The notes beneath the pieces were generated by a model. The model was not told the origin of the DNA. It saw nothing but the letters and a program-made list of their open reading frames with translations, and made no database searches. A stretch of 32,199 bases of DNA, from NCBI GenBank assembly GCA_017882925.1, contig JADGOM010000082.1, forward strand, positions 1 through 32,199, written 5' to 3'. Below, piece after piece: positions 1 to 32,199 of the stretch (position 1 is the stretch's first letter; each line of letters opens with the position of its first letter). This DNA is from Acidimicrobiia bacterium. GTDB taxonomy: Bacteria > Actinomycetota > Acidimicrobiia > IMCC26256 > Chersky-534. The position numbers and the translations under genes are program-made.

Positions 1-971
1 GTGACCCAGGTCTGGCCCGGGGTGAGGAGCAGCGGCACCCCGGCGGCGTCGGTGTACTGGGTCGGCTGGTTGACGTCGGGACGGTTCCACCGGCCCTTGA
101 CGAGCTTGCCGTCGGAGAAGACCCACGTGTCGCCCGAACCGGTGACGATGCCCTCGGCGTCGAACCCGCCCGGCGCACCCCGCCACTGGAGGAACTGGAC
201 GATCACGTTCTTGGGGGTGACCCGCTTGCCGGAGGCGGCGTTGAACGGCACCCCGGCCATCGAGCGGTCCCAGGATCCGGTGATGGCGTTCCACGAGAAG
301 CTCGCGGCGTAGCCCGCGCGGGGGATGAAGTTGACGGTGAAGCCGTTGACCGGCTCCCCCGCGAAGGTCGCGCCGGCCGCGCGGTACTTGAACATCGCCG
401 GCGGCGGGATCGGCTTGCCGCCCTTGGTCCAGGCCTTGGCCGGGTAGGCGTAGAGGTTGTGGGGCGCGCTCCGGGTCTTGAGCCGGAACATCACGTCCTG
501 GTTGTTCTCGGTGAGCACGACGAACGGCCCGGCCTGCGCCGCGGCGAGGTTCTTCGGCGTCCCGCCGCTCAGCATGAAGATCCCGCCGAGCGGGCGCAGG
601 ACGTCGGGGTCCATCGGGCGCACGGAGCGCACCGGGCCCACGGTGTCGGGGGCATTGGAGTTGAAGACGGCGATGAAGCGGGTGATCCCGCCGTCGACCA
701 CCTCTTCGTAGACGAGGTCGGCCTGGTCGAGTCCGCTCTGGGGCCGCGCTTCGGGGGTGTTCTCGATCTTCACCGCCAGCGACGCCCGCGTGAGGGACGC
801 GCCCGACGGATCCGGCAGACCGGTGAGCGGCGCGATCGGCGGTGCCTTGGAAGTGGTGGTCGTGGCGACCTTGGTGGTGGTCGACTTCTTCGAGTTGCCG
901 CCCCCGCCACACGCCGCCAGGGCCAGGGCCGCGGCGAGCACCACCGCGGCCGTCGTCAACGGTCGTCGCAC
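1..971 (-). CDS. DUF3048 (YerB-type) lipoprotein, 3' end cut by window
   Basis: Predicted surface lipoprotein of the DUF3048 family, whose biochemical role is unknown. The start is GTG, with a GGAG motif 8 nt upstream and only 2 bp after the htpX stop. The N-terminus is a lipoprotein signal: basic RR, a hydrophobic Ala/Leu stretch and a lipobox LAAC with Cys21, followed by a Gly/Thr/Ser/Lys-rich linker. The body carries family features such as VKIENTPEARPQSGLDQAD, VYEEVVDGGITRFIAVF, GPVRSVRP and, near the window edge, PGQTWV. 323 codons are visible and no stop is reached; since relatives are about 340-350 residues, only the C-terminal tip is missing. Close spacing suggests co-transcription with htpX and lemA, fitting an envelope-associated role (inference). 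Confidence 0.88.
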   Translation of the reverse strand, partial: MRRPLTTAAVVLAAALALAACGGGGNSKKSTTTKVATTTTSKAPPIAPLTGLPDPSGASLTRASLAVKIENTPEARPQSGLDQADLVYEEVVDGGITRFIAVFNSNAPDTVGPVRSVRPMDPDVLRPLGGIFMLSGGTPKNLAAAQAGPFVVLTENNQDVMFRLKTRSAPHNLYAYPAKAWTKGGKPIPPPAMFKYRAAGATFAGEPVNGFTVNFIPRAGYAASFSWNAITGSWDRSMAGVPFNAASGKRVTPKNVIVQFLQWRGAPGGFDAEGIVTGSGDTWVFSDGKLVKGRWNRPDVNQPTQYTDAAGVPLLLTPGQTWV

Positions 972-973
972 GA

Positions 974-1882
974 TCACATCTCCTTCAGTCGGGCGATGCG
1001 GTCCTCGAGCGGAGGATGCGTGTCGAAGGCCCGATCGAGCCACGACTGCTTCGACCCGCCGGGCTTGCCCTCCAGCGGCTGCTCGATCCACATCTGCGCG
1101 GTCGCCCGGGAGGCGTGGTGAACGACCGAGTGGTCGCCCTTCAGCTTCTCGAGCGCGGAGATCAGCCCCGGCGGGTAGCGGGTGAGCTGGACCCCGCTGG
1201 AGTCGGCGAGGTACTCCCGGTTGCGGCTCAGCGACATCTGCATGATCTGCGCCGCGAACGGCGCCAGGATCAACAGCGCGAACGCCGCGAGCACGAGGAT
1301 CAGCCCGAGCGCCCCGTTGTCGGAGTTGTCCCGGCGGTCACGCCGGCCGCCGAACCACATGAACCGCATGCCGATGTCGGAGAGCAGCACGATCGTGCCG
1401 ACCGCGGTGACCGCGATCGTCGAGACCAGGATGTCGTAGTTCTTCACGTGCGACAGCTCGTGCGCGACCACGCCCTCGAGCTCCACGCGGTTCATCATCG
1501 CCAGCAGGCCCGAGGTGACCGCGAGCGCGGCGTGCTTGGGGTTGCGGCCGGTGGCGAACGCGTTGGGCGCCGGGTCGTCGATCACGTAGAGCCGCGGCTT
1601 CGGGAGGCCGGCGGCGATGCAGAGACCCTCCACCAGGTTGTGGTACCGCTGGTACTCGGGCCCGTCGGCCGGCTTCGCATGGCTGACCGCCAACGCGATC
1701 TTGTCGGAGTTGAAGTACGACGTGAACGCGAGCCCGATCGCGAAGACGAACGCGACGATCACGCCTGCGATGCCGTAGCCCAGCAGGAAGTTGAACGCGA
1801 TCGCCACGAGAACGATCATCGCGACGAAGAAGGCGAGCAGGTAGAACGTCTTGCGCTTGTTGCGCGCGATTTGCTCGTACAG
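974..1882 (-). CDS. htpX: zinc metalloprotease HtpX (M48), CTG start proposed
   Basis: Membrane-bound zinc endopeptidase that degrades damaged membrane proteins, with its active site on the cytoplasmic face. Two N-terminal membrane segments are followed by the catalytic motif HELSH (H141, E142, H145); the third zinc ligand is E223 in REYLAD, after a second hydrophobic pair. The first ATG (1819) would cut off the conserved cytoplasmic N-terminus. The frame remains open upstream to an in-frame TGA, and the stretch after it reads LYEQIARNKRKT, a typical HtpX beginning. The only sensible start there is CTG at 1882, preceded by GAGG at 6-nt spacing. This gives 302 residues, the usual family length. 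It follows lemA by 72 bp, a common pairing. Identity is secure; the start codon is an inference. Confidence 0.93.
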   Translation of the reverse strand: MYEQIARNKRKTFYLLAFFVAMIVLVAIAFNFLLGYGIAGVIVAFVFAIGLAFTSYFNSDKIALAVSHAKPADGPEYQRYHNLVEGLCIAAGLPKPRLYVIDDPAPNAFATGRNPKHAALAVTSGLLAMMNRVELEGVVAHELSHVKNYDILVSTIAVTAVGTIVLLSDIGMRFMWFGGRRDRRDNSDNGALGLILVLAAFALLILAPFAAQIMQMSLSRNREYLADSSGVQLTRYPPGLISALEKLKGDHSVVHHASRATAQMWIEQPLEGKPGGSKQSWLDRAFDTHPPLEDRIARLKEM

Positions 1883-1954
1883 CGGGGGCCTCGATCAGAC
1901 GTGCCGGGCCCGAGGCGCGTGTCGCGCCCCGGGCCACACGGCGTGGAGTTCTGG

Positions 1955-2515
1955 TTAGAACTGGACCTTGACCGGCCCCTGCGCTTCCGGCTCGCCCTCG
2001 AAGTACTCGCGCTTCTCGAAGTTGAACATGCCGGCGATGGCGCTGCGGGGGAAGGTCTGGATGTTGTTGTTGTAGCCCAGCACGGAGTCGTTGTAGAACT
2101 GCCGGGCGTAGGCGATCCGGTCCTCGGTCGACGTCAGCTCTTCCTGCAGGTTGAGGAAGTTCTGGTTGGCCTTGAGGTCGGGGTACGCCTCGGCCACGGC
2201 GAACAGGCTCTTGAGGGTGCCGGACAGTGCGTTCTCGGCCGCGGCCTGCTGTTGCGGCGAGCCGGTCTGCTGGGCGTTGAGGGCGTTGGCGCGGGCGGCG
2301 GTGACCGCCTCGAACGTGCTCTTCTCGTGGGCTGCGTAGCCCTTGACCGTCTCCACCAGGTTGGGGATCAGGTCGTAGCGGCGCTTGAGCTGCACGTCGA
2401 TCTGGGACCAGGCGTTGTCGATCCGGTTCCGGGACCTGATCAGGCCGTTGTACGCGAAGACGAGGAACAGCACGATCAGGACGACGATCACTGCGATGAC
2501 GATGCCGATGACCAC
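1955..2515 (-). CDS. lemA: LemA family protein
   Basis: LemA-family membrane protein of 186 residues, the usual size. An N-terminal hydrophobic segment (residues 2-21, rich in Val and Ile) anchors the protein. It is followed by the family signature [20 protein letters not shown] (residues 34-53) and a helical domain ending in [18 protein letters not shown]. The start is GTG at 2515 with GGAGA at 8-nt spacing; the frame is open further upstream, but only because of the high GC content. LemA proteins have no settled biochemical function but are often encoded beside HtpX, as here, and are thought to act in envelope stress. A TATGCT hexamer about 34 nt upstream of the start could be its -10 box. 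Confidence 0.92.
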
Positions 2516-2548
2516 GGCGGTGTCTCCTAGGCAGAGGACTGTGGCGCC

Positions 2549-2554
2549 AGCATA
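2549..2554 (-). promoter_or_regulatory. possible -10 box for lemA-htpX-DUF3048
   Basis: TATGCT on the minus strand fits the TANNNT -10 consensus. It would place transcription start roughly 25-30 nt before the GTG of lemA, leaving room for its GGAGA ribosome-binding site. No convincing -35 hexamer is visible. Confidence 0.3.
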
Positions 2555-2586
2555 CGACGGGTGGCCGGCCCCCACCGGGCATCGCC

Positions 2587-2608
2587 CCGGGCCCGGCTCG
2601 GGTCCCGG
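2587..2608. terminator. possible terminator hairpin after pimA
   Basis: A 9-bp GC stem with a 3-nt loop and one bulged base (CCGGGCCCG paired with CGGGTCCCGG) lies about 35-55 nt beyond the pimA stop. There is no T-run, so it would be an atypical GC-only terminator. The whole 128-bp pimA-lemA gap is very GC-rich and can form alternative hairpins. Confidence 0.3.
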
Positions 2609-2643
2609 GCGGCCGCGGGCCGGGCGGTCGGGCCCGGTCGGCC

Positions 2644-3726
2644 TCAGTCGGGTCGGCCGATGCCCACCGCGGACTCGTAGATCGGGACGAATCGCTCGGC
2701 CAGGTGCTCCATCGAGTACTCGTTGGCCCGGAGCTCGCCCCCGGCGACGAGCTCGGCGCAACGCGCCGGGTCGTCGAGCGCCCGCCGCAACGCGGCCGTG
2801 AGCGCGGGGGCGTCGCCGGGCGGGACGAGGATCGCCTCGCGCTCGGCGCGGGCGACGTCGGCGTAGCCGGTGATGTCGGAGGCGATGACCGGGGTGCTGG
2901 CCGCCATCGCCTCCAGGAGCACGATGCCGAAGGACTCCCCCCGCAACGACGGCGCACAGAAGAGCGAGGCACCCCGGAGCCGACGCGCGAGCTCCGCGTC
3001 GCTCACCCGGCCGATCCACTCCACGTCGGGGAGGCCGCGGGCCTTGAGCTCCTCGGTCTCGGGGCCTTCGCCCACGACCCACAGCGTCGCGTCGCGGTCG
3101 AGCTCGGCGAACGCGTCGAGCAGCACGCCGAGTCCCTTGCGCGGCTCGTGGCGCCCCACGAACAGGATCGTCGGCCGGGTGGTCGGCCACGGGTCGGCCT
3201 TGGCGAAGCGAGGTACCTCCACGCCGTTGGGGATCACCCAGTACGAGCCACCGAGCGACTCCTGGACCAGTCGCCGGGCCTCCTCCGACACCGCGGTGCG
3301 GAACGTGATGCGGCCGATGCCGGCCCGCAGCGGCTTCCGGAGGTACGAGTACAGCGGGAGCCGGCCGGCCGCGGCGTGGAACGTGCCGACGATGGGCTCC
3401 TCGCAGCTCAACAGCGCGGCGACCGTGGGGCCTGGTACCAGCGGCTCGTGCAGGTGCACGACGTCGGGACCGAAGGCCCGCAGCGCGTCGAGCGTGCGCC
3501 GGGCGACGGTCTTGCCGGGCGCGATGGGGGCCTCGGAGCCGTTGGACGAGAAGCGAGTGCTGACGCCCACCGAGATCACGCCCGGCTCGGGGGGCGGCCC
3601 GTCGGACGGCCCGAGCACGCGGGCGTCGTGGCCGAGCTCGCGCAGCGCGCGCGCCAGTCCGAGCACCTGGCCCTGGACCCCACCGGGGACCGAGAGCGAA
3701 TAGGGACACACCAGCGCCACCCGCAC
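2644..3726 (-). CDS. pimA: phosphatidylinositol alpha-mannosyltransferase PimA
   Basis: GT-B retaining glycosyltransferase (GT4) of 360 residues that transfers mannose from GDP-mannose to phosphatidylinositol, making PIM1 at the inner leaflet of the membrane. It shows [11 protein letters not shown] (residues 8-18) with the acceptor/nucleotide glycine loop, H117 in TFHAA, NGVE (167-170), GRHEPRKGL (191-199) for GDP-mannose binding, and the E264-x7-E272 motif in [10 protein letters not shown]. The start is GTG at 3726, 4 bp after the patA stop. Gene order pgsA-patA-pimA matches the mycobacterial PIM operon, which strongly supports PimA over a generic GT4 enzyme. A related mannosyl- or glucosyltransferase acting on another lipid cannot be fully excluded. 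Confidence 0.92.
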
Positions 3727-3730
3727 CCGG

Positions 3731-4693
3731 TCAGCCTCGCGCGTCGTCGCGCCGGCCCGCGCCGGGTTCCGGGCCGTCGGGCGCGCGGTCGCTCGGCCAG
3801 TTGGGCTGCATGAGGTGCCACTGGGTCGGCTCGGCCCGGATCAGGGTCTCGAACCGACGCGCCAGGTCGGCCGTGATGCGGGCGACGTCGTCGCGCAGAC
3901 GGCCCTCGCGCTCGCACGGCACCGGCGCGCCGATGCGCGCGAGGTGGCCGCCGTCGGGGGTGAAGTAGACCGCGGTCGGCAGCAGCACCGCGCCCGTGCG
4001 CAACGCGAGCGTGGCCGGGCCCGCCGGCAGCGTCGTGGTCTCGCCGAAGAACTCGACCTCCACGCCTTCGCCCGTGAGGTCGCGGTCGCACAACAGGCAC
4101 ACCACCCGACCCTCGCGGAGCACCTCGGCCACGCGCGCGCCGGCCGCGGGGCCGAGCGGCACGACCTCCATGCCGATGCGGTTGCGGACCCTGGAGAACC
4201 ACTCGAGCAGCTGCGGCGGCTCCACCGGCTCGACGACGACCGTGGGCGGGTAGCCCTGTTGCGCCAGCCACGCGCCGCCGAAGTCCCAACCGCCGACGTG
4301 CGGGAGCGCCGCGATGACGCCCCGGCCCTCGGCGATCGCGCCGGTGATGTGCTCGAAGCCCTCCGACCGCATCCGCCGCGCCAAGGGTCGCCGCGCGTCG
4401 GACGCGACCCGCAACAGCTCCCACCAGTAGCGACCGTAGGAGTCGAACGTGGCCCGCACCCGCCGGTCGAGCTCGTCCGGGGTCAACGGCTCCGACGCGG
4501 CACGTCGCTGGTGCCGCTCGACCATCGCGCGGCGTCCAGGCGCCAGTCGCGCCGCGGCGAGCGCCGCGTGCCGGGCGATCCACTCCCCCAGGGAGTCCGG
4601 GACGGCCGGCGCGATTGCGCCGCCGAGCCGGTAGGCGGCGTACGTGACGCGCGCCCTGAGCGTCAGGGGCGGCCGATCAAGCGGTTTGGTCAC
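3731..4693 (-). CDS. phosphatidylinositol mannoside acyltransferase (PatA-like)
   Basis: Membrane-associated acyltransferase of the LpxL/HtrB superfamily, 320 residues. In mycobacteria PatA uses acyl-CoA to acylate the mannose added by PimA. The HxxxxD catalytic motif is visible in PHVGGWD (H132, D137). The downstream block CDRDLTGEGVEVEFFG matches the PatA/LpxL substrate-binding region. The start is GTG at 4693, 13 bp after the pgsA stop, and the stop lies 4 bp before pimA, so the three genes form one operon. The C-terminus (after QPNWPS) is a charged tail rich in Asp, Arg and Gly. The specific acceptor (PIM1/PIM2) is inferred from gene context. Confidence 0.9.
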   Translation of the reverse strand: MTKPLDRPPLTLRARVTYAAYRLGGAIAPAVPDSLGEWIARHAALAAARLAPGRRAMVERHQRRAASEPLTPDELDRRVRATFDSYGRYWWELLRVASDARRPLARRMRSEGFEHITGAIAEGRGVIAALPHVGGWDFGGAWLAQQGYPPTVVVEPVEPPQLLEWFSRVRNRIGMEVVPLGPAAGARVAEVLREGRVVCLLCDRDLTGEGVEVEFFGETTTLPAGPATLALRTGAVLLPTAVYFTPDGGHLARIGAPVPCEREGRLRDDVARITADLARRFETLIRAEPTQWHLMQPNWPSDRAPDGPEPGAGRRDDARG

Positions 4694-4706
4694 GCAGTCG
4701 CAGCAG

Positions 4707-5459
4707 TCAGGGACGCGTGCGCCGCCGGGAGCGGCGGAGCTCCCGGCGCTCGGCGAGCGCGGCCGGCCGCGCGGTCTCCCACCACTCGCTCAGCGAGCGG
4801 GGCCGGCCGTCGACCGGATCGGGATCGGCGTGCCGGGCGCGCCGGCTGGTGCCGAACCGTCGCGTCACCGGGTCGTGGCCGGCGGGGACGCTCGCCTGGC
4901 GCCACACCATCACGAACCGCTGCACCGCGGTGATGGAGCCGAGCACGAGCATCAGCCACATGACGGGTACGAGGATGTTGAACGCGAGGCCGATGCCGAG
5001 GAGCACCAGGCGCTCGGCGCGCTCCAGCAGACCGCCCTTGGCCTGGAAGCCGAGCGACTCCGCCTTGGCCCGCTCGTACGAGATGAGCATCGAGATCCCG
5101 GCGACCGCGAGCGCGAGCACCGGAAGGCGCGAGCTGTCGCGGCCGAAGTACCACGCGACGCCGCCGAGGAGCACGACGTCGGAGACGCGGTCGCACACGG
5201 AGTCGAAGAACGCGCCACGGGGCCCGGCCTTCCCCGAGTTGCGGGCGACGCTGCCGTCGAGCAGGTCGGGGACCCCGGTGAGGATCACCCCGAGGACCGC
5301 CCAGTGCAAGTGGCCGCTCGCGATGAGCATCGCGGTCGCGACGGAGCAACCCAGACCGACGACGGTCAGTGCGTCGGCCGTGACCCCTGCTTTGGCCAGG
5401 CCGGCTCCGACGGGCTGCAGCACCTTGTCGGACCCGGATCGCCAACGTCCGTCGAGCAT
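4707..5459 (-). CDS. pgsA: CDP-alcohol phosphatidyltransferase, probable phosphatidylinositol phosphate synthase PgsA
   Basis: Integral-membrane enzyme of 250 residues that joins CDP-diacylglycerol to an alcohol phosphate. In actinobacteria of this gene context the substrate is inositol 1-phosphate, giving the phosphatidylinositol anchor for PIMs. The CDP-alcohol motif DxxDGxxAR-x8-GxxxDxxxD is complete: D65, D68, G69, R73, G82, D86 and D90. Hydrophobic helices follow and the C-terminal tail is strongly basic (RRELRRSRRRTRP). The ATG start at 5459 has GGAGAGG at 7-nt spacing. It is the first gene of the pgsA-patA-pimA operon. Substrate choice (inositol phosphate rather than glycerol phosphate) is inferred from neighbours. 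Confidence 0.92.
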   Translation of the reverse strand: MLDGRWRSGSDKVLQPVGAGLAKAGVTADALTVVGLGCSVATAMLIASGHLHWAVLGVILTGVPDLLDGSVARNSGKAGPRGAFFDSVCDRVSDVVLLGGVAWYFGRDSSRLPVLALAVAGISMLISYERAKAESLGFQAKGGLLERAERLVLLGIGLAFNILVPVMWLMLVLGSITAVQRFVMVWRQASVPAGHDPVTRRFGTSRRARHADPDPVDGRPRSLSEWWETARPAALAERRELRRSRRRTRP

Positions 5460-5529
5460 CGCTCGGCCTCTCCATCGCCCACCGGGCGGCCGCAGGATCG
5501 GGCGCCGGGCCGGGCGTACGTGTCGGGGC

Positions 5530-5535
5530 AGGATA
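5530..5535 (-). promoter_or_regulatory. possible -10 box for pgsA-patA-pimA
   Basis: TATCCT on the minus strand lies about 70 nt before the pgsA ATG in the 220-bp divergent gap with the EF-G-like gene. It would give a leader of about 65 nt. The same TATCCT hexamer occurs upstream of the DksA-like gene (22696-22701). No clear -35 element is visible. Confidence 0.3.
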
Positions 5536-5613
5536 CCACCGGGTCACCCGGACGCCCTCCCACCCCGGAGACCGTCGGCGCAGGTCGCACGAGACACGGG
5601 CGGGCCGCGTCGC

Positions 5614-5619
5614 TACCAT
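5614..5619 (+). promoter_or_regulatory. possible -10 box of the EF-G-like gene (leaderless geometry)
   Basis: TACCAT ends 9 nt before an in-frame GTG at 5629, the spacing expected for a leaderless transcript. The same hexamer sits 7 nt before the divIVA ATG. If this promoter is used, the protein would start at 5629 rather than 5680. Confidence 0.35.
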
Positions 5620-5679
5620 CGCCCGTGCGTGGTCGCCGGCGATCGGCCCGCTGGTGAGCGCTCGACCCGGGGGTTCCGA

Positions 5680-7746
5680 GTGGATGCCACAACCAAGGTC
5701 CGTGACGTCGAGCCGGGGGTGGTTGCCGGCTCCGGGACGACCGCCGGTCCGGCCGGGAGGGTCCGCAACGTCGCCCTCGTCGGCCACGGTCACGCCGGCA
5801 AGACCACCCTCGCGGAGGCCCTCCTCTTCGCCGCCGGCGTGATCCCTAGGCCCGGACGGGTCGAGGACGGCACCACCGTGTGCGACTACGACGCCGAGGA
5901 GCAGCGCCGGGCGATCTCCACCGGTGTCGCCCTGGCCCCCTTCGACCTCGACGGCGTGCACGTCAACCTGCTCGACGTGCCCGGCGACGCCGACTTCGTG
6001 GGCGACGTCACCGCCGCGCTCCGGGCGGCCGACCTCGCGATCTTCGTCGTCTCCGCGGTGGAGGGCGTCGAGGTCGGGACCGAGCAGGCGTGGAAGCTCG
6101 CGGCCGAGCGGCGCCTCCCGCGCGCGGTCTTCGTCAACAAGCTCGACCGCGAGCGCGCCGACTTCGACCGGACGCTCGCCGACCTCCAGGCCCGCTTCGG
6201 TGCGGGCGTCGCGCCCCTCGAGCTGCCGATCGGGCGCGAGTCCGGGTTCCTCGGGGTCATCGACCTGCTCTCCGACACCGCGGTCACGTACGCGGGCGAC
6301 GGCTCGCCCCGGGGCTCGGAAGGGCCGATCCCCGACGAGCTCGCCGTCGAGGAGCACGCGGTGCACGACGCGCTGGTCGAGGGCATCGTCGTGGCCGACG
6401 ACGAGCTCACCGAGCGCTACCTCGCCGACGAGCCGATCGCCACCGACGAGCTCGAGCACGCGCTGGCCCACGGGCTCGCGTCCGGCACCGTGTTCCCGGT
6501 GCTCTGCGGCAGCGCGGCGAAGCTCGTGGGCATCGACCGCCTCGCCCGCTTCATCACCGAGGACGGCCCGGCGCCGGACGCCGGGGACGGCGACGCGGTC
6601 GCGCTCGTGTTCAAGACCATCGCGGACCCGTACGTCGGCCGGGTCAACGTGTTCAAGGTGCTGCAGGGCCACGTGCGCGTCGACGACGCGCTCATGAACA
6701 ACCGCACGCTCGGCGACGAGCGGCTGCACCAGATGTTCCGCCTGCGCGGCAAGGAGCAGGAGCCGGTGGCCGACCTGGGCCCGGGCGACATCGGTGCGGT
6801 GGCCAAGCTGCACGACACCACCACCGGCGACGTGCTCGGCGCCCGCGGTGCCCATTTCGACGTCGAGCCGCTCGAGCTCCCCACCCCCAACCTGGCCACC
6901 GCGATCCGGCCCAAGTCGAAGCAGGACGACGACAAGCTCGCGACCGCGCTGCACAAGCTCCTCGGCGAGGACCCGACGCTGCTCGTCGAGCGCGACCCCG
7001 AGACGCACCAGACCCTCCTACGCGGGATGGGCGAGACCCACTTGTCGATCGCGCTCGAGAAGCTGCAGCGGCGAATGGGCGTGGAGGTGACGACCGAGCC
7101 GGTGCTGGTCGCCTACCGCGAGACGGTCACCCGGGCCGCGGGGGCGGAGGGCCGCTACAAGAAGCAGACCGGCGGCCACGGGCAGTTCGGCGTGGCCGAG
7201 GTGACGATCGATCCGCTCCCCCGCGGTTCCGGCTTCGAGTTCGTCGACCGGATCGTCGGCGGTGCGGTCCCCCGGCAGTTCATCCCGGCGGTCGAGAAGG
7301 GTGTGGTCGAGGCGCTCGAGCACGGCCCGTTCGGGTTCCCGGTCGTCGACGTCCGCGTGACGCTGGTCGACGGGAAGTCGCACCCGGTCGACAGCTCCGA
7401 GATGAGCTTCCGCATGGCGGGCTCGCTGGCGGTGCGCGCCGCGCTCGCCGACGCGGATCCGATCGTGCTCGAGCCCGTGAGCAACCTGGTGGTGATCGCA
7501 CCCGAGGGCAACCAGGGCGACCTGCTCGGCGACATCAACGCCAAGCGCGGGCGCATCCAGTCGACCGCCGCGCTCGGGGTCGGGGAGGTGGAGATCGCGG
7601 CGACGATCCCGACCGTCGAGATCCTGCGCTACGCCGTCGACCTGCGCTCGCTGACGGGAGGCCGCGGCCACTTCGTCGCCACCCACTCCCACCACGACGC
7701 GGTCCCCGCCCATCTGGCCGACAAGCTCCGCGCCCCGTCCGCCTAG
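5680..7746 (+). CDS. elongation factor G-like GTPase (EF-G2/FusA2 type)
   Basis: Translational GTPase paralogue of EF-G, 688 residues from GTG 5680. An alternative leaderless GTG at 5629 would add 17 residues. The P-loop is GHGHAGKTT (residues 35-43) and the G4 motif is NKLD (153-156). The G3 motif is DVPGDADF, so the His that activates water in EF-G (DTPGHVDF) is Asp103. The switch I RGITI sequence is also changed, to RAIST. EF-G domains III-V follow, including RGMGETHLSIALEKL, TGGHGQFG and the C-terminal GDLLGDINAKRGRI block. Such EF-G2 proteins (for example mycobacterial FusA2) have no established function and are not thought to replace EF-G. It is divergent from pgsA and overlaps its convergent neighbour by 4 bp. 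Confidence 0.9.
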   Translation: MDATTKVRDVEPGVVAGSGTTAGPAGRVRNVALVGHGHAGKTTLAEALLFAAGVIPRPGRVEDGTTVCDYDAEEQRRAISTGVALAPFDLDGVHVNLLDVPGDADFVGDVTAALRAADLAIFVVSAVEGVEVGTEQAWKLAAERRLPRAVFVNKLDRERADFDRTLADLQARFGAGVAPLELPIGRESGFLGVIDLLSDTAVTYAGDGSPRGSEGPIPDELAVEEHAVHDALVEGIVVADDELTERYLADEPIATDELEHALAHGLASGTVFPVLCGSAAKLVGIDRLARFITEDGPAPDAGDGDAVALVFKTIADPYVGRVNVFKVLQGHVRVDDALMNNRTLGDERLHQMFRLRGKEQEPVADLGPGDIGAVAKLHDTTTGDVLGARGAHFDVEPLELPTPNLATAIRPKSKQDDDKLATALHKLLGEDPTLLVERDPETHQTLLRGMGETHLSIALEKLQRRMGVEVTTEPVLVAYRETVTRAAGAEGRYKKQTGGHGQFGVAEVTIDPLPRGSGFEFVDRIVGGAVPRQFIPAVEKGVVEALEHGPFGFPVVDVRVTLVDGKSHPVDSSEMSFRMAGSLAVRAALADADPIVLEPVSNLVVIAPEGNQGDLLGDINAKRGRIQSTAALGVGEVEIAATIPTVEILRYAVDLRSLTGGRGHFVATHSHHDAVPAHLADKLRAPSA

Positions 7747-8246
7747 GCGCCGGGGGCGACGTCGGCCGCGTCGAACTGCGACCAGTCTTCGGGGTTGCGC
7801 TCGGTGTACTCGCCCATCACCGCCGCGTCGACGGCGTCGATCTGCACGAGACCGCGCATGCTCGGCGGCGAGTCGGCGCTGTAGAGCAGGATGCGCCAGT
7901 TGGGCCGGCTGCGCAGGCCCCACCACCCGAGCTGCGCGCTGGCGTGGCCCACGGGGAAGCCGACCGTGCGCGACGCGACGACCAGCGCCTCGGTCTGGTC
8001 GATCTTCACGTTCCACGCGGTGAAGAAGTGGTAGAGCGCGATGACGCCGATGAAGATCGCGGCGGTGAGCAGCCCGGTGTTCTTCGAGTTGAGCCAGCCG
8101 AGCAGGCACCCGAGCGCGATCACGACGTAGAGCCACGCGGCGATGCGCCGGCGGGTGATGTTGGGGAACTCGACCGGCCCCACCCACGCGGTGACGTCGA
8201 GCTCCTCGGGGAGGTCGTCCCCCTGGTCCGGATCGGCGTCGGTCAC
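7743..8246 (-). CDS. two-helix membrane protein of unknown function
   Basis: A 167-residue protein I do not recognise. The acidic N-terminal segment (TDADPDQGDDLPEELD) is followed by two hydrophobic helices at about 35-52 and 57-76. A C-terminal domain of about 90 residues (KIDQTEALVVASRTVGFPVGHASAQ and onward) contains a Trp/Arg patch GWWGLRSRPNWRILLYS, which could be a small beta-rich or PH-like fold (speculative). The GTG start at 8246 lies 10 bp after the HIT stop, so it is probably co-transcribed with thrS and HIT. Its TAG stop shares the bases CTAG with the TAG stop of the EF-G-like gene on the other strand. It occupies the position between HIT and pgsA that is empty in mycobacteria. 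Confidence 0.75.
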   Translation of the reverse strand: MTDADPDQGDDLPEELDVTAWVGPVEFPNITRRRIAAWLYVVIALGCLLGWLNSKNTGLLTAAIFIGVIALYHFFTAWNVKIDQTEALVVASRTVGFPVGHASAQLGWWGLRSRPNWRILLYSADSPPSMRGLVQIDAVDAAVMGEYTERNPEDWSQFDAADVAPGA

Positions 8247-8256
8247 GGCCGGGAGC

Positions 8257-8763
8257 CTACGACGGCCAGACCGCGCGGAGCTTCTCGAAGCTCGCGCCGA
8301 TGGCCTCGGGGAGCACCCGGGCATCGGCGATGCTGGTCATGAAGTTGGTGTCGCCACCCCACCGCGGAAGCACGTGGAAGTGGAGGTGCCCCGGGATCCC
8401 GGCCCCCGCGGCGGCCCCCAGGTTGGCGCCGACGTTGAAGCCCGCGGGTTGGTAGGCGGCCCGCACGGCCCGGACCGCGGTCTGGAGCAGCTCCGTGAGC
8501 TCCCCCGCCGCCTCCCGGGAGATCGCGTCGAGGTCGGCCACGTGCTCGAGCGGCGCGACCATGATGTGGCCCGACGTGTAGGGGTACGCGTTCATCACCA
8601 CGAACATGTGCCCGGTGCGCGCGAGGACCATCGCCTCGCGGTCGTCGGTGGCGGCCGCGAGGCGGCACAGCACGCAGCCCTCGGCGTCGTGGCTCGGCGG
8701 CCCGCTGCCGGCGGACTCGATGTAGGGCATGCGCCAGCCGGCCCACAGGTGGTCGAGGCTCAT
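8257..8763 (-). CDS. HIT domain nucleotide hydrolase/phosphorylase-like protein
   Basis: Histidine-triad protein of 168 residues, of the type related to Ap4A phosphorylase found beside thrS and pgsA in mycobacteria. The triad HLHFH (H126, H128, H130) lies in PGHLHFHVLPRW, and CVLC (C30-C33) suggests half of a structural zinc site. The N-terminus LWAGWRMPYIES is typical of the actinobacterial subfamily. I chose the ATG at 8763; a GTG at 8784, 4 bp after the thrS stop, would add 7 poorly conserved residues. These enzymes cleave nucleotide phosphoanhydrides or phosphoramidates such as diadenosine polyphosphates or AMP conjugates. The exact substrate is unknown. Confidence 0.9.
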   Translation of the reverse strand: MSLDHLWAGWRMPYIESAGSGPPSHDAEGCVLCRLAAATDDREAMVLARTGHMFVVMNAYPYTSGHIMVAPLEHVADLDAISREAAGELTELLQTAVRAVRAAYQPAGFNVGANLGAAAGAGIPGHLHFHVLPRWGGDTNFMTSIADARVLPEAIGASFEKLRAVWPS

Positions 8764-8788
8764 GGGTCGACCCGGCTCGCCCACCGGC

Positions 8789-10777
8789 TCACGCGTGCTC
8801 GATGACGTCGGCCTCGACCTGCTCGACGAACGCGTCGAAGGGCACGCCCCGCTCGGGGTCGTCGGTCCCGCGCCGGTTGACGCCCACGGTGCCCTCCTCG
8901 GCGTCGGCGTCGCCCACCACGAGGACGTAGGGGATCTTCTGCACCTTGGCGTGGCGGACGCGCGCGCCGAGCGTGTCGGAGTGGGCCTCGAGCAGCTCGA
9001 CCCGGAAGCCGGCCGACCGCAGGCGGTCGACGACCCGGTACGCGTACGCGTGGTGGCGCTCGGCGACCGGCAGCACGCTCACCTGCACCGGCGCGAGCCA
9101 CACCGGGAACGCACCCGCGTAGTGCTCGACGAGGATCGCGAAGAACCGCTCGATCGATCCGAACAACGCGCGGTGGATCATGATCACCTGGTGCCGCTCG
9201 TTGTCGGCGCCGACGTACTCGATCCCGAACCGGTTGCCCATCTGGAAGTCGACCTGGATGGTCGAGAGCTGCCACCGCCGGCCGATCGCGTCGCGGAGGT
9301 GGATGTCGATCTTCGGGCCGTAGAAGGCGCCCTCGCCCTCGGCGACCTGGAACGGGAGGCCGCTCGCCTCGATCGTCTCGAACAGCGCGTCGGTGGCGAG
9401 CTTCCAGTCCTCGTCGCTGCCGACGCTCTTGTCGACCGGGCGGGTGCTGATGTCGGCCTCGAAGTCGCTGAAGCCGAACGCCCGCAGGATCTCGAGCACG
9501 AAGCTCACGAGCTCCTGGAGCTGCGGGACGATCTGCTCCCGGGTGCAGAAGATGTGGCTGTCGTCCTGCGTGAAGCCGCGGGTGCGCATCAGGCCGTGCA
9601 GGACGCCCGACTTCTCGAACCGGTACACCGTGCCGAGCTCGAAGATCTTGAGCGGCAGCTCGCGGTACGAGCGCATGTGGCTCTTGAAGATGAGGATGTG
9701 GAACGGGCAGTTCATCGGGCGCGGGTAGTAGGTGGCGCCCTCCATCTCCATCGGCGGGTACATCCCCTCGGCGTAGAAGCCGAGGTGGCCGCTCGTCTCC
9801 CACAGCACCGACTTGGCGATGTGCGGCGAGAACACGAGCTCGTAGCCGTTGGCCTCGTGGCGCTCGCGGGAGAAGTCCTCGAGGACGCGCCGGACCGCGG
9901 CGCCGTTGGGATGCCAGAGCGCGAGCCCCCCGCCGAGTTCGTCGGGGAACGAGAAGAGGTCGAGCTCGGCCCCGAGCTTCCGGTGGTCGCGCCGCTCCGC
10001 CTCCGCGAGCTGGTGCAGGTGCGCGTCGAGCGCGGCCTTGTCCTCCCACGCGGTGCCGTAGATGCGCTGGAGCATCGGCCGCTTCTCGTCGCCGCGCCAG
10101 TACGCGCCGGCCACCTTCATGAGCTTGAACGCGCCGAGCTTCCCGGTCGACGGCACGTGCGGGCCGCGGCACAGGTCGACGTAGAGCACGTTGCCCTCGG
10201 CGTCGACGTTGCGGTACACGGACACCGACCCCGCGTCGGCGAGATCGGCGCTCTCCTCCTCGGAGATGTCGCCCGCGCTCGCCCGCTCGATGATCTCGAG
10301 CTTGTAGGGCTGGTCGGCGAACACCGCCCGGCCGGCCTCCGGCTCGTACTCCTCGCGGAGGAACGGCTGGTTCTGCTTGACGATCTCGCGCATGCGGGCC
10401 TCGATGCGCTCGAGGTCGGCGTCGCTGAACCGCTTCCCGTCGGGGAGCTCGAAGTCGTAGTAGAAGCCGTCGGCGATCGACGGCCCGATCGCGTACTTCG
10501 CCCCCGGGAAGAGGTCGAAGACGGCCTGCGCCATCACGTGGCTGGTGCTGTGGCGCAGGAGGTCGCGGCCCGCGGCCGAGTTGCCGGTGACGATGCTGAC
10601 GTGGGCGTCGCGGTCGATCGGCCGGTCGAGATCGACGGGCTCGCCGTCGAGCTCGACCGCGAGCGCGGCCCTGGCCAGTCCGCGGCCGATGGATGCGGCC
10701 AGCTCCGCGCCCGTGGTCCCCGCGGGGTACTCGCGGGAGGAACCGTCGGGCAGCGTGAGGGTGATCGGGTCGGCCAT
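8789..10777 (-). CDS. thrS: threonyl-tRNA synthetase
   Basis: Class II aminoacyl-tRNA synthetase of 662 residues that charges tRNA-Thr. Domain order is a TGS domain (about 1-65), the N2 editing domain (HSTSHVMAQAV, and YVDLCRGPHVPSTG with the editing Cys), the catalytic core and an anticodon-binding domain (VSVLPVAERHHAYAYRV to the end). Catalytic zinc ligands appear as the Cys in MNCPFH, the His in DDSHIF and the His in IHRALFGS; motif 2 is RTRGFTQDDSH. The ATG lacks a good Shine-Dalgarno site, but a TAGCTT hexamer ends 9 nt before it, suggesting a leaderless mRNA. HIT and the small membrane protein follow closely on the same strand. Confidence 0.97.
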   Translation of the reverse strand: MADPITLTLPDGSSREYPAGTTGAELAASIGRGLARAALAVELDGEPVDLDRPIDRDAHVSIVTGNSAAGRDLLRHSTSHVMAQAVFDLFPGAKYAIGPSIADGFYYDFELPDGKRFSDADLERIEARMREIVKQNQPFLREEYEPEAGRAVFADQPYKLEIIERASAGDISEEESADLADAGSVSVYRNVDAEGNVLYVDLCRGPHVPSTGKLGAFKLMKVAGAYWRGDEKRPMLQRIYGTAWEDKAALDAHLHQLAEAERRDHRKLGAELDLFSFPDELGGGLALWHPNGAAVRRVLEDFSRERHEANGYELVFSPHIAKSVLWETSGHLGFYAEGMYPPMEMEGATYYPRPMNCPFHILIFKSHMRSYRELPLKIFELGTVYRFEKSGVLHGLMRTRGFTQDDSHIFCTREQIVPQLQELVSFVLEILRAFGFSDFEADISTRPVDKSVGSDEDWKLATDALFETIEASGLPFQVAEGEGAFYGPKIDIHLRDAIGRRWQLSTIQVDFQMGNRFGIEYVGADNERHQVIMIHRALFGSIERFFAILVEHYAGAFPVWLAPVQVSVLPVAERHHAYAYRVVDRLRSAGFRVELLEAHSDTLGARVRHAKVQKIPYVLVVGDADAEEGTVGVNRRGTDDPERGVPFDAFVEQVEADVIEHA

Positions 10778-10786
10778 ATGCGGCCG

Positions 10787-10792
10787 AAGCTA
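10787..10792 (-). promoter_or_regulatory. possible leaderless -10 box for thrS
   Basis: TAGCTT on the minus strand ends 9 nt before the thrS ATG. A weak -35-like TTGCGC lies 19 nt further upstream (10812-10817). No ribosome-binding site stands at normal distance; the GGAGGG upstream is about 20 nt away and lies before the -10 box. Confidence 0.4.
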
Positions 10793-10823
10793 TCTCTCCC
10801 TCCAGTCGCCGGCGCAACGCTTT

Positions 10824-10834
10824 TTGAAGTTCAA
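10824..10834. repeat. 11-bp palindrome upstream of thrS, possible operator
   Basis: TTGAA-C-TTCAA on the minus strand is a perfect inverted repeat around one base. It sits in an A/T-rich island of about 20 bp within very GC-rich DNA, next to TTGACC (10835-10840). It lies 47-57 bp before the thrS start and is a candidate regulator-binding site. No cognate regulator can be named. Confidence 0.35.
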
Positions 10835-10856
10835 GGTCAACTGCTGCCCGAGGGCC

Positions 10857-11504
10857 TCAGTCTCCTGGGGTTACCGGCGGATGGCTTCTCAGAAAATCGA
10901 CGGTGCGTACCCACGCGAGCGCGGCGGCCTCCTCGTCGAAGTCGGGTGCGCCCGCCTCCGCGAAGTTGTGGGCCACGTCGGGGTACACGTGCGAGACGAC
11001 GGGTCGCCCGGCGAGGCCGAGCCACGCCTCGGTCTGCGCCATCTCGTCGGGCGAGGCGAGGGGGTCGAGCGCCGCCGCGTGCAGCAGGTAGTCGGCCTCG
11101 GCGTCGTCGAAGTCGATGTGCTGGGTGCCGTAGTAGGCGACGACCGCGGCCACCGACTGCGGGAGCCGGGCCGAGAGCCACAGCGCCCACGACGCGCCCA
11201 TCGCGAAGCCGATCACGCCGACGGGGGCCCGGGGGTCGACGGTGAGGGCACGGAGCGCGTTGACCGACGCGAGCAGCAGGGACGCGGCCTCGTTGATGTC
11301 GAGCGCGGCGAGCGCGGCCTCGGCCGCCTCGGGCGTGCCGGGCACCTCGTCGTCGAACAGGTCGGGGGCGAGGACGCTGAAGCCCTCGTCGGCGAGCGCG
11401 TCGCACAGTGCCCGGGTGCCGCCGTTGAGGCCCCACCACGAATGGATCACGAGGACGCCCGGGCCCGGGCCGGTGGTGGGCTCGACGAAGTAGGCGTCGC
11501 GCAC
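10857..11504 (-). CDS. dienelactone hydrolase family protein lacking the catalytic nucleophile
   Basis: Alpha/beta-hydrolase of the dienelactone hydrolase family, 215 residues, starting at GTG 3 bp after the mshC-like stop. It has the family's N-terminal GVLVIHSWWGL, LAPDLFDD and the C-terminal acid/base positions D147 (ALDPLAS) and H179 (PDVAHNF). The nucleophile elbow, normally G-x-C/S-x-G, reads G-F-A-M-G, so Ala101 occupies the catalytic position; the next Ser is S105. Codon inspection (ggc ttc gcg atg ggc) confirms the Ala. It may therefore be a non-enzymatic binding protein or use another residue (inference). It lies at the end of the npdG-mshC-like operon. Confidence 0.85.
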   Translation of the reverse strand: MRDAYFVEPTTGPGPGVLVIHSWWGLNGGTRALCDALADEGFSVLAPDLFDDEVPGTPEAAEAALAALDINEAASLLLASVNALRALTVDPRAPVGVIGFAMGASWALWLSARLPQSVAAVVAYYGTQHIDFDDAEADYLLHAAALDPLASPDEMAQTEAWLGLAGRPVVSHVYPDVAHNFAEAGAPDFDEEAAALAWVRTVDFLRSHPPVTPGD

Positions 11505-11507
11505 GGA

Positions 11508-12689
11508 CTACGCCAGCGGGCGCGACAGGTCGAGACCCAGCAGCTGCGCGAGCTCGCGCAGCACCACCGGGGCGTCGGCGTCGTCGCCGCCCGAAAGGAT
11601 CGCGCTGGCCAGGTCGTCGAGCACGTCGGTCGCACGCGGCGCGTCGAGGTCGGCGTCGAGCGCGGCGCGCACCCGCTCGGCGTAGGGCGCCGGATCCGGT
11701 CCGGCCGCGCACGCGTTCGCCGCGAGCAGGCGGTGCAGCATCGCGGTGCCCTCTTCGATGTCGCTCTCGTACCACTCGAACCCGGCGCGGTAGTGGTGGC
11801 GCATCAATGCGAGCCGGATGGCGCGGGCGTCGGCCGTCTTCAGCAGATCGGAGATGAAGACCAGGTTGCCGAGCGACTTGCTCATCTTCTCGCCCTCGTA
11901 GTTCACGGTGGCGGAGTGGAGCCAGTGCCGCACGAAGGGCTTGCCCGTGGCCGACTCGCTCTGCGCGATCTCACACTCGTGGTGCGGGAAGATCAGGTCG
12001 GTGCCGCCGCCGTGGAGGTCGAGGGTGGGGCCGAGCTCGTGCATCGACATGGCCGAGCACTCCACGTGCCAGCCGGGCCGGCCGACCCCGAAGGGTGCGC
12101 GCCACGCGGGCTCGTCGGGGAGCGACGGCTGCCACAGCACGAAGTCGAGCGGGTCGCGGCGGTGCGGGTCCTCGGGGCGGCCGCCCCGCGCCTCGGCCAG
12201 CCGGAGCATGCGGTCGCGCGGATAGTGCGAGAGCTCGCCGAACCGGGGGAACGTGCTGATGTCGAAGTACACGGTGCCGGCCGTGAGGTACGCGTGGTCG
12301 CGCTCGAGCAGCTGCGACACCAGCTCGATGATCTGCGGGATGGCCTCCGTGGCCCGCGGCTCCTCGAACGGCGGGCGCATGTCGAGCGCCTCCATGTCGG
12401 AGTGGAAGCGGGCCATCTCCTGCTCGGCGAGCTCGAGGTACGGGATGCCGAGCTCGCGGGCCTTGGGGAGGATCGAGTCGTCGACGTCGGTGACGTTGCG
12501 CACCATGCGCACCTCGTGCCCGAGGTCTTCGAGCCGCCGGATCAGCAGGTCGTAGGTGAGGTACGTGGCCGCGTGGCCGAGGTGGGTGCTGTCGTACGGC
12601 GTGATCCCGCAGACGTACATGCGGACCAGGTGGTCCGGCTCGAAGGGGACGACCTTGCGGCGGGCGGTGTCGTAGAGCTCGATGGTCAC
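11508..12689 (-). CDS. mshC: MshC-like cysteine ligase (cysteinyl-tRNA synthetase family)
   Basis: Class I synthetase-fold enzyme of 393 residues. MshC uses ATP to join cysteine to glucosaminyl-inositol in mycothiol synthesis. The N-terminal signature MYVCGITPYDSTHLGHAATY (24-43) is MshC-like, with HLGH at 36-39. Zinc/cysteine ligands are C27, C211 and H236/H237, with KMSKS at 268-272. The length fits MshC; a full CysS is usually about 460 residues with a C-terminal tRNA-binding extension that is lacking here. Yet the HVECSAMS and ECEIAQSESATGKPF segments resemble CysS. The GTG start at 12689 overlaps the npdG stop by 4 bp (GTGA), so the two are translationally coupled. MshC is preferred, but tRNA-Cys charging cannot be excluded. 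Confidence 0.75.
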   Translation of the reverse strand: MTIELYDTARRKVVPFEPDHLVRMYVCGITPYDSTHLGHAATYLTYDLLIRRLEDLGHEVRMVRNVTDVDDSILPKARELGIPYLELAEQEMARFHSDMEALDMRPPFEEPRATEAIPQIIELVSQLLERDHAYLTAGTVYFDISTFPRFGELSHYPRDRMLRLAEARGGRPEDPHRRDPLDFVLWQPSLPDEPAWRAPFGVGRPGWHVECSAMSMHELGPTLDLHGGGTDLIFPHHECEIAQSESATGKPFVRHWLHSATVNYEGEKMSKSLGNLVFISDLLKTADARAIRLALMRHHYRAGFEWYESDIEEGTAMLHRLLAANACAAGPDPAPYAERVRAALDADLDAPRATDVLDDLASAILSGGDDADAPVVLRELAQLLGLDLSRPLA

Positions 12690-13342
12690 GATTCGATCCC
12701 GATCAGCCGCAAGCTGGCGCGGCCCTTGTGGCGGAGGTTGATGGTCAGCAACACCGCAGCGAACGTTTCCATGCCGATCGCGTTGAGCAGGGATCCGCCG
12801 TCGAGCGCCCGGAGGCCGGGGATGCTGCGCACGACCTCCATCAGCGTCTGCCGGGCCTCGTCGTCGTCGGCCAGGACGACGACGTCGGACTCCATGTCCT
12901 GGTCGAGCGCGGCGAACTCGGCCGCCGGGACCAGGTGGAAGGCCGTGCCGACCTTCGACTCCCAGAGCAGCGCCTGCATCTCGGCCGCGATCGACCCGTG
13001 CGGCGGCAGGATCGCGTTGAACTCGCGACCCTTCTTCGTGAGGTGGTTCGCCATCGAGACCACGACCTTGCCCACGAGCAGGTGCTGGTGCTGCTGCACC
13101 GTGGGGATCGCGGCGTCGGCGTTGACCGCGGCGATCACCACCGGGGCGTCGCACGCGCCGGCGTTGTCGATGGGGGTCAGCCCATCGACCCGGTCGCCCC
13201 ACTGCTCGCGCAACGCGGCCACCGCGGCCACGGCCTTCTCCTCCGAACGTGAGCCGAACAGCACGTCGTGGCCCACACTGGCGAGGCGGGCCGCGAGCCC
13301 GCTCCCGGCCGGGCCGGTGGCCCCCATCACTCCGATTCGCAT
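12686..13342 (-). CDS. npdG: F420H2:NADP+ oxidoreductase (NADPH-dependent F420 reductase)
   Basis: Cytoplasmic dinucleotide-binding enzyme of 218 residues that transfers hydride between NADPH and coenzyme F420. The Rossmann glycine motif GATGPAG is at residues 7-13, followed by GSRSEEKA, which binds the NADP phosphate. The family blocks MANHLTKKG and GTAFHLVPAAEFAALDQ are present, and length and ending (INLRHKGRASLRLIGIES) fit the TIGR01915-type family. The ATG start at 13342 lies 63 bp after dnaE. It overlaps the MshC-like gene by 4 bp, coupling a deazaflavin redox enzyme to a thiol-cofactor-type ligase. Its presence implies that the organism makes F420. Confidence 0.9.
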   Translation of the reverse strand: MRIGVMGATGPAGSGLAARLASVGHDVLFGSRSEEKAVAAVAALREQWGDRVDGLTPIDNAGACDAPVVIAAVNADAAIPTVQQHQHLLVGKVVVSMANHLTKKGREFNAILPPHGSIAAEMQALLWESKVGTAFHLVPAAEFAALDQDMESDVVVLADDDEARQTLMEVVRSIPGLRALDGGSLLNAIGMETFAAVLLTINLRHKGRASLRLIGIES

Positions 13343-13405
13343 CCGGGAAGCTTGGCACGCGGACGCCGAGGCCGGGTCAGCCCGGCCGCGGACCCGACGG
13401 CCCGA

Positions 13406-16400
13406 TCAGGCGATGCAGTCGACGCCCAGGAGGACCCGCAACTCGGCGAACAGGCCGTTGCGCGCGTCCACCAGGTACTCCTCGCCGAGCTTGAGCACGG
13501 TGACCTTCTCCGGGCTCTCGAGGTGGACGAACACGGTGGAATCGCCCGGGTGGCGCACGAGGATGTCGCGGAGGTTGCTCGCCTTGTCGTCGGTGAGGCT
13601 CCCGAGCTTGCACCGGAGGCGCACCGGCGGGCCGCCGTCGAGCACCAGCTCCGGCCGCGAGACGTCCATCGCGATGATCTTCGGCTGGTCGTCGCGACCG
13701 TCGAGGCGGCCCTTGATGCAGACGATCGCGTCCTCCTCGATCAGCTCCGAGTACTGGAGCATCGTCTTCGGGAAGACCATGACCTCGATGGCCGACGCGA
13801 GATCCTCGAGCACGAAGGTGGCCATGAGATCGCCCTTCTTCGTGTACTTCCGCTGCAGTGCGGTGACGACGCCGCCGACGGTGCGCATCTCGCCCTCCCG
13901 CGTGTCCCGGAACTCGGCGATCGAGCAGTCGACGTAGCGCTTGAGGGCGCGCTCGGCACTCATCATCGGGTGCTCGCTCACGTAGAGGCCGAGCATCTCC
14001 TTCTCCGCCGCGAGCCGCTCCTTCTTCGCGAACTCCGTGTCGGGGATCGCGACCTTCTCCTCGAAGGCGGCGGCGACGCCGTCGCCTCCCCCGCCCAGGT
14101 CGCCGAAGAGGCTCATGATCCCCGCGTCGCGCTCGCGGCGGCGGGCCAGCGTGGCGTCGACGATCTGCTCGAAGACCATGAGCAGTCCCTGGCGCGGGTG
14201 GCCGAGGGAGTCGAACGCGCCGGCCTTGATCAACGACTCGACCGTGCGCTTGTTGAGCACCATCGGGTCGACCCGCTCGCAGAAGTCGAAGAAGTCGGTG
14301 AAGGGGCCGTCGGCGTCGCGCGTCTGCAGCATGACGCCGACCAGGCCCTCGCCGACGTTGCGCACCGCCGAGAGCCCGAACCGGATGCCCTCGTCGCGCA
14401 CGGTGAAGTCGGACATGGACTCGTTGACGTCGGGCACCAGCACCGCGATGCCGAGCTGGCGGCACTCGTTGAGGTAGACGGCGGTCTTGTCCTTGTCACC
14501 CTTGGTGGAGGTGAGGAGCGCGGCGAGGTACTCGTGCGGGTAATGCGCCTTCAGATAGGCGGTCTGGTACGTGACGAGGCCGTAGCCCACGGAGTGGCTC
14601 TTGTTGAACGAGTAGTCGGCGAACGGCTCGATGATGTCGAACATCTCTTCGCCGAACTCGCGCGTGTGGCCCTGCGCGACGCAGCCGTCGACGAACTTCG
14701 AGCGCTCCTTGCGGATGAGCTCGCGGATCTTCTTGCCCGTGGCCTTGCGGAGGTTGTCGGCCTCCTCGAGCGAGTATCCGGCCAGCTTCTGCGACATGCG
14801 CATCATCTGCTCCTGGTAGATGCACAGGCCGTAGGTGGGCTCGAAGATGTCGCGGACGTCCTCGTGGTAGTAGGTGACCTCTTGCCGGCCGTTCTTCCGC
14901 TCGGCGTAGTCGGTGTGCATGTTGGCGGCCATCGGACCGGGCCGGTAGAGCGCGATGAGCGCGGCGACGTCTTCGAAGCTGGTGGGCGCGAGCGAGCGCA
15001 TCAGCGCGCGCATAGGCCCACCCTCGAGCTGGAACACGCCGATCGAGTCGCCCCGGCGCAGCAGCTCGAACGTCTGCTCGTCGTCGAGCGGGCAGTGGTC
15101 GATGTCGGGCCGCACCCCGGTGCGCTCCTCGACCAGGTCGAGGGTGATCTCGATGACGTCGAGGTTGCGCAGGCCCAGGAAGTCCATCTTGAGGAGGCCG
15201 AGGTCCTCGACGCCGTGCATCTCGTACTGCGTGACGATCGGCGCGTCCTCGATCGGGCCGCCGGCCACCGGCTTGCGCTGGATCGGGAGGTACTCGGTGA
15301 GCGGCTCGCGCGTGATGACGACCGCGGCGGCGTGGATGCCGTCCTGGCGGCGCAGACCCTCGAGACCACGGGCGACGTCGATGACGCGCTTGGCGTCGGG
15401 GTCGGTGGCGTAGAGCTCGCGCAGCTCGCCCGCCATCTTGTAGCCGTCGGTGTACTTCGGGTGCGGATCGAGGCACGCGTGCAGCGGCGTGTCGCGCCCC
15501 ATCACGAGCGGCGGCATCAGCTTGGCGATCTTGTCGCCGACGACGTAGGGGTAGCCGAGCACGCGCGCGCCGTCGCGCACGGCGGCTCGGGCCTTGATCG
15601 TGGAGAACGTGACGATCTGGGCGACGTGGTCCCAGCCGTAGCGCTGCGCGGCGTACTTGATCATGTCGCCGCGGTACCGGGAGTCGAAGTCCATGTCGAT
15701 GTCGGGCATCTGCTTGCGGCCCGGGTTGAGGAAGCGCTCGAAGAGCAGGTCGTAGCGGATGGGGTCGATGTCGACGATCCCGAGGCAGTAGGCGACCGCG
15801 GACCCGGCCGCGCTCCCCCGCCCGGGCCCGACCCGGATCCCGTGGCTCTTGGCGTAGCGGACGAGGTCCCAGACCACGAGGAAGTAGGCGGAGAAGCCCA
15901 TCTGCTGGATGACGCCGAGCTCGTGCTCCAGCCGCTCGAGCACGTGCAGCGCGGGCGTCTCGGCGTAGCGCTCCTTGGCGCCGTCGAAGACGAGCTCCTT
16001 CAGGTACGAGTCCTCGGTGTAGCCCTCGGGGACGCCGAATGTGGGCAGGCTCGGGATGCCGAACTCGATCTCGACGCTCGCGCGCTCGGCGATCCAGAGC
16101 GTGTTGTCGCACGACTCCTCGTACGTGCGGAAGAGGTGGCGCATCTCCGCGGAGGACTTCAGGTAGAACTCCTCCGCGTTGAACTTGAAGCGCTTCGGGT
16201 CGGAGACCAACGCCCCGGTCTGCACGCACAGCAGCGCGTCGTGCGCCTCCGCGTCGTGCTGGTGCGTGTAGTGGCTGTCGTTGGTCGCGAGCAGCGGCGC
16301 CTGCAATCGGCGCGCGATGTCGATCAGCGGCGGGATGACGTCGGCGTCCTCGGGCAGGCCATGGTCCTGCAGCTCCACGAAGAAGTTGGCCCGCCCGAAG

Positions 16401-16903
16401 ATGTCCTGGAAGCGCGCGGCCGCCCGCTCCGCGGCATCGAGCTCGCCCTTCAGGATCAGCTGCGCGACGAGCCCGCCGAGGCAGCCCGTCGTGGCGATGA
16501 CGCCCTCGTGGTACTGCTGCAGCAGGTCCCAGTCGCTGCGCGGCTTGTAATAGAAGCCGTCGAGGTACGCGTACGACGAGATCTTCATCAGGTTGTGGTA
16601 GCCGGCGGTCGTCTCCGCCAGCAGCGTGAGGTGGAACGTCTCCATCTCCGAGCGCTTCGGCCGGTCGAACCGCGACCCGTTCTCGAAGTAGCCCTCGGTG
16701 CCGATGATGGGCTTGATGTCGCGCTCACGCGCGGCCCGGTAGAACTCGAGCGCGCCGTACATGTTGCCGTGGTCGGTGATGCCGATCGCCGGCTGACCGT
16801 CCGACTTGGCCGCGGCGACGACCTCGTCCAGCCGAGACGCACCGTCGAGCATCGAGTACTCGGTGTGGAGATGGAGGTGCGTGAAGGACTTCCCGGAGGC
16901 CAT
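13406..16903 (-). CDS. dnaE: DNA polymerase III alpha subunit (DnaE1 type)
   Basis: Replicative DNA polymerase catalytic subunit, 1165 residues. The N-terminal PHP domain begins THLHLHTEYSMLDG and keeps the metal-binding residues expected of an active PHP proofreading exonuclease: H11, H13 and D20, then the His in TDHGN, Glu in GTEGYF, His in FHLTLL, Cys in TTGCLGG, and Asp and His in NDSHY. The C-family polymerase core includes GPGRGSAAGS and the catalytic PDIDMDFD. A helix-hairpin-helix, a beta-clamp-binding region and a C-terminal OB fold (GGVVTALQRKYTKKGD...) follow. No Shine-Dalgarno site precedes the ATG; TAGACT ends 10 nt upstream, suggesting a leaderless transcript. Four DnaA-box-like 9-mers lie 50-105 bp upstream of the start. 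Confidence 0.98.
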   Translation of the reverse strand: MASGKSFTHLHLHTEYSMLDGASRLDEVVAAAKSDGQPAIGITDHGNMYGALEFYRAARERDIKPIIGTEGYFENGSRFDRPKRSEMETFHLTLLAETTAGYHNLMKISSYAYLDGFYYKPRSDWDLLQQYHEGVIATTGCLGGLVAQLILKGELDAAERAAARFQDIFGRANFFVELQDHGLPEDADVIPPLIDIARRLQAPLLATNDSHYTHQHDAEAHDALLCVQTGALVSDPKRFKFNAEEFYLKSSAEMRHLFRTYEESCDNTLWIAERASVEIEFGIPSLPTFGVPEGYTEDSYLKELVFDGAKERYAETPALHVLERLEHELGVIQQMGFSAYFLVVWDLVRYAKSHGIRVGPGRGSAAGSAVAYCLGIVDIDPIRYDLLFERFLNPGRKQMPDIDMDFDSRYRGDMIKYAAQRYGWDHVAQIVTFSTIKARAAVRDGARVLGYPYVVGDKIAKLMPPLVMGRDTPLHACLDPHPKYTDGYKMAGELRELYATDPDAKRVIDVARGLEGLRRQDGIHAAAVVITREPLTEYLPIQRKPVAGGPIEDAPIVTQYEMHGVEDLGLLKMDFLGLRNLDVIEITLDLVEERTGVRPDIDHCPLDDEQTFELLRRGDSIGVFQLEGGPMRALMRSLAPTSFEDVAALIALYRPGPMAANMHTDYAERKNGRQEVTYYHEDVRDIFEPTYGLCIYQEQMMRMSQKLAGYSLEEADNLRKATGKKIRELIRKERSKFVDGCVAQGHTREFGEEMFDIIEPFADYSFNKSHSVGYGLVTYQTAYLKAHYPHEYLAALLTSTKGDKDKTAVYLNECRQLGIAVLVPDVNESMSDFTVRDEGIRFGLSAVRNVGEGLVGVMLQTRDADGPFTDFFDFCERVDPMVLNKRTVESLIKAGAFDSLGHPRQGLLMVFEQIVDATLARRRERDAGIMSLFGDLGGGGDGVAAAFEEKVAIPDTEFAKKERLAAEKEMLGLYVSEHPMMSAERALKRYVDCSIAEFRDTREGEMRTVGGVVTALQRKYTKKGDLMATFVLEDLASAIEVMVFPKTMLQYSELIEEDAIVCIKGRLDGRDDQPKIIAMDVSRPELVLDGGPPVRLRCKLGSLTDDKASNLRDILVRHPGDSTVFVHLESPEKVTVLKLGEEYLVDARNGLFAELRVLLGVDCIA

Positions 16904-16913
16904 GCGAGGGGTC

Positions 16914-16919
16914 AGTCTA
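16914..16919 (-). promoter_or_regulatory. possible leaderless -10 box for dnaE
   Basis: TAGACT on the minus strand ends 10 nt before the dnaE ATG. There is no Shine-Dalgarno-like sequence in the interval. Confidence 0.4.
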
Positions 16920-16953
16920 GGGCTTCACCGCCGAGGAATGACAGGCCTGTAAC

Positions 16954-17007
16954 TCGTCCACAACGTTGTCCACACGCCCTCTGGACAACCGGCGGAGCTG
17001 GGGACAA
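16954..17007. promoter_or_regulatory. cluster of four DnaA-box-like 9-mers upstream of dnaE
   Basis: Four matches to the GC-rich actinobacterial DnaA box TTGTCCACA lie in 54 bp: TCGTCCACA at 16954-16962 (+, one mismatch), TTGTCCACA at 16966-16974 (+, perfect), TTGTCCAGA at 16980-16988 (-, one mismatch) and TTGTCCCCA at 16999-17007 (-, one mismatch). The first two boxes bridge a palindrome, ACAACGTTGT (16961-16970). The cluster occupies most of the 119-bp gap between dnaE and the phosphodiesterase gene. Likely roles are DnaA control of dnaE transcription or DnaA titration. It is not oriC-like in context, since no dnaA or dnaN is nearby. Confidence 0.6.
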
Positions 17008-17022
17008 CGTCGCCCCGGCGCC

Positions 17023-18111
17023 TCAGCGGCGCCCGCGTGCCGCGAGCAGCGGCACCATCATCTCGTCGGGGGTCAACGAGCCGTGGGCCGAACGCAGGCG
17101 GGGCTCGCGGGGCATGGCCGGGTCGACGAAGCCGACCGCGTCGCGCGAGGCCAGCACCACGTCGCCGAGCCGGCGCCGCACGGAGCTCGAGGGCGGCGGA
17201 CCCAGCCAGCCCTCGTCGATGAGCTGCTCCCGGGAGAGCACCCAGGCCGACGCGCCCGCTTCGGAGTGGGCGGCCTCCAGCAGGTCGGCCGCGGCCCCGG
17301 ACTTCGCGTAGGCGTAACGGAACCGCGCGTCGCCGGCGTACTGCTCCACGAACGGGGCCAGGTCGTGCAGGTCGATCCAGCTCGACGCGTCGAGGTGGAT
17401 CTGGCCGTGGTCCGCGGTGACGAGCAGCGTGGCGGAGTCGGGGAGCCGGTCGAGGAGCTCCTGCACCAGGCCGTCGACGAACCGCAGCTCGGCGGCGTAG
17501 AAGGCGTCGTGCAGCCCGTGTTCGTGGGCGATGGTGTCGACGCCCGAGTAGTAGGCGTAGACGAACCGCTCCCCCGCGTCGGCCAGCTCGCCGCAGGTCT
17601 CGACCAGGGCCGCGGTGGTCCGGTACCCGCAGAACCGGGACCCGCGCAGGTGGGCCTCGGTGAACCCGGTGGTGCGGAACTCGGCCTTCGTGACCACCGG
17701 GACGGTCCGGCGCAGGAAGGCGTCGTGGCGTTGCACCGTGAACGGGTCCGGTGGGCGGCCCCGCTCCATCTGCCAGGACAGGACGTTCATCACGCTGTCG
17801 TCCATCCGCATCCGGTACCCCACGATCCCGTGCTCGCTCGGGGTGAGCCCGGTGGCGATCGAGGTGAGGGCGGAGCTGGTGGTCGACGGCGCCACCGTGG
17901 TGATCGGGCCGCCGTCGAGCGCCCGCAGCCCCGGGAGGTGCTCCGCGTGGTCAGAGAAGGCGCTCCACCCGAGCCCGTCGAGGACGAGGAGGACGACCGA
18001 CCGGGCGCCGGTCACGGGCTCCGGCATCCACGGCGCCGCGTTGCCGGTGAGCAGGGCGGGAACGATTCCGTTGGTGCAGGCGCCGCCGTACTCCGGCCGG
18101 ATGGGATCCAT
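17023..18111 (-). CDS. alkaline phosphatase superfamily phosphodiesterase/nucleotide pyrophosphatase
   Basis: Type I phosphodiesterase/nucleotide pyrophosphatase-like protein of 362 residues. Metal-site and nucleophile motifs are in order: D45 in VLLVLDGLGW, the Thr-rich nucleophile loop APSTTSSALTS (T77 or T78), HGIVGYRMRMD, YYSGVDTIAHEHG with Asp and His ligands, and TADHGQI with Asp and His ligands. No signal peptide or membrane anchor is evident, so it is probably cytoplasmic. The substrate is unknown; relatives cleave nucleotides, phospholipid head groups or phosphonates. The ATG at 18111 (MDPIRPEYGG) is preferred because TAGCCT ends 7 nt before it; the upstream in-frame extension is of low quality. 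It is divergent from the Rrf2 gene and precedes dnaE on the same strand. Confidence 0.87.
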   Translation of the reverse strand: MDPIRPEYGGACTNGIVPALLTGNAAPWMPEPVTGARSVVLLVLDGLGWSAFSDHAEHLPGLRALDGGPITTVAPSTTSSALTSIATGLTPSEHGIVGYRMRMDDSVMNVLSWQMERGRPPDPFTVQRHDAFLRRTVPVVTKAEFRTTGFTEAHLRGSRFCGYRTTAALVETCGELADAGERFVYAYYSGVDTIAHEHGLHDAFYAAELRFVDGLVQELLDRLPDSATLLVTADHGQIHLDASSWIDLHDLAPFVEQYAGDARFRYAYAKSGAAADLLEAAHSEAGASAWVLSREQLIDEGWLGPPPSSSVRRRLGDVVLASRDAVGFVDPAMPREPRLRSAHGSLTPDEMMVPLLAARGRR

Positions 18112-18118
18112 CGCCAGC

Positions 18119-18124
18119 AGGCTA
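18119..18124 (-). promoter_or_regulatory. possible leaderless -10 box for the phosphodiesterase gene
   Basis: TAGCCT on the minus strand ends 7 nt before the ATG at 18111. No ribosome-binding site is visible. Confidence 0.38.
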
Positions 18125-18230
18125 ACGGACCCCGGGTTGGGCCCGGCTGCACCCTTTGCCCGCCAGCGGGCGGTCCCGAAAGCCGATGGAAGCGTCGCCC
18201 TTTCGTGCCCCGCGTGGGAGACTGCACCCC

Positions 18231-18266
18231 ATGACACCCTGTTGTCCGAGGGCGGAACGCCGGTGA
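18231..18266 (+). CDS. possible Cys-Cys leader peptide (uORF) of the Rrf2-apbE operon
   Basis: An 11-codon ATG ORF, MTPCCPRAERR, has a TGA stop that overlaps the GTG start of the Rrf2 gene in a GTGA tetranucleotide. Both Cys codons are TGT, which is unusual in DNA this rich in GC. A GAGACT hexamer (18218-18223) ends 7 nt before the ATG, the spacing seen at the presumed leaderless starts in this window, although its first base departs from TANNNT. Short Cys-rich leader ORFs that couple translation to cysteine supply are known in mycobacteria, so an attenuator or re-initiation role is plausible. This is an inference from sequence; the ORF could be fortuitous. Confidence 0.4.
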   Translation: MTPCCPRAERR

Positions 18267-18721
18267 AGGTCTCCACGCGCAGCGACTACGCGGCGCGGGC
18301 GTTGCTGTCGCTCGCGCTCCACGGCTCCGACCGCCCCACCTCCGTGAAGGAGATCGCGGAGCGGACCAACCTCCCGCAGCCCTACCTCGAGCAGATCCTC
18401 CTCGCGGTCAAGGGCGCCGGCCTGGTCCGGTCGAAGCGCGGGGTCGGGGGCGGCTACGTGCTCGCCCGTCCGCCGGAGGAGATCACCCTGGCCGACATCC
18501 TGAGCGCGGTCGAGGGTCCACTGATCAACCTCCTCGGCGAGCACGACCACTGCGAAGGCCACTGCGTGCTGCAGGAGGTCTGGGTCACCGTCTCGGAGCA
18601 GACCCGCACCGTGCTCGACGGCTTCACCCTCGCCGAGCTCGTCGACCGCACGCGCGTCGGCCACCCCGAGGTCGCCGCCGAGGTCGACCGCGCCGCGGGC
18701 CGCAAGGTCGCCGCGGGCTGA
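18263..18721 (+). CDS. Rrf2 family transcriptional regulator
   Basis: Winged-helix regulator of 152 residues, the usual Rrf2 length. The N-terminus KVSTRSDYAARALLSLALHG and helix-turn-helix SVKEIAERTNLPQPYLEQIL are typical, followed by the wing GLVRSKRGVGGGYVLARP. Rrf2 proteins often sense redox or NO through a [2Fe-2S] or [4Fe-4S] cluster held by three Cys. Here only two Cys are present in the ligand region, C97 and C101, with H94, H96 and H100 nearby (EHDHCEGHC), so the cluster type or even its presence is uncertain. The GTG start overlaps a possible leader peptide stop. The apbE gene starts 13 bp downstream and is probably co-transcribed and possibly regulated by this protein. Confidence 0.92.
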   Translation: MKVSTRSDYAARALLSLALHGSDRPTSVKEIAERTNLPQPYLEQILLAVKGAGLVRSKRGVGGGYVLARPPEEITLADILSAVEGPLINLLGEHDHCEGHCVLQEVWVTVSEQTRTVLDGFTLAELVDRTRVGHPEVAAEVDRAAGRKVAAG

Positions 18722-18734
18722 CGCCCGCGACCCG

Positions 18735-19670
18735 ATGACTGACCCCCGCGTCGACTCCGACGGCTTCCGGGTCATGGGCAGCGACGCCCACGTGATCCTC
18801 GTCGACGCGCCGGACGGATCCCTCCAGCGGGCGCACGACCGGCTCGACGCGCTCGAGCGCCACTGGTCGCGCTTCCTCCCCGACAGCGAGCTCTCGAAGC
18901 TCAACGCCCGGCCCGGGCGACCCGTCATGGTGTCGGCCGACACCTTCGACGTCATCCGGATCGCGATCGACGCCTGGCGGATCACCGAGGGCGCGTTCGA
19001 CCCCACCGTCCACGCCGCGATGCGCTCGCTCGGCTACGACCGCGACCTGGCGGCCGTGCGCGCCGAGCCGACGCCGCTCGACCCCGGTGGAGCCGACCCG
19101 GGCGCGACACCCGGCTGCGACCGCATCGTGCTCGACCCCGTCGTGCGGATGGTCACGCTGCCACCCGGCGTCACGCTCGACCTCGGCGGGGTGGGCAAGG
19201 GCTACGCCGCCGACCTGTTGGTCCGGGAGCTCATGGCCGCCGGGGCCGCCGGGGCGTGCGTCAACGTCGGCGGCGACCTGCGCGTCAACGGCACGAGCCC
19301 CGACCCGAGCGGCTGGTCCGTCGCGCTCGACCCCGACGACTTCGGCCCCGCGGCCGTCGACCGCGTGCTCCTGCTCCACGCGGGCGGCATCGCGACGAGC
19401 ACGCGGCTGCGGCGCACCTGGACCCACGGCGACGCCACCGTCCACCACCTGCTCGACCCCCGCACCGGGCAGTCGGCGGAGTCCGACGTCGCCACCGTCA
19501 TCGTCATCGCCGGCGACGCGTGGCGGGCCGAGATCCTGACCAAGGCCGCGTTCCTCGCCGGCCCCGACGACGGCCCGGCGCTCCTGGAGCGCAACGGCGT
19601 CACCGGCCTGGTCGTCACCGATTCCGGCGAATGGCGCCCGGCCGCGGGGTTCGACGACTTCCTGCGCTGA
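18735..19670 (+). CDS. apbE: FAD:protein FMN transferase (ApbE)
   Basis: Flavin transferase of 311 residues that covalently attaches FMN from FAD to Thr or Ser in target flavoproteins. Recognised blocks are RWRF-like HWSRFLPDSELSKLN, GAFDPTVHAAMRSLGY, DLGGVGKGYAAD, VNVGGDLRVNG and the Mg/FAD-binding GGIATSTRLRRTW with HHLLDPRTGQSAES. Unlike the periplasmic lipoprotein ApbE of many Gram-negatives, it has no signal peptide or lipobox and starts MTDPRVDSDGFRVMG. It therefore probably acts in the cytoplasm, or on cytoplasmic domains. No target flavoprotein is encoded nearby. It follows the Rrf2 gene by 13 bp, so redox-responsive control is likely (inference). Confidence 0.93.
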   Translation: MTDPRVDSDGFRVMGSDAHVILVDAPDGSLQRAHDRLDALERHWSRFLPDSELSKLNARPGRPVMVSADTFDVIRIAIDAWRITEGAFDPTVHAAMRSLGYDRDLAAVRAEPTPLDPGGADPGATPGCDRIVLDPVVRMVTLPPGVTLDLGGVGKGYAADLLVRELMAAGAAGACVNVGGDLRVNGTSPDPSGWSVALDPDDFGPAAVDRVLLLHAGGIATSTRLRRTWTHGDATVHHLLDPRTGQSAESDVATVIVIAGDAWRAEILTKAAFLAGPDDGPALLERNGVTGLVVTDSGEWRPAAGFDDFLR

Positions 19671-19724
19671 CGCTCCCGGTAACGTCGATGGACGACCGGT
19701 CACCGGCGACGAGAGGACGTTCCG

Positions 19725-20195
19725 ATGCTGCTCGACGGGCTCAATCACGTGGCGACGCTCACCAACGACACCGAGCGCCTCCACGAGTTCTACATCGGCG
19801 TGTTCGACGCGACGATCCGGCGCGACGGGCCCGAAGGTCCACCCGGAGGCAACGTCCGGCTCTCGATCGTCAACATCGGCCCGCACTCCGAGCTCAACGT
19901 CTTCCAGGTCGAGGGCAACACCGAGGCCGAGCGGCAGATCCCGATGTTCGGCCGCGGCCGCATCGACCACTTCGCGCTCCACGCCGCGTCGCTCGACGCG
20001 TTCGAGACGGCGCGCGACCGGCTGATGGAGCGGGGCGCGGCCGACGACTTCGTCACCGACTTCGGCCCGGTGCTCAGCGTGTTCTTCCGCGACCCCGACG
20101 GCCTCGAGTGCGAGCTCTGCGTCACGAACCCGGACTGGGTGCCGGGCGTCTTCAACGGGCCGGGCACGCCGGCGGCCCGCTACGTGAAGTCGTAG
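19725..20195 (+). CDS. VOC (glyoxalase/dioxygenase fold) family protein
   Basis: Protein of 156 residues with the paired beta-alpha-beta-beta-beta modules of the vicinal oxygen chelate superfamily. Likely metal or substrate positions are His in LNHVATLTND (start), His in IDHFALHAASLD (second module) and Glu in DGLECELCV (end). The ATG has GAGAGG about 9 nt upstream, so unlike several neighbours it has a normal ribosome-binding site. It lies 54 bp after apbE on the same strand. The reaction is unknown: VOC members include glyoxalase I, extradiol dioxygenases, fosfomycin-type transferases and antibiotic-binding proteins. Nothing in the context decides between them. Confidence 0.85.
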   Translation: MLLDGLNHVATLTNDTERLHEFYIGVFDATIRRDGPEGPPGGNVRLSIVNIGPHSELNVFQVEGNTEAERQIPMFGRGRIDHFALHAASLDAFETARDRLMERGAADDFVTDFGPVLSVFFRDPDGLECELCVTNPDWVPGVFNGPGTPAARYVKS

Positions 20196-20201
20196 GCCGA
20201 G

Positions 20202-20216
20202 CCGGCGCGGCGCCGG
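20202..20216. terminator. palindromic hairpin between convergent VOC and rluD genes
   Basis: CCGGCGC-G-GCGCCGG is a perfect 7-bp inverted repeat around one base, most likely folding as a 5-bp stem with a 5-nt loop. It fills most of the 21-bp gap between two converging stop codons and could serve as a bidirectional transcription end point. There is no T-run. Confidence 0.4.
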
Positions 20217-21152
20217 TCAGTAGTCGGGTTGCCCGGTCGACGGCCCGAGCCCGTCGAGCACGGCCTCCAGCTCCGGCGGCAGCGGCTCGCGGAACGCGAG
20301 CTCCTCCCCCGTGACCGGGTGGACGAAGGCGAGGCTCATCGCGTGCAGGAACGGCCGATCGAGCGGCAACGAGTCGCGGTACCCGCCGTAGACCGAGTCG
20401 CCGAGCACCGCATGGCCGATCGCCGCGAGGTGCACCCGGATCTGATGGGTGCGGCCGGTCTCGAGCTTGCACTCGAGCAGGCTCAGCTCCGGGTCCTTCC
20501 ACTCCGCCTCGACGGCGTAGCCGGTGCGTGCTTCGCGGCCGCCTTCGCGGACGGCCATGCGAGTGCGCCGGCGCATCGAACGCCCGATCGGCGCATCGAC
20601 CATGCCCCGCTTGGCATCGAAGTGACCCCACACGAGCGCCGAGTAGCGCCGTTCGACGACGCGCTCCCCCAGCGACTGGACGAGCGACTCGTAGGCCGCC
20701 GGTGAGCGGGCCACGACCATCAGCCCGCTGGTGTCGCGGTCGAGCCGGTGGACGATGCCCGGCCGGGCCGGGTCACCGACATTCGCGAGATCGGGGTACC
20801 GGGCCAGCAGCCCGTTGACGAGCGTGCCGTCGGCGTGGCCCGCGCCGGGGTGGACGACGAGCCCGGCCGGCTTGTTGAGCACGATGACGTCGGCGTCCTC
20901 GTAGCGCACGTCGAGCGGGATCGGCTCCGCCTCCGGCGGCCGGGAGCCGGGGGGGCCCGACAGCACCTCGACCACGTCGCCCTCGACCAGCCGCCGGCTC
21001 TTCGCGACCGGGCTGCCGTTCACCAGCACCTCGTCGGCGGCGATGAGCACCTGGGCCTCCGCGCGCGTGCAGTCGATGAGCAGCGCGACGGCACGGTCGA
21101 CGCGCTCGCGGTCGAGCGCGCCGGGGATGACCATCGGTTCGAAGTCGCTCAT
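20217..21152 (-). CDS. rluD: RluD-type 23S rRNA pseudouridine synthase
   Basis: RluA-family pseudouridine synthase of 311 residues that converts uridines in 23S rRNA (helix 69 for RluD). An N-terminal S4 RNA-binding domain (about 14-65, RVDRAVALLIDCTRAEAQ, VLVNG) is followed by the catalytic domain with NKPAGLVVHPG and the active-site Asp138 in HRLDRDTSG. Later blocks are ETGRTHQIRVHLA and GHAVLGDSVYGG. The ATG start overlaps the lspA stop by 4 bp (ATGA), indicating translational coupling; lspA-rluD is a widespread bacterial gene pair. Exact target uridines (1911/1915/1917 in E. coli) are inferred from homology. Confidence 0.94.
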   Translation of the reverse strand: MSDFEPMVIPGALDRERVDRAVALLIDCTRAEAQVLIAADEVLVNGSPVAKSRRLVEGDVVEVLSGPPGSRPPEAEPIPLDVRYEDADVIVLNKPAGLVVHPGAGHADGTLVNGLLARYPDLANVGDPARPGIVHRLDRDTSGLMVVARSPAAYESLVQSLGERVVERRYSALVWGHFDAKRGMVDAPIGRSMRRRTRMAVREGGREARTGYAVEAEWKDPELSLLECKLETGRTHQIRVHLAAIGHAVLGDSVYGGYRDSLPLDRPFLHAMSLAFVHPVTGEELAFREPLPPELEAVLDGLGPSTGQPDY

Positions 21153-21736
21153 ACGGAGGTCCCGGGCTGGGGTGTCGACGAACCGGACGACTCCGACGGC
21201 GAGGCCGTGGCGGGGTCGACCGGATGGGTGGGGCGACGCCAGCCCCAGAACAGCAGGAGCACCGCGCCGACGGTGATCGCCGAGTCGGCGAGGTTGAACG
21301 TGGGCCAGTGCTTCGACGCGATGAAGTCGATGACCGCGCCCTTCATGAACCCCGGGGCGCGGAACACGCGGTCGATGAGGTTGCCGACCGCGCCCGCCAG
21401 CACGAGGCTCAGCGCGACGACGAGCAGCGGGTCCTCGACCCGGCGCACGACCCGGACGAGGAACACCGCGACGCCGATCGCGATGACGGCGAGCACGGGG
21501 GTGAAGCTGGAGAAAAGGCTGAACGCGCTGCCCGAGTTGCGGCTGAGACCCAACCAGAGCTGACCGTCGACGATCTCGACCCGGTGCCCGTCGCCGAGGC
21601 TGTGGACGGCCCATACCTTGCTCGCCTGGTCGAGCGCGAGCACGACGAGGACGATGGCGGCGGCCAGGTACGGCCGCGATCCGCGGGATGCGGGAGGGTC
21701 GACCGTCGCGGGTCCGTCAGCGGCGTCGTTCGGCAC
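21149..21736 (-). CDS. lspA: lipoprotein signal peptidase II
   Basis: Integral-membrane aspartyl protease that cleaves the signal peptide of diacylglyceryl-modified prolipoproteins. Of 195 residues, four hydrophobic segments are visible (about 23-38, 60-66 with 78-96, 105-118 and 153-165). The two catalytic Asp are D122 in AGAVGNLIDR and D151 in FNLADSAI, with conserved N68 and S69 in SRNSGSAF. The GTG start at 21736 overlaps the 3' end of the DksA-like gene by 20 bp; no better start lies further in. The C-terminal tail is Pro/Ser/Thr-rich. The DUF3048 lipoprotein in this window (lipobox LAAC) is the kind of protein it would process. Confidence 0.93.
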   Translation of the reverse strand: MPNDAADGPATVDPPASRGSRPYLAAAIVLVVLALDQASKVWAVHSLGDGHRVEIVDGQLWLGLSRNSGSAFSLFSSFTPVLAVIAIGVAVFLVRVVRRVEDPLLVVALSLVLAGAVGNLIDRVFRAPGFMKGAVIDFIASKHWPTFNLADSAITVGAVLLLFWGWRRPTHPVDPATASPSESSGSSTPQPGTSV

Positions 21737-22613
21737 GGGCTTTGCAATCGACGCAGAGCTCGGCCCACGGGATCGCCTCGAGTCGCGGCAGCGAGATGCG
21801 CCGGCCGGACGGCGTGCACAAGCCGTAGGTCCCCGCGTCCATGCGCGCCAGCGCGGCGTCGATCTCACCGACGGCCTGCCGGGCGGTGGCCGACAGGAAG
21901 AGTCCCCGCTCGCGCTCGACGCTGAGCGTGTCGCCCTCACCCGACTCCTCGTCGAACTGGGTGTCGCCCTGCTCCCGCTCGTCGTTGAGCGCGTCGGCCT
22001 CGGCCTTGAGCTCGTCCGCCTGCCGCACGTGCTGGCGGCGCTCCTCGTAGAGGCGCTCGCGCAGGGCGTCGAGCTGCTTCGGCGTGAGGTTGGGCTTCTC
22101 GGGCTTGACCTCGAAGCCCGACACCGGGCAGATCACGGTCCCGGCCTTGCGTGGCGGCGCGGGCTTCAGCGTCGCCTTCGGCGGGATCACCTCGGGAACG
22201 GCGACCGCGGCCTTCTTCGCCGCCTTGGCGGGCGCAGCCTTCTTGGTCGGCGCCGCGGCCTTGGCGGGCGCAGCCTTCTTGGCGACGGCGGCCTTCTTGA
22301 CCGGGGTCGCCTTCTTCGCGGGCGCCCCCTTCTTGGCGACGGCGGCCTTCTTGACCGGCGCAGCCTTCTTCGCGACGGCGGCCTTCTTGACCGGGGCCGC
22401 CTTCTTCGCAGGGGCCTTCTTGACCGGGGCCGGCTTCTTGGCGGTCGGCGCGGCCTTGGCCGTGACCTTCTTCGCGGCCACCGACTTCGCGGGCGCGCGC
22501 TTGGTGGCGGACTGGCTCTTCGTCGCGGACGCGACCTTCTTGGCGGGCACGGCGGCCTTCCTCGCAGGGGCGACCTTCTTGGCCGCCGGCTTCTTTCCCG
22601 GGGCGTTGGCCAT
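21717..22613 (-). CDS. DksA/TraR-like protein with histone H1-like Lys/Ala-rich tail
   Basis: Two-part protein of 298 residues. Residues 1-137 are a low-complexity tail of KKAAPVKKAAVAKK-type repeats resembling the C-terminal tail of histone H1 and of actinobacterial HupB-type nucleoid proteins. Residues 160-298 match the TraR/DksA family: a coiled-coil (NLTPKQLDALRERLYEERRQ to about 250) with an acidic tip, then a zinc-finger region GLCTPSG...LEAIPWAELCVDC. One of the four zinc Cys is replaced: C266, S269, C287, C290. DksA acts through the RNA polymerase secondary channel; the basic tail should bind DNA or RNA (inference). The ATG has GAGAGGA at 5-nt spacing. It is followed by lspA and rluD in one operon. 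Confidence 0.88.
   Translation of the reverse strand: MANAPGKKPAAKKVAPARKAAVPAKKVASATKSQSATKRAPAKSVAAKKVTAKAAPTAKKPAPVKKAPAKKAAPVKKAAVAKKAAPVKKAAVAKKGAPAKKATPVKKAAVAKKAAPAKAAAPTKKAAPAKAAKKAAVAVPEVIPPKATLKPAPPRKAGTVICPVSGFEVKPEKPNLTPKQLDALRERLYEERRQHVRQADELKAEADALNDEREQGDTQFDEESGEGDTLSVERERGLFLSATARQAVGEIDAALARMDAGTYGLCTPSGRRISLPRLEAIPWAELCVDCKARAERRR
22196..22600 (-). repeat. Lys/Ala codon repeat region in the DksA-like gene
   Basis: Imperfect tandem repeats encode units such as KKAAVAKKAAPV. A GCGACGGCGGCCTTCTTGAC core (plus-strand reading) recurs near 22282, 22336 and 22372. Repeats of this kind expand and contract by slippage or recombination, so tail length is likely variable between strains. 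There are no spacers and the region is coding, so it is not a CRISPR array. Confidence 0.85.
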
Positions 22614-22695
22614 GGGGGTCCTCTCGGGTCATCGAGACCGGCCGATGCCGATTCCGATCGTTCGCGCGACGACTTGGCTGCCTGGAAAAGCGGGA

Positions 22696-22701
22696 AGGAT
22701 A
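22696..22701 (-). promoter_or_regulatory. possible -10 box for the dksA-like-lspA-rluD operon
   Basis: TATCCT on the minus strand lies about 83 nt before the ATG at 22613 in the 134-bp gap after the DUF167 gene. It is identical to the hexamer proposed for pgsA. No clear -35 box is seen. Confidence 0.3.
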
Positions 22702-22747
22702 CCCGACCCGGGCCGGCGACCGGTGCGTGGCTCGTCGTGCGGGGCCT

Positions 22748-23092
22748 TCAACCGAGCCGTTGGCCGGGTATTCCGTCGAGCAGCTCGACGAGGCGGGCCT
22801 CGAGCTCCGCGGCACCGATCCCCTCGATCCGGAAGCGCTTCTTCCGAGAGGTCGCCCCCGCCACCAGGTCGACGCACCGCTTCGGGATTCCGATCTCGGC
22901 CGCGAGCAGGTCGCGGACCGCGTCGTTCGCAGCACCGTCGACCGGCGCGGCACGGACCCGGACCTTGAGCGCACCGTCGTGACGGCCGGCGATCGCGTCG
23001 CGACCCGATCGGGGCTGCACGTAGACGTGCAGGACCAGCGAGTCAGGGCCCACCTCGATCAGGCGCGCGAGCTCCCGGCCGCCGTCGCTCAC
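22748..23092 (-). CDS. DUF167 (YggU) family protein
   Basis: Small cytoplasmic protein of 114 residues of the DUF167/YggU family, whose function is unknown. Hallmarks are LHVYVQPRSGRDAIAG, LKVRVRAAPVDGAANDAV and GIPKRCVDLVAGATSRKKRFRIEG, covering almost the whole length. The start is GTG at 23092, 40 bp after the L,D-transpeptidase stop. In many bacteria DUF167 genes lie near yggT, yggS and divIVA. Here they are separated from that cluster by the L,D-transpeptidase gene and an inverted ileS, which suggests a local rearrangement. Confidence 0.9.
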   Translation of the reverse strand: MSDGGRELARLIEVGPDSLVLHVYVQPRSGRDAIAGRHDGALKVRVRAAPVDGAANDAVRDLLAAEIGIPKRCVDLVAGATSRKKRFRIEGIGAAELEARLVELLDGIPGQRLG

Positions 23093-23132
23093 CGCCGGCC
23101 CGAGGGGTCGGGAGAGCGCGGTTGCCGGTCGA

Positions 23133-24689
23133 TCAATAGACGGTGACCCGGCTGCCGACGGGCATCGCGTTCGTCGCCCAGATGAAGTCGGCGGCGGCGT
23201 TGGTCACCCGGACACAGCCGTGCGACGCGGGGTACGCGGGGATCGATGCAGCGCCGTGCACCGCGACCCCGTCGCCGGTGAAGAACCGCGGCCGGTAGAG
23301 CGCACCGAGCCGTCCGTTGACGACGCCGTCGACCACGGTCCCGACCCGGAAGTTGCCCTCGGGTGTGTGGGCGATGTACTGGACACCCGCGTACGTGTAC
23401 GGACCCTCGGTCCCCGTCGACGTGTTCCAGATCCAGACGACCGCGCCGTTGCGGACCTCGAAGAGGACCTGGCGGGCCTTGTCGATCTCCATGCTGTCGC
23501 CGGCGGTGCGGGCGGTCGGGCGGCCCGCGGTGGCGAAGGCGGCCCGGGTCGTCGGGTCGAAGACGCCGGTGCGCGGCAGGCCGTTGACCTTCTGGAACGC
23601 CATGACGGCCTGCTGGGTGAGTGGCCCGTACTGGCCGTTGACCGGTCCGAGCCAGTAGCCCTGCGCGGTGAGCTGGTTCTGCAGCTGCGTCACCGCTTCG
23701 CCGCTGTCGCCGGGGTTGAGCGTGGGGACGAGCGGGTCCGGCCCCGCGATCTGCCAGTAGCCCTGGCCGCTGACCGTGCCGAAGATCCCGAAGACCTTCC
23801 ACGAAGGCGGCATGATCGTGGCGCGCCCCTTGTAGACGGCGTTGCCGAACGTGAACACACCCCCGTCGGCGGCCGTGAGCCAGTAGCCGCCGCCGCTCGC
23901 GGTGGCCGACATCGCGGTGATCGGCTTGTCGAGCCGGATGTTGCCCGTGCTGCCGTAGAACGGCGCGTCACCGAAGCTGAAGATCCCGCCGTCGCTCGCG
24001 ACCATCCAGTAGCCGTGGCCGCTCGCGGTGCTTGCCATGCCGACGACCGGCTTCACCAGGCGGAGGTTTCCGGTGCTGCCGTAGAACGCGGCGTCGCCGA
24101 AGCTGAAGATCCCGCCGTCGCTCGCGACCATCCAGTAGCCGTGGCCGCTGGGCGTCGACGCCATGCCGACGATCGGCTGGTTGAGCCGGATGTTGCCCGT
24201 GCTGCCGTAGAACGTCGCATCGCCGAACGTGAAGATGCCGCCGTCCCGGGCGACGAGCCAGTAGCCGTTGCCGGTCGGCGTCGACGCCATGCCGACGATC
24301 GGCTGGTTGAGCTTGATGTTGCCGGTGCTCCCGTGGAAGGCCGCCGCGCCGAAACTGAAGACCCCGCCGTCGGTCGCGACCTCCCAGTAGCCGTTGCCGG
24401 CGGGCGTTCGGGTGGCCGACACGACGGGCTGGTTGAGGTTCTGCCCGTAGGTGCTTCCCAGCGCCGGAGCGTCGCCGAGGTTGTAGATGGCGGCGCCCGC
24501 GACCGTGGGCGCACCGGCGAACGCCGACGGGGCGACGGTCGCGGCGACGGCCCCGAGACCTAGCGTCGCGGTGGCGACCGCGAGGCACGCGCACGCCGCT
24601 CTCCGCAGGCCGCCGGCCGGGCGGAGCCGGGTCGCCGAAGGCGCGGGGGCGGTTCGTGATCGCGCGGGACGCGGGAGTCGCAGCGACAT
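23133..24689 (-). CDS. secreted L,D-transpeptidase with six-repeat domain and peptidoglycan-binding domain
   Basis: Exported cell-wall enzyme of 518 residues. The N-terminal signal peptide (Arg-rich start, hydrophobic LAVATATLGLGAVAAT) probably cleaves after SAFA (residue 58). Residues 66-320 hold six 42-residue repeats of the type GYWLVARDGGIFTFGDATFY plus GSTGN, which may form a propeller- or solenoid-like binding domain. A peptidoglycan-binding domain follows (LNPGDSGEAVTQLQNQLTAQ onward), then a YkuD catalytic domain with HGAASIPAYPASHGCVRV (catalytic C492, H490). It would make 3-3 crosslinks or attach proteins to peptidoglycan. The ATG at 24689 has AGGA at 3-nt spacing and GGAAG slightly further upstream. 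The repeat type is common in Acidimicrobiia exported proteins (recollection, not checked). Confidence 0.9.
   Translation of the reverse strand: MSLRLPRPARSRTAPAPSATRLRPAGGLRRAACACLAVATATLGLGAVAATVAPSAFAGAPTVAGAAIYNLGDAPALGSTYGQNLNQPVVSATRTPAGNGYWEVATDGGVFSFGAAAFHGSTGNIKLNQPIVGMASTPTGNGYWLVARDGGIFTFGDATFYGSTGNIRLNQPIVGMASTPSGHGYWMVASDGGIFSFGDAAFYGSTGNLRLVKPVVGMASTASGHGYWMVASDGGIFSFGDAPFYGSTGNIRLDKPITAMSATASGGGYWLTAADGGVFTFGNAVYKGRATIMPPSWKVFGIFGTVSGQGYWQIAGPDPLVPTLNPGDSGEAVTQLQNQLTAQGYWLGPVNGQYGPLTQQAVMAFQKVNGLPRTGVFDPTTRAAFATAGRPTARTAGDSMEIDKARQVLFEVRNGAVVWIWNTSTGTEGPYTYAGVQYIAHTPEGNFRVGTVVDGVVNGRLGALYRPRFFTGDGVAVHGAASIPAYPASHGCVRVTNAAADFIWATNAMPVGSRVTVY
23845..24478 (-). repeat. 126-bp tandem coding repeat, six copies in strict phase
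   Basis: The same codon block (plus-strand CCGA anchor within the FGDA-type motif) recurs at 23845, 23971, 24097, 24223, 24349 and 24475, exactly 126 bp apart. The copies anchored at 23971 and 24097 are nearly identical over tens of bases; the outer copies have diverged more. This indicates recent duplication or gene conversion in the centre of the array. Confidence 0.9.
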
Positions 24690-24808
24690 GGTTCCTACTT
24701 CCGGGAGCTTGGAGTCAGGCCGCGGTCCGACGGGGTCCGGTGGACCTGGAGCGAACATGCTGTCAGGCGCGTCAGGTCCCGGCCAGTCACCCGCTGGGAA
24801 GTCGCACG

Positions 24809-24825
24809 GGGCGCACGGCGCGCCC
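24809..24825. repeat. inverted repeat just upstream of the ileS -10 box
   Basis: GGGCGC-ACGGC-GCGCCC forms a perfect 6-bp stem with a 5-nt loop, ending 3 bp before the TAGATT hexamer. It covers the region where a spacer or -35 element would lie, so it may be an operator. It would not be in the mRNA if the transcript is leaderless. Confidence 0.35.
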
Positions 24826-24828
24826 TTG

Positions 24829-24834
24829 TAGATT
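24829..24834 (+). promoter_or_regulatory. possible leaderless -10 box for ileS
   Basis: TAGATT ends 8 nt before the ATG at 24843 and only 2 nt before an alternative in-frame ATG at 24837. The spacing favours 24843 as the start of both mRNA and protein. No Shine-Dalgarno sequence is present. Confidence 0.45.
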
Positions 24835-24842
24835 CGATGCCC

Positions 24843-27800
24843 ATGTCGTTCCAGCCCGTCGATCGTGCGCTCGACCTCCCCTCACTCGAAGCGGCCGTCC
24901 TCGCGCGCTGGGATGCCGACGACGTCTTCGCCGAGAGCCTGCGGCGCCGGGTGGGCGCGCCCGAGTGGGTCTTCTACGAGGGCCCGCCCACCGCCAACGG
25001 CCGGCCCGGGATCCACCACGTCTGGGCCCGCCTGTTCAAGGACATCTACCCGCGGTTCCAGACGATGCGCGGCCACCACGTCGCCCGCAAGGGCGGGTGG
25101 GACTGCCACGGGCTGCCCGTGGAGGTCGAGGTCGAGAAGGAGCTCGGCTTCAGCGGGAAGCCGGAGATCGAGCAGTACGGCATCGAGGCCTTCAACGCGC
25201 GGTGCCGCGCTTCGGTCCAGCGCTACGTCCAGGACTTCACGTCGCTCACGACGCGCATCGGCATGTGGCTCGACGTCGAGGACGCCTATTGGACGATGAG
25301 CAACGACTACATCGAGAGCGTGTGGTGGCTGTTCCACGAGATGTGGGACAAGGAGCTCCTCTACGAGGGCACCAAGGTCGTCCCCTACTGCGGGCGCTGC
25401 GGCACCGCGCTCTCGAGCCACGAGCTCGCCCAGCCGGGCGCGTACCAGGACGTCACCGAGCCCTCCGTCTACGTGCGGTTCCCCGTCGCCGGCGCCGATT
25501 ACGACCTGCTGGTGTGGACGACCACGCCGTGGACCCTCATCTCCAACGTCGCGGCCGCGGTCGGCCCCGACGTCGACTACGTGCGGGTCCGGGGCCGGGC
25601 CGGGCGCCGCGACCTCGTGCTCGCCGCCGACCGGGTCGCCGCGGTGCTCGGCGACGACGCCGAGGTGCTCGGACCGGTACCGGTGGCCGAGCTCGTCGGC
25701 GTGCACTACGAGCGGCCGTTCGCCACTCTCCCCATCGCCGCCGACGCCAACCGGGTCGTCGCGGCCGACTTCGTCACCACCGGCGACGGCTCGGGCATCG
25801 TCCACCTCGCGCCCGCGTTCGGCGAGATCGACCGCGAGGTCGGCGAGGCCGAGGGCCTCCCGTTGCTCAACCCGGTCGACGCGCAGGCCCGCTTCGACGC
25901 GACGGTGCCCGATCACACCGGCACGTTCGTGAAGAACGCCGACGGCGCGATCATCGAGGCGCTGCGGGCGTCGGGTCGTCTCGAGTCGGTCGTCGACTAC
26001 ACGCACTCCTACCCGCACTGCTGGCGCTGCGGCACGCCGCTCATCTACTGGTCGAAGCCCACCTGGTTCGCGCGCACCTCCGAGCACAAGCACGAGCTGC
26101 TCGCGCAGAACGAGAAGATCGGCTGGCATCCCGAGTTCATCAAGCACGGCCGCTTCGGCGACTGGCTCGAGAACAACGTCGACTGGGCCCTGTCGCGCGA
26201 CCGCTTCTGGGGCACCCCCATCCCGGTCTGGCGCTGCGACGACTGCGGCCACGACACGTGCGTCGGCTCGGTCGCGCAGCTCGCGGCGATCGCGCACGCC
26301 GACGTCACCGACCTCGATCTGCACCGCCCCTTCGTCGACGACATCACCGTCGCGTGCGAGGATTGCGGCGGCACGGCGCACCGGGTGCAGCCGGTGCTCG
26401 ACGCCTGGTTCGACTCGGGCTCGGTACCCACCGCCCAGTTCCACTTCCCGTTCGCCGCCGACTCGCAAGAGAAGTTCGAGTCGCGGTACCCCGCCGACTT
26501 CATCTGCGAGGCCATTGACCAGACCCGCGGCTGGTTCTATTCGATGCTCGCGGTCAACACGCTCGTCTTCGACCAGGCGCCGTACCGCAACGTCGTCTGC
26601 CTCGCACTCGTCGTCGACCAGGACGGCCAGAAGATGAGCAAGAGCCGCGGCAACGTCATCGATCCGTGGTCCGTGCTCGACACGCGTGGCGCCGACGCGC
26701 TCCGGTGGAACGTCTTCAGCGCCGGGTCGCCGTGGACCCCGAAGCGGGTGTTCCCCGAGGCCATCGACGAGACGACCCGCCGCTTCCTCCTCACGCTCTG
26801 GAACACGTATTCGTTCTTCGTCACCTACGCCAACATCGACGGCTGGACCCCGGCCTCCGACGGATCCGCACCGGCCCCGGCCCACGTCCTCGACCGCTGG
26901 GTCCGCTCCCGCCTGCACCACACCGTCATCGAGGTCACCGAGGCCCTCGACGCGTTCGACGCGCTGCGGGGCGCGCAGGCCCTCGACAGCCTGGTCGACG
27001 ATCTCTCCAACTGGTACGTCCGCCGGTCACGCCCCCGCTTCTGGAAGAAGGCCGACGCCGAGGCCCACGCCACGCTTCACGAGTGCCTCCGGACCATCAC
27101 GCAGCTCCTCGCGCCGTTCTGCCCGTTCGTCGCCGACGACCTGTGGGCCAACCTCGGCGGTACCGGCGAATCGGTGCACCTCACCGACTGGCCCGGGCCC
27201 GACCGCGGCGCGCTGGATCCCCCGCTCGAGGCCGAGATGCTGCTCGCGCGCGAAGCCGTCGGCCTCGGGCGTTCGGCGCGGACCGAGAGCAAGCTCAAGA
27301 CCCGCCAGCCGCTGCGCCGGGCGCTCGTGCTGCTCCCGGGTCATGCGGTGCTGAGCCCCGAGATCGCGGCCGAGGTCGCGGAGGAGCTCAACGTCCACGA
27401 GCTCGAACCCGTCACCAGCCTCGAAGGGCTCCTCGACTACCTGGTCGTCCCCAACTTCCGGAACCTCGGGCCCAAGGTGGGACCGCGCGTCCCCGCGGTG
27501 AAGGCGGCGCTCGCGGCGGTCGACGGCGCGACGGTGAGGCGCGCCCTCGACGCGACCGGCACGTTCGAGCTGGTCCTCGACGACGGCACCTCGATCGGTC
27601 TCGGACCCGACGACGTCGAGGTGCGCGCCAGCAGCCACGAGGAGTTCGCGCTCGCCCAGTCGGGCGAGGCCGCGGTCGCGCTCGACACCACGCTCGACGA
27701 CGACCTGCGGGCCGAAGGTCTCGCCCGCGACGTCGTCCGCGCGCTCAACGACCACCGCAAGGCCGTGGGCCTCGAGATCGCCGACCGCATCGAGCTCGTG

Positions 27801-27992
27801 CTCGGCGCGACGGGGCCGCTGCTCACCGCGCTCGACGTGCACGGTGAGCTGATCGCGTCCGAGGTGCTCGCGGTCCGATGGTCCGTCGACGACACGGGGC
27901 TCGAATCCGAGCCGCCCGGATCGTTCGTGACGCTCGACCTCGACGGGGTCCCACTCCGCGTCGCCCTCACCCGCGCGTCGCAATCGTGGTGA
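24843..27992 (+). CDS. ileS: isoleucyl-tRNA synthetase (long, eukaryote-like type)
   Basis: Class I synthetase of 1049 residues that charges tRNA-Ile, with an editing domain. The HIGH-region motif is GPPTANGRPGIHHVWAR (about 47-63) and the KMSKS loop is DGQKMSKSRGNVIDPWS. Cys pairs that may bind zinc occur in PYCGRCG, HCWRCGTPL, CDDCGHDTC and CEDCGG. The C-terminal anticodon-binding region includes ESKLKTRQPLRRALV. Length and motif style match the IleRS2 type found in mycobacteria, which is generally less sensitive to mupirocin (family knowledge). The start at 24843 is chosen by promoter spacing; ATG 24837 would add two residues. It lies opposite to the flanking clusters and converges on divIVA. 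Confidence 0.96.
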   Translation: MSFQPVDRALDLPSLEAAVLARWDADDVFAESLRRRVGAPEWVFYEGPPTANGRPGIHHVWARLFKDIYPRFQTMRGHHVARKGGWDCHGLPVEVEVEKELGFSGKPEIEQYGIEAFNARCRASVQRYVQDFTSLTTRIGMWLDVEDAYWTMSNDYIESVWWLFHEMWDKELLYEGTKVVPYCGRCGTALSSHELAQPGAYQDVTEPSVYVRFPVAGADYDLLVWTTTPWTLISNVAAAVGPDVDYVRVRGRAGRRDLVLAADRVAAVLGDDAEVLGPVPVAELVGVHYERPFATLPIAADANRVVAADFVTTGDGSGIVHLAPAFGEIDREVGEAEGLPLLNPVDAQARFDATVPDHTGTFVKNADGAIIEALRASGRLESVVDYTHSYPHCWRCGTPLIYWSKPTWFARTSEHKHELLAQNEKIGWHPEFIKHGRFGDWLENNVDWALSRDRFWGTPIPVWRCDDCGHDTCVGSVAQLAAIAHADVTDLDLHRPFVDDITVACEDCGGTAHRVQPVLDAWFDSGSVPTAQFHFPFAADSQEKFESRYPADFICEAIDQTRGWFYSMLAVNTLVFDQAPYRNVVCLALVVDQDGQKMSKSRGNVIDPWSVLDTRGADALRWNVFSAGSPWTPKRVFPEAIDETTRRFLLTLWNTYSFFVTYANIDGWTPASDGSAPAPAHVLDRWVRSRLHHTVIEVTEALDAFDALRGAQALDSLVDDLSNWYVRRSRPRFWKKADAEAHATLHECLRTITQLLAPFCPFVADDLWANLGGTGESVHLTDWPGPDRGALDPPLEAEMLLAREAVGLGRSARTESKLKTRQPLRRALVLLPGHAVLSPEIAAEVAEELNVHELEPVTSLEGLLDYLVVPNFRNLGPKVGPRVPAVKAALAAVDGATVRRALDATGTFELVLDDGTSIGLGPDDVEVRASSHEEFALAQSGEAAVALDTTLDDDLRAEGLARDVVRALNDHRKAVGLEIADRIELVLGATGPLLTALDVHGELIASEVLAVRWSVDDTGLESEPPGSFVTLDLDGVPLRVALTRASQSW

Positions 27993-28054
27993 CCGCGACC
28001 GCCGCGCCCGCGATCGACTGCACCCGAACCGAGATCTGACGCCCACGACCGGAT

Positions 28055-28075
28055 CCGCCGGGCGAGCGCCGGCGG
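28055..28075. terminator. possible bidirectional hairpin between ileS and divIVA
   Basis: CCGCCGG and CCGGCGG form a perfect 7-bp stem around a 7-nt loop in the 112-bp gap between two converging stop codons. There is no T-run on either side. Nothing else was recognised in the gap. Confidence 0.4.
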
Positions 28076-28104
28076 CGGTGCAGGTGCGGGCGTCGGAGGC
28101 GGGT

Positions 28105-29277
28105 CTAGCGCCGGCGGCGGAAGACGCCGCCGAACCGACCCTCGCCACCCTCGTCGTCGTAGAAGCCCTCGTCCTGGGCGCCGGCCTCGCCGGTGCCGAG
28201 CGGCGGGGCGTCGTCGCGCACGGCGTCGCGCAACGTGGCGAAGAACGCATCGTCGTCGAGGACCTCGGAGCCGACCGGCTCGCCCTCACCCGGCGACGGA
28301 GCCAACCACGTGGGTGCGTCCGCCGCCGCGGTGCGGACGTCCCACACCGACGCGGTCTCGGTGGCCACGGTCGAGGTCTTCGCATCGAACGCCGGCGCCG
28401 ATGTGTCGTCGTTGCCGAAGAAGGAGCCCGACGACCCGGGGCCGCCGTCAGCATCGGCGGTGTCGCCGGCCGCAGCCGGCGGCTCGTCGAGCGAGATCAC
28501 CGAGTCGACCTCGTCGTCGGCGCCGGTCGCACCCGACGCCGGCCCACCCCGTCCGATCGCCGGGACGTCCGCAGGGCCGGATAAGCCCGCCGCGCCCACC
28601 CGGTTGTTGGTCGCGGGGGCGGACAGCTCGGGCGACGCGGGCACTTCGATCTGGTGGATCCCCGGACGCGGACCCGGGTCGGGCGCGGGACGCTCGCTGA
28701 TCGCGTTGAGGTCGGCCTCGATCGCGGCGCGGATCTTGGCCCGAAAGTTCTCGTCGTACGTGGACAGCGTGTCGATGTCGGCGAGCAGCGCGTCGCGTCG
28801 GCCGGAGAGCTCGATCACCTCGTGCTCGAGCTTCGCCTTGTGCTCGTCCTGGATCGAACGCGCGCGCGCCTCGGCGTCACCGACGACGGCGGCCGCGTGT
28901 GCGTCGGCGTCGGCGCGCACCTTGCGCGCGTGCTCCTCCGCCTCGGCGACGGTGTCGTCGGCCGTCTTCTGCGCGAGGAGCAGCGTGCGCTGGATGAGGT
29001 CGCCGCTGTCGGACACGGGCGCCGGGGGCGGGGGCGGAGGCGGCGGGGTGACCGCGGCGGCGGCCGCGACGGGAGCCGCCGGCTCCGCTGCCGCGCTGAC
29101 GGCAGGGGCACCCGAGCTCAGCGCGTTGATGCGGTCGGTCAGCTGCAGCACCCGATCGGTGAGACCCTCGATCGTGGTCGCGGCCCGCTCGAGCAGCTCG
29201 TCGACCTCGTCGCGGTTGTACCCGCGGAACTCGGAGCCGATCTCGATGTCACGTAGTTCGCGAGGAGAAACATCCAT
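28105..29277 (-). CDS. divIVA: DivIVA/Wag31-like polar growth protein
   Basis: Coiled-coil scaffold that marks curved membrane at poles and septa and guides peptidoglycan synthesis in actinobacteria. Of 390 residues, the N-terminal lipid-binding domain reads MDVSPRELRDIEIGSEFRGY (1-20) followed by NRDEVDELLERAA. A linker with eight consecutive Pro (78-85) leads to a long coiled coil (about 90-205). After that comes an acidic, Gly/Ala/Asp-rich disordered tail ending in FRRRR. Wag31 of Mycobacterium is about 260 residues, so the tail is long. The ATG at 29277 fits the family start; TACCAT ends 7 nt before it, and an ATG at 29286 would overlap that box. It is the last gene of the division cluster. 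Confidence 0.92.
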   Translation of the reverse strand: MDVSPRELRDIEIGSEFRGYNRDEVDELLERAATTIEGLTDRVLQLTDRINALSSGAPAVSAAAEPAAPVAAAAAVTPPPPPPPPAPVSDSGDLIQRTLLLAQKTADDTVAEAEEHARKVRADADAHAAAVVGDAEARARSIQDEHKAKLEHEVIELSGRRDALLADIDTLSTYDENFRAKIRAAIEADLNAISERPAPDPGPRPGIHQIEVPASPELSAPATNNRVGAAGLSGPADVPAIGRGGPASGATGADDEVDSVISLDEPPAAAGDTADADGGPGSSGSFFGNDDTSAPAFDAKTSTVATETASVWDVRTAAADAPTWLAPSPGEGEPVGSEVLDDDAFFATLRDAVRDDAPPLGTGEAGAQDEGFYDDEGGEGRFGGVFRRRR

Positions 29278-29284
29278 GCGCGCC

Positions 29285-29290
29285 ATGGTA
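29285..29290 (-). promoter_or_regulatory. possible leaderless -10 box for divIVA
   Basis: TACCAT on the minus strand ends 7 nt before the divIVA ATG at 29277. No ribosome-binding site is seen, which would explain how divIVA is expressed separately from yggT. Confidence 0.4.
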
Positions 29291-29334
29291 ACCACGACGG
29301 GCGTCGCGCACGAGGACACCGCGCGGAACCCGCG

Positions 29335-29577
29335 CTAGTGCAAGACGTTGAGCAGGATGATGATCACGAACCACAGGACCAGGAACGACAGGTCGAACAT
29401 GCCGGCCGGCGGGATCACCCGCCGCATCGGCGCCAGCACGGGCTCGGTGACCGCGATGCAGAAGTCGTTGAGCGGCCGCAGGGGCGAGCTCGGGCTCAGC
29501 GGGAACCACGAGAGGATCGCGCGCCCGATCAGGATGATCAGGTAAGCGATGAGCAGGAAGCGCAGGATGCCGATCAC
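29335..29577 (-). CDS. yggT: YggT family membrane protein
   Basis: Small inner-membrane protein of 80 residues with two hydrophobic helices (about 2-25 and 60-79) flanking a short loop containing PLNDFCIAVTEPVLAPMRRVIPP, the family signature. YggT proteins are encoded in division clusters between sepF and divIVA, as here. Their function is not well established; roles in osmotic tolerance and in septum or envelope assembly have been suggested. The start is GTG at 29577, 16 bp after the sepF stop, with a GGGATGG stretch upstream as a weak ribosome-binding site. Confidence 0.9.
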   Translation of the reverse strand: MIGILRFLLIAYLIILIGRAILSWFPLSPSSPLRPLNDFCIAVTEPVLAPMRRVIPPAGMFDLSFLVLWFVIIILLNVLH

Positions 29578-29593
29578 CGGGACGGTTCCATCC

Positions 29594-30142
29594 CTACGAG
29601 GTGTACAGACCGCGTGCCTGCAGCCGTTCCTTCTCGTCCTGGGAGACCTCGACGTTGGTCGGCTTGAGCAGGAACACCTGGTCGGCCACGCGCTCCATCG
29701 ATCCGCCCACCGCGTAGGCGAGGCCGCTCGAGAAGTCGATGAGGCGGCGCTGCAGATCGCGTGAGAGGCCCTGCAGGTTGAGGATGACGGCCTGGTTGCT
29801 CTTCAACCGGTCCCCCACCTCCTGCGCGTCGTTGAACCCGGCGGGCTCGACGACGTGCACCCGCGCCGACGGGGTGGCCGGCATCGTACGGATCACCGCG
29901 GGCCGCTGGGCGACGAGCGTCGGCATCTCGTCACGGTCGCGCGCGATCGGGCGCACCGCGCTCGGCGTGTGCGAGCTCGGGCTCGTCTCGACGACCCGGA
30001 CGTCCCGTTCGCGCTCGCGTTCGCGCGGCGCCGGCGCCTGATGCACCTCGGGCTCGGCGTCGTAGTCGTATCCCTCGTACTGGTCGTACTCGTCGTCGTC
30101 CTGGAGCCCGAGGGTCACCATGAACTTCCGCCAGACAGCCAT
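29594..30142 (-). CDS. sepF: cell division protein SepF
   Basis: FtsZ-binding, membrane-associated division protein of 182 residues. An N-terminal amphipathic segment (MAVWRKFMVTLGL) serves as the membrane anchor. It is followed by an acidic, Tyr/Asp-rich linker and an Arg/Glu patch (APRERERERDVR). The C-terminal SepF domain covers about residues 90-175 and includes VVEPAGFNDAQEVGDRLKSN, QAVILNLQGLSRDLQRRLID, FSSGLAYAVGGSMERVADQ and VFLLKP. SepF polymers bind the conserved C-terminal peptide of FtsZ, whose DFDVPEFLR tail is visible in this window. The ATG has a strong GGGGAGGAA ribosome-binding site at 7-nt spacing, suggesting efficient translation. It lies 24 bp after yggS. Confidence 0.96.
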   Translation of the reverse strand: MAVWRKFMVTLGLQDDDEYDQYEGYDYDAEPEVHQAPAPRERERERDVRVVETSPSSHTPSAVRPIARDRDEMPTLVAQRPAVIRTMPATPSARVHVVEPAGFNDAQEVGDRLKSNQAVILNLQGLSRDLQRRLIDFSSGLAYAVGGSMERVADQVFLLKPTNVEVSQDEKERLQARGLYTS

Positions 30143-30166
30143 CCGCGAATTCCTCCCCGAAGCGGG

Positions 30167-30895
30167 TCAGCCTACCGAAGGCGGGCCCGCAACGGGTGAC
30201 GTGGCCACCTCGGGTGACGGTCGTTCTCCGAAGAGGGCCCGGCCGATCCGCACGATCGTGGCCCCTTCGCTTACTGCCGCCTCATAGTCGCCGCTCATTC
30301 CCATCGAGAGGTCCGGGAGCCGGAGTCCCTCGCCGAGGCCGCGCAGGGCCGCGAACCACGGCCGCGGGTCCCCCTCCGCGGGCGGAACGGTCATCAGCCC
30401 GCGCACGTCGAGACCCTGCGCCCGCAGCCGGTCCACGAGCTCGGCGACCGCCGATCCGGCGCAGCCGCCCTTCTGGGGCTCGTCGGCGATGTTGACCTCG
30501 ACCAGCACGCTGGCCCCGGGCGCCCGCCTGGCGATCTCCGCGCCGAGCTCGGCCCGGTCGACCGACTGCCACAGGCCGACGTAGGGCGCGACCGCGCGGA
30601 CCTTGTTGCGCTGGAGCTGGCCGAGGAAGTGCCAGCGGGGCGCGCCTGCACCCAGCTCCTCGAGTGCGGGAGCCTTCGCCACCAGCTCCTGCGCCCGGTT
30701 CTCGCCCAGGTCGCGGAGACCGGCGCCGAGCGCGGCCCGGATGCGTTCGAGGTCGACGGTCTTGCTCGCACCCACGATGAGCACCGAGCCGGGGGGTCTC
30801 CCCGCCTCGCGGGCCGCCCGCTCGACCCGCTCCCGTATCTCCCGGTACCGGCCCGCGACGCCTGCGTCGGGCTCCCCCGCCACGGCGCCACTCAC
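30167..30895 (-). CDS. yggS: YggS family pyridoxal phosphate homeostasis protein
   Basis: PLP-binding, single-domain alanine-racemase-fold protein of 242 residues that buffers pyridoxal phosphate and affects amino-acid homeostasis; no catalytic activity is established. The PLP lysine is K45 in VGASKTV. Other family motifs are LGENRAQELV, PRWHFLGQLQRNK, VLVEVNIADEPQKGG, GLMTVPP and LSMGMSGDYEAAVSEGAT, ending IVRIGRALFG. The GTG start overlaps the pgeF stop by 4 bp (GTGA). It sits in the conserved ftsZ-pgeF-yggS-sepF order found across actinobacteria. Confidence 0.95.
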   Translation of the reverse strand: MSGAVAGEPDAGVAGRYREIRERVERAAREAGRPPGSVLIVGASKTVDLERIRAALGAGLRDLGENRAQELVAKAPALEELGAGAPRWHFLGQLQRNKVRAVAPYVGLWQSVDRAELGAEIARRAPGASVLVEVNIADEPQKGGCAGSAVAELVDRLRAQGLDVRGLMTVPPAEGDPRPWFAALRGLGEGLRLPDLSMGMSGDYEAAVSEGATIVRIGRALFGERPSPEVATSPVAGPPSVG

Positions 30896-31602
30896 GTGAG
30901 CACCACCGCGGTCGCCTGCCTCCCGGTGGTTCCGTCGCGCCGGTACGAGAAGAACCGCGGGGACTCGGCGGTGCACAGGTCGACGTCGTCGATCCCGTCG
31001 ACGCCGACCTCCCGCAGCGCCACCCGCACCCCGGCGGGCAGGTCGAACGCCGGAGTGCCGTCGAGCGTGCTGGACCGGACCTCGGCCCCGAAGCGGGCCA
31101 CGAGTCGGTCGAGGTCGTCGGCGCCGAACTCGTAGCGCTCCGGATGGATGCACGGGCCGAGGAACGCCCGGACCGGTTGCTCCGACCGGGCCGCGGCCCG
31201 GAGCGCGGCCACCGCCTCGCCGATCACGCCCGCTTCCAGCCCGGGCCACCCGGCGTGCACCACCCCGACCGCGCCGTCGCCGACGAGCACGACCGGCGCG
31301 CAGTCGGCGGTCACCACCGCGAGGACGCGCCCGGGGATGCCCGTCACCGCGGCGTCGGCCGGCTCGGTGGCGTCCGACTGCGTGGGATCCGTGAGCACCG
31401 CGCGCCCGTGGATCTGCCGGGGCCAGACCCAATCCCCCGGCAGCTCCTCACGCACCCGGGCCCGGTTGGCGTCGACGGCGACCGGGTCGTCGCCGACGTG
31501 GTCGCCGAGATTGCGCGCCGCGTACGGCCCGACCGACGCGCCGTCGGCCCGGTCGGTGCAGAGCACCTCGGCGGCGCCGATCCCGGTCCGGATGGAAGGC
31601 AT
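30892..31602 (-). CDS. pgeF: PgeF/YfiH family protein (multicopper-polyphenol-oxidase fold)
   Basis: Protein of 236 residues in the YfiH/PgeF family. In E. coli this family removes wrongly incorporated L-Ser from UDP-MurNAc-peptide precursors; other members have purine-nucleoside activity. The zinc/catalytic triad is present as H65 (PRQIHG), C101 (VTADCAPV) and H116 (VVHAGWPG). Other hallmarks are FLGPCIHPERYEFG and DLCTAESPRFFSYRRDG. The ATG at 31602 lies 100 bp after ftsZ; a TAAGTT hexamer ends 7 nt before it and no ribosome-binding site is seen. So pgeF-yggS and downstream genes may have their own promoter in addition to ftsZ read-through. Confidence 0.93.
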   Translation of the reverse strand: MPSIRTGIGAAEVLCTDRADGASVGPYAARNLGDHVGDDPVAVDANRARVREELPGDWVWPRQIHGRAVLTDPTQSDATEPADAAVTGIPGRVLAVVTADCAPVVLVGDGAVGVVHAGWPGLEAGVIGEAVAALRAAARSEQPVRAFLGPCIHPERYEFGADDLDRLVARFGAEVRSSTLDGTPAFDLPAGVRVALREVGVDGIDDVDLCTAESPRFFSYRRDGTTGRQATAVVLT

Positions 31603-31609
31603 GCCCGTG

Positions 31610-31615
31610 AACTTA
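31610..31615 (-). promoter_or_regulatory. possible leaderless -10 box for pgeF-yggS
   Basis: TAAGTT on the minus strand ends 7 nt before the pgeF ATG in the 100-bp gap after ftsZ. The remainder of the gap is GC-rich, with no clear terminator. Confidence 0.4.
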
Positions 31616-31702
31616 CCGGCCACCTGCGGGCCCGGACGCGACGACGCCCGGGGCAGTCGTGGGTGCCTCGGGCGCCGCGCGATCCGATGAGCGGTGGTCG
31701 GG

Positions 31703-32199
31703 CTACCGGAGGAACTCCGGCACGTCGAAGTCGTCGTCGCCGTTGCCGGTGAGATCCACTTCCTGATCGTCGGCCGCGGCGAGCTTCTCCTCCTCCTGGC
31801 GGAGGCCCAGGGTCGCCGGGGCGGACGCCTCGTCACGCTCGCCCTCGAAGCGGTCGAAGCCGGCCGCGATGACGGTGAGACGGACCTCGTCCCCCAGGGT
31901 GTCGTCGATGACGGCACCGAAGATGATGTTCGCGTCCGGGTGCGCCGCGGCCGCGATGATCTCGGCCGCCTCGTTGACCTCGAACAGGCCGAGGTTCGAC
32001 GGGCCGCTCACGTTCAGCAGGATGCCGCGGGCCCCCTCGATGCTCGCCTCGAGCAGCGGGCTGCTGATCGCAGCCCGGGCTGCCTGCACCGCGCGACCGT
32101 CGCCCGAGGCGTAGCCGATGCCCATGAGCGCGCTCCCGGCGTTGGTCATGATCATCTTCACGTCGGCGAAGTCGGTGTTGATGAGGCCGGGCGTGGTGA
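31703..32199 (-). CDS. ftsZ: cell division protein FtsZ, C-terminal part (5' end outside window)
   Basis: Tubulin-like GTPase that forms the division ring. The window holds the last 165 codons, beginning just before the T7 synergy loop (TPGLINTDFADVKMIM), whose Asp residues complete the GTPase site of the neighbouring subunit. The C-terminal domain follows (GSALMGIGYASGDGRAVQAA, GPSNLGLFEVNEAAEII, ANIIFGAVIDDTLGDEVRLT). A short acidic linker leads to the conserved tail DDFDVPEFLR that binds SepF and other partners. The linker is short, about 45 residues. It is the first visible gene of the ftsZ-pgeF-yggS-sepF-yggT-divIVA run. Confidence 0.97.
   Translation of the reverse strand, partial: TTPGLINTDFADVKMIMTNAGSALMGIGYASGDGRAVQAARAAISSPLLEASIEGARGILLNVSGPSNLGLFEVNEAAEIIAAAAHPDANIIFGAVIDDTLGDEVRLTVIAAGFDRFEGERDEASAPATLGLRQEEEKLAAADDQEVDLTGNGDDDFDVPEFLR

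Follow-up and report, generated by a model that had tools for sequence, protein, structure and literature searches.

In mycobacteria, an ATG or GTG at the 5′ end of a transcript suffices for leaderless translation, and Shell et al. 2015 (PMC4633059) describe an example in which leaderless initiation and coupling are conserved while the peptide is not. The short ORF that we describe here lies upstream of an Rrf2 gene in a member of the Acidimicrobiia. It shares with the coupled small ORFs of that work its shortness, a TGA that is part of the downstream RTG start (here GTGA at 18263–18266), and a position that is kept between species while the peptide diverges; its start codon is predicted to be 5′-terminal after a −10 box, as theirs are. 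It differs in its host, in the Rrf2 gene downstream, and in an atypical −10 box that is missing the first T. By anatomy we place it in this "coupled" class, and it is presumably translated.

A second group with some resemblance is that of the polycysteine leaderless short ORFs, reportedly found in mycobacteria by Canestrari and colleagues in 2020. The likeness consists of a leaderless-type position and adjacent Cys codons. The differences are that our ORF has only two Cys, that its Cys tract is not conserved outside the genus, that a regulator and apbE lie downstream instead of cysteine-metabolism genes, and that no structure sequestering the ribosome binding site (RBS) was found in its leader.

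The window, by which we mean the whole 32,199-nucleotide stretch of DNA that was analyzed, has these features around the ORF:

17023–18111, minus strand: divergent type I phosphodiesterase gene (PF01663)
18218–18223, plus strand: −10-like hexamer GAGACT (in TGGGAGACT), 7 nt 5′ of the mini-ORF ATG, seen in the sequence, with a weak PWM score
18231–18266, plus strand: mini-ORF MTPCCPRAERR, 11 codons, with its own ATG as predicted transcript start; MKPCCPRAVRR at the same place in the congener
18240–18245, plus strand: tandem Cys codons TGT TGT
18248–18252, plus strand: GAGGG, a possible weak Shine-Dalgarno for rrf2 at 10 nt spacing, within 19 nt that are unchanged in the congener
18263–18266, plus strand: GTGA stop/start overlap, the same in the congener
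18263–18721, plus strand: rrf2 family regulator, 152 aa, with an HCEGHC motif (C97, C101); PF02082 133.6 bits, TIGR00738 above cut-off
18735–19670, plus strand: apbE, FAD:protein FMN transferase family (PF02424, 192.6 bits)

The mini-ORF reads ATG ACA CCC TGT TGT CCG AGG GCG GAA CGC CGG TGA, and its TGA (18264–18266) overlaps the GTG of rrf2 (18263–18265). The sequence-only reading that drew attention to this locus had described exactly this, an 11-codon ORF with two TGT codons and a GTGA overlap on the Rrf2 start. It is important not to read too much into the GTGA tetramer alone. Codon 2 begins with A in nearly all rrf2 orthologs, which builds RTGA into almost every rrf2 start, so the tetramer by itself is no evidence. 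The informative feature is an open frame that starts right after the predicted promoter and enters the RTGA. An Rfam scan of the whole window at gathering thresholds gave no match.

How is rrf2 expressed elsewhere in the class? A strong rrf2 match is present in 46 of the 58 genomes of the window's order and in 184 of 395 genomes sampled from the class, and we compared the upstream regions of 106 Acidimicrobiia orthologs, those 46 plus 60 from other orders. Outside the order, every one of the 60 orthologs has a [TG]ANNNT box 6–9 nt 5′ of the rrf2 start, and within it 31/46 do (91 genomes in total). The start call is sound, since the orthologs share the conserved N-terminus [MV][KR]xST[RK]. These boxes point to an rrf2 that is normally leaderless across the Acidimicrobiia, and they agree with published leaderless signatures. 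In M. tuberculosis, TANNNT is centred 7–12 bp ahead of the mapped starts (PMC3898074), and in Actinobacteria, among other bacteria, it lies around 12 bp 5′ of start codons (PMC3160421).

Thirteen genomes of the order, the two of the window's genus (G000, the window's own, and G001) and 11 others, have instead their −10 box further upstream, followed 6–9 nt later by an ATG or GTG that opens a mini-ORF. Two more fit neither arrangement by a loose hexamer rule: G038 has AAAGAT 6 nt 5′ of the rrf2 start, and in G022 that start is a TTG. The 11 genomes outside the genus have 12 strict −10 hexamers at least 10 nt upstream, and 11 of the 12 are followed at 6–9 nt by ATG or GTG, against a background of 9% (binomial P = 4e-11, which is optimistic as inspection preceded the choice of genomes). 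In the genomes with a direct, leaderless rrf2, the same hexamers are followed by such a codon in only 2/13 cases. Counting the genus once, at least 9 of 12 independent mini-ORFs (10 if an ambiguous one is included) use the reading frame that closes at the rrf2 RTGA, where one third would be expected (P = 0.004).

The peptides are unrelated to each other, and differ even within the genera g19, g27 and g31; examples are MKVAIHP, MHAGTWRAAASPE, VTGSMR, VTEPGAAPVGAPVRNRPGPPHQP, MTCHDQAHPGRRP, VHTEPR and VQLRRSSPTSPRTVIPTSTRP. G055 has a coupled ORF starting MHRMYGADG, and the ORFs of G044, G056 and G057 may stop 7–13 nt short, with G057 also offering a coupled alternative. Mini-ORFs with this layout occur in several families of the order. 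On a quick Rrf2 tree, 9 changes of state are required, but the tree is poorly resolved and only 2 of them are forced. The common feature across these cases, as predicted from their sequences, is leaderless initiation with stop/start coupling, and not a cysteine tract.

A closer view comes from one further member of the genus (G001/L003, same contig as L004), in which 28 of 90 fourfold sites of rrf2 differ from those of the window (31% fourfold divergence). Against that rate, the 3/32 differing bases of the mini-ORF are few (P = 0.004), and a 19-base run, CCCTGTTGTCCGAGGGCGG, is unchanged (P about 0.001). GAGACT sits inside a conserved block, and the spacer from GAGACT to the ATG differs at 4 of 7 bases. 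It had been suggested that the mini-ORF should be conserved in close relatives while flanking bases vary, and the congener does keep the ATG, the Cys codons and the GTGA next to a varied spacer. Promoter and leader thus look constrained between the two congeners. Nothing in this points to the Cys codons in particular, because their six bases would stay unchanged by chance at P = 0.11, because the 19-base run also holds the SD-like GAGGG, and because all three changes in the mini-ORF alter amino acids.

The predicted promoter is a weak point. The hexamer had been likened to the presumed leaderless promoters elsewhere in the window. Such promoters do exist, for example TACCAT-7-ATG at 29277(−) and TAGGCT-7-GTG at 8246(−). 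The 7-nt spacing is indeed the same, and it is also that of the relatives' −10 boxes, but both of these promoters keep the first T, which GAGACT is missing. Its PWM score is −2.1, versus a median of 14.4 for the 32 direct relatives from which the matrix was built. Among sites in the upstream 110 nt it ranks second to third, chance alone would be expected to give a better one, and shuffled sequence often outscores it. A PWM trained on other orders did not pick out GAGACT, and [CA]ACCCT, which lies within the mini-ORF, has a similar or higher score. The 7-nt spacing fits a leaderless start with a weak hexamer, while the other members here have strong −10 boxes. As a −10 box GAGACT is a poor match, and its support is positional and comparative.

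The divergent phosphodiesterase gene has a leaderless-type promoter of its own, TAGCCT (18119–18124), 7 nt from the ATG at 18111(−). It keeps the first T, and lies about 95 bp from GAGACT.

Taking these data together, we find it reasonably probable that the mini-ORF is an upstream ORF with a leaderless start, and that it is coupled to rrf2. The anatomy, the recurrence of the layout, the frame bias and the conservation in one congener are read directly from the sequences. The leaderless start and the GTGA coupling proposed earlier gain support from the comparison with relatives. The transcription start, the translation and the reinitiation at rrf2 are inferred. Transcription would begin at or near A18231, and the 5′-terminal AUG would load a ribosome without a Shine-Dalgarno. 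That ribosome would read 11 codons, stop at the TGA overlapping the rrf2 GTG, and reinitiate there, perhaps aided by the weak GAGGG. The peptide would be mostly irrelevant; what would count is where the start lies behind the −10 box, and a frame that leads into the RTGA. A leaderless 5′ end would thereby have been kept once the rrf2 start was placed about 30 nt beyond the promoter. Counting against this reading are the weak GAGACT, a conservation that comes from one congener, and a GAGGG that could be an ordinary Shine-Dalgarno. The last point leads to a plainer account, in which the mRNA has its start elsewhere, rrf2 is read from GAGGG as its own Shine-Dalgarno, and the mini-ORF goes unused. 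GC-rich DNA commonly contains open frames of 11 codons, GAGGG is present 10 nt 5′ of the GTG within the unchanged 19 nt, and GAGACT is rivaled by [CA]ACCCT. We still judge this incidental ORF unlikely, given the start-after-promoter layout and frame bias in eleven other genomes, and an rrf2 that is otherwise leaderless nearly throughout the class.

The original proposal went further, to a leader that tunes translation to cysteine supply. Shortage of charged Cys-tRNA would stall a ribosome at TGT TGT and thereby alter the translation of rrf2. The codon is rare (0 TGT vs. 23 TGC in five window genes), the tandem is kept in the congener, and leaderless polycysteine ORFs in mycobacteria reportedly act in this way (Canestrari and colleagues). 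The chance of finding Cys-Cys in a single 10-codon ORF of such base composition is about 0.7%, and this figure takes no account of how many ORFs a reader scans. On the other side, Cys-Cys is found only in the two sister genomes and is missing from all 11 other mini-ORFs at the site, whose peptides are unrelated; rrf2 and apbE are not cysteine-assimilation genes; and the statistics above do not favor the Cys codons. The leader RNA of both congeners folds no better than shuffled sequence (z 0.0 to 0.6), the folds differ between the two over 70 nt, and no RBS-hiding mRNA structure stands out in either leader. Moreover, GAGGG would lie under a stalled ribosome, and the expected effect of stalling is therefore less rrf2, not more. 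We consider such an attenuator improbable, and cysteine control as originally proposed finds no support outside the two sister genomes.

A narrower version, in which a genus-specific gain of the rare tandem TGT turned a coupled leaderless ORF into a cysteine-sensitive gate, we regard as very improbable. If it were true, slow decoding would park the ribosome over GAGGG and cut delivery to rrf2, and perhaps to apbE, and the level of a redox-type regulator would fall when cysteine is short.

The suggested link from cysteine or Fe-S status to protein flavinylation is likewise weak. Among the 106 loci, apbE adjoins rrf2 in three (G000, G001 and G035; downstream sequence is short in some), that is, in the genus and one other genome. 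With 3/106 loci only, a conserved rrf2-apbE operon as a functional unit is ruled out, and the neighbourhood is, on this count, recent or recurrent and not conserved. The apbE of G035 is 49% identical, and adjoins rrf2 separately from the window's genus. A cysteine-to-flavinylation link is thus speculative.

As for the regulator itself, C101, H96 and W107 show no variation among 105 Rrf2 orthologs, and the motif is mostly H-C-E-G-H-C in the order and C-D-H-E-G-Q-C in other orders; EG[HQ]C with C101 is plausible as a putative Fe-S or metal site. In sequence, the solved structures nearest to the window's protein are 4cic and CymR. The protein shares with the CymR/IscR branch its Rrf2 membership and conserved Cys and His residues. 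CymR is also the best-scoring NCBIfam equivalog, and yet the protein falls far below every equivalog cut-off (CymR, NF047409, 102.8 bits vs. 195; IscR, 85.7 vs. 207.6). An indirect role in sulfur metabolism is possible.

We also searched the sulfite/nitrite reductase loci of relatives (L191–L194, L196, L202–L221) for Cys-containing leader ORFs in the order, and found a different conserved leader peptide instead. It is a strongly conserved, leaderless peptide of about 30 aa, (V/M)IRxxGAPSISxGRTPHEVxDE(L/M)CR..., with a −10-like box 6–9 nt (mostly 7) before its ATG or GTG in 18/19 parsed loci, and located 211–303 nt 5′ of the sulfite reductase YGQRQ motif in 17/19. It occurs at E ≤ 0.001 in 31 of the 58 genomes of the order and in one other of the class, is found in neither the window's genome nor the congener, and has no NCBIfam match. 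For sulfur or cysteine sensing, this peptide is a stronger candidate than the mini-ORF of the window.

Most likely, then, the 11-codon mini-ORF merely feeds ribosomes into rrf2, in a layout already known from mycobacteria. At one orthologous site, and in several lineages, a leaderless start would have given rise to a short ORF that is coupled to rrf2. The rrf2 site would be a natural series for studying the origin of coupled leader ORFs, and a caution against inferring amino-acid sensing from a single case.
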